Shown here piece after piece: positions 1 to 64,000 of a stretch of 64,000 bases of DNA. The position numbers and the translations under genes are program-made. This DNA is from Solimonas terrae (GTDB lineage Bacteria; Pseudomonadota; Gammaproteobacteria; Nevskiales; Nevskiaceae), in contig NZ_JAAMOW010000008.1 in the NCBI RefSeq assembly GCF_011067135.1, forward strand, positions 62,001 through 126,000, in the 5' to 3' direction. Positions within the stretch are counted from its first letter, which is position 1. Each line of letters starts with the position of its first letter. A model generated the notes under the pieces. That model saw nothing but the letters and a program-made list of their open reading frames with translations, searched no databases and was not told the origin of the DNA.

Positions 1-2
1 TC

Positions 3-2900
<2,898 letters not shown>

Positions 2901-3038
2901 TCGGCACCGGTGGCGCGGCGCCGGTTTTGGCGCCGCCCCCCGGCAGTGGTATCTTTAGCCATCCCGTTGAAACTTTCGCCGGCTTTCGGGTCGGCGCGAG
3001 GCTTTATTTGTCCACGTCGAGAACCGGGACTCCAGAAC

Positions 3039-3515
3039 ATGAACAAGACCCCCATGACGCTGCGCGGCGCCGAACAGCTGCGCGAAGAACTCCGTCAACG
3101 CAAGAGCGAGCTGCGGCCGAAGATCATTGCCTCGATCGAGGAAGCGCGCGCGCACGGCGATCTCAAGGAAAACGCCGAATATCACGCGGCGCGCGAACAG
3201 CACGGCTTCAATGAAGGCCGTATCCAGGAAATCGAAGCCAAGCTGGGCAGCGCGCAGATCATCGATCCGACGCAGGTGGCCGCCAACGGCAAGGTGATCT
3301 TCGGCGCCACCGTCGAGCTGGCTGACGCCGACAGCGGTGCCGAGCAGACCTGGCAGATCGTCGGCGAGGACGAGGCGGACGTGAAGGCGGGCCGGATTTC
3401 CCTGAACAGCCCGATCGCCAAGGCCCTGATCGGCCGCGGCGAGGGGGATGTCACCCAGGTCGTCACGCCGCAGGGTGTGCGCGAGTTCGAAATCGTCAGC
3501 ATCCGCTACGTGTGA
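3039..3515 (+). CDS. greA: Transcription elongation factor GreA
   Basis: Binds the secondary channel of RNA polymerase and stimulates cleavage of backtracked transcripts. The protein is 158 residues, the normal family length. The N-terminal coiled coil (residues about 1-75) carries the conserved tip [14 protein letters not shown] with the acidic pair that coordinates the catalytic metal. The C-terminal FKBP-like domain ends [12 protein letters not shown] 3039 is chosen because similarity to GreA begins at [18 protein letters not shown]; the frame is open further upstream, but that part shows no family resemblance. It lies between carB and rlmE. The yhbY gene that often sits in this position in pseudomonads is absent, since only 59 bases separate greA from rlmE. 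Confidence 0.96.
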
Positions 3516-3574
3516 TTCGGCGCCGCCGCGCCGCCGGGCCTTGAACGAGAAGGAATCGGCCGCAGTTAACGGCC

Positions 3575-4219
3575 ATGTCGCTTGCCAACATGACGCAGAA
3601 ACGCCGCCCCAGTTCCGCCCGCTGGCTCGCCGAGCACGAGGCGGACACCTATGTGCAGGAGGCTCGCCGCCTCGGTTTCCGCTCGCGCGCCGTTTTCAAG
3701 CTCAAGGAAATCCAGGAAAAGGACCGCATCCTGCGGCCCGGCCAGATCGTCGTCGATCTCGGTGCCGCGCCCGGTGGCTGGAGCCAGTACGCGCGGCCGG
3801 TGCTGGGCGCCAAGGGACAGCTGTTCGCACTCGACATCCTGCCGTTCGAACCGATTCCCGGTGTCGACATCATCGTCGGCGATTTTCGCGAGGACGCGGT
3901 CCTGCTGCAGCTGGAGAGCAGGATCGGCGACCAGTCGGTGGATGTCGTGCTCAGCGACATGGCGCCGAACGTCAGCGGCATCGACGTCGCCGATCAGGCC
4001 GGCAGCATCCATCTCTGCGAGCTGGCGCTGGAATTCGCCAAGGCCCATCTCAAGCCGCGCGGCACGCTGATCGTCAAGATCTTCCAGGGCGACGGGTTCG
4101 ACGCCTATCTGAAGGAAATGCGCGCGGCGTTCGAGACCGTCACGATCCGCAAACCCAAGGCCTCACGGCCGCGTTCCCGCGAAGTCTATTTGCTGGCGCG
4201 CAACTTCCGTGCGGTGTAA
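3575..4219 (+). CDS. rlmE: 23S rRNA 2'-O-methyltransferase RlmE (FtsJ/RrmJ)
   Basis: Methylates the 2'-O of U2552 in the A loop of 23S rRNA during late 50S assembly, using S-adenosylmethionine. 214 residues. The K-D-K-E catalytic tetrad is complete at K42 (AVFKLKEI), D128 (LSDMAPN), K168 (LIVKIFQG) and E203 (SREVY); each is offset by exactly four from the E. coli residues K38, D124, K164 and E199. The SAM-binding motif is VVDLGAAPGGWSQY. ATG 3575 is used; ATG 3590 is a possible alternative and would remove five residues. It precedes ftsH by 36 bases, the heat-shock pair known from E. coli, so joint transcription is likely, though no sigma-32 promoter could be picked out by eye. Confidence 0.96.
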   Translation: MSLANMTQKRRPSSARWLAEHEADTYVQEARRLGFRSRAVFKLKEIQEKDRILRPGQIVVDLGAAPGGWSQYARPVLGAKGQLFALDILPFEPIPGVDIIVGDFREDAVLLQLESRIGDQSVDVVLSDMAPNVSGIDVADQAGSIHLCELALEFAKAHLKPRGTLIVKIFQGDGFDAYLKEMRAAFETVTIRKPKASRPRSREVYLLARNFRAV

Positions 4220-4255
4220 TGTGCAATCGTCAATAAATCCGACAGGCTCCCGACG

Positions 4256-6190
<1,935 letters not shown>

Positions 6191-6193
6191 TCC

Positions 6194-6220
6194 ACAAGGC
6201 CGGCCCCGCGCCGGCCTTGT
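6194..6220 (+). terminator. Hairpin between ftsH and folP (weak terminator or attenuator)
   Basis: Perfect 11-bp inverted repeat ACAAGGCCGGC / GCCGGCCTTGT around a 5-base loop, starting three bases after the ftsH stop. It is followed by CGTTTC rather than a long T run, so it probably attenuates or stabilises the transcript more than it terminates. Confidence 0.5.
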
Positions 6221-6268
6221 CGTTTCACGCCGTCCCCGTTTTCGCGTTGTCCCGCCACGTCGCCCACC

Positions 6269-7108
6269 ATGCAGCTGAAATTGCCGCAGCGTATTCTGTC
6301 GCTTGATGCGCCGCTGGTGATGGGCATCGTCAACTGCACGCCCGATTCTTTCTCCGGCGACGGTCACGGCGCCGATCCGGACGCGGCGTTGATGCAGGCG
6401 CGCCAGATGATTGCCGACGGTGCCGCGATCATCGACATCGGAGGCGAGTCGACGCGACCCGGTGCGGTGGCGGTCGGCGAGACCGAGGAGATAGCGCGCG
6501 TGGTGCCGTTGATCGCCGCCCTGCGCCGCGAATCGCAGGTCGTGATCTCGGTCGACACCATGAAACCGGCGGTGATGCGCGCGGCCTGCGCAGCCGGCGC
6601 GGAAATGATCAACGACGTCTCGGCGCTGCAGGCGGACGGCGCACTGGACGCCGCCCGCGAGGCCGGCGCCGCTGTCTGCCTGATGCACATGCAAGGCCGG
6701 CCCGGGACCATGCAGCGCGCACCGCACTACGACGACGTGACGCGCGAAGTCGCGGCCTTTCTGGCCGCGCGGATCGCGGCCTGCGAAGCCGCGGGAATCG
6801 ACCGCCGCCACCTTTGCATCGATCCCGGCATCGGTTTCGGCAAGCGGCTCGATCACAATCTCGATCTGCTGCGTGCGCTGGGCCCCCTTCAGGCGCTGGC
6901 CTGTCCGCTGCTGCTTGGTATTTCGCGCAAATCGCTGTTCGGCGAACTGCTCGGGCGGCCAGCGAACGAACGCCTGCCCGGCACACTGGCCGCCACGGCC
7001 ATTGCCGTCTGGCAAGGGGTCGCTATAGTGCGCACCCACGACGTCAGGGCAACGGCCGATGCAGTTCGCGTCGCGCAGGCCCTGCGCATCAATCAGGGGA
7101 TGGCGTGA
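6269..7108 (+). CDS. folP: Dihydropteroate synthase
   Basis: Condenses 7,8-dihydropterin pyrophosphate with p-aminobenzoate in folate synthesis; the sulfonamide target. 279 residues, a TIM barrel of normal length. Visible signatures are MGIVNCTPDSFSGDG near the N-terminus, IIDIGGESTRPGA, the ISVDTMKP strand, CLMHMQGRPGTMQ and the pterin-binding LLGISRKSLFG. The first loop reads NCTPDSFSGDG where NVTPDSFSDGG is common, a mild variation. The start at ATG 6269 fits the family. Its stop overlaps the GTG start of glmM by four bases (GTGA), so the two are translationally coupled, in the ftsH-folP-glmM order conserved across gammaproteobacteria. Confidence 0.95.
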   Translation: MQLKLPQRILSLDAPLVMGIVNCTPDSFSGDGHGADPDAALMQARQMIADGAAIIDIGGESTRPGAVAVGETEEIARVVPLIAALRRESQVVISVDTMKPAVMRAACAAGAEMINDVSALQADGALDAAREAGAAVCLMHMQGRPGTMQRAPHYDDVTREVAAFLAARIAACEAAGIDRRHLCIDPGIGFGKRLDHNLDLLRALGPLQALACPLLLGISRKSLFGELLGRPANERLPGTLAATAIAVWQGVAIVRTHDVRATADAVRVAQALRINQGMA

Positions 7109-8445
7109 GTCGGCAGTATTTCGGAACCGATGGAGTGCGTGGACGGGTCGGGCAGTCGCCGATGACGCCCGAATTCGCGCTCAAGCTGGGTTGGGCGGCG
7201 GGCCGCGTGTTCGGTCGCGGTCTGCCGGGCGCGCGCGTCGTCGTCGGCAAGGACACACGGCGCTCGGGCTACATGTTCGAATCGGCGCTTGAAGCCGGCT
7301 TTGCCGCCGCCGGCGTCGAAACCGATCTGCTCGGGCCCTTGCCGACGCCGGGCGTCGCGTATCTCACGCGCGCGCTGCGGGCGCAGGCCGGGGTGGTGAT
7401 TTCGGCCTCGCACAATCCGCACCACGACAATGGCGTGAAGTTCTTCGGGCCGGACGGCCGCAAGCTCAGCGACGAGATCGAACTCGAGATCGAACGACTG
7501 ATCGATGCGCCGCTGGAGTGCGTGGCACCGGACCAGCTCGGCCGCGCCAAGCGCATCGACGATGCGGCCGGCCGCTACATCGAATTCTGCAAGGGCACGT
7601 TCGGCGAGAAGAATCTGCACGGTCTGAAACTGGTACTCGATTGCGCCAACGGCGCGGCGTATCGCGTCGGCCCGGCGGTCTTCGAGGAACTGGGTGCCGA
7701 CGTCACGGTCATCGGCAATCATCCGAACGGCCTCAATATCAATGCCGCTTGCGGGTCCACGCATCTCGATGCGCTGAAGGCAGCGGTGTTGCGCAGCGGC
7801 GCGGCACTCGGTATCGCGCTCGACGGCGACGCCGATCGTTGCCTGATGGTCGACGAACGCGGCGAGCCGATCGACGGCGACCAGATTCTCTACGTGATCG
7901 CGCAGTGGCGACAGGCCAACGGCGAACTGCGCGGGCCGGTGGTCGGCACGCAGATGTCCAACCTCGGCGTCGAACGCGCGTTCGATGCGCTCGGCATTGC
8001 CTTCCAGCGCGCGCAGGTCGGTGATCGTCATGTGATGGAAATGCTGCAGGCCAGTGGCGGCATGCTGGGCGGCGAGGGCTCCGGCCACATCATCTGTCTC
8101 GACAAGACGACGACCGGCGACGGTCTGGTCAGCGCGTTGCAGGTACTGGCCGCGCTTCGCGCGCAAGGCAAGAGTCTTCCCGAAATGCTGTCCGGTCTGC
8201 GCTTGTTTCCGCAGGTGCTGATCAATGTGCCGGTGCAGGCGCGGGCGGCCGACATCCTCGCCCGATCGAGCGTCCTGGCTGCGCAGGACGAAGCGCGGGT
8301 GCGTCTCGGACGGCGCGGCCGCGTGCTGCTGCGGGCATCCGGGACCGAGCCCTTGATTCGTGTCATGGTCGAGGCTGATGACATGGCGCTGACGCAGGCT
8401 GTTGCAGAGTCGCTCGCGGCTGCCGTCCGCGGAACCGCTGACTGA
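7105..8445 (+). CDS. glmM: Phosphoglucosamine mutase
   Basis: Converts glucosamine-6-phosphate to glucosamine-1-phosphate on the way to UDP-GlcNAc for peptidoglycan and LPS. 446 residues from GTG 7105 (E. coli 445). The catalytic phosphoserine is S102 in VVISASHNPHHDNG, the same position as in E. coli; the Mg loop is LDGDADRCL, the sugar-binding loop GEGSGHII, and the phosphate-binding loop RASGTEPLIRVM. The GTG start is chosen because SRQYFGTDGVRG begins there and because it overlaps the folP stop (GTGA). tpiA follows after 48 bases. Confidence 0.96.
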   Translation: MSRQYFGTDGVRGRVGQSPMTPEFALKLGWAAGRVFGRGLPGARVVVGKDTRRSGYMFESALEAGFAAAGVETDLLGPLPTPGVAYLTRALRAQAGVVISASHNPHHDNGVKFFGPDGRKLSDEIELEIERLIDAPLECVAPDQLGRAKRIDDAAGRYIEFCKGTFGEKNLHGLKLVLDCANGAAYRVGPAVFEELGADVTVIGNHPNGLNINAACGSTHLDALKAAVLRSGAALGIALDGDADRCLMVDERGEPIDGDQILYVIAQWRQANGELRGPVVGTQMSNLGVERAFDALGIAFQRAQVGDRHVMEMLQASGGMLGGEGSGHIICLDKTTTGDGLVSALQVLAALRAQGKSLPEMLSGLRLFPQVLINVPVQARAADILARSSVLAAQDEARVRLGRRGRVLLRASGTEPLIRVMVEADDMALTQAVAESLAAAVRGTAD

Positions 8446-8493
8446 GATCAGTCTGTCTTTTTATCGAAGCGAAACGAGAAACGGAGCAAGAAG

Positions 8494-9264
8494 ATGGCGC
8501 GTCGCAAGCTGGTCGCGGGTAACTGGAAGATGAACGGTGCGCGTGATGCAAACGCCGCGCTCGTACATGACATCACTTTCGATTCCAAGCGCTTCCCCGG
8601 GATCGACATCGTCATCTGTCCGCCGGCCGTGTACATCGAATCGGTGGCCGCGGCGCTCAGCGGCAGCAGCGTCCAGCTCGGCGGGCAGACGCTCTGCGAG
8701 CAGGAAAAGCCCGGTGCGTTCACCGGCGAGATCCACGGGGGCATGCTCAAGGATGTCGGCTGCTCGCACGTCATCGTCGGTCATTCCGAGCGCCGTGCCC
8801 TGTATGGCGAAAGCGATGCACTGGTGGCGCAGAAATTCATCACTGCCCAGACCTGCGGTTTGCAGCCGATACTCTGCCTGGGCGAAACGCTCGCGGAGCG
8901 TGAGTCGAATCAGACCGAGACAGTGCTCGCGCGTCAGCTCGCGGCGGTGCTCGACGCCGCCGGCATCCAGGCGTTCAAATCGGCGATCGTCGCCTACGAG
9001 CCGGTGTGGGCGATCGGCACCGGGCGCACCGCCAGCGGCGAGCAGGCGCAGGCGGCCCACGCATTTATTCGTGGTCAGCTCGCCCGGGCGAATGCTAAAA
9101 TCGCAAATTCAACCCGCATTCTTTACGGTGGCAGCGTCAAGGCCGACAACGCCGAGTCGCTGTTCGCCAATGCCGATGTCGATGGCGGCCTGATCGGCGG
9201 CGCATCCCTGAAGGCGGCGGAATTTCTCGCGATCTGTGCAGCCGCACAGACGCTGTGTCAGTGA
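8494..9264 (+). CDS. tpiA: Triosephosphate isomerase
   Basis: Interconverts dihydroxyacetone phosphate and glyceraldehyde-3-phosphate. 256 residues. Active-site motifs are intact: GNWKMNG (Asn and Lys), IVGHSERR (catalytic His), AYEPVWAIGTG (catalytic Glu) and the phosphate-binding YGGSVKADN and GLIGGASLK. ATG 8494 is preceded by a good ribosome binding site (GGAG at about 8482). Position between glmM and secG is as in Pseudomonas; E. coli has tpiA elsewhere. secG starts eight bases after its stop. Confidence 0.97.
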   Translation: MARRKLVAGNWKMNGARDANAALVHDITFDSKRFPGIDIVICPPAVYIESVAAALSGSSVQLGGQTLCEQEKPGAFTGEIHGGMLKDVGCSHVIVGHSERRALYGESDALVAQKFITAQTCGLQPILCLGETLAERESNQTETVLARQLAAVLDAAGIQAFKSAIVAYEPVWAIGTGRTASGEQAQAAHAFIRGQLARANAKIANSTRILYGGSVKADNAESLFANADVDGGLIGGASLKAAEFLAICAAAQTLCQ

Positions 9265-9271
9265 GTCGAGC

Positions 9272-9640
9272 ATGTATACGATTTTGGTGATTGTGCAGGT
9301 CCTGGTGGCGGTGTCGCTGGTTGGTCTGATCCTGATTCAGCACGGCAAGGGCGCCGACGCCGGTGCGGCGTTCGGCAGCGGGGCGTCCGGCACGGTGTTC
9401 GGTTCGCGCGGGTCGGCAAACTTCCTTTCGCGGTCGACGGCGTGGCTGGCAACGGTGTTCTTCGTCGTCAGTCTGGCGCTGGCCTATCTGGTGCATGGAC
9501 AGCGCAGCGCCAGTGATTCGGTGGTCGATCGGGCTGCCGCAGCGGCGCCCGCGCCGGTGGTGCCGGCCGAAACCAACCCGGCGCCGGCAAGCAGCGCATT
9601 GCCCGCTGAAGAAAAGAAGGCGCCGGCCGTTCCGGAGTAG
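9272..9640 (+). CDS. secG: Protein translocase subunit SecG
   Basis: Small inner-membrane subunit of the SecYEG channel. 122 residues from ATG 9272, where MYTILVIVQVLVAVSLVGL (first membrane helix) begins. The conserved cytoplasmic loop QHGKGADAGAAFGSGASG follows, then the second helix near residues 55-73. The tail from residue 80 is Ala/Pro-rich and poorly conserved in the family. It lies directly upstream of the two tRNA genes, a conserved secG-leuU-like arrangement. The open frame extends upstream into tpiA, but translation from there would add a non-homologous stretch. Confidence 0.95.
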   Translation: MYTILVIVQVLVAVSLVGLILIQHGKGADAGAAFGSGASGTVFGSRGSANFLSRSTAWLATVFFVVSLALAYLVHGQRSASDSVVDRAAAAAPAPVVPAETNPAPASSALPAEEKKAPAVPE

Positions 9641-9668
9641 AGACAAATCGATAACGAGGCGCTAGAAT
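9640..9668 (+). promoter_or_regulatory. Candidate promoter for tRNA-Leu
   Basis: GAGACA (9640-9645), 17-base spacer, TAGAAT (9663-9668). Predicted start near 9675, about 20 bases before the mature tRNA. It overlaps the end of secG. Confidence 0.5.
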
Positions 9669-9695
9669 TCGCGCCCCGTTGCGGTCCCCCCGAAT

Positions 9696-9780
9696 GCCCA
9701 CGTGGTGGAATTGGTAGACACACTACCTTGAGGTGGTAGCGGCGAAAGTCATGGGAGTTCGAGTCTCTCCGTGGGCACCA
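9696..9780 (+). tRNA. tRNA-Leu(GAG)
   Basis: 85 bases including an encoded CCA. The acceptor stem GCCCACG/CGTGGGC pairs fully. D loop, anticodon stem CTACC/GGTAG with anticodon GAG at 9730-9732, a long type-II variable arm and the T loop TTCGAGT are all present. It closely resembles E. coli leuU, which is also next to secG. Confidence 0.97.
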
Positions 9781-9864
9781 AATGAGGCGGGAGCTGCAAG
9801 CTGATTTTGGAATTGAAGAACTGGAACGAAGCCGGTTTTTCAATGCAGCAAGTAGCAAGGATGG

Positions 9865-9893
9865 TTGCGGATATGCGCCTGATTTGCTATAGT
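9865..9893 (+). promoter_or_regulatory. Promoter for initiator tRNA
   Basis: TTGCGG (9865-9870), exactly 17 bases, TATAGT (9888-9893) in an AT-rich patch. Predicted start near 9900, eight bases before the tRNA. Confidence 0.7.
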
Positions 9894-9907
9894 TTTTGCT
9901 TACCCGG

Positions 9908-9984
<77 letters not shown>

Positions 9985-9997
9985 ATATGTTGGCTTG

Positions 9998-10024
9998 AAA
10001 AAGGCCCCTTCGTGGGCCTTTTTT
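9998..10024 (+). terminator. Rho-independent terminator after tRNA-fMet
   Basis: AAAGGCCC / GGGCCTTT-type stem (core AAGGCCC 10001-10007, GGGCCTT 10014-10020), 6-base loop, then T6. It separates the tRNA from rimP, though read-through into the operon is possible as in E. coli. Confidence 0.85.
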
Positions 10025-10076
10025 GTTGGATTTTTTTGGACCTTGCGGTATCGGAAGTTTTGTTTTTGGAGTGTGC

Positions 10077-10541
10077 ATGGCGTCCGTCCAGGAGCGTCTG
10101 GAGCAAATGCTGGAGCCGGTGATCGCGAGCCTCGGCTACGAATTGCTGCTGCTCGAATACAGCCCCAGCCCGAAGAACGCGATGCTGCGTCTTTACATCG
10201 ACGCGGCCGCCGGCATCACGCTCGACGATTGTGAGCGCGTCAGCAAGGAAGTTGCGGGTGTGCTCGATGTCGAAGATCCGATCCGCAGTGCGTACCGTCT
10301 TGAAGTGTCGTCGCCGGGCCTCGATCGGCCGCTGGTGAAACCGGCGCATTTCCAGCGTTTCATCGGTCAGCAGGCGCGCGTGCAGTTGATGGCGCCGCTC
10401 AATGGCCGGCGCCGTTTCATTGGCGCGATTGTCGGTGCGGACGAGGATGTCGTGCGCATCGAAACTGAAGAAGGTGTTGCCGAAATTCCGCTGGCCGAGA
10501 TCGACAGGGCACGGCTGGTTCCGGATTACGATCAGGAGTGA
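10077..10541 (+). CDS. rimP: Ribosome maturation factor RimP
   Basis: Cytoplasmic factor needed for 30S subunit maturation. 154 residues from ATG 10077, where MASVQERLEQMLEPVIASLGYEL begins and a GGAG stands six bases upstream; an ATG-like extension to 10023 would run through the terminator tail. The N-terminal domain contains LRLYIDAAAGITLDDCERVS and YRLEVSSPGLDRPL, followed by the small C-terminal SH3-like barrel (GEIVGADEDVV-like region ending RARLVPDY). It is the first gene of rimP-nusA-infB-rbfA-truB-rpsO-pnp, a transcription-translation operon conserved in proteobacteria. Confidence 0.95.
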   Translation: MASVQERLEQMLEPVIASLGYELLLLEYSPSPKNAMLRLYIDAAAGITLDDCERVSKEVAGVLDVEDPIRSAYRLEVSSPGLDRPLVKPAHFQRFIGQQARVQLMAPLNGRRRFIGAIVGADEDVVRIETEEGVAEIPLAEIDRARLVPDYDQE

Positions 10542-10549
10542 AGCTAGGC

Positions 10550-12040
10550 ATGAACAAGAACATCCTGCTGATGGTCGACGTCGTTTCCAACGAAAAAGGC
10601 GTCGAGAAAGAGCTGATCTTCGAGGCGCTTGAAGCGGCCTTGGCGTCCGCCGCGAAGGAGCAGTACGGCGACGAGTCGGAACTGCGCGTGGCGATCGATC
10701 GCGAAACCGGCGAATACGAGACGTTCCGGCGCTGGACCGTGCTTGAGGACGACAGCGAGGATTTCGAATTTCCGGAGCGCCAGATCAAACTGTCGTATGC
10801 CGGCAAGGAACAGGAAGGCGCTGTCGCCGGCGACGTCATCGAGCGCAAGGTCGATTCCGTCGATTTCGGTCGCATCGGCGCGCAGAAGGCCAAGCAGGTC
10901 ATCGTCCAGAAAGTGCGCGAAGCCGAGCGTGCGCAGATCGTCGAGGCCTACCAGGATCGCGTGGGCGAGTTGATCTCCGGCCAGGTCAAGCGCCTCGAGC
11001 GCGGCAGCGTGATCGTCGATCTCGGCGGCAACGCCGAAGCGATCATCCTGCGCGACCATCTGATTCCGCGCGAGCCGGTCCGCCCCAGCGATCGCATCCG
11101 TGGCTATCTTTATGAAGTCAGCCCGCAGGTTCGCGGCCCGCAGCTGTTCCTGACGCGCACGTCGCCGGAGTACCTGATGGAGCTGTTCAAGCTCGAGGTA
11201 CCGGAGATCGCGCAGGGGCTGATCGAACTCAAGGGTGCGGCTCGCGACCCGGGTCTGCGCGCGAAGATCGCGGTGCAGGCCAAGGACAAGCGCATCGATC
11301 CGGTCGGTGCCTGCGTCGGCATGCGCGGTTCGCGCGTGCAGAGTGTTTCCAACGAACTCGCCGGCGAGCGCGTCGATATCGTGCCCTGGGACGAGAACAT
11401 CGCGCAGTTCGTGATCAATGCGATGGCGCCGGCCGAAGTCGAGACCGTGGTCGTCGACGAGGAAGCGCATGCGATGACGATCGGCGTGTCCGAGGAGAAG
11501 CTCGCACAGGCGATCGGTCGCGGCGGCCAGAATGTGCGCCTGGCGTCGGAGCTGACCGGCTGGGTGCTCAATGTCATGACGACCGCCGATGCGGAGTCGA
11601 AGAAGGACGAGGAGAACCAGTCGGTGCTGGAGATGTTCATGGAACATCTCGACGTTGACGCCGAAGTCGCCGGCGTGCTGGTCCAGGAAGGCTTCACGAC
11701 CCTGGAAGAAGTCGCCTACGTGCCGGCCCAGGAAATGACCGAGATCGAGGAGTTCGACGAGCAGATCGTCGAGGAGCTCCGCAACCGTGCGCGCGACGTG
11801 CTGCTGACCAAGGCGATCGCCAAGGCCGAACAGCGCGCCCATGCGCAACCGGCCGAGGATCTGCTCGCGGTCGACGGAATGGATGAAGACACGGCCTACC
11901 AGCTTGCCGAAGCGGGATATGCCACGTGCGAGGCGCTTGCCGATCTCGCGACCGACGAATTGCTCGAATCTCTGCCGGATTTTGGCGAGGAGCGCGCATC
12001 GAAACTGATCATGTCGGCGCGCGCCAAAGCCTACGCGTGA
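10550..12040 (+). CDS. nusA: Transcription termination/antitermination protein NusA
   Basis: Binds RNA polymerase and nascent RNA, modulating pausing, termination and rRNA antitermination. 496 residues. Order of domains: N-terminal polymerase-binding domain (1-125), S1 domain (about 133-200, [20 protein letters not shown]), two KH domains with [13 protein letters not shown] and [13 protein letters not shown], and two C-terminal acidic helix-hairpin repeats (about 365-420 and 440-490). ATG 10550 ([12 protein letters not shown]) matches the family start and has AGGAG at 10534-10538; a GTG at 10538 overlapping the rimP stop is a less likely start. Spacing suggests coupling to rimP. Confidence 0.97.
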
Positions 12041-12080
12041 GATTGACTCAGGAATCTGGGCTCGCGCCCGGGGAGTACGG

Positions 12081-14774
<2,694 letters not shown>

Positions 14775-14778
14775 GTGA

Positions 14779-14805
14779 TCGGGCCGGGTGTCGAACCCGG
14801 CCCGA
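14779..14805 (+). promoter_or_regulatory. Perfect hairpin between infB and rbfA
   Basis: TCGGGCCGGGT / ACCCGGCCCGA, 11 perfect base pairs, 5-base loop, four bases after the infB stop and ending nine bases before the rbfA ATG. No T run follows, so it is not a standard terminator. It occupies the position where a ribosome binding site for rbfA would be expected. Confidence 0.55.
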
Positions 14806-14813
14806 CGACCCCC

Positions 14814-15215
14814 ATGAGAGAGTATCCCCGCACGCTACGCATCAACACGCAATTGCAGGGCGAGCTTTCGACGCTGATTCGCGGCGAACTCTCCGACCCG
14901 CGCGTGCTCGGCGTCACCATCACCAAGGTCGACGTCTCGCCGGATCTGCGCAATGCGCGGATCAGCGTCAGTCTGCTCGGCAGCGACGAACAGCTGAAGG
15001 ATGCGCTCAAGGGCCTGAATCACGCGGCTGGCAAATTGCGTTACGAGCTCGGCGAGCGCCTGCGCCTGCGTCACGTGCCGCAGCTGCACTTTGCTGCCGA
15101 TACCGCCTTGCGCGAGGGTGATCGCATCAGCGCGTTGATCCGGGCGGCCGTGCGCAGCGACGACAACGGTGAGGGCGACAGCCCCGGGCACCGTGACGAG
15201 TCATCGGAAACCTGA
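14814..15215 (+). CDS. rbfA: 30S ribosome-binding factor RbfA
   Basis: Single KH-domain protein that binds helix 1 of 16S rRNA during 30S assembly and cold adaptation. 133 residues from ATG 14814 (MREYPRTLRINTQLQGELS); an upstream GTG directly behind the infB stop would encode the hairpin and shows no similarity. Family signatures are LIRGELSDPRVLGVTITKVD and LRLRHVPQLHFAADTALREG. The C-terminus is acidic and polar. No Shine-Dalgarno is visible because of the hairpin, so translation may depend on ribosomes terminating at infB. truB follows six bases after the stop. Confidence 0.93.
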   Translation: MREYPRTLRINTQLQGELSTLIRGELSDPRVLGVTITKVDVSPDLRNARISVSLLGSDEQLKDALKGLNHAAGKLRYELGERLRLRHVPQLHFAADTALREGDRISALIRAAVRSDDNGEGDSPGHRDESSET

Positions 15216-15221
15216 CGGCGG

Positions 15222-16142
15222 ATGGCAGTTTCGCCACGGCCCCCACGCCGCAAGCTCGATGGCATTCTGCTGCTCGACAAGCCGCTCGGCCTGAGTTCGA
15301 ACGACGCCTTGCAGAAAGCCAAACGCCTGTTCAATGCCGACAAGGCCGGCCACACCGGCAGCCTTGATCCGCTGGCGACCGGCATGCTGCCGATCTGCTT
15401 CGGCGAGGCGACCAAGCTGAGCGCCGTACTGCTCGAATCCGACAAGGAATACCGGGCGCAGGTCCGGCTGGGCGAGCAGACCAGCACCGGCGATGCCGAA
15501 GGCGACGTCATCGCCCGGTCCGATCCCTCGCTGCTGTCGAAGGCAGAGCTGGAGTCGGCGTTGCGCAGTTTTCTCGGCGTGCAGCAGCAGGTGCCACCGA
15601 TGTACTCGGCGCTCAAGCGCGATGGTCGGCCGCTGTACGAGTTGGCGCGTGAGGGCCAGACCGTGGTGCGCGAGGCGCGCGAGGTGATGCTCAGCGAGCT
15701 TGAACTCCTGGAGTTCGGGGGCAACGGCTTCGCGATGCGGGTGCGCTGCTCGAAGGGCACGTATATCCGCACGCTGGCCGAGGACATCTGCGCTGCTGCG
15801 GGGCAACGCGGGCACCTGATCGGCTTGCGGCGTACGGCGGTGACACCGTTCGGCGACCGGACGCCGGTCAGCCTGGAGCAGCTGCAGGCGCTGTCCGGCG
15901 ACTTCACGGCGCTGGATCGCCTGCTCCTGAGTCCGGGCCAGGCGCTTGCGCACTGGCCGCGGGTGGTCCTCGACGAGGCACAGGCGGCTGCGTTCCGGCA
16001 TGGTCGCGCCATCCGTCTGCCCGGCCTTGTCGAGCACACGCGCCTGGCCGTCAACGGACCGGACGGCGAGCTGCTGGGCATCGCCCGGGGCGATGGCGAT
16101 GGCTGCTTGAAGCCGCAACGCTGTCTGCTCACAAGGACATGA
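15222..16142 (+). CDS. truB: tRNA pseudouridine(55) synthase TruB
   Basis: Forms pseudouridine 55 in the T loop of tRNAs. 306 residues. The start region GILLLDKPLGLSSNDALQ is the family hallmark, and the catalytic Asp lies in GHTGSLDPLATGMLPI. The RNA-binding CSKGTYIRTLAEDI motif and a C-terminal PUA-like domain (about 245-306) follow. ATG 15222 is close behind rbfA. Its end is followed by an AT-rich patch that carries a promoter candidate for rpsO. Confidence 0.95.
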   Translation: MAVSPRPPRRKLDGILLLDKPLGLSSNDALQKAKRLFNADKAGHTGSLDPLATGMLPICFGEATKLSAVLLESDKEYRAQVRLGEQTSTGDAEGDVIARSDPSLLSKAELESALRSFLGVQQQVPPMYSALKRDGRPLYELAREGQTVVREAREVMLSELELLEFGGNGFAMRVRCSKGTYIRTLAEDICAAAGQRGHLIGLRRTAVTPFGDRTPVSLEQLQALSGDFTALDRLLLSPGQALAHWPRVVLDEAQAAAFRHGRAIRLPGLVEHTRLAVNGPDGELLGIARGDGDGCLKPQRCLLTRT

Positions 16143-16154
16143 AGACGCTTTAAC

Positions 16155-16184
16155 TTGTGAGAAAGCCGTAGAAAAAGTTAATAT
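16155..16184 (+). promoter_or_regulatory. Candidate rpsO promoter
   Basis: TTGTGA (16155-16160), 18-base spacer, TAATAT (16179-16184), in an AT-rich stretch that stands out in this GC-rich sequence. It would give a leader of about 40 bases before rpsO, matching the separate rpsO promoter known in E. coli. Confidence 0.6.
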
Positions 16185-16229
16185 ATTGGACTTTGTAGCG
16201 ATCAAAGAATTAGTTCGGAGCTGAAGGCA

Positions 16230-16499
16230 ATGAGTTTGACGGTTGAACGCAAGGCGGACGTGGTGAGCAAGCATGCCCGCGCCAAGAATGACACGGGCTC
16301 TCCCGAGGTCCAGGTTGCTTTGTTGACGGAGCGCATCAATGTGCTCGCGCCGCATTTCGAGCAGCACAAGAAGGACAATCACTCGCGCCGTGGTCTGCTG
16401 AAGATGGTCAATCAGCGCCGCCAGATGCTCGACTATCTGAAGCGCAAGGATGAACCCCGTTACATCAAGCTCATCGCCGAGCTCGGTCTGCGCCGCTAA
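16230..16499 (+). CDS. rpsO: 30S ribosomal protein S15
   Basis: Primary-binding 30S protein that recognises the 16S central domain. 89 residues, exactly the family length. Signatures: [32 protein letters not shown] and [16 protein letters not shown]. In E. coli, S15 represses its own mRNA through a leader structure; the 45-base leader here is AT-rich, but an equivalent fold could not be judged by eye. A hairpin overlapping the stop codon lies between rpsO and pnp. Confidence 0.98.
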
Positions 16500-16518
16500 C
16501 AGCGGCGCAGTCGTTTTT
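16489..16518 (+). terminator. Rho-independent terminator/attenuator between rpsO and pnp
   Basis: TGCGCCGC (16489-16496), loop TAACA containing the rpsO stop, GCGGCGCA (16502-16509), then GTCGTTTTT. Corresponds in position to the partial terminator between rpsO and pnp of E. coli. The stem starts inside the last rpsO codons. Confidence 0.75.
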
Positions 16519-16542
16519 ACCGCCAGAAAACAGGGGTAGACC

Positions 16543-18654
16543 ATGGCAGTACCTGCCACTCCCGCCGTGCCCGTAAAGAAGACGTTCCGCTACGGCAAGC
16601 ACGACGTCACGTTTGAAACCGCTGCCATTGCCCGTCAGGCGACCGCGGCGGTCATGGTTCACATCGACGACACCGTGGTGTTCGTCAGCGTCGTCGGCAA
16701 GAAGGAAGCCAAGCCCGATCAGGACTTCTTCCCGCTGACCGTCGATTACATGGAACGCTTCTACGCCGGTGGCCGCATTCCCGGCGGCTTCTTCAAGCGT
16801 GAAGGGCGTCCGACCGAGAAGGAAACGCTGACCTCGCGTCTGATCGACCGTCCGCTGCGTCCGCTGTTCCCGGATGGTTACTACAACGAGGTGCAGATCG
16901 TCGCGATGGTGATGTCGCTGAACCCGGAAGTCTCGGGCGACATTCCGGCAATGCTCGGCGCCTCGGCCGCGCTGGCCCTGTCGGGCCTGCCGTTCCAGGG
17001 CCCGATCGGCGCCGCCCGCGTCGGTTACAAGGACGGCAACTACCTGTTGAACCCGACGGAAACCGAACTCGAAAGCTCGGATCTCGACCTCGTCGTCGCC
17101 GGCACCAAGGACGCGGTGCTGATGGTCGAATCGGAAGCCAAGATGCTGTCCGAGCCGGTCATGCTCGGCGCCGTGCTGTTCGGCCACGAGCAGATGCAGG
17201 CTGCAATCCAGGCGATCAACGAGTTCGCCGCCGAAGCCGGCAAGGCCAAGTGGGACTGGAAGGCCGCCGATCGCAGCGCCGTCACCGAGTTCGCCAGCAG
17301 CTACGAGGCGCAGATTGCGCAAGCGTACACGCTGATGGACAAGCAGCAGCGCTACAGCGCGATGGGCGACGTCCGCAAGGCCGCCAGCGCCGCGCGTCCG
17401 GCCGATGCGCCGTTCAGCGAAAACCAGTTGAAGGCCGAGTTGCACGAGCTTGAAGCCAAGGTCGTCCGCAACCGCATTCTCGATGGCTCGCCGCGCATCG
17501 ACGGCCGCGACCTGTTCACCGTGCGTCCGCTGGCGATGTCGGCCGGCGTGTTGCCGCGCACCCACGGCTCGGCGTTGTTCACGCGTGGCGAGACCCAGGT
17601 GCTGGCGGTGACCACGCTCGGTACCGGCAAGGACTACCAGATCATCGACGCCGTGGAAGGCGAGTGGCATGAACACTTCATGTTCCACTACAACTTCCCT
17701 CCGTACTGCGTCGGCGAAACCGGCCGCCTGAACGCGCCGAAGCGCCGCGAAATCGGTCACGGCCGACTCGCCAAGCGTGGCGTGGCCGCGGTCATGCCGG
17801 ACCTCGACCGCGAGTTCCCGTACATCGTGCGCGTGGTGTCTGAAGTCACCGAATCGAACGGCTCGTCGTCGATGGCGTCGGTGTGCGGCGCCTGTCTGTC
17901 GATGATGGACGCCGGCGTGCCGCTGAAGGCGCCGGTCGCCGGCGTCGCGATGGGCCTGATTCTGGAAGGCAGCCGCTGGGCCGTGCTGACCGACATCCTC
18001 GGTGACGAAGATCACCTCGGCGACATGGACTTCAAGGTCGCCGGCACCAAGGACGGCATTACCGCCCTGCAGATGGACATCAAGGTCGCCGGCATCACCG
18101 GCGAGATCATGGCGCAGGCGCTGACGCAGGCCAAGACCGCGCGTCTCGGTATCCTCGAACAGATGGTGCAGGTGCTGCCGACGCCGCGCTCGCAGCTGTC
18201 GCCGTTCGCGCCGCGCATCACGACGATCAAGATCAATCCGGACAAGATCCGCGAAGTGATCGGCAAGGGTGGCGCGACGATTCAGTCGATCACCAAGGAA
18301 ACCGGTACGCAGATCGACATCTCCGACGACGGCACGATCAAGATCGCGGCGGTCGACGGCAAGGCGGCGGAAGCGGCGATCAGCCGCATCAACACGCTGA
18401 CCAAGGACGTCGAAGTCGGCACAATCTACGAAGGCAAGGTCGCCAAGATCATGGACTTCGGTGCGTTCGTGACGATCGCGCCGGGCAAGGATGGTCTGGT
18501 GCACATCTCGCAGCTGGCCGACAAGCGCGTCGAGAAGGTCGACGAAGTCGTCAAGGAAGGCCAGCAGGTTCGCGTCAAGGTTCTGGAAGTCAGCCGCGAC
18601 GGCAAGATCCGCCTGTCGATGAAGTCCAGCGACGTTGGTGTGGAAACCGCCTGA
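16543..18654 (+). CDS. pnp: Polyribonucleotide nucleotidyltransferase (PNPase)
   Basis: Phosphorolytic 3'-5' exoribonuclease of the RNA degradosome. 703 residues. Two RNase PH-like cores are separated by an all-helical domain; the second core carries the [16 protein letters not shown] phosphate-site region and [15 protein letters not shown]. The KH domain ([20 protein letters not shown]) and S1 domain ([20 protein letters not shown]) are complete at the C-terminus. The start at ATG 16543 has GGGG upstream. The gene ends the rimP-pnp operon, with a strong terminator 22 bases downstream. Confidence 0.97.
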
Positions 18655-18676
18655 TCGGTCGGGACCGCAGCAAGGC

Positions 18677-18710
18677 AAAACGGCGCACCGAGAGGTGCGC
18701 CGTTTTCGTT
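18677..18710 (+). terminator. Strong terminator after pnp
   Basis: AAAACGGCGCACC / GGTGCGCCGTTTT, 13 perfect base pairs with a GAGA tetraloop, then CGTTTG. The A and T arms allow bidirectional function. Confidence 0.9.
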
Positions 18711-18930
18711 TGTGCTGCCGGAACATGCCGGCCGACGTGGCTCGCAGGCAGTCCGAGCCCGCCGCTGCCAGTGTCGAGAGTCAGGAATTCGCATGCGAAA
18801 TCGATGGTCTGTTTCGCGCCCGGCGGTGTTGCGCCTCCTCGCCATATGAGCCGATATGCCTCGTCGGCGTGTTTTGCCAGTCGCGAAAAATCCTCGCCGA
18901 TTTCATCAAGGAAATTCCGACTCGCGACAA
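18711..18930 (-). other. Unassigned intergenic stretch, possible gene remnant
   Basis: About 220 bases between the pnp terminator and the palindromic element. On the minus strand one frame reads SRNFLDEIGEDFSRLAKHA and continues through DEAYRLIW, which looks protein-like and amphipathic, but it has no start outside the repeat and no family was recognised. It may be the remains of a gene once running in the phaR direction, or chance. No promoter or RNA gene was seen. Confidence 0.25.
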
Positions 18931-19201
18931 TAGGACCTGTTAACGCTATGGACGATCGCTGCGTTGCTGCCAGCAATCACGCCAGGCAAGGCAGGAGCCG
19001 CAGGGCTTGGTGGCGCCAAGCGCAAGGCTCGTAACGCCGCATGGCGCGATTGCTGGCGCAACCCGAATGGGGCGGGGCCGTTTTGGCGCAGGGCGGCGTT
19101 GCCAGCCGCTTGCCTGGCGCCACCAGGCGGCGCGGCTGGCGCCTTGCCCTGCGCCAAAACGACCTCCGCCGCAGCGATTGCCATCGCGTTAACAGGCCCT
19201 A
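18931..19201. mobile_element. Palindromic element with terminal inverted repeats and TA duplication (MITE-like)
   Basis: The 267-bp core (18933-19199) starts GGACCTGTTAACGC and ends with the inverse of GGGCCTGTTAACGC. The terminal repeats extend about 30 bases with few mismatches (both reach ATCGCTGCG). TA flanks both ends (18931-18932, 19200-19201), the duplication typical of IS630/mariner-type transposition. Inside are two long nested hairpins: CCAGCAATCACGCC (18970) with GGCGCGATTGCTGG (19043), and GTTTTGGCGCAGGGC (19080-19094) with GCCCTGCGCCAAAAC (19146-19160). Open frames inside look like by-products of the palindromes. No transposase is present, so it is non-autonomous, or alternatively a structured-RNA repeat. 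Only one copy lies in this window. Confidence 0.7.
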
Positions 19202-19717
19202 GGGCATCGAGTCCTTTTGCGGACTTTCGTCCTCGCGTCCGTTGCGGCGCTTGATGACCTTGGTGCTGTTCTGAAGATTGTGCAGGAACTCCTTGCGGAT
19301 CGAGCGCCAGATCGGCACCTGGCGATCGGCCATTTCCTTGAGCACCTGCAGCGGCTGCTGTGCCTGGCCCAGCATCTGCCGCATCTGATCGGTGAAATGA
19401 TCCTGCTGTTCCTGGAACAGGCGCGCCGACAGTTCCAGGTAGCGACCGATGCTGTTCTGCATCGGATCGCCGTAGTAGCGGATGATGAATTCCAGCAGAT
19501 CGCTGGTGAAGATCGGATCGCCGCCTTCTTCCTGCTCGGAGATCACCTGCAGCAGGATCGTGCGGGTGATGTCTTCGTGCGTGCGCTTGTCCTCGACACG
19601 GAACTTCACATCCTGCAGCACCAGCTGGCGGATTTCCTCCAGCGTGATGTAGCGGCTGATGTGCGTGTCGTAGAGACGCCGGTTGGGGTACTTCTTGATG
19701 ATGCGGACGTCGGACAT
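19199..19717 (-). CDS. phaR: Polyhydroxyalkanoate synthesis repressor PhaR
   Basis: DNA-binding regulator of polyhydroxyalkanoate granule genes that also senses the polymer in well-studied relatives. 172 residues from ATG 19717; upstream in-frame codons belong to the intergenic region. The PHB_acc_N DNA-binding domain is clear at the N-terminus (VRIIKKYPNRRLYDTHISRY), followed by a PHB_acc domain (DPIFTSDLLEFIIRYYGDPM). The C-terminus ends KDSMP and the TAG stop is formed at the TA boundary of the adjoining palindromic element, so the original tail may have been slightly different. Before the transposon insertion, gluQ ended about 60 bases upstream on the same strand. No phaC, phaA or phaB gene is in the window. 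Confidence 0.88.
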   Translation of the reverse strand: MSDVRIIKKYPNRRLYDTHISRYITLEEIRQLVLQDVKFRVEDKRTHEDITRTILLQVISEQEEGGDPIFTSDLLEFIIRYYGDPMQNSIGRYLELSARLFQEQQDHFTDQMRQMLGQAQQPLQVLKEMADRQVPIWRSIRKEFLHNLQNSTKVIKRRNGREDESPQKDSMP

Positions 19718-19777
19718 TCGGAGACCGGTTGGCGATGCTTTGCTGCAGTGCAATAGCTTTGACCCATGATGCCAGAA

Positions 19778-19810
19778 CTAGGGCGGCTGCTCCACCGCAA
19801 GCCATGTCTG
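19778..19810 (-). pseudogene. gluQ: Displaced original 3' end of gluQ
   Basis: Read on the minus strand across the target duplication, this stretch continues the gluQ frame as QTW-LAVEQPP-stop (TAG at 19780-19778). It is separated from the rest of gluQ by the 2.34-kb transposon. Joining 22148 to 19810 through one copy of the duplicated octamer restores an uninterrupted gluQ. Confidence 0.75.
19803..19810. repeat. Left target-site duplication CATGTCTG
   Basis: Eight bases identical to 22148-22155, directly abutting the left end of the IS1-type element. Confidence 0.9.
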
Positions 19811-19843
19811 GGTAGTGCGTCAGTTTGAAATCTGATTCGGTCT

Positions 19844-19879
19844 GGTCATGCTTGACCGGTCAGGCTGCCGGCGTATCCT
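19844..19879 (+). promoter_or_regulatory. Promoter and palindrome for the small passenger gene
   Basis: TTGACC (19852-19857), 16-base spacer, TATCCT (19874-19879). The -10 ends six bases before ATG 19886, so transcription would start at or next to the start codon. GGTCA-TGCT-TGACC (19844-19857) and GACCGGTC (19854-19861) are palindromes over the -35, possibly an operator. Confidence 0.5.
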
Positions 19880-19885
19880 GATCGC

Positions 19886-20122
19886 ATGGCTACAAAACCG
19901 AAACGCCCGCGCGATACCAACCAGCTCGCCAAGTTCATCACGGATATTGCGTCCGGCGAAGTCGAGATGCCCAAGACCGACGACGGGAAAGATCCGGCAG
20001 CCGTTGCGCTTGGGCGCAAGGGTGGATTGAAGGGCGGCGCGGCGCGCGCGCAAAAACTGACCGCTGAAGAGCGGTCAGAGATCGCGAAGAAAGCAGCAAA
20101 GGCGCGCTGGAAGAAGGCCTAA
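19886..20122 (+). CDS. Small basic protein with GRKGGLKGG/ARW motif, transposon passenger
   Basis: Function unknown. 78 residues, strongly basic in the C-terminal half. The N-terminus reads MATKPKRPRDTNQLAKFITD; residues 43-75 hold a Lys/Gly motif GRKGGLKGGAARA, then EIAKKAAKARW. Similar short proteins occur widely as uncharacterised genes in proteobacteria. The same kind of motif opens the neighbouring P63C protein, which hints that both bind the same partner or nucleic acid. The TAA stop overlaps the convergent P63C stop by four bases (20119-20122). No Shine-Dalgarno precedes the ATG. No cysteines, membrane segment or signal peptide. Confidence 0.75.
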   Translation: MATKPKRPRDTNQLAKFITDIASGEVEMPKTDDGKDPAAVALGRKGGLKGGAARAQKLTAEERSEIAKKAAKARWKKA

Positions 20123-21144
20123 AGGCCCTTTCCATCGTCTTCTGGCAGGTCAAGCGGAAGCGCCATTGTGTGACCGTACTTTGGCTTGAACCGATCCATT
20201 TTCTCCATGAAGTCGGCCCAGTCTTTGCTCATCTGCATAAAAGCGATTACCGAACCCAAATGTTCTTTGAGCTTGGGATATCCGACATTCGTGGTCAGCT
20301 TGCGAAAGTAGTGATGCTTGCGACGACCTGATTCGAGTTTCGGCACAACTCTTCTGAGTTCTGCAAGGACGCCAGGGGCTATGCGGTCATAGACAACATT
20401 GTTCGTCAGGACGCCAAAATACTGCGGTCTCTTTACAGTTGCAGTTGGATAGTCGAGCCCACGGAGTCGGAACATCTCTTGATAGAACTCATTCGGGAAG
20501 GTCTGAACCCACGGCTGCAGTTCCTTGTCGATGAAGGCTTCCAAAATTTTGGCGAGCGCATCTTTGGCGCGATCCTTTTGGTATCCGGTCGCCTCGTCTA
20601 CAAGCGCGATGATGCCAACGCGAGCAAAACCGCGAACTAGAATCTCACACTGTTCTGCGATGTGTTCTTGTTGCTTCTGCAAAGCTCCAGCTTTTCTGGC
20701 CGCCAAAACTGCATCGCAGATATCCGCCAAGATGGTGGCTGGATATCCGAAAGCGATGCCACCACCCCCTTGATGTCGGAATTTTATCGGGGCTTGGATC
20801 AGCGCCAGTAAGTCATTGGATGCAAAGGGGGAAAGACCTTTTCCGCTCATAAATCCGGTGAGTCGGTCAGCACCGCCAGCCCGAGAACCGTACTTCATGC
20901 CCAAGGCGGCAACGACACCGCGTTGGGAAAGCACGCGCGTCTCGTCTTCGAGGACATAGCAAGGAATTTCGACGTCACCAATCTTCAACGGGTGGTCAGA
21001 AGATCCGTGCGTTACCTGCTTTACATCCTCACTCCACCTCGCAGCAGCAGCTTTTTCTCCAATCTCCCTTCTGCGCTTGGCGCTAAGCGTTTTTGCGCGG
21101 ATTACTCCGCCTTTCGCTTTGCCGGTTGCCTCGATTTCTGACAT
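20119..21144 (-). CDS. P63C domain-containing protein, transposon passenger
   Basis: Function unknown; the P63C domain is named after a phage protein and occurs in phages and mobile elements. 341 residues. Residues 8-37 carry a basic motif (GKAKGGVIRAK, then IGEKAAAARW) like that of the adjacent small protein. The middle part resembles a phage-regulator-like region (VLSQRGVVAALGMK, ALIQAPIKFRHQGGGG). The C-terminal P63C domain shows LQPWVQTFPNEFYQEMFRL, KRPQYFGVLTNN, VYDRIAPGVL and HHYFRKLTTNVGYPKLKEH. The second ATG (21144) is chosen: GGAG lies six bases upstream of it but directly abuts the first ATG (21150). It is transcribed divergently from the transposase, and its less GC-rich sequence differs from the flanking chromosome, which supports transfer. 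Confidence 0.85.
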   Translation of the reverse strand: MSEIEATGKAKGGVIRAKTLSAKRRREIGEKAAAARWSEDVKQVTHGSSDHPLKIGDVEIPCYVLEDETRVLSQRGVVAALGMKYGSRAGGADRLTGFMSGKGLSPFASNDLLALIQAPIKFRHQGGGGIAFGYPATILADICDAVLAARKAGALQKQQEHIAEQCEILVRGFARVGIIALVDEATGYQKDRAKDALAKILEAFIDKELQPWVQTFPNEFYQEMFRLRGLDYPTATVKRPQYFGVLTNNVVYDRIAPGVLAELRRVVPKLESGRRKHHYFRKLTTNVGYPKLKEHLGSVIAFMQMSKDWADFMEKMDRFKPKYGHTMALPLDLPEDDGKGL

Positions 21145-21160
21145 TTTCATCTCCGGTTAA

Positions 21161-21232
21161 TGCTTGCATAATACTGAGAAATAGTACTAATGCAAGCATC
21201 TGCTTGCATACTAGATGCGCGTCATGCATAAT
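21161..21232. promoter_or_regulatory. Back-to-back promoters sharing an operator-like palindrome
   Basis: ATGCAAGCATCTGCTTGCAT (21190-21209) is a 9+9 bp perfect palindrome with a 2-base centre. Its right arm contains TTGCAT (21204-21209), which with CATAAT (21227-21232) at 17 bases forms a promoter toward the transposase. Its left arm read on the minus strand contains TTGCAT, which with TATTAT (21173-21168) at 16 bases forms a promoter toward the P63C gene. A third copy, TGCTTGCATA (21161-21170), overlaps that -10. Confidence 0.65.
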
Positions 21233-21256
21233 GTTCACATTGAAATTGAGTAAGTC

Positions 21257-22138
21257 ATGAACGTCCTGCCCCTCTCCAAGCGCGCTCAGATCATCGGCCT
21301 ACTGGTTGAAGGCAACAGCATGCGCGCCACTGCGAGGCTGGCGGATGTGTCACTCAACACCGTGTCTAAGTTCCTCGCCGACGTTGGCGCCGCCTGCGCC
21401 GAGTATCAGGACAAGGCGTTCCACAACCTGCCGTGCAAGCGCATTCAGTGCGATGAAATCTGGTCCTTCGTAGGCGCCAAGGAAAAGAACGCATCTGAAG
21501 CCATGCGCGCGGCTGGCAACGCTGGCGACGTCTGGACGTGGACCGCGATTTGCGCCGACACCAAACTGATGCCCTGCTGGGCCGTGGGCGCCCGCAATGC
21601 GGCCGTAGCGAACGAGTTCATGGACGACTTGGCTTCGCGCCTCACCAACCGAGTACAGCTCACCACGGACGGGAATCGCACCTATCTTGATGCGGTCAAG
21701 GAGGCTTTCGTCGGCCAGGTCGACTACGCAATGCTCGTCAAGCAGTACGGCGCCGCGCCGGGAATCGAAGGCACGCGCCGCTACAGCCCGGCGGAATGCA
21801 CTGGCGCGATCAAGCAGAACGTCTCAGGCAATCCGGAAGGCGCTCATATCTCCACTAGCTACGTCGAGCGCGCGAATCTGACGATGCGTATGGGCATGCG
21901 CCGCTTCACGCGCCTGACGAATGCCTTCAGCAAGAAGGTCGAAGCGCACGCCAGCGCCGTCGCGCTGCACTTCATGTACTACAACTTCGGCCGAGTTCAT
22001 AAGACCCTACGCGTGACGCCAGCTATGGAAGCCGGTATCAGCGATCATGTCTGGACCCATGCCGAGATTGCGGCGCTGGTCGTGGATAAGGTGCCAACCA
22101 AGCGCGGCCCTTACAAGAAACGCGAAATTTCAAACTGA
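21257..22138 (+). CDS. IS1-family-like DDE transposase
   Basis: Catalyses movement of the surrounding element. 293 residues in a single frame, unlike classical IS1, which needs a frameshift between InsA and InsB. An N-terminal helix-turn-helix (SMRATARLADVSLNTVSKFL, residues 21-40) is followed by the catalytic region: candidate acidic residues D66 (QCDEIWSFVG), D138 (QLTTDGNRTYLDAV) and E204 (SYVERANLTMR). After E204 come RRFTRLTNAFSKK and YYNFGRVHKTLRVTPAMEA, typical of this IS1-related group. The tail is basic (TKRGPYKKREISN). The stop codon lies inside the right inverted repeat, and the last 28 bases overlap the new end of gluQ on the other strand. It appears intact. Confidence 0.88.
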   Translation: MNVLPLSKRAQIIGLLVEGNSMRATARLADVSLNTVSKFLADVGAACAEYQDKAFHNLPCKRIQCDEIWSFVGAKEKNASEAMRAAGNAGDVWTWTAICADTKLMPCWAVGARNAAVANEFMDDLASRLTNRVQLTTDGNRTYLDAVKEAFVGQVDYAMLVKQYGAAPGIEGTRRYSPAECTGAIKQNVSGNPEGAHISTSYVERANLTMRMGMRRFTRLTNAFSKKVEAHASAVALHFMYYNFGRVHKTLRVTPAMEAGISDHVWTHAEIAALVVDKVPTKRGPYKKREISN

Positions 22139-23043
22139 CGCATTACCCATGTCTGCGCCGGGACCGATGCCAGGCGCCAGTGCCGACGTGCCCATTCGAG
22201 CAGTAGCGATGGTGGGGCGCCGAGCAAGGCGGCCGGCGGTTGCTGCTGCAGCCATTGCAGACACAGCCAGAGATTGCGGCCGGCATCCTCTGCCGTTATC
22301 GGATTCGCGTGATTCTGCTTCGACAGCTTCAGGCCATCGCGACCGCCGATGACCGGCAGGTGGTGATAACGCGGCGCCTGCAGCATCAGCTCGCGCTGTA
22401 CGCACATCTGCGCAAAGGTCGAGCCGATCAGATCGGCGCCGCGCACGACATCGCTGATCTGCTGCGCGTGTTCGTCGATCGCGCAGGCCAGGTGGTAGCC
22501 GACGATGCCGTCGCGACGGCGCACGACGAAGTCGCCAAGCTCGCTGTCGAGCGCCCGCGAAAGCTCCCCCTGGACGCCGTCTTGGTAACGAAGTTGCCGT
22601 GCGCCGACGGTCAGGCGCAGCGCCGCATCCGTCTCGCCCAGCCGGGCTTCACGACAGGTTCCGGCGTAGACCGCACCGTCCGGGCCGATGCGGCTGCCGG
22701 CAGCCAGTTCCGCGCGCGTGCAGCGACAAGCGTACAGCCGCCCGGTCTGCTGCAGCTGACTCACTGCGGCGCGGTACTCGTCGAGATGTGCGGACTGGTA
22801 GCGCGGCGCTTCATCCCAGTACAGACCATGCGCTTCGAGCTGCTGGAGAATTCGCGCGTCGACGCCGGCCACGCAACGCGGCCCATCGAGATCGTCGATG
22901 CGCAGTAGCCAGCGGCCGTCGTGCGTACGCGCCTCGAGCCAGCTCGCCAGCGCCGTCATCAGCGATCCGAGATGCAGGGGTCCGCTTGGTGTCGGTGCGA
23001 AGCGGCCGCGGTAGGCGTGACGGGCAGGAGAGCGAACGGTCAT
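22111..23043 (-). CDS. gluQ: Glutamyl-Q tRNA(Asp) synthetase, C-terminus replaced by transposon sequence
   Basis: Attaches glutamate to the queuosine base of tRNA-Asp; a paralogue of the catalytic half of GluRS. 310 residues. HIGH-like motif PTPSGPLHLGSL (residues 18-29) and KMSKS-like GLKLSKQNH are present, with the zinc ligands in YACRCTRAEL and YAGTCR. No anticodon-binding domain, as expected. The last codons (after QTW) read VMRQFEISRFL and are encoded by the transposon end; the original tail was LAVEQPP, found at 19778-19803. As the change affects only the last residues after the catalytic core, activity may be kept. The ancestral order was gluQ then phaR on the minus strand. queF, needed to make queuosine, lies at 28.8 kb. 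Confidence 0.9.
   Translation of the reverse strand: MTVRSPARHAYRGRFAPTPSGPLHLGSLMTALASWLEARTHDGRWLLRIDDLDGPRCVAGVDARILQQLEAHGLYWDEAPRYQSAHLDEYRAAVSQLQQTGRLYACRCTRAELAAGSRIGPDGAVYAGTCREARLGETDAALRLTVGARQLRYQDGVQGELSRALDSELGDFVVRRRDGIVGYHLACAIDEHAQQISDVVRGADLIGSTFAQMCVQRELMLQAPRYHHLPVIGGRDGLKLSKQNHANPITAEDAGRNLWLCLQWLQQQPPAALLGAPPSLLLEWARRHWRLASVPAQTWVMRQFEISRFL
22148..22155. repeat. Right target-site duplication CATGTCTG
   Basis: Copy of 19803-19810 adjoining the right end of the transposon, inside the gluQ coding region. Confidence 0.9.
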
Positions 23044-23185
23044 GGTCGTGCGGCTGAACGGTGCGCTGAATCACATCGCGAGGCGCGCCGCATGGTACAT
23101 TAAGTACAGGTTGTAACTGTTTGAATCACGATATGAGCGTTGATGGTTCTCATGGTCGCCGCACCGCACTGCCGGGGCGTTCGGC

Positions 23186-23989
23186 ATGAGCCTTAAAGCA
23201 GTCCTGTTTGATGTCGATGGCACCTTGGCGGATACCGAGGCGCTGGGCCATCGTCCCGCTTACAACCGCGCGTTCCGCAATCTCGGTCTGGATTTTCGCT
23301 GGGGACCGAAGCTCTACCGCAAGCTGCTCAAGCAGCCAGGTGGTCGCGAACGGATCAAGCATTACCTTCAGCACTATCAGCCGGAACTCGGTGCCGAAGC
23401 GGCGGAGGTCGACCAGAATCTCGATGCCTGGGTCGCCAAGGTCCACACGCTCAAATCCCACTACTTCAAGCGCTACATGCGGCATGGCCGCGTACCGCTG
23501 CGGCCGGGCATCGCCCGCATCATGCGCGAGGCGCGCAGTTCCGGTATCCGTCTTGCCATCGTCACCAACGCCAGCCTGAAGACGCTGCGGCCGGTCCTGA
23601 AATACAGCATGGGACCTGAGCTCGCGGCGGAAGTGGAAATCATCGCCAGTGGTGAGGAGGTACAGCGCAAGAAGCCGGCGCCCGATCTCTATCAGCTGGC
23701 CATGCGTCGGCTCAATCTCGATGCGTCCGAATGCGTGGCGCTCGAGGATTCCGAGATGGGATTGCGTGCCGCCACGGCCGCCGGACTGTCGGCGGTCGTC
23801 ACGATCAACCGCGATACTCTGGAACAGGACTTCAGTGACGCGGCGCTGGTCGTCAGCAGCCTCGGGGAACCCGGCGCGCCGACGCGCGTGCTGCAGGGCC
23901 ATCTGGCCGGCCTGCCCTGGGTCACGCTCGATACGCTCGGCACGGTATTGGCCGAACGTCACCGTCCGCGCGAGCGTCGCGCCGCCTAG
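23186..23989 (+). CDS. HAD-family phosphatase, CbbY-like
   Basis: Probable sugar-phosphate phosphatase of HAD subfamily IA. 267 residues. Motif I AVLFDVDGTLADTEALGHR supplies the nucleophile Asp10 and the acid/base Asp12. The helical cap contains GGRERIKHYL, motif II is AIVTNAS, and motifs III/IV read KKPAPDLYQLA and ALEDSEMGLRAA. The N-terminal GHRPAYNRAFRNLGLDFRW region resembles CbbY, which hydrolyses xylulose-1,5-bisphosphate in Calvin-cycle bacteria, but no Calvin-cycle genes are visible, so the substrate is open. It stands between gluQ (divergent, 142 bases) and the AGPS-like gene, with no sign of belonging to the latter's operon. A small gap with a promoter candidate separates the two. 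Confidence 0.85.
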   Translation: MSLKAVLFDVDGTLADTEALGHRPAYNRAFRNLGLDFRWGPKLYRKLLKQPGGRERIKHYLQHYQPELGAEAAEVDQNLDAWVAKVHTLKSHYFKRYMRHGRVPLRPGIARIMREARSSGIRLAIVTNASLKTLRPVLKYSMGPELAAEVEIIASGEEVQRKKPAPDLYQLAMRRLNLDASECVALEDSEMGLRAATAAGLSAVVTINRDTLEQDFSDAALVVSSLGEPGAPTRVLQGHLAGLPWVTLDTLGTVLAERHRPRERRAA

Positions 23990-23990
23990 A

Positions 23991-24019
23991 TTCAGCAGCC
24001 GGACGCCGCCGTCTATACT
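23991..24019 (+). promoter_or_regulatory. Candidate promoter of the AGPS-like operon
   Basis: TTCAGC (23991-23996), 17 bases, TATACT (24014-24019). Leader of about 20 bases containing GGGAGCGG before ATG 24046. Confidence 0.5.
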
Positions 24020-24045
24020 CGCCGCTCGTCACGGGAGCGGATCGC

Positions 24046-25638
24046 ATGCGGCGCTGGAACGGGTGGGGCGATGAATCCGATCACTTCGAACTGAGCGACG
24101 ATGCGCGCGACTTCCTGCGCGCCCGCATCGGCGACGGTAGGCCGCCGCACGATGCCACGATCGACGAAGCCCTGCGCGGTGTCGCCGACAGTCGTGTGCA
24201 TGCTGCCGCCCGTTTCGACACCGATCCGCGCCTGCGACTGCTGCATGCGCGTGGTCAGAGCTTCCCCGACTGGGTCGCGATGAAGTCCGGCCGCTTCGGG
24301 CCGGTCGCCGATGCCGTCGCGCGACCGGCGTCGCACGAGGAAGCGGCAGATGCGCTTGCCGAAGCGCAGAAGCTCGGCGCGATCGTGATCCCCTATGGCG
24401 GCGGCACCAGCGTCGTCGGGCACTTGAACGTTCCGGTCGGTGATCGGCCGGTCGTCAACATCTCGTTCGAGCGCATGAACCGTCTGCTCGCTTTCGACGA
24501 GAAGTCGCAGCTGGCCACCTTCGGTGCCGGCACGCCCGGCCCGCAGATCGAGGCGCAGTTGCGCGGCCATGGCGCGCTGCTCGGGCACTTCCCGCAGTCC
24601 TACGAATTCTCGACCATCGGTGGCTGGGTCGTGACGCGTTCTTCCGGTCAGCAGTCGCTACGCTACGGCCGCATCGAAAATCTTTTTGCGTCGGGGCGTC
24701 TGCTGACGCCGCGCGGCGCCTTGCGCATCGGCAGTGCACCGGCGTCGTCGGCCGGCCAGGATCTGCGTGAGGCGGTGCTGGGTTCCGAGGGGCGGCTCGG
24801 TTTGCTGACCGAAGTCACGGCGCGCGTGCGGCGACTGCCGGCGAGCGAGGACTTCCATGCCGTGTTCTTTCCGAGCTGGGAGGCCGGCGTCGAGGCGGCG
24901 CGGGCGATCACCCAGGCCGAAGTGCCCTTGTCGATGCTGCGACTGTCGAACGAGATCGAAACCGAAACGCAGTTGCGGCTCGCCGGCCACACGGAACTGA
25001 TCAAGTGGCTGCAGCGCTATCTCGGCATGCGTGGCATTGCGCAGGGTCAGTGCATGATGGTGATCGGGGCAAGCGGTTCGCTGGGCGCGACGCGACGCAT
25101 GCGACGCGAAGCCCTGGCGATCGCCAAGCTGTTTCACGGCGTCCACGTCGGCAAGGCGATCGGCAAGAGCTGGGCGAAGAACCGTTTTCGCGGACCCTTG
25201 CTGCGCAATGCGCTGTGGGACGCCGGCTACGCCGCCGACACGGTCGAGACTGCGGTGAACTGGCCGCAGGCGACCGCGACCATGCGTGCGATCGAAGCCG
25301 CGGCACGCGAGGTGCTGTATGCCGACAACGAGCGCATGCATGCCTTCACTCATCTGTCGCACGTTTACCGCCAGGGCTGCAGTGTCTATTCGACGTTCGT
25401 GTTCCGCTCGACTGGTGACCCGGACGGCGACATGGAACGCTGGCGGCGCCTGAAGGCGCGCGTGTCGACGGCGATCGTCGAACACGGCGGCACGATCAGT
25501 CACCAGCATGGCGTCGGTGTCGATCACGCGCCTTATCTGATCCACGAGAAAGGCGAACTCGGTCTCGATCTGATGCGGGCAATGGCAAGGGAACTCGATC
25601 CGCAACAGATGATGAATCCGGGCAAGTTGTTCGTCTGA
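24046..25638 (+). CDS. FAD-binding oxidase related to alkyldihydroxyacetonephosphate synthase
   Basis: Flavoprotein of the VAO/PCMH fold. 530 residues. The start MRRWNGWGDE matches the RWNGWG opening of AGPS, the enzyme that swaps the acyl chain of acyl-DHAP for a fatty alcohol in ether lipid synthesis. FAD-binding motifs: IPYGGGTSVVGH and EFSTIGGWVVTRSSGQQSL, then LGSEGRLGLLTEVT. The C-terminal active-site loop reads TISHQHGVGVDHAPYL; human AGPS has three His in a row (SHHHGVG), so the middle one is Gln here. It ends PQQMMNPGKLFV. Downstream are a GlpD-like enzyme (4-base gap) and an FGGY kinase, so the operon plausibly handles glycerol-3-phosphate/DHAP. Ether lipid synthesis is inference; a D-lactate or glycolate dehydrogenase role is a less likely alternative. 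Confidence 0.8.
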   Translation: MRRWNGWGDESDHFELSDDARDFLRARIGDGRPPHDATIDEALRGVADSRVHAAARFDTDPRLRLLHARGQSFPDWVAMKSGRFGPVADAVARPASHEEAADALAEAQKLGAIVIPYGGGTSVVGHLNVPVGDRPVVNISFERMNRLLAFDEKSQLATFGAGTPGPQIEAQLRGHGALLGHFPQSYEFSTIGGWVVTRSSGQQSLRYGRIENLFASGRLLTPRGALRIGSAPASSAGQDLREAVLGSEGRLGLLTEVTARVRRLPASEDFHAVFFPSWEAGVEAARAITQAEVPLSMLRLSNEIETETQLRLAGHTELIKWLQRYLGMRGIAQGQCMMVIGASGSLGATRRMRREALAIAKLFHGVHVGKAIGKSWAKNRFRGPLLRNALWDAGYAADTVETAVNWPQATATMRAIEAAAREVLYADNERMHAFTHLSHVYRQGCSVYSTFVFRSTGDPDGDMERWRRLKARVSTAIVEHGGTISHQHGVGVDHAPYLIHEKGELGLDLMRAMARELDPQQMMNPGKLFV

Positions 25639-25642
25639 GCAC

Positions 25643-27163
25643 ATGCCTGAACGGATCACCCTGCAGCAGCTCGATGATCACTACGATCTGATCGTCATCG
25701 GCGGCGGCATCACCGGTGCCGGCATTTTTCGCGAGGCCGCGCGCCGCGGCGTGCGCGTGCTGCTGGTCGAGGCGGCCGATTTCGCATCCGGCACGTCGTC
25801 GGCGTCGTCGAAACTCGTGCATGGTGGCCTGCGCTATCTGAAGAACGGCGACTGGCGCCTGACCCTGGAGTCGGTGCGGGAACGTCAGCGGCTGCTGCGC
25901 GAAGCCGCCGGTCTGGTCGAGCCGCTGCCGTTCCTGATGCCCATCCATCGTGACCGCAGGCCCGGTCGCTGGCTGATGCAGATCGGCCTGCGTATTTACG
26001 ATGCGATGGCCGGCGCGCGACGCTCGTTCTGGTTGAGCGCGCAACAGGCCGTGGCGCGTGAACCGGTATTGCGGGCCGGCACCTTGCGCGGCGCGATGCT
26101 CTACGAAGATGCGAGCACCGACGATGCGCGGCTGGTGCTGCGTCTGCTGCTTGCCGGCATCGCAGACGGTGGGGTAGCAGTCAACTACGTGTCCGCCGAG
26201 CCCGTCAGCGACAGTGAGCGTGTGCGCGGCGTGCGCCTGCGTGACGACGAGCGCGGCGCGGTGCGCGAGATCGCTGCGCGTCTGGTCATCAATGCGACCG
26301 GCGCCTGGGCGGACCGCCTCGCGAATGCGCCGCCGGGTGCGCCGACGCTGCGACCGCTGCGCGGCAGCCATCTCGTGTTTGCGTCGCGCAGCCTGCCGCT
26401 GGCGCACGCCGTGACCTGGCTGCATCCGCATGACGGCCGGCCGATCTTCGCGCATCCCTGGGAAGGCGCCGTGGTCTACGGCACGACCGATCTCGATCAT
26501 GACGACGAGCTGTCGTCACCGCGGATCACGGCTGCCGAGATCGATTACCTGATGGTCGGGCTGAAGGCACAGTTTCCCGATCTGTCGCTGCGCGCCGGCG
26601 ACGCCTTGTCCAGCTATGCCGGCGTGCGGCCGGTGGTCGCCGGTGGCCACGACGATCCGTCGCGCGAGTCGCGCGAGTCGGCGATGTGGGCGGCCCCGGG
26701 ACTGATCGGCATCACCGGCGGCAAGCTGACGACCTTCCGCGTGACCGCCAATCAGGTGCTGCAGACAGCCGCCGCCGAATTGCCGCAGCTGCTGCAGGGC
26801 CGGGGTGACGGTCCCTTGTTCGAAACCGGTATGGCGCCGGATCGTCTGGGCGGTCGTTACGGCGCGGCGGCGACCGAGATTCGCGCGATGCCGGCCGTGT
26901 TGCAGACGACGCTGGCGGACACGCCGTATCGACTCGCCGAGCTGATCTGGTCCCTGCGCCACGAAGCGATCGTGCATCTCGACGATCTGCTGTTGCGGCG
27001 CACGCGCATCGGTCTGGTCGCCGCCAACGGTGGCGTCGACCTGCTGCCGCTGCTGGCCGAGCCGGCCTGCGTGGCACTTGGCTGGAGCGAAACGCGCTGG
27101 CGGCAGGAATGCGAACGCTATCGCGCGCTCTGGCAACAGCGGCATGCGCCCCCCGCATCATGA
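25643..27163 (+). CDS. glpD: Glycerol-3-phosphate dehydrogenase/oxidase, GlpD-like
   Basis: FAD enzyme that oxidises sn-glycerol-3-phosphate to dihydroxyacetone phosphate at the membrane, passing electrons to quinone. 506 residues. The dinucleotide site is DLIVIGGGITGAGIFREA near the N-terminus, followed by FASGTSSASSKLVHGGLRYL, the GlpD signature. Further conserved parts: VINATGAWADRLAN, RPLRGSHLVF, VYGTTDLDHD, SYAGVRPVV and GITGGKLTTFRVTA. ATG 25643 follows the AGPS-like stop by four bases, and its own stop overlaps the next ATG (ATGA), so the three genes are translationally linked. No glpF or glpK-type neighbours beyond the FGGY kinase are seen. Confidence 0.9.
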   Translation: MPERITLQQLDDHYDLIVIGGGITGAGIFREAARRGVRVLLVEAADFASGTSSASSKLVHGGLRYLKNGDWRLTLESVRERQRLLREAAGLVEPLPFLMPIHRDRRPGRWLMQIGLRIYDAMAGARRSFWLSAQQAVAREPVLRAGTLRGAMLYEDASTDDARLVLRLLLAGIADGGVAVNYVSAEPVSDSERVRGVRLRDDERGAVREIAARLVINATGAWADRLANAPPGAPTLRPLRGSHLVFASRSLPLAHAVTWLHPHDGRPIFAHPWEGAVVYGTTDLDHDDELSSPRITAAEIDYLMVGLKAQFPDLSLRAGDALSSYAGVRPVVAGGHDDPSRESRESAMWAAPGLIGITGGKLTTFRVTANQVLQTAAAELPQLLQGRGDGPLFETGMAPDRLGGRYGAAATEIRAMPAVLQTTLADTPYRLAELIWSLRHEAIVHLDDLLLRRTRIGLVAANGGVDLLPLLAEPACVALGWSETRWRQECERYRALWQQRHAPPAS

Positions 27164-28719
27164 GCCTGCGGACCATCCTCAGTCTCGATGTCGGCACGCA
27201 GAGCGCGCGAGCACTGGTGTTCGATGCCGACGGCAATCTGCTGGCCAAGGCCCAGGAGGTGTTCGCGACCACCTACGAATCGCCGCACCCCGGCTGGGCC
27301 GAGCAGGACCCGGAAGTCTACTGGCGCGCGATCACCAACTGCTGCCAGCAGTTGTGGCGTGACGCTGCGGTCAGCGCGCGCGACATCGCCGCCGTGACGC
27401 TGACCACGCAACGTTCGACGGTCGTCTGCGTCGATGCCGAAGGGCAGGTGCTGCGTCCGGCGATCGTCTGGCTCGATCAGCGCCGCGCCGAGCGGCCGCC
27501 CGATCTGGGTCTGGCCTGGCGCAGTGCATTCCGGCTCGCCGGCGCGCACACCCTGATCTCGCAGGTGCAGCGGGAAGCCGAGGCCAACTGGCTCGCCGAG
27601 CAGCAACCGGAAACCTGGCGCCGGACTGCACGTTTCCTGCTGCTGTCCGGCTGGCTGAGCTGGCGGCTCTGCGGTGCCTATGTCGATTCGGCCGGCGCCC
27701 AGGTCGGCTATCTGCCATTCGATTACAGGCGCCTCGCGTGGGCCGGCCCGCGTGACTTCAAATGGCGGGCACTGGCCGTACGCCGCGAGCAGCTGCCCGA
27801 GTTGGTGGCGCCGTCGCAAACGCTCGGCAGGCTGACGCCGGTAGCCGCCGACTCACTGGGGCTGGCGAGCGGCTTGCCGCTGATCGCCGCCGCCGCCGAC
27901 AAGGCCTGCGAAGTGCTGGGCTCCGGCGCCGTCGAAGCCGATGTCGCACAGCTGAGCTTCGGCACCACGGCGACGATCAACACCACGCAGCCGCGCTACC
28001 TCGAAGTGCAGCGACTGGTGCCCGCCTATCCGGCGGCGCAGCCGCAGGCGTGGAATACGGAAATCCAGATCTATCGCGGGTTCTGGATGGTCAGCTGGTT
28101 CCGCCGCGAGTTCGCGATGCATGAAGAGCGGCTCGCGCGCGAGCGCGGGGTTGCCGTCGAAACCCTGTTCGACGAACTGATCAGGGCCGTGCCACCGGGC
28201 TCGATGGGCCTGACGCTGCAACCGTACTGGTCGCCCGGTGTGCGCATTCCGGGGCCGGAAGCCAAGGGCGCGATCATCGGTTTCGGCGACGTGCACACGC
28301 GCGCGCATCTGTACCGCGCGATTCTCGAAGGCCTGGTCTATGGTCTGCGTGGCGGCTGCGAGCAGATCGAACGCAAGCTCCGACACCCGATCCGCCTGCT
28401 GCGCGTCGCCGGCGGCGGCTCGCAATCCGATGTGGCCATGCAGATCACGGCCGACGTCTTCAAGCGTCCGGCCGAACGACCGTCGATCTACGAAACTTCC
28501 GGCCTGGGGGCGGCAATCAACGCCGCCGTCGGCCTGGGCTGGCACGCGGACCATGCGAGCGCGGTGCAGGCGATGACGCGCGTCGGTCGCCGCTTCGAGC
28601 CGGAGCCGGCGGCGGCGAAAATCTACGACGAGCTTTACCGGGAGGTCTACAGCCGCATGTACGGCCGCCTGCAGCCGCTGTACCGCAGCATCCGCCGCAT
28701 CACCGGCTATCCGGCCTGA
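27160..28719 (+). CDS. FGGY-family carbohydrate kinase
   Basis: ATP-dependent kinase of the glycerol/xylulose kinase family; substrate not certain. 519 residues. The N-terminal phosphate loop is LSLDVGTQSARALVFD, with PGWAEQDPEVYW and TTQRSTVVCVD further on. The catalytic-base region is AIVWLDQRR, and the second ATPase-fold half shows LSFGTTATIN and RVAGGGSQSDVAMQITADV. It pairs with the AGPS-like and GlpD-like genes (ATGA overlap), so a triol such as glycerol is a reasonable guess, but SWFRREFAMHE and other regions differ from GlpK. A tail of about 20 residues is rich in Arg and Tyr. The gene ends 60 bases before the queF stop on the other strand. Confidence 0.85.
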   Translation: MSLRTILSLDVGTQSARALVFDADGNLLAKAQEVFATTYESPHPGWAEQDPEVYWRAITNCCQQLWRDAAVSARDIAAVTLTTQRSTVVCVDAEGQVLRPAIVWLDQRRAERPPDLGLAWRSAFRLAGAHTLISQVQREAEANWLAEQQPETWRRTARFLLLSGWLSWRLCGAYVDSAGAQVGYLPFDYRRLAWAGPRDFKWRALAVRREQLPELVAPSQTLGRLTPVAADSLGLASGLPLIAAAADKACEVLGSGAVEADVAQLSFGTTATINTTQPRYLEVQRLVPAYPAAQPQAWNTEIQIYRGFWMVSWFRREFAMHEERLARERGVAVETLFDELIRAVPPGSMGLTLQPYWSPGVRIPGPEAKGAIIGFGDVHTRAHLYRAILEGLVYGLRGGCEQIERKLRHPIRLLRVAGGGSQSDVAMQITADVFKRPAERPSIYETSGLGAAINAAVGLGWHADHASAVQAMTRVGRRFEPEPAAAKIYDELYREVYSRMYGRLQPLYRSIRRITGYPA

Positions 28720-28762
28720 TGCCGGACGCAGGATCGTTCCGGGTTCCTCGTGGTCGACCGAA

Positions 28763-28783
28763 TCGCGGCTTGCGCCGTTCCTA
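28763..28783 (+). repeat. REP-like half element
   Basis: TCGCGGCTTGCGCCG followed by TTCCTA, matching the left arm of the hairpin at 58521-58542 with small differences. It directly adjoins the queF stop codon. No complementary arm lies nearby. Confidence 0.55.
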
Positions 28784-29206
28784 AGATGGCGTTTGCCCGG
28801 CGCCGGTGGGATCGACGTGCCAGGCCGCTGGCGGCAGTTCGCCGTTCCAGGCTTTCTTGCGATGCTCGACGGTGACGTGCGTGTAGATGCCGCCGCGGAC
28901 GTTGAACACGGCCGTCAGGCGCATGTAGCGCGGCGAAATCGCCTTCACCAGGTCGTCGAGAATCTGGTTGGTCACCGCCTCGTGGAAGCAGCCTTCGTTG
29001 CGGAAGCTCCAGATGTACATCTTCAGCGCCTTGAGTTCGACGCACTTCTTGTCGGCGACGTATTCCAGATAGAGCGTGCCGAAATCGGGCTGGCCGGTCA
29101 TCGGGCACAGACAGGTGAATTCCGGGATGCGCATGCGGATGCAGAAATCGCGTTGCGGCGCCGGATTCGGGAAGGTTTCCAGCGTCTTGCTGGGTTGGCT
29201 CGGCAT
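28781..29206 (-). CDS. queF: NADPH-dependent 7-cyano-7-deazaguanine reductase QueF (short type)
   Basis: Reduces preQ0 to preQ1 in queuosine synthesis. 141 residues, the unimodular (Bacillus-type) form rather than the 280-residue E. coli form. Catalytic Cys34 and Asp41 lie in [18 protein letters not shown], the substrate-binding Glu/His region in [11 protein letters not shown], and the C-terminal strand in [17 protein letters not shown] 29206 is used; an upstream TTG at 29230 would add eight residues and cannot be excluded. It stands alone, between the FGGY kinase and smc. Together with gluQ it indicates that the organism makes and further modifies queuosine. Confidence 0.92.
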
Positions 29207-29386
29207 GAGGGAAACTCGGCTTGATGTCAAGGGCGATGCGCAGCACCAGGCTGGGCACGAAAGCGCTGTCGCAGCGGGGCGCTTAATTTACACTAGCGGC
29301 CATCAGAAGCCGTCCGCACGGCCGCAATACCACCGAATAAATAAGGCGAGCGCCGACCCCGGGTCGGCCCAGAGATCTCTAAACGC

Positions 29387-32300
29387 ATGCGACTTTCGGG
29401 CATCAAACTCGCCGGGTTCAAATCCTTCGTGGACCCGACGCATCTGCCATTGCCGTCGAACCTGACCGGTGTGGTCGGACCGAACGGCTGCGGCAAATCG
29501 AACGTGATCGATGCGGTGCGCTGGGTGCTGGGCGAAACCAGCATGAAGAACCTGCGCTCGGCCGACGCCGAAGACGTGATCTTCAATGGCTCGAAAACGC
29601 GCAAGCCGGTGGGCCGCGCCTCGGTCGAACTGATCTTCGACAATTCCGACGGCCAGATCGCCGGTCCGTTTGCCGCCTACGCGGAAATTTCCGTGCGCCG
29701 CGAACTGATGCGCGACGGCAATTCGCAGTACTACCTGAACAGCCGCAAGTGCCTGAAGCGCGACGTCACGGACCTGTTCCTCGGCACCGGCCTTGGCGGC
29801 AAGAACCAGTACGCGATCATCGAGCAGGGCATGGTCTCGCGCATGATCGAAGCCAAGCCCGAAGAGCTGCGTCAGTGGCTGGAAGAGGCCGCCGGCATTT
29901 CCAAATACAAGGACCGCCGCCGCGAGACCGAGTCGCGCATCAAGCAGACGCGCGAGAATCTGGCGCGACTCAACGATCTGCGTTCGGAAATCCAGCAACG
30001 CCTTGAAGTGCTGACCAAGCAGGCCGCGAACGCCGAGAAGTATCGCGATCTGAAAACGCAGGAACGTCAGTTGCGAGCGGAAATCCTCGCGCTGCGCATG
30101 CGTCAGTTCGAGGATCAGGGCCGCGGCCACGAAGGCGCGATCAGCGAGTTCGAGCAGGCGCTCGAAGCGGCGCGCACGCGCGTCCATCACAGCGGCGAGG
30201 CGCGTGTCGCCGCCGAGATCGAACAGCGCGCGCAGGCGCAGAAGCTCGGCGACGAGCAGAGCAAGGTCTACGAGGCCGAAGCGGTGCTCGCGCGTCAGGA
30301 GCAGAGCCTGCAGCACGCGCGCGAGCTGCAGCAGCTCAAGGTTCGCGAACTGGACCAGATCAATCGCCAGCTCGGCGAACTCGAAGCGCGCGAACGCCGC
30401 GAGCGTCAGCGTCTCGAAGAGGCTGCGCAGCAGCTGGCCGAGCTCGAGCAGCAGGCCCTGTCGGCCGAGGAACACGAGGCCGCCGCGCAGTCGACGCTGA
30501 TCGAGAGCGAAGACGACGCACAGGCCGAACAGCGGCGCTGGGACAGCTTCCAGCAGGACGCCGAAACGCCGCTGACGCAGACCGAAGCCGAGCGGGTGCG
30601 CGTGCAGCAGCTGGAGCGTGCGCGCTTCCAGGGTGAAGAGCGCCTGAAGCGGCTCGAAGCCGAGTTCGGCGCACTCAATATCGCACCGGTGCAGAACAGC
30701 CTGAACGAGGCCGACGCCGAGCTGGCCTCGCTGGCCGATGAGCTGCAGCAGGCCGAAGCGCGCTTGCAGGCGATGGACGAAGAGCTGCAGCAACTGCGTG
30801 ACCAGCGCGCGGCAGCGGAAACGGCGCTGCACGAAACCCGGCAGTCCCTGCAGCTGGCGCGCGGCCGCATGGCCTCGCTGGAAACGCTGCAGCAGGCGGC
30901 GCTGCGTCAGGACGATGCCGAGCTGAATCAATGGCTGCGCCAGCAGGCGTTGAGCGAAGCGCCGCGGCTGGCCAGTGCGCTGCAGGTCGAAAGCGGCTGG
31001 GAAGGCGCCGTCGAGCAGGTGCTCGAAGGGCTGCTGCAGGCGCCGTTGTTCGGCGATTTCGAATCGCGATTGCGCCAGGTGCCGGCCGGACCGAAGGCCG
31101 GCATCGCCTTGCTCAGTGCGCAGCAGGGGCAGGGCGGCAGCGGTCTGGCCGCCAAGGTCACCGGTCCGCAGGCCGTGCTCGACTGGCTGTCCGGCATCCG
31201 TGTCGCCGACAGCGCAGCCGAAGCCGAGACGATGGCCGCGCAACTCGCGCCCGGCGAGTCGGTGATCACCGCGGACGGACTCTGGCGCGGCCGTCACTGG
31301 CTGCGCTATGCCAAGCGCGGCGAGGACGGCAACAGCGGCGTCATCGCCCGTGGCCAGCTGCTCAAGCAGCTCAGGGTGCAGGTCGAGGAACAGCAGCAGC
31401 AGGTGCTCGATCGCGAACAGGTGCTCGGCGAGCTGCGCGCCCGCACCCACGCGATGGAGCAGGAGCGTCGCGATCTGGCATCGAAGTTCGACCAGCTGCG
31501 CCATCGTCAGGCGCAGAAGCTGGCGTTCCGTCAGGCGCAGGCCGTGCGTCTCGAACAGATGCAGTCGCGCGCGCATAACTTGAGCCAGGAAATCGAAGGC
31601 CTGCGCGAAGCGCGCGAGCAGCAGACCCAGGAACTCGACGAATCGCGCACGCGCCTGCTGTCGCTGGAGCAGATCGCCCAGGAACTGCGTGACAAGCGCG
31701 CCGAAATGCAGCAGAGCCTGCAGCGCAAGCGCGATCTGGTGGTGCGTGCCCGCATGGCCTTGCAACAGTCACAGCAGGCTCGCGGCCAGCTGCAGGTCAA
31801 TCTCGCGGGCCGGCGCAGTGCGCAGACCGCGCTGGAGCAGTCGCTGAAGGAGCTTGCCGCGACACGCCAGACCCTGTCGTCACGCAAGGGTGAAGAAGAG
31901 GAAAAGGCGGCCGAACTCAACGAGCCGTTGGTCAATCACGCCGAGCACGTCGAGCAGGCACGCGTCCAGGTCGGTATCGCCCGCGAGCAGATGCGTGCGC
32001 TGCGCGAAGCCGCAGAAGCGGTCGAGACGGCCTTGCAGCAGGCGATTGCGGCCGCGCGTGCCGCCGAGTCCGACAAGGACGCGGCCGTCGAGAAACTGCA
32101 GCAGGCGCGTCTCGAGTTCGAGAACCTGCGCGCGCATCGTGAAAGTCTGGAAGAACAGATTGCCGAGACCGGTTTCGAGCGCGCCGCCCTGTTCGAAGGC
32201 CTGGACCCGGCGGCGTCACTCGTGGACTGGGAAGAAAAGCTGGCGAGCGCGATGCGGCGCATCGAGCGACTCGGCGCGATCAATCTCGCCGCCATCCAGG

Positions 32301-32914
32301 AACTCGAAGAGGCACAGGCGCGGGAAACCTATCTCGGCGAGCAGCATGCCGACCTGCATGGTGCGCTCGAAACCCTGGAGGAGGCGATCCGCAAGATCGA
32401 CGCCGAAACCAAAGAGCTCTTCAAGCAGACCTTCGACAAGGTCGACACGGTGTTCCGCGACCGCTTCCCGAAGCTGTTCGGCGGCGGCGAGGCGTATCTG
32501 GAACTGACCGGCGACAACATGCTCGAAACCGGCGTGCGCGTGATGGCACGTCCGCCGGGCAAGCGCAATTCGACGATCCATCTGCTGTCCGGTGGCGAGA
32601 AGGCGATGACGGCGGCGGCGCTGCTGCTGGCGCTGTTCCAGCTGAATCCGGCGCCGTTCTGCCTGATGGACGAAGTCGATGCGCCGCTCGACGATGCCAA
32701 TGTCGGCCGTTTCTGCGAGGTCGTGCGCGAGATGTCGCAGAACGTGCAGTTCATTATCATCACGCACAATAAAATCACGATGGAGCTGGCTCAGCAGCTG
32801 CACGGCGTGACCATGCAGGAACCGGGCGTGTCCCGGCTCGTCAGCGTGGACATCGAGCAGGCGGTCGAGCTGACGACACAGACCGACGATCAACGGTCAG
32901 GAACGGGGACATGA
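29387..32914 (+). CDS. smc: Chromosome segregation protein SMC
   Basis: ATPase of the SMC-ScpAB condensin that compacts and organises the chromosome. 1175 residues, full length. The Walker A site GPNGCGKSN is at residues 31-39. Coiled coils run from about residue 165 to 500 and 660 to 1000 with a hinge between (about 500-650). The C-terminal head has the ABC signature LLSGGEKAMTAAAL and Walker B PFCLMDEVDAPLDD. It overlaps zipA by ATGA. The partners scpA and scpB lie at 44.4-46.1 kb in the same window. A TACACT hexamer at 29289-29294 may be its -10, but no clear -35 was found. Confidence 0.97.
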   Translation: MRLSGIKLAGFKSFVDPTHLPLPSNLTGVVGPNGCGKSNVIDAVRWVLGETSMKNLRSADAEDVIFNGSKTRKPVGRASVELIFDNSDGQIAGPFAAYAEISVRRELMRDGNSQYYLNSRKCLKRDVTDLFLGTGLGGKNQYAIIEQGMVSRMIEAKPEELRQWLEEAAGISKYKDRRRETESRIKQTRENLARLNDLRSEIQQRLEVLTKQAANAEKYRDLKTQERQLRAEILALRMRQFEDQGRGHEGAISEFEQALEAARTRVHHSGEARVAAEIEQRAQAQKLGDEQSKVYEAEAVLARQEQSLQHARELQQLKVRELDQINRQLGELEARERRERQRLEEAAQQLAELEQQALSAEEHEAAAQSTLIESEDDAQAEQRRWDSFQQDAETPLTQTEAERVRVQQLERARFQGEERLKRLEAEFGALNIAPVQNSLNEADAELASLADELQQAEARLQAMDEELQQLRDQRAAAETALHETRQSLQLARGRMASLETLQQAALRQDDAELNQWLRQQALSEAPRLASALQVESGWEGAVEQVLEGLLQAPLFGDFESRLRQVPAGPKAGIALLSAQQGQGGSGLAAKVTGPQAVLDWLSGIRVADSAAEAETMAAQLAPGESVITADGLWRGRHWLRYAKRGEDGNSGVIARGQLLKQLRVQVEEQQQQVLDREQVLGELRARTHAMEQERRDLASKFDQLRHRQAQKLAFRQAQAVRLEQMQSRAHNLSQEIEGLREAREQQTQELDESRTRLLSLEQIAQELRDKRAEMQQSLQRKRDLVVRARMALQQSQQARGQLQVNLAGRRSAQTALEQSLKELAATRQTLSSRKGEEEEKAAELNEPLVNHAEHVEQARVQVGIAREQMRALREAAEAVETALQQAIAAARAAESDKDAAVEKLQQARLEFENLRAHRESLEEQIAETGFERAALFEGLDPAASLVDWEEKLASAMRRIERLGAINLAAIQELEEAQARETYLGEQHADLHGALETLEEAIRKIDAETKELFKQTFDKVDTVFRDRFPKLFGGGEAYLELTGDNMLETGVRVMARPPGKRNSTIHLLSGGEKAMTAAALLLALFQLNPAPFCLMDEVDAPLDDANVGRFCEVVREMSQNVQFIIITHNKITMELAQQLHGVTMQEPGVSRLVSVDIEQAVELTTQTDDQRSGTGT

Positions 32915-33636
32915 GCGCGTTGCAATGGGCGTTGCTGGTGTTGGGTGCGGCGGCAGTCATCGCCATCTATGTGTCGAGCCGGCGCGGCGACCGGCTGCCG
33001 AAGCAGTGGACGCCGCCCGGAAGCTCGGGTGGACGCGGACCGAAGCTGCCGGGTCAGGACCAGATGGACATGTTCGACGCGCGTCGCGCCGAACAGCAGG
33101 GCGAGTTCGACGAATTCGGCGTCGGCAAGCCGCGCACCAAGCGCATCGAGCCGGGCATCGGCGAAACCGCGTCACTGTTCGGTCAGGCGCCGGCCGAAGC
33201 GCCGGTCACGCCCGCCAGGATCTTCGAGGAGAAGCTCGTCAATCTGCTGATCGCCGAGCGTGAAGGCACGGCGATCTTCGGGCCGAAAATCCATCAGGCA
33301 CTGGCCAGCCAGAACCTGCAGTTCGGCGACCGCAAGATCTATCACCGCGTGCAGAGCGGCGAGGCGGTGTTCTCGATCGCCAGCCTGATCAAGCCGGGCA
33401 CGCTCGACCCGGCCGAGCAGGCCAGTTTCTCGACGCCGGGTCTGACCGTGTTCATGGTGCTGCCGAACGCGGCGAAACCGCGCGATGCGGTGCGCGACAT
33501 GGTCGCGACGACCCGGGCTCTGGCCGAGCAACTGAATGCCGAGGTGTTCGATGCCAACCGGCAGCTGTTCACCGCAGAAGCACAGCGCGTGCTGACGGCG
33601 GAAGTCGAAGCCTGGGCCAAGCGCAACGGCCTGTGA
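32911..33636 (+). CDS. zipA: Cell division protein ZipA
   Basis: Inner-membrane protein that tethers FtsZ to the membrane at the division site. 241 residues, shorter than E. coli ZipA (328) because the linker is compact. A single N-terminal membrane segment (about residues 5-21, ALQWALLVLGAAAVIAIYV) is followed by a charged linker and the C-terminal FtsZ-binding domain (about 105-241, with KIYHRVQSGEAVFSIASLIK and TPGLTVFMVLPN). The ATG overlaps the smc stop (ATGA). The order smc-zipA-ligA is as in Pseudomonas. Confidence 0.92.
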   Translation: MSALQWALLVLGAAAVIAIYVSSRRGDRLPKQWTPPGSSGGRGPKLPGQDQMDMFDARRAEQQGEFDEFGVGKPRTKRIEPGIGETASLFGQAPAEAPVTPARIFEEKLVNLLIAEREGTAIFGPKIHQALASQNLQFGDRKIYHRVQSGEAVFSIASLIKPGTLDPAEQASFSTPGLTVFMVLPNAAKPRDAVRDMVATTRALAEQLNAEVFDANRQLFTAEAQRVLTAEVEAWAKRNGL

Positions 33637-33646
33637 GCCGATGTGA

Positions 33647-35947
<2,301 letters not shown>

Positions 35948-36167
35948 AGAACCGTTGCCGCCGGTGCGCGGCGTCCCTTTCGGTCGCAGCTCCGGACGCA
36001 CGTTCTTGCGGGTGCACCTGCGCGCCGTTCATGTCGGGAATTCGTTGACTGCGGCGGTGCTGTGCGGCTCTCGGGTGGCCGTATCGTCACGCGTTTCCTA
36101 CAATGCCCGGGCCACGTCGGGGCGTGGCGCGGTGAATTTTCATTTCTTCGATCTTGGGGGATCAACG

Positions 36168-37049
36168 ATGAAACGAGTGTCGAGCCTGCTTGCGGGCCTC
36201 TTTCTGCTGCCTGCGGCAGCCCATGCAGGCGTCCCGTACTTCGGTGGTTCCGGGGTCTATGCGGAGCGACCGGCGTACAACGACATCAACGGATCGTTCG
36301 GCGGCAAGGTGTTTGCCGGCTATCGTTTCGAGCCGGTGCCGATTTTCCTGGAGGCCAGCTATCTGGATACGGGCAAGGCGGACATCGACGACACCGGTGG
36401 CGCGACGCTGAACTTCAGCGGCTACACGCTCGGCGCCGGCTACTTCTTCCCGTTGTCGCCGAGCGGCTCCGGGTTCTGGTTGCGTGGCGCCTACTACGAC
36501 GGTCACACCAAGGTCGCGCTCGACGGCGATTCGGCAAAGATTTCCGCAAGCGGATTCGAAATCGGCTTTGGTGGCGACTGGAAGTTCAACGACTGGGTAG
36601 GTCTGCGCTTCGAGATTGAAGACCTGCTTCAGACCAAGGATTTTGCCGACAACGAGAACGTTGAAGTCGGCAGCATCGGTTTGGTGTTCACCTTCCCGAC
36701 GCAAGCCGCGCCGGTGCGTCTGCCGCCGCCCCCGCAGCAAAACGGGTATCCCACCGGTTATGTGCCGCCGGCCGCGATCGTGGCGCCTCCCGCACCGCCT
36801 GCGCCGCCCGCCGTCGAGGCTGCACCGTCGGCGTCGGTCGCGGCACCCGTGATCGCACCGCCGTCGCCGATGTCCTCAAGCGGTGGTCAGGCATTGAAGA
36901 CCCAGCCTCGCATCGGCAGCGAGACGGAGCTGGTGATCCCTGCGGGCGTCGCGCTCAAGGCCAGCGGCCAGATGTCGAATCCGGAAGGCGACTGGATTTT
37001 CGTCGAGTACAACGGCCAGACCGGCTGGGTTCTCGTGCACGCTCGATAA
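36168..37049 (+). CDS. Outer-membrane beta-barrel protein with C-terminal SH3-like domain
   Basis: Function unknown. 293 residues. Signal peptide 1-20 with cleavage after AAAHA. Residues about 21-180 alternate as eight likely strands (GGKVFAGYRF, IFLEASYLDTG, FSGYTLGAGYFFPL, FWLRGAYYDGHTK, GFEIGFGGDWKF, GLRFEIEDLL, IGLVFTFPT), an OmpA/OmpW-like small barrel. A Pro/Ala linker (about 185-235) leads to a C-terminal domain (ELVIPAGVALKASGQMSN, then WIFVEYNGQTGWVLV) that resembles a bacterial SH3 domain, possibly binding peptidoglycan. ATG 36168 has GGGGG upstream; TACAAT at 36099-36104 may be its -10, with no convincing -35. The next gene is a paralogue of the barrel part. Confidence 0.75.
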   Translation: MKRVSSLLAGLFLLPAAAHAGVPYFGGSGVYAERPAYNDINGSFGGKVFAGYRFEPVPIFLEASYLDTGKADIDDTGGATLNFSGYTLGAGYFFPLSPSGSGFWLRGAYYDGHTKVALDGDSAKISASGFEIGFGGDWKFNDWVGLRFEIEDLLQTKDFADNENVEVGSIGLVFTFPTQAAPVRLPPPPQQNGYPTGYVPPAAIVAPPAPPAPPAVEAAPSASVAAPVIAPPSPMSSSGGQALKTQPRIGSETELVIPAGVALKASGQMSNPEGDWIFVEYNGQTGWVLVHAR

Positions 37050-37056
37050 CGCCGGC

Positions 37057-37094
37057 GAACGACGCCCGCGGCGTTCGTGCCGCAGGCGTCGTTC
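37057..37094 (+). terminator. Long hairpin after the first barrel gene
   Basis: GAACGACGCC / GGCGTCGTTC outer stem and GCGGC / GCCGC inner stem with one C-A mismatch between, loop GTTCGT, then TATTC. Probably a terminator with a poor T tract. Confidence 0.6.
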
Positions 37095-37206
37095 TATTCA
37101 TGCTGCGTTCTGCTTGCTCAGGCTCGAATATCCGAGGCATGCGCGGAGCCGTCCGGACCGTGATCGTGCCGCCTCGGTGTTCGGATGCGGGTCTGGAGAG
37201 CATGAG

Positions 37207-37800
37207 ATGAAGATGACGATTGCCGCGCTGTGCTGCTGCGCGGCCCTGGTTCCGCTGGCCGCTCAAGCGGAAGGGCCCTATGTCGGTGCTTCCGGTTTGT
37301 ATGCGAACCGTCCGGGCTATGACGACGTGAACGGCTCGTTCGGCGGCAAGGTGTTTGCCGGTTACCGCTTTGCCCCGTTCCCGCTGTTTCTGGAAGCCAG
37401 CTATCTGAACACCGGAGATGCCGACGTCGATCCCGGCTACGACGGCAACGATCGTCTCAAGTTGAACTTCAGCGGATACACGATCGGTGCCGGCGTGTTC
37501 TGGCCGCTCGATTCATTCGGTTCCGGCCTCTGGCTGCGCGGTTCCTACTACGACGGCGACACCAAGCTCAAGACGCCGGACGATCCGCAATCCGGCAGCA
37601 GCAAGCTGTCGACCAGCGGCGGCAGTTTTGCGGTCGGCGCCGACTGGAAGTTCAGTCCGTGGACTGGCGTCCGCTTCGAATACGAAGATCTGATCGAACC
37701 GGAAGACTTCGCCGACAACGAGAGCATCGGCATGTTCAGTCTCGGTGTGATCTTCGACTTCCCGGTTGCGCGCGAGCCGCGCGGCCGGCGTCCTTACTGA
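37207..37800 (+). CDS. Outer-membrane beta-barrel protein, paralogue of preceding gene
   Basis: Function unknown. 197 residues. Signal peptide 1-21 (cleavage after AAQA). The barrel aligns with the preceding gene strand by strand: GASGLYANRPGYDDVNGSFG against GGSGVYAERPAYNDINGSFG, then GGKVFAGYRF, LEASYLNTGD, NFSGYTIGAG, LWLRGSYYDGDTKL and VGADWKFSPWTGVRFEYEDL. It ends shortly after the last strand (FDFPVAREP) and lacks the Pro-rich linker and SH3-like domain. ATG 37207 is chosen because GGAGAG lies six bases upstream; ATG 37202 and 37213 are close by. A tandem duplication followed by domain loss or gain is likely. It converges with the DUF4056-like gene and overlaps its stop by seven bases. 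Confidence 0.75.
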   Translation: MKMTIAALCCCAALVPLAAQAEGPYVGASGLYANRPGYDDVNGSFGGKVFAGYRFAPFPLFLEASYLNTGDADVDPGYDGNDRLKLNFSGYTIGAGVFWPLDSFGSGLWLRGSYYDGDTKLKTPDDPQSGSSKLSTSGGSFAVGADWKFSPWTGVRFEYEDLIEPEDFADNESIGMFSLGVIFDFPVAREPRGRRPY

Positions 37801-39077
37801 AGCCTGCGACGGCCCGTCGATGGCCGCCTGTGGCACAACTCGGTGGACGGCGGCACATAGGCTCGCGTCGGGTCGGCACTGGCGACGCTGCGTGCCAGCA
37901 GGCTGAGCGCGTCGGCTCGCGCGGCGGCATCGGCCAGCGCCTGGAAATCGGCCGGCGTCCAGTAGCCGCTCGCCGGCGGTGGCGGCAGCGCGTCGTCTTG
38001 ATCGGTGGCGTACAGACGCAGCTGCGCATAGCGCGCCAGCGGCGTCGCGTTCCAGCTGTAGGGCACTTCGAGATCCTGCGGCGGCAGGGTTTCGAAGTCC
38101 GGTTGCAGCGGGCGCCGCACGCCACTGATGTCGTAACTGCGGTACAGCACCGCGAATTTGTCCGGTACCCGCGCTTCGCTGTCCCACCAGCAGCCGTCGA
38201 GTTTGTCGAAGTTCTCGCGGGTCTCGGCCGGACTGACCGACTGCAGGGCGTTGAGCGCCTGCGGCAGCATGCGTGTCAGGCTGGCGCTGAACTGCTGTCT
38301 GCTGCTGGCTTCGCCCTGCAGTTCGATGATCAGTCCGAGGCGTGCACCGAGCACGTTCGAGTACAGATCCTCGGGTGAAAACGCGGAAATCTCTTCCGAG
38401 AAGCCGGGCACCGTGTGATAGCCATGCCACTGCGCGATCTCGTGCCAGGCGGCGAGCTGGAACGACAGGTGCGCAGCGAGAAATGCGGCGAGCGTGTAGC
38501 GGTCGGCCGCCCTGGCCGGCAGATCGAAAGCTTCGAACACCAGGCGTCGGTCTGCCAGTTCCGGGCCCATGTCGAGCGTCCAGCGCTGGCCGAGCCGCGG
38601 CCAGATCTGGCTGAACAGGAACAGGGCGTTGTCGGCCGAGTCGCGCACGTGGGCGATGTCGACGAAGCCGCCGCGTCGGGTGTAGACGATGCCGAGCTTT
38701 TCGGCGTCGCTGCCGAGCAGGTCGCCGAGAAAGCCGGTGGTGCCGCCGTTGTAGCCGTGATTGCCGAGCAGGGTCGGATCGATCACGTTGTCGAGACGGA
38801 CCAGCGGCACCGGAATGCCCAACGCCCGCACACGCAGGCCATGGCCGAACGCGCAACAGGGGCGCAGGCTGTCTGGCTGGCGCAGCGGCGGCGCGACCGT
38901 GAAGCTGTCGCGGGCGACGGCTGTCGGTGCAACCAGTTCCGACAACGGCAGATTGGCGCTGGGCTGGTACGGTACCGGCGTGTTTTCGCAGACCGCCAGC
39001 GGCAGGGTGGCGACGATCAGCAGCAGCGGCAGCAGGCGACGGCGCCAGGACGGCGCCCGGTGTGGCGTGACGGTCAG
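37794..39077 (-). CDS. Putative lipoprotein resembling the DUF4056 family
   Basis: Function unknown. About 427 residues if translation begins at CTG 39077. The N-terminus reads TVTPHRAPSWRRRLLPLLL, continuing to a lipobox LAVC whose Cys would be residue 30, so a lipoprotein is likely. The body shows NVIDPTLLGNHGYNGG, KLGIVYTRRGGFVDIAHVRD, AWHEIAQWHGY and EEISAFSPEDLYSNVLGA, a pattern I associate with DUF4056 (HExxxxxH-like AWHEIAQWH could bind metal). There is no ATG, GTG or TTG between the frame's beginning at the end of the previous gene and the signal peptide; CTG overlaps the TGA of the Omp85-like gene (CTGA). The pair is probably one translational unit acting at the outer membrane. Confidence 0.7.
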   Translation of the reverse strand: MTVTPHRAPSWRRRLLPLLLIVATLPLAVCENTPVPYQPSANLPLSELVAPTAVARDSFTVAPPLRQPDSLRPCCAFGHGLRVRALGIPVPLVRLDNVIDPTLLGNHGYNGGTTGFLGDLLGSDAEKLGIVYTRRGGFVDIAHVRDSADNALFLFSQIWPRLGQRWTLDMGPELADRRLVFEAFDLPARAADRYTLAAFLAAHLSFQLAAWHEIAQWHGYHTVPGFSEEISAFSPEDLYSNVLGARLGLIIELQGEASSRQQFSASLTRMLPQALNALQSVSPAETRENFDKLDGCWWDSEARVPDKFAVLYRSYDISGVRRPLQPDFETLPPQDLEVPYSWNATPLARYAQLRLYATDQDDALPPPPASGYWTPADFQALADAAARADALSLLARSVASADPTRAYVPPSTELCHRRPSTGRRRLQ

Positions 39078-40222
39078 AATGCTTCTCCGACCTGAAAGTA
39101 GAAGCCCGCACTGTCGCGGCCGACGCCGAGATCGAGGCGGACATTGACCCGGGGCTTGAACATGAAGCGGTAGCCGGTGCCGATGCTCGGCAGGATGTGC
39201 GTGCCGAGATCGGAAGGACGCGACGCGATCGATCCGGCGCCGGCCCAGAGCACGATGCCGTGCCGCCACTCGAGTTGGTGGCGCCATTCGATCTGCGTGC
39301 TGACGACATCGCGATCGCGGTAGCGGCCATCGTAGTAGCCGCGCATGCGCTGATCGTTGCCGAGTGTGGCCAGCTGGTTCCAAGGCACGTCGCCGGAGCG
39401 GAAGTCGCCGTACAGATCGAAGGCCAGGGTCGTCTTCGTGCTCAGGCTCAGATAGCTTCCGAAGCGGGTGCTCAGGCTGTCGAAGTTGTCATCGCTGCCG
39501 AGGTCCGACCGGTACGCGGCATAGTCGACGCTCAGAACGTGGCCGCGCGAGGGGTTCGGCACGAAGTCGCGCGTGTCGTCGAGCAGATGGATACTGGCTC
39601 CGGAGCTGAACACGGACGGTCCGTCGGTGGTGTCGCCGATGCTGTTGCGGACATTGTCTTCGAGTGCCCGCGCATGCAGTTGGGCCACGCTCCAGCCGGC
39701 GCCGACCCACAGCGCCGGCGCGACGCGCTGGTACAACTGCGGCCAGAGATCGAAGGATGCGCCGGTGTAGTCCTGCGAATGATTGTCGCGGCCGGCGGCG
39801 TAGCCGATGCCCCAGTAGCGGGTTGGCTGGTTGACGAGATCGCCGTGCACGAACAGCCGCTGGCGGTCGTCGTTGTAGTAGCTGTAGTTGTCGAAATCGA
39901 AGCCGAAGGTGCCGGTGATGCTGGCGAAGCCGCTCAGGGTCAGTGACGACTGCGGCGTATCCGGCGTCGCCCGGTCCGTTCGGTACAGGCCGACCAGCGC
40001 GACGCCGATGCCGAAGCTGGTTTCAGGTGTGTAGAACGGGCCGGGCAGGATGCCCCAGTCGGATGCCTTTTCATGGTCGTCGCTGGCGTCGCCCCCCAGC
40101 GACGCCAGCAGATGATCGATTTGCGCGCGGTCCGGCAGGCCGGCGGCGAGCGCGGCCGGCGCCTGCACGGCGAGCATCAGGACCGCAAGCAGAGCGGCCG
40201 GCTGGGGGATGGCGGCACGCAT
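39074..40222 (-). CDS. Omp85-type outer-membrane barrel without POTRA domains
   Basis: Outer-membrane protein of the BamA/TamA superfamily (surface antigen D15 type), function unknown. 382 residues. Signal peptide about 1-26 (ending AALAA). A short linker then leads directly to the barrel: PGPFYTPETSFGIGVALVGL, SSLTLSGFASITGTFGFDFD, FVHGDLVNQPTRYWGIGYAA, LLDDTRDFVPNPSRGHVLSV and so on. The DTRD-PSRG segment and the ending AGFYFQVGEAF with terminal Phe are typical of the family. There are no POTRA domains and no patatin domain. ATG overlaps the bolA stop by one base (TGATG), and its end overlaps the lipoprotein gene. Confidence 0.82.
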   Translation of the reverse strand: MRAAIPQPAALLAVLMLAVQAPAALAAGLPDRAQIDHLLASLGGDASDDHEKASDWGILPGPFYTPETSFGIGVALVGLYRTDRATPDTPQSSLTLSGFASITGTFGFDFDNYSYYNDDRQRLFVHGDLVNQPTRYWGIGYAAGRDNHSQDYTGASFDLWPQLYQRVAPALWVGAGWSVAQLHARALEDNVRNSIGDTTDGPSVFSSGASIHLLDDTRDFVPNPSRGHVLSVDYAAYRSDLGSDDNFDSLSTRFGSYLSLSTKTTLAFDLYGDFRSGDVPWNQLATLGNDQRMRGYYDGRYRDRDVVSTQIEWRHQLEWRHGIVLWAGAGSIASRPSDLGTHILPSIGTGYRFMFKPRVNVRLDLGVGRDSAGFYFQVGEAF

Positions 40223-40506
40223 CAGGACTGATCGCGACTTCGGATTTCGTCCGGTGTGCTGGCGCGTATCGACAGGGCGTGGATGTCGGTCTGCATCAAG
40301 TCGCCGAGCGCCGCATAGATCGCACGATGACGGGCGACCGGCGTCAGTCCCGCGAAGGCGGGCGCGACGATGTCGACGCGATAGTGCCCCCGACCGGTGC
40401 GCGCACCGGCATGGCCGGCGTGCAGATGACTGTCATCATCGATCTGCAGCGACTGCGGCGCGAACGCCGCGACCAGCGCGGCATGTATCCGTTCCTGCCG
40501 GTTCAC
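40222..40506 (-). CDS. bolA: BolA family protein
   Basis: Small class II KH-like protein that works with monothiol glutaredoxins in Fe-S handling and affects cell shape. 94 residues from GTG 40506. The conserved core is HYRVDIVAPAFAGLTPVARH, then RAIYAALGDLM and DIHALSIRASTP; the His of this region is the usual cluster ligand. The loop HLHAGHAGARTGRG is His/Gly-rich. GTG overlaps the yciI stop (GTGA). The order yciB-yciI-bolA is found in pseudomonads as well. Confidence 0.9.
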   Translation of the reverse strand: MNRQERIHAALVAAFAPQSLQIDDDSHLHAGHAGARTGRGHYRVDIVAPAFAGLTPVARHRAIYAALGDLMQTDIHALSIRASTPDEIRSRDQS

Positions 40507-40811
40507 TGGGGCAGTGTCTTGACGAAGGGGTAGACGTCGATGCGCTGATACACCCCGGCCTTCATGAACGGATCATCCTGTGCCCAGGCCTGTGCGGCCT
40601 GCAGGGATTCGAATTCGGCGACGACCAGACTGCCGGAGAAACCGGCTTCGCCCGGATCGGCGGCATCGATGCGCGGCCGTGGCCCGGCGAGCACCAGCCG
40701 GCCCTGGTTCTGCAGCACCAGCAGACGTTCGAGATGCGCAGGACGGTGGGCACGGCGACCGGCAAGGCTGTCCGGCGCGTCGTGCGCGAGGATGGCGTAA
40801 AGCATGCTCAT
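40503..40811 (-). CDS. yciI: YciI family protein
   Basis: Small ferredoxin-like dimer of unknown enzymatic role. 102 residues. Close to E. coli YciI: MLYAILAHDAPDSLAGRRAH, RPAHLERLLVLQNQGRLVLA, GEAGFSGSLVVAEFESLQAA and AWAQDDPFMKAGVY. The His-Asp pair proposed as active site (in RPAHLERL and the DDP loop) is present. ATG 40811 overlaps the yciB stop (ATGA); ATG 40805 would match the E. coli start more exactly. It is the second gene of the minus-strand set yciB-yciI-bolA-Omp85-lipoprotein. Confidence 0.92.
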   Translation of the reverse strand: MSMLYAILAHDAPDSLAGRRAHRPAHLERLLVLQNQGRLVLAGPRPRIDAADPGEAGFSGSLVVAEFESLQAAQAWAQDDPFMKAGVYQRIDVYPFVKTLPQ

Positions 40812-41338
40812 TGTTCAGGCAGATAGGATTTCAGGAACGGCACGTGCGCAATCAGGAACACGAACATCAGCGACGTGAAGCCGAAGGTCTTGAATTTGAC
40901 CCAGGCCGCTTCCGAGTAGTGCGAGGCCACGTACAGGTTCAGCACCGCGCAGCCGGCAAAAAAGATCGCCCACGCAAAATTGACCTTGCGCCAGACCGGA
41001 TCGGGCAGCGTGATCGACTTCTGCGGCAGGCGCGCCAGCAGCACGCGATCGCCGATGAAATGGCTGCCGAGCAGGGCCAGCGAAAACACCGCGTAGACGA
41101 CCGTCGGCTTGAACTTGATGAAGCGCGCATCGTGCACATAGATCGTCAGCCCGCCGAGCACCAGCGCGACCAGCGCCGTGACGAAGTGCGCCTTGTGCAG
41201 CCGATGCTCGCGGAACCAGTACCACGCGACCAGCGCGAACATCGCGACGATCAGCACACCGGTGGCGACATAGATTCCGTAGGCCGCGTAGGTGCCGAGG
41301 AACAGCAGCGCCGGCAGGAAATCGATCAGGGCATTCAT
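40808..41338 (-). CDS. yciB: Inner-membrane septation protein YciB
   Basis: Inner-membrane protein needed for normal cell elongation and division; interacts with division and elongation proteins in E. coli. 176 residues with five likely membrane segments (starting FLPALLFLGTYAAYGIYVAT). Family signatures: TIYVHDARFIKFKPTVVYA, RVNFAWAIFF-like KVNFAWAIFFAGCAVLN and VKFKTFGFTSLMFVFLI. ATG 41338 lies only six bases after a TACAAT hexamer on the same strand and has no Shine-Dalgarno, so a leaderless transcript is likely. Confidence 0.95.
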   Translation of the reverse strand: MNALIDFLPALLFLGTYAAYGIYVATGVLIVAMFALVAWYWFREHRLHKAHFVTALVALVLGGLTIYVHDARFIKFKPTVVYAVFSLALLGSHFIGDRVLLARLPQKSITLPDPVWRKVNFAWAIFFAGCAVLNLYVASHYSEAAWVKFKTFGFTSLMFVFLIAHVPFLKSYLPEQ

Positions 41339-41344
41339 CCCGCT

Positions 41345-41350
41345 ATTGTA
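41345..41350 (-). promoter_or_regulatory. -10 hexamer directly before yciB
   Basis: TACAAT read on the minus strand, then AGCGGG and ATG. The expected transcription start falls on the A of ATG 41338. The -35 region is weak. Confidence 0.5.
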
Positions 41351-41427
41351 GCCTTGCAGCGCTCGCCGACGGACGCCGCCGGCGCGCTGGCCGCTACAAT
41401 TCGCACTTTCTTCGCAGCGAGAACGTC

Positions 41428-42051
<624 letters not shown>

Positions 42052-42239
42052 GGCGGGTGCGCATCACGGCCTGCTGCGTCGGGCCCTCGGCGGAGCGATG
42101 TGCGACGAGACGGCGGCGACGCAGGGCGCCGTCGCCCGGCTGAGCGGGATGCCGGCCCGGCCCGTGGCGTGTCCGGTGTGGGCGAACTCGAAGCCGTGCG
42201 GCGTTTCGTTCACCGGGCCGGCGAACGGAGCGAGCACGA

Positions 42240-42245
42240 TATAAT
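42240..42245 (+). promoter_or_regulatory. Consensus -10 (TATAAT) directly before the M50 protease gene
   Basis: TATAAT is followed by CGGCGC and ATG 42252. Expected transcription start is at the A of the ATG. No good -35 at 16-18 bases and no Shine-Dalgarno. The preceding 190 bases (from 42052) show nothing else that I could identify. Confidence 0.5.
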
Positions 42246-42251
42246 CGGCGC

Positions 42252-42938
42252 ATGCCCATGGAATTCACCCTGGTCCAGAAAATCGCCATCTGGGCCCTGC
42301 CGGTCATCTTCGCCATCACCGTGCACGAGGCCGCGCACGGCTACGCGGCGCGTGCGCTCGGTGATCGCACTGCGCAGATGCTCGGTCGCCTCAGCCTCAA
42401 CCCGATTCGCCACATCGACCCGGTCGGTACCATCCTCGTGCCGGGCATTCTGCTGATGCTGGGCGGATTCCTGTTCGGCTGGGCCAAGCCGGTGCCGGTC
42501 GACTACCGCAATCTGAAGAATCCACGCCGCGACATGGCGATCGTCGCCGCGGCCGGTCCGCTGTCGAACGCGGCGATGGCGATCGGCTGGGGTCTGCTGC
42601 TGAAGCTGGCGCTCGCGGTCGGCGCCGCCGAAGGGGTCTGGATGGGCGTGCGCTACATGTCGGTCGCCGGCATCGTCATCAATCTGGTGCTGATGGTGTT
42701 GAACCTGATTCCGCTGCCGCCACTGGACGGCGGTCGCGTACTGACCGGCCTGCTGCCGGCGCGAGCGGCCTTCCAGTTCGCCAAGCTCGAGCGCTACGGC
42801 ATGTTCATCCTGCTCGGTCTGGTGCTGATCCCCGGACTGCTCGGCGCGATCATGTACTGGCCACTGGCGATCGCCGAATTTTCCCTCTATTCCCTGCTCG
42901 GTCTGAATTCGAGCACTGTCCTGTTATCCGGCTCGTGA
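42252..42938 (+). CDS. Site-2 protease family zinc metalloprotease (M50)
   Basis: Membrane-embedded protease; substrate unknown. 228 residues, with five or six membrane segments. The zinc site HEAAH lies at residues 25-29 in the first helix ([17 protein letters not shown]), and the third ligand Asp is in [37 protein letters not shown] is the conserved loop of this small subfamily, usually found near trpS and scpAB in proteobacteria. There is no PDZ domain, unlike RseP. A second ATG at 42258 is possible. Its stop overlaps the GTG of trpS (GTGA). Confidence 0.9.
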
Positions 42939-43954
42939 CTCTCAATACCAAACCCGCCTCCGGCAAACCGGTGGTCCTGTCCGGCATCCAGCCGTCAGGC
43001 CGCCTGACGATCGGCAATTATCTGGGCGCCCTGAAGAATTGGGTGCAGCTCAACGACCGCTTCGACTGCTATTACATGCTGGTCGATCTGCACGCGATCA
43101 CGGTGCGCCAGGATCCGAAAGTGCTGCGCGAGCGCTGCTATGAATTTCTCGCGTTGTACATCGCCTGCGGTCTCGATCCGGCGCACAACACGCTGTTCGT
43201 GCAGAGCCATGTGCCGGCGCATTCGCGCCTGACCTGGATTCTCAACTGCTACACGCAGATGGGCGAGCTCAACCGCATGACGCAGTTCAAGGACAAGAGC
43301 GCCAAGCATGCCGACAACATCAACGCCGGCCTTTTCGACTATCCGGTGCTGATGGCCGCCGACATCCTGCTTTATCAGGCGCAGCAGGTACCGGTCGGCG
43401 ACGACCAGAAGCAGCATCTGGAACTGACGCGCGACGTGGCGATGCGCTTCAACAACGTGCACGGACCGGTGTTCACGGTGCCGGAGCCGATGATTCCGCC
43501 GGTCGGCGCGCGCATCATGGGCCTGCAGGAGCCGACCAGGAAGATGTCGAAGTCGGACGATGCCGAGACCAATGCGATCTACCTGCTCGACGAGCCGGAC
43601 GTGATCACGCGCAAGCTCAAGCGCGCGGTAACGGACCTTGGCAACGAGATCCGTTACGACATCGCCGAGAAGCCCGGCGTCACCAACCTGATGTCGATTC
43701 TGTCGGCAACCACCGGCGAGTCCTTCGATGCGATCGTCGAGCGCTACAACGGTCAGGGTTACGGCAAGTTCAAGCAGGCCTGCGCCGATGCCGTGGTCGA
43801 ATGCTTGAAGCCGGTGCAGGAAAAATACCGCGCCGTGCGTGACGACACCGAAGGTCTGCGCAAGGTGCTGCGTGCCGGCGCCGAGGCGGCATCGGCCAAG
43901 GCCGACGCGACGCTGCTGCAGGTGCACGAAGCGCTGGGCTTCATCCCGCAATGA
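42935..43954 (+). CDS. trpS: Tryptophan-tRNA ligase
   Basis: Charges tRNA-Trp. 339 residues. Class I motifs: the HIGH-like [12 protein letters not shown], preceded by [12 protein letters not shown], and KMSKS in [30 protein letters not shown] and the C-terminal helical region ([16 protein letters not shown]) match the family. GTG 42935 overlaps the M50 protease stop; its own stop overlaps the next ATG (ATGA). Although it stands within a set of unrelated genes, these overlaps imply one transcript running to scpB. Confidence 0.96.
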
Positions 43955-44436
43955 CTCTGCGTGGTCTGCCGATCCGCGCCGACGATCTGCGCCTGATCGC
44001 GATCCTCGAAGATGGCGCACCGGCGTTCTGTCCGGCCGAACTGTCGCCGGACGCGCGCGAGGTGCTCGACGGCACCTTGCAGCTCTACGGCGCGGAGGGC
44101 TTTGCGCCGCCGTGGATCGGTTATCTCGCGTTCGCCGCCGGCGAAGTGGTGGGCAGTTGCGCGTTCAAGGCGCCGCCCAAGGACGACAAGGTCGAGATCG
44201 CCTGCTACACCTTCGAGGATTACGAGGGCCGCGGCATCGCCACGGCGATGACGCAGAAGCTGATCGAGCTCGTGCAACGCAGTGATGCCTCGCTGATCAT
44301 CAGCGCGCAGACGGCATCGAAGGAAAGCGCGCCGACGCGCATCCTGCGCCGGCTCGGGTTTCGCTTGCGCGACAGTCTGCATCACCCCCAGGATGGCATC
44401 GTCTGGTACTGGGAGCGCGAGGCCGTGAGCACATGA
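43951..44436 (+). CDS. GNAT family N-acetyltransferase
   Basis: Acetyl-CoA-dependent acetyltransferase, substrate unknown. 161 residues. The core GNAT fold shows [20 protein letters not shown], the acetyl-CoA pyrophosphate loop [14 protein letters not shown], and the following [18 protein letters not shown] strand-helix. The sequence resembles RimJ-type small-molecule or protein acetyltransferases (ending [15 protein letters not shown]). It overlaps trpS and scpA by four bases each. There are no features pointing to a specific substrate. Confidence 0.85.
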
Positions 44437-45284
44437 GCGAAGAAGTACAGGACGCGGTCGCCGAAGCCGAGACCGTACGCCTGCCCAAGGTTCATGGGCT
44501 GGCGATGGAGAAGATGCCGGAGGATCTGTACATTCCGCCGGATGCGATGGAGGTTTTCCTCGAAGCCTTCGAGGGGCCGCTCGATCTGCTGCTGTACCTG
44601 ATCCGCCGCCAGAATCTCAACATCCTCGACATTCCGGTCCTGAAGATCACCCAGCAGTACATCCAGTACATCGGTCTGATGCGCGACATGAAGCTCGAGC
44701 TCGCCGCCGAGTATCTGGTGATGGCGGCGCTGCTCGCCGAGATCAAGTCGCGCATCCTGCTGCCCAGGCCACCGCCGGACGAGGCGCAGGAACAGGGCGA
44801 TCCGCGCATGGAACTCGTGCGCCGCCTGCAGGAGTACGAGCGCTTCAAGAGCGCCGGCGAGGCCATCGAGAAGCTGCCGCGCATCGGTCGCGATCTGCAC
44901 CTGGCGCAGGCACGTCCGGAAGTGATCCCGACCACCGCGCAGCTGCCGATGCCGAGCCTGCGCGAACTGGTGCTGGCGTTCCGCGACATCATGGAACGCG
45001 CGGCGCTGTACAAGCATCACGAGATTTCACGTGAACCGCTGTCGGTGCGTGAACGCATGACCCACATCCTGTCGCGCATCCAGCAGGGTCCGGCGACGCT
45101 CGGCGAGCTGGTCGATCCCGAGGAGGGCCGGCTCGGTGTCGTCGTCTGTTTCCTCGCGATCCTCGAGATGGCGCGCTCGGCGATGCTGGACATCGAACAG
45201 GACAGCCCGTTCGCACCGCTGATGGTGATGCCGCCGCGCCCGCGCGCGGCTGCGGTCGACGAACTCGAAGGAGCAGACGCATGA
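44433..45284 (+). CDS. scpA: Segregation and condensation protein A
   Basis: Kleisin subunit of the SMC-ScpAB complex; bridges the SMC heads. 283 residues. The N-terminal family signature is FLEAFEGPLDLLLYLIRRQN, then ILDIPVLKITQQYIQYI and LAAEYLVMAALLAEIKSRIL. The C-terminal winged-helix region is TLGELVDPEEGRLGVVVCFL. An N-terminal extension of about 35 residues precedes the core, as in pseudomonads. ATG 44433 overlaps the GNAT stop; scpB starts inside its stop (ATGA). Confidence 0.95.
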   Translation: MSEEVQDAVAEAETVRLPKVHGLAMEKMPEDLYIPPDAMEVFLEAFEGPLDLLLYLIRRQNLNILDIPVLKITQQYIQYIGLMRDMKLELAAEYLVMAALLAEIKSRILLPRPPPDEAQEQGDPRMELVRRLQEYERFKSAGEAIEKLPRIGRDLHLAQARPEVIPTTAQLPMPSLRELVLAFRDIMERAALYKHHEISREPLSVRERMTHILSRIQQGPATLGELVDPEEGRLGVVVCFLAILEMARSAMLDIEQDSPFAPLMVMPPRPRAAAVDELEGADA

Positions 45285-46090
45285 ACGAACAGACCGACGC
45301 GCAAGCCGATCTCGACATCCAGAACACCGCCGATGCACGCATTGCGCAGCTCGACCGCATCCTCGAAGCCCTGCTGCTCGCCTCCGAGCAGCCGCTGCCG
45401 ACCGAGCAGCTGCAGCGCATGCTCGGCCACGATCTCGGCGTTACCCGGAAGGACATCCGTGATGCGCTGGCGCGGCTGTCGGAAGATCTGGAGTCGCGCG
45501 CCGCGGAGCTTTCCGAAGTCGCGAGCGGCTGGCGCATCCAGGTCAGGCGCGAATATGCCGAATGGGTTGCACGTCTGTATCAGGAAAAGCCGCCGCGCCT
45601 GTCGCGCGCGCTGCTCGAAACCCTGGCGCTGATCTGCTATCGACAGCCGGTGACGCGCGGCGAGATCGAGGACGTGCGCGGCGTGGCGATGTCGCCGAAC
45701 ATCATCCGCACGCTGCTGGATCGCGGCTGGATACGCGAAGTCGGTGTCAAGGAAGTGCCGGGCCGGCCTTCGTTGTTCGGCACCACGCATCAGCTGCTCG
45801 ACGATCTCAACCTGCGCTCGCTCGACGATCTGCCGTCACTGCCGGAAATCAAGGACGCGCAGCAGCTCGAAGCCGCCCTCGAAAGGCTGGGCGAGCAACT
45901 GCACGAAACGCCGGCACATCCGCTTGCCGATGGCGGTGACGACGCACATCCGCCGGTCCTGAGCGACGAGGATCTGGAGTTTTCGCCGGACGAGTTCCGC
46001 GACGAAGACTTCGATCTCGGCGACGAGGATGGGGACGACGCGGAAGACCTGCCGGACGCCGGCGAAGACGAGCCGCCGACCGTGCACTGA
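45281..46090 (+). CDS. scpB: Segregation and condensation protein B
   Basis: Winged-helix partner of ScpA in condensin. 269 residues. The two winged-helix domains contain RILEALLLASEQPLPTEQLQ, GWRIQVRREYAEWVARLYQE and PRLSRALLETLALICYRQPV, then TRGEIEDVRGVAMSPNIIRT and FGTTHQLLDDLNLRSLDDLP. The C-terminal 65 residues are very acidic (Asp/Glu-rich) and probably disordered. ATGA overlap with scpA. Then 266 bases run to rluB. Confidence 0.95.
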   Translation: MNEQTDAQADLDIQNTADARIAQLDRILEALLLASEQPLPTEQLQRMLGHDLGVTRKDIRDALARLSEDLESRAAELSEVASGWRIQVRREYAEWVARLYQEKPPRLSRALLETLALICYRQPVTRGEIEDVRGVAMSPNIIRTLLDRGWIREVGVKEVPGRPSLFGTTHQLLDDLNLRSLDDLPSLPEIKDAQQLEAALERLGEQLHETPAHPLADGGDDAHPPVLSDEDLEFSPDEFRDEDFDLGDEDGDDAEDLPDAGEDEPPTVH

Positions 46091-46356
46091 GCGCATTGGT
46101 CGTGACAGCGCCGACGGAGGGTTCCTGGGGCCTGTAACACTCGTGACATCGCCGTGGCCGAGTCCGCCTTGCCGCAGCGCAAGCAACGAGGTAGTGAGGT
46201 GTACGTGATGTACATGAGCCACGAGAGACGCAACGATGCGGCAAAACGGGCCGGATACCACGACAGCGACGCCATCGGCGTCGACAGGCACTAGGCGCCG
46301 CAAGCAGGGCGCGCGGCCATCACGGCTGCTGCGCAGGAACGTCGGGAGGACGTGCC

Positions 46357-47472
46357 GTGAGTGAAAGAATCCAGAAGTTTCTGGCAACGCTGGGTGTCGC
46401 ATCGCGCCGCGAAGTCGAGCGCATGGTCGAGGACGGCCGCATCGAAGTGAATGGCAAGCCGGCGGAGGCGGGCCAGCACATCGACCAGGACGACAAGGTG
46501 CGGATCGACGGGCGTTCGATCGCGATGCAACGCAAGGCCGAACCGGCACGCGTGCTGATCTACAAGAAGCGCACGGGCGAACTCGTCACCCGCGACGATC
46601 CGGAAGGTCGTCGCACGGTGTTCCGCAAGCTGCCGAAACTCGGCAGCGGTCGCTGGATCGCGATCGGTCGCCTCGACATCAATACCTCGGGCCTGCTGTT
46701 GTTCACCAATCACGGCGAGCTGGCGCGTCGTCTGACGCATCCGAGTTTCGAAGTGCCGCGCACCTACGCGGTCCGCATTCTCGGCACGGTCGACGATGCG
46801 GTGATCGCACGCTGGAAGGCCGGTGTCGAACTCGAAGACGGCAAGGCGAAATTCGAACGCGTCGAAGCGGGCGTCAACGAGGACGGCGAGGGCGCCAACC
46901 AGTGGTTCCACGTAACCGTGCGCGAGGGCCGCAACCGGCTCGTGCGGCGCCTGATCGAATCGCAGAAGCTGCAGGTCAGCCGCCTGATTCGCATCAGCTA
47001 CGGGCCGGTCGAGCTCGGTCGCGGGATCAAGTCCGGCACCGCGCGCGAAGCCACACCGGCCGAACTGCTGGCCTTGCTCGATGCGGTGCGCCTGAGCGAG
47101 GCCGATGCCGGACTCGATGCAGGGCGCAAACCCGTCCGCGGCGGCAAGTCGGGAGCGCGGCATGTTGCCGGCAAGCCACCAGCGCCACGCCGTCGCCGTG
47201 CCGACGATCGCGAGGAAGCCGATGACGGACGTCCGCGTCGCGCGTCGCGCGACGCGGTGCGTGCCGGCGCGAAGGCGCGCGATGCGCGTCCCGGACGTGC
47301 AAGCGGCGACGCTCGCCCGGCGTCGCGTTCGGGCGGCGGCAAATCGGCAGCGCCAGCGCGCGCGTCATCGCCGCGCAGTGCGGGGGCGGGAAAACCGGCA
47401 AGCCGACGCCGCGATGACCGACCGGCGAGCCCGCCGCAGAAGCCCAGGCGTCCGCCGCGCACGCGGCGCTGA
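46357..47472 (+). CDS. rluB: 23S rRNA pseudouridine(2605) synthase RluB with long basic tail
   Basis: Converts U2605 of 23S rRNA to pseudouridine. 371 residues from GTG 46357. The N-terminal S4 domain is RIQKFLATLGVASRREVERM. The catalytic motif is IAIGRLDINTSGLLLFTNHG with the Asp nucleophile, and VREGRNRLVRRLIESQKLQV follows. The catalytic part ends near residue 255; the remaining 115 residues are a low-complexity Arg/Ala/Pro/Gly/Ser tail, common in RluB of pseudomonads and likely binding RNA. It converges with yciK, eight bases between stops. Confidence 0.93.
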   Translation: MSERIQKFLATLGVASRREVERMVEDGRIEVNGKPAEAGQHIDQDDKVRIDGRSIAMQRKAEPARVLIYKKRTGELVTRDDPEGRRTVFRKLPKLGSGRWIAIGRLDINTSGLLLFTNHGELARRLTHPSFEVPRTYAVRILGTVDDAVIARWKAGVELEDGKAKFERVEAGVNEDGEGANQWFHVTVREGRNRLVRRLIESQKLQVSRLIRISYGPVELGRGIKSGTAREATPAELLALLDAVRLSEADAGLDAGRKPVRGGKSGARHVAGKPPAPRRRRADDREEADDGRPRRASRDAVRAGAKARDARPGRASGDARPASRSGGGKSAAPARASSPRSAGAGKPASRRRDDRPASPPQKPRRPPRTRR

Positions 47473-47479
47473 CAGGGCG

Positions 47480-48223
47480 CTAGAGTCGCTGGCCGCTGAC
47501 GCCGCGGCTGTCCGGACCGAGCAGCCACAGCAGTGCCGGTGTCGCCGTCTCCGGCAACGGTGATTCCTCGATCAGCTCGCCCGGGTAGCCTTTCAGACGC
47601 AGTTCGGTGCGCAGCGGACCGGGGTTGTAGCTGTTGATGCGCAGCTTCGGACTGGACTGCAGCTCGCTCGCCCACATCTGCGCCATCTGTTCGACGCCGG
47701 CCTTGGCGATGCCGTAGATGCCGGCGAAGGGTCGTGGTTCGCGGCCGCTGCGATCACTGGTGAACACGATCGACGCGTCGGCCGCCTTGCTCAGCAGCGG
47801 CAGGCAATGACGGGTGAGGGAATAGGCCGCCGTCAGATTGACCTGCAGGCTTTCGACCCACTCCTTGGGCTCGACGTCGTACAGCGGCGTGAAGGCCTTG
47901 AAGTGCGCGGCGCAATGCAGCAGGCCGTCGAGGCCGCCGAACTCGCGCTCGATCGTGCTCGCCAGTTCGAAGTAGTCGGCCCAGGTGGCACCGGCGAGAT
48001 TGAGCGGATAGATCGCGGCCGATCCGCCGGCTGCGCCGATCTGGTCGTAGACGGCTTCGAGCTTGCGGATCGTGCGACCGAGCAGGATCACGGTCGCGCC
48101 GTGTTGCGCGCAGGCCAGCGCCGTGACGCGGCCGAGGCCGTCGCCGGCACCGGTGATGAGGATGTGGCGGCCCTTGAGCAGATCGGCGGGCGGTGTGTAG
48201 GAGGCAGGCAGGGTCGCGGCCAT
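47480..48223 (-). CDS. yciK: Short-chain dehydrogenase YciK
   Basis: NAD(P)-dependent oxidoreductase of unknown substrate. 247 residues. The cofactor site is ILITGAGDGLGRVTALACAQ, with HGATVILLGR at the second strand; the NAG motif is replaced by HCAAHF (A-A). The catalytic Ser/Tyr/Lys appear in SIVFTSDRSGRE and YGIAKAG. The order mtaD-ubiG-mupP-yciK is known from Pseudomonas; here a GGDEF/EAL gene is inserted before it with a 37-base gap. Confidence 0.9.
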   Translation of the reverse strand: MAATLPASYTPPADLLKGRHILITGAGDGLGRVTALACAQHGATVILLGRTIRKLEAVYDQIGAAGGSAAIYPLNLAGATWADYFELASTIEREFGGLDGLLHCAAHFKAFTPLYDVEPKEWVESLQVNLTAAYSLTRHCLPLLSKAADASIVFTSDRSGREPRPFAGIYGIAKAGVEQMAQMWASELQSSPKLRINSYNPGPLRTELRLKGYPGELIEESPLPETATPALLWLLGPDSRGVSGQRL

Positions 48224-48260
48224 TGCGGCGTGTCGGCTCGTGAAAGTGGAAAAGAAGGAT

Positions 48261-49907
48261 TCAGACGGCGGCGCGTGGATGCAGCCAGCGCTCGACCGCT
48301 TGCGGTGTCAGGGCGGCGCGATAGCTGAGACCTTCGGCGTAGTCACCGCCCAGCGATTCGGCGAGCCGGTGTTGCGGTTCGCTGTCGACCGCCGAGGAAA
48401 CGACGCGCAGCTTCAGCAGGCGCAGCAGCTCCATGGTCTTCTGCAGGGCGTCCTGCGCCAGCGGTTCGCGCGCCGCGCGATCGATGATCCCCGGCGCGAG
48501 TCGGCACTCGTCGATCGGGTAGTACAGCGATGTCATGGCCGAGGCACCGGGTGCGCCGACGCCGGTCAGACACAGCTGGATGCCCGACTGGCGCAGCGCC
48601 GCCAGCTGTGCGCGCTGCGTGGCGTTGGCCTGCATCAGTGCGGCTTCGCTGAATTCGATGACCAGCGCCGAGCCCGGCAGGTCGTGCGACTGCAGCATGC
48701 GGCGGATCAGATCGACGAAGCCGAGTTCGCGCAGCGCCGCGTCGGGCAGACGCAGCACGAGTTGCAGATCGGTGGCGTCGCCGGCACGCCACCGCGACAG
48801 ATGGCCGAGGCCTTCGCGCAGCAGCCAGGTCGTCAGGCCGTGCACGAGACCGAGGCGATCCGGCAGATGCAGGAAGTCGGCTTCGGCGAGGCGGCCGCGC
48901 CGCGGATGCTCCCAGTACGGCAACAGACGCAGACGCCGCGGCAGGCCGTCGCGCAGCGGAATCTGCGGCTGGTACTCGTCGGCGAGGCCGTCGTTGTACA
49001 GGGCACCGTGCAGTTCGGCGATCAGGCGCGAGTTTTCGGTGCGGGCGTCGTCGAGCGAGGCTTCGTAAACCAGATAGTCGCGGCGCGCGGCGACGGCGGC
49101 GTACTTGGCGGTCTCTGCGTGACGCAAGAGGGTTTCGGCGTCGGGGCCGTGCATCGGATACAGCGCGATGCCGATGCTGGCGCGCAGCGAAAATGCGCTG
49201 CGCCCCATCGTGATCGGCACATCGAGGGCGAGCTGTACGCGGCTGGCGAGGTGACGCGCACCGGCTTCGTCCTGCGCCTGCGCCAGCACGATGCCGAAGT
49301 CGTCATGACCGAAGTGAGCCAGGGTGTCGTCGCTGTCGACCACGCTGCGCAGGCGTTCGCCCAGCTGCGAGATGTACTGGGCGGCGGCGGTTTCGCCGTG
49401 CGCCTGCGCGATCTCGTGATAGTGCTCGGTGGTCAGCACCAGCACCGCGAAGTTGCCGGGTTTGCGTGTCGGCTTGTTGATGCTGCGGTTGATCGCGCCG
49501 ATCAGCGTGTGCCGGTTCGGCAGGCCCATCGCGTGGCCGGCGACCGGTTGCCGGCTCAGCTCGTACTGCAGGCGATTGGCTTCATCACGCAACTCGCGGG
49601 TTTCGTCGAGCACCATCGCGCCGGCCTGATACGACATCACGCTGCCGATGTACTGGCCCCAGATCAGGAAGATCAGCGGCATCGCGTCGAGCGCCCACAA
49701 GGCCGGATTGCTCTGTTGCGTGGTCAGCAGACCGGCCCAGCTGTAGTCGCCCTGTTCGTACTGGCAGCTGAGCAGGGTCGCCGCGACGATCGTCAGTCCG
49801 GCGACCAGCAGGCCGAACCACGCGTAGCGATTGGCGCGCCCGCGCAGCAGCTGCGCCATCGTGTCGAGGCTTTGCAGGCCGCCTTGTGCCGGAGAGCGCC
49901 AGCTCAT
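48261..49907 (-). CDS. Membrane protein with degenerate GGDEF and EAL domains
   Basis: Probably a non-catalytic c-di-GMP-related regulator. 548 residues. Two membrane segments (about 28-48 and 70-92) are followed by a GGDEF-like domain in which the signature is GHDDF (LAHFGHDDFGIVL), and an EAL-like domain from about residue 300. In the latter the EAL motif is missing (LRLLPYWEHPRRGRLAE), the Glu-containing loop reads FSEAALMQ, the DDFGTG motif becomes TGVGAPGAS, and AEGVE becomes SSAVD. All metal and substrate residues are therefore lost. It overlaps the mupP stop (ATGA) and lies before yciK. The fold is retained and could bind nucleotide or protein partners. Confidence 0.88.
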   Translation of the reverse strand: MSWRSPAQGGLQSLDTMAQLLRGRANRYAWFGLLVAGLTIVAATLLSCQYEQGDYSWAGLLTTQQSNPALWALDAMPLIFLIWGQYIGSVMSYQAGAMVLDETRELRDEANRLQYELSRQPVAGHAMGLPNRHTLIGAINRSINKPTRKPGNFAVLVLTTEHYHEIAQAHGETAAAQYISQLGERLRSVVDSDDTLAHFGHDDFGIVLAQAQDEAGARHLASRVQLALDVPITMGRSAFSLRASIGIALYPMHGPDAETLLRHAETAKYAAVAARRDYLVYEASLDDARTENSRLIAELHGALYNDGLADEYQPQIPLRDGLPRRLRLLPYWEHPRRGRLAEADFLHLPDRLGLVHGLTTWLLREGLGHLSRWRAGDATDLQLVLRLPDAALRELGFVDLIRRMLQSHDLPGSALVIEFSEAALMQANATQRAQLAALRQSGIQLCLTGVGAPGASAMTSLYYPIDECRLAPGIIDRAAREPLAQDALQKTMELLRLLKLRVVSSAVDSEPQHRLAESLGGDYAEGLSYRAALTPQAVERWLHPRAAV

Positions 49908-50596
49908 GAGCGCAAGCAGCCGGCGAGTTCCTGCGGCGAACGCGCGATGTAGTCGGCGCCCCAGCTGTCGATCGGTCCGTCGGCGCCCAGATAACCCCAG
50001 TCGGCAGCGACCGTGATCATGCCGGCCGCGCGTCCGGCGGTGATGTCACGCTTGTCGTCGCCGACATACCAGCACTCGGTCGGCGCCAGCGACAGCAGCT
50101 CGCAGGCGTGCAGCAGCGAGTCGGGTGCCGGCTTGGCGCGGGCAACCTGATCGGCGCTGACCGCGCACGCCGCCTGCCGATCGAGATGCAGACCGGCGAG
50201 CAGCGGCGTCGTCAGCCAGGCCGGCTTGTTGGTGACGATGCCCCAGCGCGCGCCGCTGGCTGCGATTGCCGCGAACAGCACGTCCATGCCGTCGAACAGA
50301 CGCGACTGGCGCGTCAGGTTGGCGCGATACAGTTCCAGGAAGCGATCGCGGCGGGCCGGAAAATCGGCGTGCTCGGGTGTGATCTGCAGGGCCTTGCCGA
50401 GCAGGCCGCGCGCACCGGCCGAAGCCACCGGCCGGTAGTCGGCCAGCGGCAGCGGCGGCCGGCCCAGCTCTGCGCGTACCAGATTGGCGGCATGGCCAAG
50501 GTCCGGTGCGGTGTCGACCAGCGTGCCGTCGAGGTCGAACAGCACGGCCCTGGGCACGCTGCGCGTGATCGGGTGATCGGGGCTGGCCATGTTCAT
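49904..50596 (-). CDS. mupP: HAD phosphatase, probably MupP (MurNAc-6-phosphate phosphatase)
   Basis: Cytoplasmic HAD-IA phosphatase. 230 residues. Motif I AVLFDLDGTLVDTAPDLGHA, motif II WGIVTNKPAW, and motifs III/IV KPAPDSLLHACELL and YVGDDKRDITAGRAAGM are complete. By sequence alone it would be called phosphoglycolate phosphatase (Gph). Its place between ubiG and yciK is that of Pseudomonas MupP, which removes the phosphate of MurNAc-6-P in peptidoglycan recycling, so MupP is preferred. ATG 50596 overlaps the ubiG stop (ATGA). No amgK or murU is seen in the window. Confidence 0.78.
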   Translation of the reverse strand: MNMASPDHPITRSVPRAVLFDLDGTLVDTAPDLGHAANLVRAELGRPPLPLADYRPVASAGARGLLGKALQITPEHADFPARRDRFLELYRANLTRQSRLFDGMDVLFAAIAASGARWGIVTNKPAWLTTPLLAGLHLDRQAACAVSADQVARAKPAPDSLLHACELLSLAPTECWYVGDDKRDITAGRAAGMITVAADWGYLGADGPIDSWGADYIARSPQELAGCLRS

Positions 50597-51312
50597 GCGG
50601 GTCGCCGGCAGTGCATGAAGTAATTGATGTCGAGATCGTCGCTCAGGCGCGCCGATTTCAGGATCGGGTTGTATCGCAGGCCCTTGACGCCCAGCACATC
50701 GAGGCCGGCATGGCGCGCCCAGCCGTCGAGCTCGGACGGACGGATGAACTTCTCGTATTCGTGAGTACCGCGCGGCACGAGGTTCATGACGTATTCGGCG
50801 CCGACCACGGCCAGCGCGAAGGCCTTGGGATGACGGTTGATCGTCGAGAAGATCACGTCGCCACCGGGTTTGACCAGCTGCGCGCAGGCGGTGATCACCG
50901 ATGCCGGCTCCGGCACGTGTTCGAGCATTTCCATGCAGCACACCAGATCGAAGCTCGCCGGCTGTTCGGCGGCCAGTGCCTCGGCGGCGATCCGCCGGTA
51001 CTCGGGCCGGCGTCCGGATTCGAGTGCGTGCAGCGTCGCGACATCAATCAGCTCGGCCGCCATGTCGATCCCCAGTACGGCGGCGCCTTCGGCGCACAGC
51101 GCCTCGCTGAGCAGGCCGCCGCCACAGCCGACATCGAGCGCGCGCTTGCCGTCGAGGCCGCCGACGCATTGCTCGACATAGCGCACGCGTGGCGGGTTGA
51201 TCTGATGCAAGGTCGCCATCTCGCCACGCGGGTCCCACCAGCGCGAGGCGAGGCGATCGAAGTTGGCGATTTCGCGAGCGTCGACGTTGGCGCTGGCGTG
51301 TTTGCTGGTCAT
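50593..51312 (-). CDS. ubiG: Ubiquinone biosynthesis O-methyltransferase UbiG
   Basis: SAM-dependent methyltransferase for both O-methylation steps of ubiquinone synthesis. 239 residues from ATG 51312. Family hallmarks: REIANFDRLASRWWDPRGEM, ALDVGCGGGLLSEALCAEGA (SAM site), CMEMLEHVPEPASVI, and FSTINRHPKAFALAVVGAEY, the membrane-association loop. The ATG overlaps the mtaD stop (ATGA); its stop overlaps the mupP start. Confidence 0.96.
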   Translation of the reverse strand: MTSKHASANVDAREIANFDRLASRWWDPRGEMATLHQINPPRVRYVEQCVGGLDGKRALDVGCGGGLLSEALCAEGAAVLGIDMAAELIDVATLHALESGRRPEYRRIAAEALAAEQPASFDLVCCMEMLEHVPEPASVITACAQLVKPGGDVIFSTINRHPKAFALAVVGAEYVMNLVPRGTHEYEKFIRPSELDGWARHAGLDVLGVKGLRYNPILKSARLSDDLDINYFMHCRRPA

Positions 51313-52622
51313 GGGCGGATCTTCCGTTGCCATTCGGCGGCGCGCGCGATTGCCGCCGCTTCGTCGATGGTGGTGAGCTGGCGGTTGCGCAGCAGCGCGC
51401 GGCCGGCAACGAACACGTCGCTGACCTGATCGCGGCCGGCAGCGTAGACGATCTGCGACAGCACGTTGTAGACCGGCTGGGTCGCGCTGGCGCTCAGATC
51501 GATCGCGATGCAATCGGCGGATTTGCCGGCGAGCAACGAGCCGATCTCGCTGTCGAGGCCAAGTGCCCTGGCGCCGGCCAGCGTCGCCATCTTCAGTGCC
51601 GCCGGTGCGGCAAGTGCTGCCGGATTGCCGCCGACCGCCTTGGCGAGCAGCGCGGCGCTGCGCATTTCACCGAGCAGGTCGAGGTCGTTGTTGCTCGCGG
51701 CGCCATCGCTGCCGATACCGACGTTGACGCCGGCGCGCAGCAGCTTGTCGACCGGACAGAAGCCGCTCGCCAGTTTCAGATTCGATTCCGGGCAATGAGC
51801 GATGTGCACGCCATGCCGCGCCGCGTCGTCGATTTCCTCGTCGGTCAGCTGCGTCATGTGCACGGCGATGAAATCCGGACCGAGCAGTTCCAGATCACGC
51901 AGTCGCGCCCACGGCCGCTTGCCGGTACTGGCGATTGCGGTTTCGATCTCGTGTGCGGTTTCATGCACGTGCATGTGGATGCCGATGCCGAGTTCGTTGG
52001 CGTACTGGCGCACTTTCAGCAGCGGTGCGTCGGACACGGTGTACGGCGCGTGCGGCGCGAACACGGTGCGGATCAGCGGTTCGCTGCGAAGCTGGTCGTG
52101 CAGAGCGAGACCCTTGTGGATGTAGTCGTCGGCACCGCTGCCCCAGGCAGTCGGAAAGTCGAACACGATCAGGCCGACGCTGGCCCGCAGGCCGGCTTCA
52201 CGGGCGACGCGCGCGGTTGCGTCCGGGAAGAAGTACATGTCGTTCACGCAGGTCGTGCCGCCGCGGATCATCTCGGCGAAGGCCAGACGCAGGCCGTCTT
52301 CGCAGAAGCCGGAACTGACGTGCGCGCCTTCGGCGGGCCAGATGTGGTTCTGCAACCAGTCCATCAGCGGCAGGTCGTCGGCGATGCCGCGCAGCAGGCT
52401 CATCGCCGCATGGGTGTGCAGATTGACGAATCCTGGCAGCAGCGCGTGTTGCGGCAACTCGATGGTCTGGCGTGGCGCGTAACGTGCCCGCGCCTCGCCC
52501 AGCGGCAGCACGGCGACGATGCGCCCGCCATCGGCAAGCAGCGCATGGTCTTCGAGAACCACGCCTTCGGGTTCGATCGGCACCAGCCAGCGCGGCGCGA
52601 GCAGCAGGTCTACGGTCTGCAT
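51309..52622 (-). CDS. mtaD: 5-methylthioadenosine/S-adenosylhomocysteine deaminase
   Basis: Zn amidohydrolase that deaminates methylthioadenosine and S-adenosylhomocysteine. 437 residues from ATG 52622. Metal-binding residues: HTHAAM (LLPGFVNLHTHAAMSLLRG), HMHVHE (third His), the His in FIAVHMTQ and Asp in GSDGAASNND. The substrate Glu is in HMHVHETAHEIE. It is divergent from mtnA, with 61 bases between the two starts. In pseudomonads the MtaD product enters the pathway that ends with MtnA, so the pair forms a salvage unit. It is the first gene of the operon mtaD-ubiG-mupP-GGDEF/EAL-yciK. Confidence 0.93.
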   Translation of the reverse strand: MQTVDLLLAPRWLVPIEPEGVVLEDHALLADGGRIVAVLPLGEARARYAPRQTIELPQHALLPGFVNLHTHAAMSLLRGIADDLPLMDWLQNHIWPAEGAHVSSGFCEDGLRLAFAEMIRGGTTCVNDMYFFPDATARVAREAGLRASVGLIVFDFPTAWGSGADDYIHKGLALHDQLRSEPLIRTVFAPHAPYTVSDAPLLKVRQYANELGIGIHMHVHETAHEIETAIASTGKRPWARLRDLELLGPDFIAVHMTQLTDEEIDDAARHGVHIAHCPESNLKLASGFCPVDKLLRAGVNVGIGSDGAASNNDLDLLGEMRSAALLAKAVGGNPAALAAPAALKMATLAGARALGLDSEIGSLLAGKSADCIAIDLSASATQPVYNVLSQIVYAAGRDQVSDVFVAGRALLRNRQLTTIDEAAAIARAAEWQRKIRP

Positions 52623-52683
52623 GACGGATTTGAAAAGAAGGCAAGGGTAGAATTCGGGTCCGCGAAGTTTAACCGAGCCCTTC

Positions 52684-53712
52684 ATGTCCGCCGTCAAGAC
52701 CAGCGTCGCGCGCGTCGAATCCGTCACACCGATCGTCTGGAAGGGCACGCATCTGGCGCTGCTCGACCAGCGCGTGCTGCCGGGCGAGCTGTGCTATCTC
52801 GACTGCCGCAGCGCCGAGGACGTCGCCGCGGCGATTCACGGCATGGCGGTGCGCGGTGCGCCGGCGATCGGAATTGCCGCCGCCTACGGGCTGGTGCTGG
52901 CCCTGCGCGACAATGCGGCGGCGATGCCCGCGGCGGTCGCGACGCTGGCTGCATCACGGCCGACTGCGGTCAATCTGCGCTGGGCCCTGGAGCGCATGCA
53001 GCGCCAATGGGAACAGCACGCCGATGTCGGCCTGCTCGAAGCCGAGGCGATCCGCATCCACCAGGAAGACCTCGCGCAGAACCTGCAGATGGGCGCTTTC
53101 GGCGCGGCGCTGATCGCGCCCGGCGCGCAGATCGTCACCCACTGCAATACCGGTGCGCTGGCAACCGGCGGGCACGGGACGGCGCTCGGCGTGATCCGCA
53201 CCGCATACGCACAGGGTCGCGTCGTGCGTGTCTACAACACCGAGACCAGGCCCTGGTTGCAGGGCGCGCGACTGACCGCCTGGGAACTGCAGCAGGAGGG
53301 CATCCCGGCAAAGCTGGTTGCCGACGGCGCGGTTGCCCATCTGATGAGCCGTGAGAAGATCGATTGGGTGATCGTCGGTGCCGACCGCATTGCCGCCAAC
53401 GGCGACACGGCGAACAAGATCGGCACCTATGCGCTGGCGGTCGCCGCGCGTCGTCATGGCGTCAAGTTCATGGTCGTGGCGCCGAGCGGGACCTTCGATC
53501 TGCATTGCCCGGACGGGGCGCACATTCCGATCGAGGAACGGGCGGCTGCGGAGCTGACCGAGTTCCGCGGCGCGGCGATTGCGCCGGCCGGCTTCGATGC
53601 CTTCAATCCGGTGTTCGACGTCACGCCGGCGGCGCTGATCGACGCCATCGTCTGCGAGCGCGGCGTGATCGAAAAGCCGACGCGGGAGCGGGTGCTTCCG
53701 GTCCTCAGCTGA
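52684..53712 (+). CDS. mtnA: S-methyl-5-thioribose-1-phosphate isomerase
   Basis: Isomerises methylthioribose-1-phosphate to methylthioribulose-1-phosphate in methionine salvage; also acts on 5-deoxyribose-1-P in some organisms. 342 residues. Catalytic Cys is in [20 protein letters not shown] and catalytic Asp in [34 protein letters not shown] and [19 protein letters not shown] fit the aIF2B-like isomerase family. A TAGAAT hexamer at 52648-52653 is a likely -10, giving a leader of about 25 bases. It is upstream of gyrA, as in Pseudomonas. Confidence 0.95.
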
Positions 53713-53770
53713 GCGGTAAAGTCAAGTCGCGCGGCGGTGCCGAAAATCGGTGCCAAGCCCGTGTTCGTGT

Positions 53771-53880
53771 TACAATTTCGCGTCAAAACAAGAGCTGCAT
53801 CGAGCGCCTTCGGCGGCTGCATTTTCCGCCATTCGAAACTGCATTGACGATCCTTAGATACGGCCCCGCGCGAGCGGGGC
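53771..53880 (+). promoter_or_regulatory. gyrA leader with candidate -10 and hairpin
   Basis: TACAAT at 53771-53776 is a plausible -10 (the -35 is weak). A 7-bp hairpin GCCCCGC-GCGA-GCGGGGC at 53863-53880 lies in the leader without a T run. The leader would be about 125 bases. Confidence 0.4.
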
Positions 53881-53906
53881 AGATGCCCGAATTGTGACCG
53901 AGCTCC

Positions 53907-56651
<2,745 letters not shown>

Positions 56652-56666
56652 AAGCGATTCATAAAG

Positions 56667-56688
56667 AAGGCGCTACAGCGCCTTTTTT
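56667..56688 (+). terminator. Rho-independent terminator after gyrA
   Basis: AAGGCGC-TACA-GCGCCTT with a 7-bp stem and T6 run. It isolates gyrA from the toxin-antitoxin pair. Confidence 0.9.
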
Positions 56689-56698
56689 ATGCACCGCC

Positions 56699-56727
56699 GT
56701 GACTAACATCATATGTTAGGTTATATT
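56699..56727 (+). promoter_or_regulatory. Promoter and operator-like palindrome of the toxin-antitoxin pair
   Basis: GTGACT (56699-56704), 17 bases, TATATT (56722-56727). CTAACAT-CAT-ATGTTAG (56703-56719) is a perfect 7+7 palindrome filling the spacer, a good site for autorepression by the ribbon-helix-helix antitoxin. The -10 ends seven bases before ATG 56735. Confidence 0.65.
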
Positions 56728-56734
56728 GCGCGCC

Positions 56735-56989
56735 ATGAATTTCAGCGTGCATTTCGACGACGAAACGATTGCGCGGCTCAATCGTGCGGTGGCACGCGTC
56801 GGCCTGACGCGCAATCGTGTCATTTCCCTGGCCGTGCAGGACTGGCTGGCGCGCAATGAGGAGAAGGACTGGCCGCAGGCGCTGAAGAACCATTTCAGCA
56901 ACCCCGCGCCGGAACTTGCCGAAGATACGCTCGATTTCCAGGCCTGGCGCGAAGCCTTGCCGGCCGAAGACGCGGGACCGCGCTGGTGA
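56735..56989 (+). CDS. Ribbon-helix-helix antitoxin (VapB/CopG type)
   Basis: Antitoxin that neutralises the following PIN toxin and probably represses the operon. 84 residues from ATG 56735. The N-terminal ribbon-helix-helix is MNFSVHFDDETIARLNRAVA then TRNRVISLAVQDWLARNEE. The remaining 45 residues would wrap the toxin (LDFQAWREALPAEDAGPRW). A palindrome upstream is the presumed operator. The gene lies between gyrA and serC, where pseudomonads have none, and its stop overlaps the toxin's GTG (GTGA). Confidence 0.83.
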   Translation: MNFSVHFDDETIARLNRAVARVGLTRNRVISLAVQDWLARNEEKDWPQALKNHFSNPAPELAEDTLDFQAWREALPAEDAGPRW

Positions 56990-57384
56990 AGTACCTGATC
57001 GACGCCAGCGTGCTCGCCGATGCCGTCAGGGGGCATCTCGCGATCGTGCTCAAGCTGCAGGCGCTGAAGCCGAGCGATGTTGCCGTCTCGGTGTTCAGTC
57101 AGGTCGAAGCCGAGATCGCGCTGCGACTCAAGCCGGCAGCGCAGGCCCGTTACGGCAAGTTGCTGAAGGAATTTCTCGGCGCCGTGCATCGCCTCGATTT
57201 CGGCGCAGCCGAGGCGCAGCAGGCCGTCGTGATCGGCAGCTATCTGCGCGCCGCTGGCGAGACGCTGGCGCCGCTGGACTTGTGGCTGGCGGCGACCGCG
57301 ACGGCGCGCCGCCTGACCCTGGTGACCGACCGCGGTTCGGCATTTGCCGCGGTCCCGAATCTCGATATCGAAACCTGGTCGTAG
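56986..57384 (+). CDS. PIN-domain toxin, VapC-like
   Basis: Predicted Mg-dependent endoribonuclease toxin, which in studied members cuts tRNA or rRNA. 132 residues from GTG 56986. Acidic residues of the PIN site: D6 (YLIDASVLADAV), E43 or E41 (SQVEAEIALRL), D98 (LAPLDLWLAATA) and D115 (LVTDRGSAF). The usual DTN...F around the third and fourth acids is altered to DRGSAF. Its start lies in the antitoxin stop. serC follows 41 bases later with its own AGGAG site. Confidence 0.83.
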   Translation: MKYLIDASVLADAVRGHLAIVLKLQALKPSDVAVSVFSQVEAEIALRLKPAAQARYGKLLKEFLGAVHRLDFGAAEAQQAVVIGSYLRAAGETLAPLDLWLAATATARRLTLVTDRGSAFAAVPNLDIETWS

Positions 57385-57425
57385 CGGTCCGCAACCCTGA
57401 CAACACAACACCACAGGAGCCCCCC

Positions 57426-58508
57426 ATGAAGCGCATCGTCAATTTCAGTGCCGGACCGGCCACTCTGCCGTTCGAAGTCCTGCAGCAGGTGCAGGCGGAG
57501 TTGCTGGACTGGCAGGGCTGCGGCATGTCGGTGATGGAGATGTCGCATCGCGACAAGGAGTTCATGAGCATTGCGCAGGCCGCGGAGGCCGATCTGCGCG
57601 AAGTCGCGGGCATTCAGGCCAACTACAAGGTGCTGTTCATGCAGGGCGGCGCGACCGGCCAGTTCTCGTTCATTCCGATGAACCTGCTGCGCGGCAAGCA
57701 GGGCATCGACTTCGTGCTGACCGGCGACTGGGGCAAGAAGGCGGCCAAGGAAGCGGCGCGCTATGCCAAGGTCAATGTTGCCGCGAGCAGCGAGACCGAC
57801 AAGTTCGCGAACGTGCCGGCGCGCGCGTCGTGGAAGCTCGATCCGGGCGCGGCGTACGTGCACATCACCTCGAACGAGACGATCCATGGCGTCGAGTTTG
57901 CGGCTGATCCCGATACGGGTGCGGTGCCGCTGGTCGCGGACATGTCGTCGAACATCCTGTCGCGGCCGTTCGACGTCAGCAAATACGGCCTGATCTACGC
58001 CGGCGCACAGAAGAACATCGGCCCGTCGGGTGTGACCATCGTCATCGTCCGCGACGATCTGATCGGCCAGGCGGCCGCCAACACGCCGGGCATCTTCGAC
58101 TACAAGCAGATGGCCGACAACGAGTCGATGCTGAACACACCGCCGTGCTTTGCCTGGTATGTCTCGGGTCTGGTCTTCAAGTGGATCAAGGACAACGGCG
58201 GGCTCAAGGGCGTCGGCGAACGCAACGCGGCCAAGGCGGCGCTGCTGTACGACTACATCGATTCGCAGGACTTCTACCGCAACCCGGTGGCCAAGGCCGA
58301 TCGCTCGCGCATGAACGTGCCGTTCACGCTGGCCAACCCGGAACTCGATGCCGAGTTCCTCAAGGGTGCGAAGGCCGCCGAGCTGTCCGGTCTCAAGGGC
58401 CATCGCTCGGTCGGCGGCATGCGCGCGTCGCTGTACAACGCGATGACACTCGAAGGCGTGCGGCAGCTCGTCGATTACATGAAGGAATTTGCCCGCATCC
58501 GCGCCTGA
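57426..58508 (+). CDS. serC: Phosphoserine/phosphohydroxythreonine aminotransferase
   Basis: PLP-dependent transaminase making phosphoserine from 3-phosphohydroxypyruvate, also used in PLP synthesis. 360 residues from ATG 57426 with AGGAG upstream. NFSAGPATLPFEVLQQ opens the family pattern; EMSHRDKEF and FMQGGATGQFSFIPMNLL follow. The PLP Lys is in YAGAQKNIGPSG and the phosphate-binding region is HRSVGGMRASLYNAM. It starts the serine-aromatic block after gyrA. A REP-like hairpin separates it from serA. Confidence 0.96.
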   Translation: MKRIVNFSAGPATLPFEVLQQVQAELLDWQGCGMSVMEMSHRDKEFMSIAQAAEADLREVAGIQANYKVLFMQGGATGQFSFIPMNLLRGKQGIDFVLTGDWGKKAAKEAARYAKVNVAASSETDKFANVPARASWKLDPGAAYVHITSNETIHGVEFAADPDTGAVPLVADMSSNILSRPFDVSKYGLIYAGAQKNIGPSGVTIVIVRDDLIGQAAANTPGIFDYKQMADNESMLNTPPCFAWYVSGLVFKWIKDNGGLKGVGERNAAKAALLYDYIDSQDFYRNPVAKADRSRMNVPFTLANPELDAEFLKGAKAAELSGLKGHRSVGGMRASLYNAMTLEGVRQLVDYMKEFARIRA

Positions 58509-58520
58509 CGGACGGGCTGG

Positions 58521-58573
58521 TCGCGGCTTGCGCCGCTCCTGCGATGCATTTGCAGGAGTGGCGCAAGCCGCGA
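58521..58573 (+). repeat. REP-like hairpin between serC and the serA-like gene
   Basis: Left arm 58521-58542 (TCGCGGCTTGCGCCGCTCCT...) and right arm 58552-58573 (...AGTGGCGCAAGCCGCGA) form a 22-bp stem with one G:U and a 9-base loop. A related half element lies at 28763-28783. This type of extragenic palindrome is typical of Pseudomonas/Xanthomonas genomes. Confidence 0.7.
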
Positions 58574-58604
58574 AAGACGCATACCTCATTACCGGAAGAT
58601 CACC

Positions 58605-59780
58605 ATGTTCAAAGTCCAGACCCTCAACAACATCTCCGTGCTGGGCCTCGAGCGCCTGCCGCGTGACCGCTTCGAAGTCGCCTCGGAGATCGCCAATCCG
58701 GATGCCATCCTCGTGCGCTCGGCCGACATGCACAAGCTCGATATCCCGGCGTCCGTGAAGGCGATCGGTCGTGCCGGAGCCGGCACCAACAACATTCCGA
58801 TCGCCGCCATGAGCAAGCGCGGCGTGCCGGTGTTCAATGCGCCGGGCGCCAACGCCAATGCCGTCAAGGAGCTGGTGCTGGCCTCGCTGCTGCTGGCCGC
58901 GCGCAATATCCCGGCGTCGCTCGATTTCGTGAAGAAGCTCGATGGCGACGACAAGGCGATGCACGAAGCGGTCGAAGCCGGCAAGAAGAAGTTCGTCGGG
59001 TTCGAACTGCCGGGTCGCACGCTTGGCGTGATCGGTCTCGGCGCGATCGGCGTCAAGGTTGCCAATGCCGCGCTGGAACTCGGCATGACGGTCTGGGGCT
59101 ACGATCCGGCGATGACCGTGCAGAATGCCTGGCAGCTGAACTCGGGCGTGCGGCAGGCCTTGTCGGTGGATGATCTGGTGTCGAAGTCGCAGTTCATCTC
59201 GGTGCACGTGCCGCTGCTCGACGCGACGCGCGGCCTGATCAATGCGGATCGCCTCAAGCTGATGAAGAAGCAGGGCGTGATCCTGAACTTCGCGCGTGAC
59301 GCCATCGTCGACGAAAAGGCAGTCATCGAAGCGCTCGACGAAGGCCGCCTGCATGCCTATGCCTGCGACTTCCCGTCGAACGCGCTGAAGGGGCACCCGC
59401 GCGTGATCGCGACGCCGCACCTCGGTGCCTCGACCGGTGAGGCCGAGGACAATTGCGCGGTCATGGTGGCCGACCAGATCCGCGAGTTCCTCGAACTCGG
59501 CACGATCCGCAATTCGGTGAACTTCCCGGAAGCGCAGATGCCGCTGCTGCCGGGTACCACGCGCCTGTGCATCGTCAACGAGAATGTGCCGAACATGGTC
59601 GGCCAGATCTCCACGGCGCTGGCCAAGCGCGGCCTCAACATCGCCGATCTGCTCAACAAGTCGCGCGGTGGGCTGGCGTACACGATCGTCGATGTCGACA
59701 GCGGTGAAACCGACGCCGCCGCCAAGGAAATCGCGGCAATCCCGGGTGTGCTGGCGATTCGGGTGATCGCCGCACGCTAG
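58605..59780 (+). CDS. serA: 3-phosphoglycerate dehydrogenase family protein with ACT domain
   Basis: Probable first enzyme of serine synthesis. 391 residues. The NAD site is TLGVIGLGAIGVKVANAALE. The catalytic Arg is in LNFARDAIVDEKAV and the His in TPHLGASTGEAEDN. Where E. coli SerA has DVFPTEP with the catalytic Glu, this protein reads CDFPSNALKGHP. The same form occurs in a separate subclass of these dehydrogenases, so activity is not excluded. A C-terminal ACT domain (NMVGQISTALAKRGLNIADL) suggests feedback control by serine. A GGAAG site precedes ATG 58605. Pseudomonas has no serA between serC and pheA, so the gene is an insertion in an otherwise conserved order. Confidence 0.87.
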   Translation: MFKVQTLNNISVLGLERLPRDRFEVASEIANPDAILVRSADMHKLDIPASVKAIGRAGAGTNNIPIAAMSKRGVPVFNAPGANANAVKELVLASLLLAARNIPASLDFVKKLDGDDKAMHEAVEAGKKKFVGFELPGRTLGVIGLGAIGVKVANAALELGMTVWGYDPAMTVQNAWQLNSGVRQALSVDDLVSKSQFISVHVPLLDATRGLINADRLKLMKKQGVILNFARDAIVDEKAVIEALDEGRLHAYACDFPSNALKGHPRVIATPHLGASTGEAEDNCAVMVADQIREFLELGTIRNSVNFPEAQMPLLPGTTRLCIVNENVPNMVGQISTALAKRGLNIADLLNKSRGGLAYTIVDVDSGETDAAAKEIAAIPGVLAIRVIAAR

Positions 59781-59827
59781 CGATCCGCTCGGCCGGCTGC
59801 CGCCGGCTCGATGCGACAACGGCACGG

Positions 59828-59866
59828 GGCCGCGGATCATCGTAAAATCCGCGGCCTTTTGTCTTT
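59828..59866 (+). terminator. Rho-independent terminator between serA and pheA
   Basis: GGCCGCGGAT / ATCCGCGGCC with a 9-base loop and TTTTGTCTTT behind it. It splits the serC-serA unit from the pheA operon; the TAAAAT inside the loop could alternatively be a -10 for pheA. Confidence 0.8.
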
Positions 59867-59888
59867 ATGTGAGCAGCGAGAGCCCGCC

Positions 59889-60992
59889 ATGGTGCCGCAA
59901 ACCCTGCCCGAAGCGCGCCTGCAGATCGACGCGCTCGATGAACAGATCCAGAAGCTGATTTCGCAGCGCGCGCGCGTCGCGCAGGCGGTCGCGAACATCA
60001 AGCAGCAGATGGGCGATACCGGCAATCACTACCGGCCGTCCCGCGAGGCCGAGGTGCTGCGCCGCGCGATCGAGCGCAATCACGGCCCGGACGGTGGTCC
60101 GCTCACCGACGAGACGATCGCGCGTCTGATGCGCGAAATCATGTCGGTCTGCCTGTCGCTGGAATCGCCGTTGACGATTGCCTATCTCGGGCCGGAAGGC
60201 ACCTATACCCAGGCGGCGGTCCAGAAGCATTTCGGCGACAGCGTGACCGCGCGACCGGCGCGCGCGATCGACGAAATTTTCCGCGACGTCGAGACCGGCG
60301 CCGCCGACTACGGCGTCGTGCCGGTCGCCAATTCGATCGGCGGCCTGGTCAGCCACACACTGGACGAGCTGGTGCACACCAAGCTGCGCATCTGCGGCGA
60401 AGTGACCCTGCCGGTGCATCATCACCTGCTGTCGATGCAGGGCGACTTTGACGGGCTGACGAAGATCTATTCGCACGCGCAGTCGTTCGCGCAATGCCGG
60501 AAATGGCTCGATGCGCGCCTGCCGAAAGTCGAGCTCGAGGTCGTTTCCAGCAATGGCGAGGCGGCGCGACGCGCGGCGGCCGAAGGCAAGGGCACGGCGG
60601 CGATCGCGTCCTTGCAGGCCGGGCGCATCAATGCCCTGAACATCCTGGCCTCGAACATCGAGGATGACCCGAGCAACACGACGCGCTTTCTCGTGCTCGG
60701 CAAGCAGGAGCCGGAGATTTCCGGCAACGACATCACCTCGGTGGTGATGACGGCGCATCGCAACCAGCCCGGTGCGTTGTTCAAACTGCTGCAGCCGTTC
60801 GCCGAGAACGGTCTGGACCTGACCCGGCTCGAATCGCGGCAGGTTCGCGACTCGGTCGTCACCGACTACTACTTCTTTGTCGATTTTGCCGGTCACGCCG
60901 CCGATCCCAAGGTTCGTGCGGTACTGGAAACCATCCGTTCCGACGCCGCATTCTTCAAGATTCTCGGCTCGTATCCGCGCGCCGTGATGTAA
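59889..60992 (+). CDS. pheA: Bifunctional chorismate mutase/prephenate dehydratase (P-protein)
   Basis: Converts chorismate via prephenate to phenylpyruvate for phenylalanine. 367 residues from ATG 59889. Chorismate mutase domain (1-90): ALDEQIQKLISQRARVAQAV and REAEVLRRAIERNHG. Prephenate dehydratase domain: AYLGPEGTYTQAAVQKHFG, VPVANSIGGLVSHT and the catalytic SNTTRFLVLG. C-terminal ACT domain: NQPGALFKLLQPFAENG, with LTRLESRQ in place of the common ESRP, which contacts phenylalanine; inhibition may thus be altered. It is followed by hisC after 17 bases. Confidence 0.95.
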   Translation: MVPQTLPEARLQIDALDEQIQKLISQRARVAQAVANIKQQMGDTGNHYRPSREAEVLRRAIERNHGPDGGPLTDETIARLMREIMSVCLSLESPLTIAYLGPEGTYTQAAVQKHFGDSVTARPARAIDEIFRDVETGAADYGVVPVANSIGGLVSHTLDELVHTKLRICGEVTLPVHHHLLSMQGDFDGLTKIYSHAQSFAQCRKWLDARLPKVELEVVSSNGEAARRAAAEGKGTAAIASLQAGRINALNILASNIEDDPSNTTRFLVLGKQEPEISGNDITSVVMTAHRNQPGALFKLLQPFAENGLDLTRLESRQVRDSVVTDYYFFVDFAGHAADPKVRAVLETIRSDAAFFKILGSYPRAVM

Positions 60993-61009
60993 GCCCGCCG
61001 TTCAAGAAC

Positions 61010-62146
61010 ATGACCGATCAAACCCTGAAAAACGCCGCTAGCGGCGTACTGAGCCTGGAAGCGTATTCACCGGGCATGCCGATCGACGAGCTGCAGCGCC
61101 GGCTCGGCGTGTCGAACGCGATCAAGCTCGCCTCCAACGAAAATCCGCTCGGCGCCAGCGATAAGGTCAAGGCGGCGCTGGCGGCGGCGGTCGCGCGCGA
61201 GAACCTGGCGCTGTATCCGGACGGCAGCGGCCATCGCCTGAAGCAAAAGATTGCCGCGATGCACGACATCGCACTCGATCGCATCACGCTCGGCAACGGC
61301 TCGAACGACATCATCGAACTGCTGGGGCGCGTATTTCTCGGCCCCAGGCGGGCGGCGCTGTATTCGGCGCACGCGTTTGCGGTGTACTCGATCATCACGC
61401 AGGCGCAGGATGCGCGCGCCGTCGTCGTGCCGGCGCGGCCGGCAACCGACGCGCAGCCCTACGGTCACGATCTGCCGGCGTTCTCGAAGGCGCTGGCCGC
61501 GAATCCGGACGTCGCGCTGGTGTTCATCGCCAATCCGAACAATCCGACCGGCACGGTGCTGGAGCCGCGCGAGATCGAGGCCTTCCTGACGGCGACGCCG
61601 AGTTCGGTGATCGTCGCGCTGGACGAGGCCTATTTCGAGTATCTGGATGCGGCACTGCGACCGGCCATGCGCGCCTGGCTCGATCGTTTTCCGAACCTCA
61701 TCGTGTTCCGCACCTTCTCCAAGGCCTACGGTCTGGCAGGCCTGCGGGTCGGCTACTCGCTGTCGAGCGCCGCGCTGGCCGACGTGCTCAATCGCGTTCG
61801 TCAGCCGTTCAACAACAACAGCCTCGCGCTGCTGGCGGCGGAAGTCGCGCTCGATGATCAGGACTACGTGCAGGCCTCGGTCGAACTCAACGCTCGCGAA
61901 CGTGCGCGGCTGGCTGCGGCGCTGCAGGCGAAAGGACTGACCGTGCTGCCATCGCAGGCGAACTTCCTGACGGTCGGTTTCGGTCGCGATGCCAAACCGA
62001 TTCATCAAGGGTTGCTGGAGCAGGGCGTGATCGTGCGGCCGCTGGCGTCCTACGAGCTGCCGCAGTTCCTGCGCGTCACGGTCGGCACCCAGGCCGAGAA
62101 CGATCGCTTCCTCGAAGCCTTGACCGTGGTGCTGAAAGCATCGTGA
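61010..62146 (+). CDS. hisC: Histidinol-phosphate/aromatic aminotransferase
   Basis: PLP-dependent aminotransferase of the HisC family; in this context likely also acts on aromatic keto acids. 378 residues. IKLASNENPLGASDKVKAAL, FIANPNNPTGT, the PLP Lys in FRTFSKAYGLAGLRVGYSL and the NFLTVGFGR region near the C-terminus are typical. The pheA-hisC-tyrA-aroA order is as in Pseudomonas (hisC2). Its stop overlaps the tyrA GTG (GTGA). Confidence 0.93.
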   Translation: MTDQTLKNAASGVLSLEAYSPGMPIDELQRRLGVSNAIKLASNENPLGASDKVKAALAAAVARENLALYPDGSGHRLKQKIAAMHDIALDRITLGNGSNDIIELLGRVFLGPRRAALYSAHAFAVYSIITQAQDARAVVVPARPATDAQPYGHDLPAFSKALAANPDVALVFIANPNNPTGTVLEPREIEAFLTATPSSVIVALDEAYFEYLDAALRPAMRAWLDRFPNLIVFRTFSKAYGLAGLRVGYSLSSAALADVLNRVRQPFNNNSLALLAAEVALDDQDYVQASVELNARERARLAAALQAKGLTVLPSQANFLTVGFGRDAKPIHQGLLEQGVIVRPLASYELPQFLRVTVGTQAENDRFLEALTVVLKAS

Positions 62147-63012
62147 GGGTGCGCCGCCTCGCGATCGTCGGCCTCGGCCTGATCGGCGGCTCGTTCGCGC
62201 GTGCGCTGCGCGCGGCCGGCGAGGTGCAGCACGTTGCCGGCTTCGATCCGGACCCGGCGCAAGGCGAGCTGGCCCTGCGTCTGGGAGTCGTCGATCAGGT
62301 TTTCGACCGCGCCGAAGCTGCGGTTCGGGATGCCGATGTCGTGCTGCTGGCGGTGCCGGTTCTGCATACCGCCGAGGCCTTGCGCAGCTGTGTCGGCGGG
62401 CTCAAGGACGGCGCGATCGTCAGCGATGTCGGCAGCACCAAGCAGTCGGTGCTGCGCGACGTGTCGAGCATCTGCGGCGGTCTGCCCTCGTGGTTCGTGG
62501 CGGCCCATCCGATCGCGGGGACCGAGAAGAGCGGCGTTGCCAACAGCTTTGCCGAGCTGTTCCGCAGGCATCGCGTCATCGTCACGCCGCATGCCGGGCA
62601 AGATCCTGCCGCGCGCGCCCTGGTAACGACGCTCTGGCAGGCGGTCGGTGCGCGGGTCGTCGAGATGGACGCCGCCGAGCACGATGCGATCTTCGCCGCG
62701 ACCTCGCACCTGCCGCATGTGCTGGCCTACAGCTTTGTCGACATGCTCGACCGGCTCGAACACAGTACCGACATCTTTCCGAATGCCGGCGGCGGCTTTC
62801 GCGATTTCACGCGTATCGCCTCGAGTTCACCGCAGATGTGGCACGACATCGTGCGCGCCAATGCCGACGCGGTCGGCAGCCTGCTGGACCGTCAGATCGA
62901 CGAATTGCAGCAGATTCGTCAGATGATGCGTGAATCGCGCTGGGACGAGATGAAAGCCCTCTTCGAGCGCGCCCGCACTGCACGCGAACGCTATCTGACG
63001 CAAATCGAATGA
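62143..63012 (+). CDS. tyrA: Prephenate/arogenate dehydrogenase
   Basis: NAD(P)-dependent oxidative decarboxylation of prephenate or arogenate on the way to tyrosine. 289 residues from GTG 62143. Rossmann site RLAIVGLGLIGGSFARALRA; substrate-binding VAAHPIAGTEKSGVANSFAE; SHLPHVLAYSFVDML and NAGGGFRDFTRIASSSPQMW, all family hallmarks. No ACT domain. In Pseudomonas this is the N-terminal part of a TyrA-AroA fusion; here it is separate and its stop overlaps the aroA ATG. Confidence 0.94.
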   Translation: MRVRRLAIVGLGLIGGSFARALRAAGEVQHVAGFDPDPAQGELALRLGVVDQVFDRAEAAVRDADVVLLAVPVLHTAEALRSCVGGLKDGAIVSDVGSTKQSVLRDVSSICGGLPSWFVAAHPIAGTEKSGVANSFAELFRRHRVIVTPHAGQDPAARALVTTLWQAVGARVVEMDAAEHDAIFAATSHLPHVLAYSFVDMLDRLEHSTDIFPNAGGGFRDFTRIASSSPQMWHDIVRANADAVGSLLDRQIDELQQIRQMMRESRWDEMKALFERARTARERYLTQIE

Positions 63013-64000
63013 CCATGAGCGCGATGCCGCCGTTCCTCGATCTGGCGCCGATTCGTGCGGCGCGTGGCGAGCTGCGCCTGCCAGGCTCGAAGAGCGTGTC
63101 GATTCGCGCATTGATGCTCGCGGCGCTGGCCGACGGCGAGACGCAATTGAGCGGCCTGCTCGATTCCGATGACACGCGCGTCATGCGCGAGGCGCTGAAG
63201 GCTTGCGGCGTGGTCATCGAGGAGCAGGGTGCTGGTGCCTGGCGCGTTCGGGGCGGGCTGCAGTTTCCGAAGCGCGAGGCCGAGCTCTTCGTCGGCAATT
63301 CCGGGTTGTCGATCCGCACCCTGGTGGCGGTGCTCGCGTTCATGGGCGGCCACTACCGGCTGTCCGGCGTGCCGCGCATGCATCAGCGACCGATCGGCGA
63401 TCTGGTCGACGCGTTGCGGCCGCTCGGTGCGCAGATTCACTATCTGCAGCAGGACGGCTACCCGCCGCTGGCGATCGAACCCGCACAAGGGCGCGCCGAC
63501 GCGCCCGTGCGCGTGCGCGGCGATGCGTCGAGCCAGTTTCTGACCGGCATCCTGCAGTCCGCGCCGCTGCTGGCGCGCGAGCGCCATCTGGTCATCGAGG
63601 TCGATGGCGAGCTGATCTCCAAACCGTACATCGATCTGAGCGTCGCGCTGATGCAGCGCTTCGGCGTCACCGTGCAGCGCGATGTCGGCGCGTCCGGGGC
63701 GCCGCGCTTCACGGTGCCGGCCGGTGCGCGTTATCGCGCGCCCGGCGCGTTCGCGGTCGAGGGCGATGCGTCGTCGGCCTCGTATTTCCTGGCGCTCGGC
63801 GCGCTGGCCGGTGGTCCGGTGCGCGTGTTCGGCATGGGCCGCAGCAGCCTGCAGGGCGATGTGCGCTTCGCCGAGGTGATGGCGGCGATGGGTGCGCAGC
63901 TGGAGCAGGGCGACGACTGGACCGAGGTCCGTTCGCCCGGGCTGGCGAACGGCTTCCGGCCGAAGGCGATCGACGCCGACTTCAATCACATTCCCGATGC
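63009..64000 (+). CDS. aroA: 3-phosphoshikimate 1-carboxyvinyltransferase (EPSP synthase), 3' end outside window
   Basis: Transfers the enolpyruvyl group of PEP to shikimate-3-phosphate; glyphosate target. About 330 residues are present, cut by the window end at HIPDA. The PEP/S3P site GSKSVSIRALMLAALADG (class I has GSKxxSNR) is followed by LFVGNSGLSIRTLVAVL, where class I enzymes read GNAGTAMRPL; LSGVPRMHQRPIGDLVDALR and LISKPYIDLSVALM are clear. ATG 63009 overlaps the tyrA stop (ATGA); ATG 63015 is an alternative. cmk and rpsA are expected downstream. Confidence 0.93.
   Translation, partial: MTMSAMPPFLDLAPIRAARGELRLPGSKSVSIRALMLAALADGETQLSGLLDSDDTRVMREALKACGVVIEEQGAGAWRVRGGLQFPKREAELFVGNSGLSIRTLVAVLAFMGGHYRLSGVPRMHQRPIGDLVDALRPLGAQIHYLQQDGYPPLAIEPAQGRADAPVRVRGDASSQFLTGILQSAPLLARERHLVIEVDGELISKPYIDLSVALMQRFGVTVQRDVGASGAPRFTVPAGARYRAPGAFAVEGDASSASYFLALGALAGGPVRVFGMGRSSLQGDVRFAEVMAAMGAQLEQGDDWTEVRSPGLANGFRPKAIDADFNHIPD

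Follow-up and report, generated by a model that had tools for sequence, protein, structure and literature searches.

An IS1-type cargo transposon in Solimonas terrae combines a constant small gene, putatively regulatory, with an exchangeable slot occupied by a P63C gene

Insertion sequences carrying passenger genes have been described as tIS (PMC7986276), and varied toxin-antitoxin (TA) modules have been repeatedly recruited at one position of Tn3 transposons, where they sit beside the transposition genes and their promoters and possibly regulate them (PMC7157771). BstA of prophage BTP1 has been established by experiment as an abortive-infection protein and has a cognate DNA element, aba (PMC8585504), and the RosmerTA and PD-lambda-2 systems consist of HTH and ImmA-type peptidase proteins, to which PD-lambda-2 adds a HigB-like partner (PMC10440598, PMC9519451). 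The novelty of the element described in the current study is limited, since tIS, TA-bearing Tn3 elements, BstA and RosmerTA are already known. A constant small regulator, an exchangeable slot and a match between motif and operator of the kind discussed below were not found in the accessible text of the open-licence literature surveyed.

The window analysed here is a stretch of 64,000 nucleotides of Solimonas terrae (assembly GCF_011067135.1, contig NZ_JAAMOW010000008.1, positions 62,001 to 126,000 of the forward strand), in which the initial annotation had proposed a complete IS1-type element with 8-bp duplications and three genes. The ends, the duplications and the genes were recovered as described, with the following features (positions in the window):

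19811-22147: element, 2337 bp, with IS1-like ends and 8-bp duplications
19803..19810, no strand: left target-site duplication CATGTCTG, perfect repeat of the right copy
19811..19831, plus strand: left terminal inverted repeat GGTAGTGCGTCAGTTTGAAAT, matching the family consensus at 19 of 19 scored positions
19849..19866, plus strand: operator-like palindrome TGCTTGACCGGTCAGGCT, with 2 mismatches to TGCTTGA-N4-TCAAGCA, covering the candidate -35 of the small gene
19886..20122, plus strand: gene of a small basic protein, 78 aa, with a KGG...ARW motif and three predicted helices; candidate regulator
20119..21150, minus strand: P63C gene, 343 aa, with an N-terminal KGG...ARW motif, a weakly Bro-N-like middle and a C-terminal P63C domain
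21161..21198, minus strand: candidate P63C promoter and operators, reading on the minus strand TGC-TTGCAT, 16 bp, TATTAT, GCAAGCA
21201..21232, plus strand: candidate transposase promoter, TTGCAT (21204-21209, within TGCTTGCAT), 17 bp, CATAAT (21227-21232)
21257..22138, plus strand: IS1-type transposase, single frame, 293 aa, matching PF03400
22127..22147, minus strand: right terminal inverted repeat, which extends over the stop codon of the transposase
22148..22155, no strand: right target-site duplication CATGTCTG, matching the left copy

The inverted arms (19809-19831 and 22127-22149; 23 nt, 96% complementary) are the top-ranked pair of the region, and a genome-wide search found the element as a single copy in its own genome, where gluQ is disrupted by it within the final codons. 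Empty gluQ sites in close relatives, which the initial annotation had suggested looking for, are indeed present: gluQ was found in all 11 genus genomes examined (own included), and in the 10 others it directly neighbours phaR with no insert between the two. Given these gluQ-phaR neighbours, the window's copy represents an insertion at the 3' end of gluQ unshared by the 10 relatives.

Against PF03400 (DDE_Tnp_IS1) the transposase scored 33 bits, above the cut-off of 24.1, and against the NCBIfam IS1 model 62 bits, below the required 100. Classical IS1 has a two-frame InsA/InsB' transposase made through frameshifting, and single-frame groups, such as the ISMhu11 group, are known within the IS1 family; a two-frame InsA/InsB' arrangement was not found in this element, the transposase being one open frame of 293 aa. 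Residues D66, D138 and E204, which we take to be the DDE triad, are invariant across the 25 aligned transposases, and an N-terminal stretch is HTH-like, scoring under the cut-offs. The inverted ends are of the GGT type and are flanked by duplications within the 8-9 bp of the IS1 family, and non-transposition genes lie together with the transposase inside these ends, as in tIS. The IS1-type transposase domain, the GGT-starting ends and the 8-bp duplications are features common to the IS1 family, tIS and this element, which differs from the IS1 family in its length of 2337 bp, its single-frame transposase scoring under the NCBIfam cut-off, a conserved second gene by the left end, the exchangeable slot and the common operator-like sites.

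Relatives were sought by a transposase scan of one genome per species in 84,980 species, which matched 316 stretches, 296 of them encoding relatives; the best 80 of these 296 and the window's own copy make up the 81 loci considered here. The ends were located with the family consensus GGTAGTGNNTCAGTTTGAAAT, and elements having both ends and duplications of at least 6/8 were taken as complete, which applies to 59 of the 81 loci (own copy included); in the remaining 22 an end is absent from the available stretch or the flanks are unmatched. Duplications are 8/8 in 58 complete elements and 6/8 in one, and because 58 of 59 carry perfect duplications at the same end type, the element is more than a product of chance. 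Complete elements span 1954-4146 bp (median 2927). Record titles of the transposase scan name Proteobacteria, Nitrospira, Acidobacteria, Verrucomicrobia, Planctomycetota, Chloroflexi, Actinomycetes and others.

The small gene was found by profile search on the plus strand of all 59 complete elements (58 full, L038 partial), and the distance from the left end to the start of its match is 46-90 bp in 49 elements and 146-697 bp in 10. A counter-example is L022, in which the left end and P63C are present, the right side is cut by the contig end and there is no space for the small gene. Purifying selection on this gene is indicated by third-position differences of 26, 36, 29 and 38 in four pairs, against 3-17 at positions 1 and 2. 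Identities of the small protein and the transposase correlate over 71 loci (r 0.31, reached in 0 of 500 permutations), and those of P63C and the transposase are uncorrelated over 15 loci (r 0.04; 744/2000 permutations), although this contrast is not established in matched loci, because the small-protein correlation is only 0.20 (216/2000 permutations) across the 14 loci having P63C together with the small gene. P63C was detected in 12 of the 59 complete elements, the window's included; other copies of the same three-gene set thus exist, and the earlier concern that this cargo might be confined to a single copy does not apply. On the transposase tree of the 81 loci the P63C state changes at least 13 times, a count that scores L018 as BstA and not as P63C.

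The initial annotation had suggested a defined module, a view that, taken as a fixed three-gene set, holds for the small gene and the transposase, which form a core, and fails for P63C, which is one of many swapped middle genes. When 18 pairs of sister elements were compared (same-cargo pairs included), the similarity of pairs with different cargo ended near the end of the small gene and returned at the transposase start or a little upstream of it, in many cases by 38 bp, and matching extended further in same-cargo pairs such as L004/L006 and L020/L050. The pair L057/L067 matches at 87% over the transposase block, and the middle between the blocks is without a match. Moreover, only 15 of 66 complete-element pairs with at least 70% transposase identity have a common cargo cluster. 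A fixed three-gene module is ruled out by this cargo swapping in sister elements and across the 59 complete elements.

The cargo scan comprised 98 of the 120 ORFs of at least 95 aa from the 59 elements, 22 having been omitted by eye as doubtful or redundant, and all cargo names are similarity-based assignments. Among the 25 of 38 Pfam families listed, the most frequent were HTH_3 (17), Peptidase_M78 (13) and P63C (12), followed by SocA_Panacea (4), NYN, AAA_21, HigB and aspartyl protease (2 each) and by GmrSD, ClpP, Bro-N and DUF3800 (1 each). Among the 25 of 186 PADLOC models listed were RmrA (up to 10), PD-Lambda-2_B (9), capP (7) and PtuA/AriA (2). ImmA-type antitoxin-peptidases are among the middle genes named in this way, and BstA occurs as cargo in one incomplete relative, L018. 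As judged from these assignments, the slot between the fixed blocks exchanges single genes or small operons, mostly of putative TA or phage-defence type. Besides, many cargo ORFs are without a family match, and in some loci the cargo follows the transposase.

The slot resembles the TA modules of Tn3 transposons, both in the repeated recruitment at one position and in the closeness to transposition genes and promoters (PMC7157771), but the transposase is unrelated, the constant partner is the small protein instead of a resolvase, and the cargo extends to P63C, proteases and, in one incomplete relative, BstA. RosmerTA and PD-lambda-2 types are frequent occupants by profile match and are absent from the window's own element. 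As a short and cleanly bounded place, the slot may be useful for finding new defence genes.

The structure predicted for the small protein has three helices (mean pLDDT 89) and no significant match in the PDB. A promoter-like TTGACC-16-TATCCT precedes its gene at 19852-19879, one of 2 such sites in the region where 1.0 is expected by chance. The palindrome TGCTTGA-N(0-6)-TCAAGCA, counted within 80 bp upstream with up to 3 of 14 mismatches, recurs in 56 of 81 loci before the transposase (Markov shuffles predict 2.8) and in 19 of 72 before the small gene (1.4 expected). When up to 2 mismatches were allowed in the 71 loci with a classed small protein, proteins with a helix 2 of full length were accompanied by an 18-bp operator in 23 loci and by a 16-bp operator in none, and those with a 4-residue deletion by a 16-bp operator in nine and an 18-bp operator in none; the other 39 of the 71 (36 full-length, the window's included, and 3 shorter) are without a clear transposase operator of either length. 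Among 23 later loci the transposase promoter was available in 18, and 5 were classed by eye without crosses (L238, L247, L095 and L094 shorter with 16 bp; L231 full with 18 bp). At 3 mismatches the separation by operator length is less sharp, since a 16-bp match without such a 4-residue deletion was seen in L020, L025 and L045 (by script) and in L237 and L092 (by eye). On the transposase tree this co-variation comprises 3 state changes, with agreement in 3 of 3 independent pairs, 2 of them on well-supported branches, a number that puts significance in a sign test out of reach; given only 3 changes, part of the match is shared ancestry. We infer that the small protein is a regulator of transposition with these operators as targets, a reading for which the comparison of protein indel and operator length constitutes a computable test. 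It would be expected to bind TGCTTGACCGCTCAAGCA-type DNA.

The assignment of P63C to a phage protein family and the motif it was said to share with the small protein were both confirmed: P63C matches PF10546 (9.5e-32) and, over residues 4-334, the phage family phrog_2384 (1.4e-118), and its N-terminus, carrying the C-terminal motif of the small protein, is matched by the small-protein profile at 2e-7 in the window, with values as low as 2e-11 among relatives. As regards a TA pairing of toxin and neutralising partner, the element has P63C as a lone gene, for which the Pfam scan gave the P63C domain alone. The phage family phrog_2899 'anti-repressor Ant' was matched weakly (9e-4). Its structure model is of moderate quality (mean pLDDT 75), with no significant match in the PDB, a match to p63 of phage Mx8 in a viral structure library (1e-7) and weak matches to antirepressor and Bro-N proteins with E above 1e-3 only. 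No family of the PADLOC defence profiles was matched at E up to 1, BstA included, and no functional study of P63C was found among the titles and abstract openings of the open-licence literature surveyed.

Within 220 bp upstream of the transposase, TGCTTGCA/TGCAAGCA occurs in 10 of 16 P63C loci but in only 3 of the 65 remaining ones (p 9.6e-7, with no correction for kinship), these 3 being L018 and, with one octamer each, L039 and L063. Among the 6 P63C loci from which TGCTTGCA is absent, L017 is without the motif, which is present in others. The P63C promoter of the 10 octamer-selected loci reads TGC-TTGC.., 15 to 18 bp, a -10-like hexamer and GCAAGCA, and the same layout was found in P63C genes from phages or plasmids (3 of 7), genomes (2 of 2) and viral contigs (9 of 80), with about 0 expected, the viral-contig set being the best 80 of at least 572 relatives (at least 600 stretches). 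A TGCTTGC site lies in 42 of the 80 windows upstream of viral P63C genes, compared with 46 of 1275 windows taken from other parts of these loci, and its presence follows the motif score (28/32 at 30 bits or more, 13/32 at 20-30, 1/15 below 20), leaving out one viral locus without upstream sequence. Additionally, a TTGCAn/-10 arrangement with the site at the transposase -35 place characterizes 8 of 16 P63C elements and 0 of 65 others, whereas that place is taken by the TGC-TTGA form in 29 of the 65 loci without P63C and in 1 of the 16 with it. Phylogenetic control is weak for the operator findings; for the link between P63C and the -35 place, the second trait differs in 2-3 of 8 independent pairs, always in the same direction. 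The window's copy follows the P63C pattern at its transposase promoter, with a weak -35 (TTGCAT, 3/6 sigma-70 consensus matches), and a general promoter scan of the region did not list the candidate at 21201..21232.

In phage ST104 P63C lies directly after cI, as does bstA in BTP1; in Lodos, DC1 and Petra it is near integrase or repressor genes, and in SEN34 it lies between replication and nin-type genes and not after a repressor. The comparison with BstA-aba (PMC8585504) extends to the prophage protein, a KilA-N-like N-terminal with a distinct C-terminal part in BstA and a comparable layout in P63C, to the place directly after cI and to a DNA element at the gene start, cognate in BstA and a candidate in P63C. 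However, P63C has no match to the BstA profile, and the P63C sites form TGCTTGC pairs or arrays within the promoter, unlike the published aba, which is 63 bp long and depends on its CCCGCC repeats (PMC8585504). In L018, with the left end and the small gene present and the right end not found, the cargo is BstA (3e-119), which shares 38% identity with BTP1 BstA across 84% of the query; the KGG-ARW motif is fused to this protein, and a site pair lies before its gene. Of 23 records or loci with a BstA match, 10 were examined (4 from viral loci, 4 from phages and 2 from plasmids); sites accompany the motif in 1 of 1 cases with it and in 0 of 10 without, the 10 motif-less homologues showing no site within 260 bp, and locus L252 being readable only downstream of the motif's place.

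Our preferred reading, to which we assign a probability of about 0.58, is that of an autonomous IS1-type cargo transposon whose small protein regulates transposition and whose P63C links BstA-like defence to the transposase promoter. The fixed parts would be the left end with the small KGG-ARW gene and a right block of the transposase and its promoter. The KGG-ARW helical hairpin would bind TGCTTG half-sites, and the small protein would occupy operators at its own and the transposase promoter, repressing transposition. P63C, via the same kind of motif, would recognize TGCTTGC sites covering both its own promoter and the transposase -35 position, and is therefore proposed to repress itself and to dampen transposition. 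Its Bro-N-like and P63C domains may act on incoming phage in the manner of BstA, and the host would thus be repaid for keeping the element. Regarding the helper role put forward by the initial annotation, control suits the small protein best and P63C partly, and defence or persistence suits the middle slot. More tentatively, and with the odds somewhat against it, the KGG-ARW hairpin may be a new sequence-specific DNA-binding domain with a readable code, and P63C with its sites a BstA-aba-like system doubling as a transposon brake; the code would consist of TGCTTG half-sites, a deletion of one helix turn going with a palindrome shorter by 2 bp. If true, one DNA signature would couple transposition control and phage defence, since KGG-ARW is common to IS1-type transposons, P63C and at least one BstA.

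A different role of the small protein, as an architectural or accessory transposition factor binding the ends or the target, with the palindromes recognized by the transposase itself or a regulator of the host, appears unlikely to us. It would agree with the position of the gene near the left end in most complete elements (46-90 bp in 49 of 59), with a basic protein that tracks the transposase and bears a 'histone H1' label in one plasmid copy, and with the HTH-like stretch, below cut-offs, of the transposase, which is also universal and could itself bind the operators. The match between helix length and operator length speaks against such a factor, as do the recurrence of the TGCTTG half-site at viral-contig P63C genes, where no such transposase was found, and its presence at the single BstA gene bearing the motif; moreover, one palindrome over many phyla argues against a single host factor.

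As for P63C, a phage-derived transcription regulator recruited for transposase control only, with the defence role absent, is conceivable and in our judgement rather improbable. The candidate operators found both at the P63C promoter and at that of the transposase, the Bro-N-like middle, the weak anti-repressor match and the SEN34 gene, which does not follow a repressor, are all compatible with it, but P63C occupies a transposon slot also used by TA and defence genes and has a post-cI phage slot in common with BstA, and unrelated defence genes in the same transposon slot would be left unexplained. That the middle genes are neutral, accidental cargo captured via inter-element recombination is very improbable: swapping is frequent, as the few common cargo clusters among pairs of at least 70% transposase identity attest, and many cargo ORFs match no family, but a few functional classes recur (HTH_3, M78 and P63C) and the P63C state changes repeatedly on the tree.

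If true, the preferred reading would show how widespread small transposons keep their own transposition in check, would give P63C a proposed function, and would predict one for a small gene that is unannotated or labelled 'histone H1' (one copy) or 'hypothetical' in plasmid copies and that belongs to a transposon of many phyla. Of 369 genomes of the window's class, 8 gave a match to the small-protein profile at 1e-6 (in one of these, a P63C protein was the sole match), and 8 had the transposase at 1e-20. The left end lies upstream of 7 of the 8 full-length small genes of this class (own copy included), and for the eighth it was not found within the 1.3 kb available. Among 398 genomes of the phylum, 14 matched the small-protein profile at 1e-10, one of the matches being a P63C protein.

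The small gene and the convergent P63C cargo gene of the Solimonas terrae transposon overlap tail to tail by exactly 4 nt (window 20119-20122), and the same exact overlap was found in 15 of the 32 elements carrying a convergent cargo gene nearby. Since this overlap recurs across three cargo clusters that are mutually unrelated, it hints that cargo exchange favours one seam.

The genes occupying the exchangeable slot between the small gene and the transposase include, by family match, proteases of four catalytic classes, namely ClpP-like, proteasome-like, aspartyl and M78 metallopeptidase (related loci L004, L059, L077, L040, L026, and L014). Besides, in the slot of another related locus (L053, 1965-2930) a SecB-like protein adjoins an HTH-like protein, a pair that resembles toxin-antitoxin-chaperone systems.

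A related locus from the same genus (L084, genome G002) harbors a divergent P63C (29% identity) and a transposase (63%) broken across frames, which are separated by an array of four TGCTTGC/GCAAGCA sites, and it is probably a decayed copy of independent origin. A variant of the KGG-ARW motif, without the ARW end, occurs in the P63C proteins of some viral loci (e.g., L174-L177, L189, and L190), and TGCTTGC sites were absent at these loci. The variant-motif proteins may recognise a different operator, in which case a recognition code could be derived. Additionally, an element copy on an Acidiphilium plasmid (L094, 4883-5721) has inserted where a RES-domain/Xre toxin-antitoxin pair ends.
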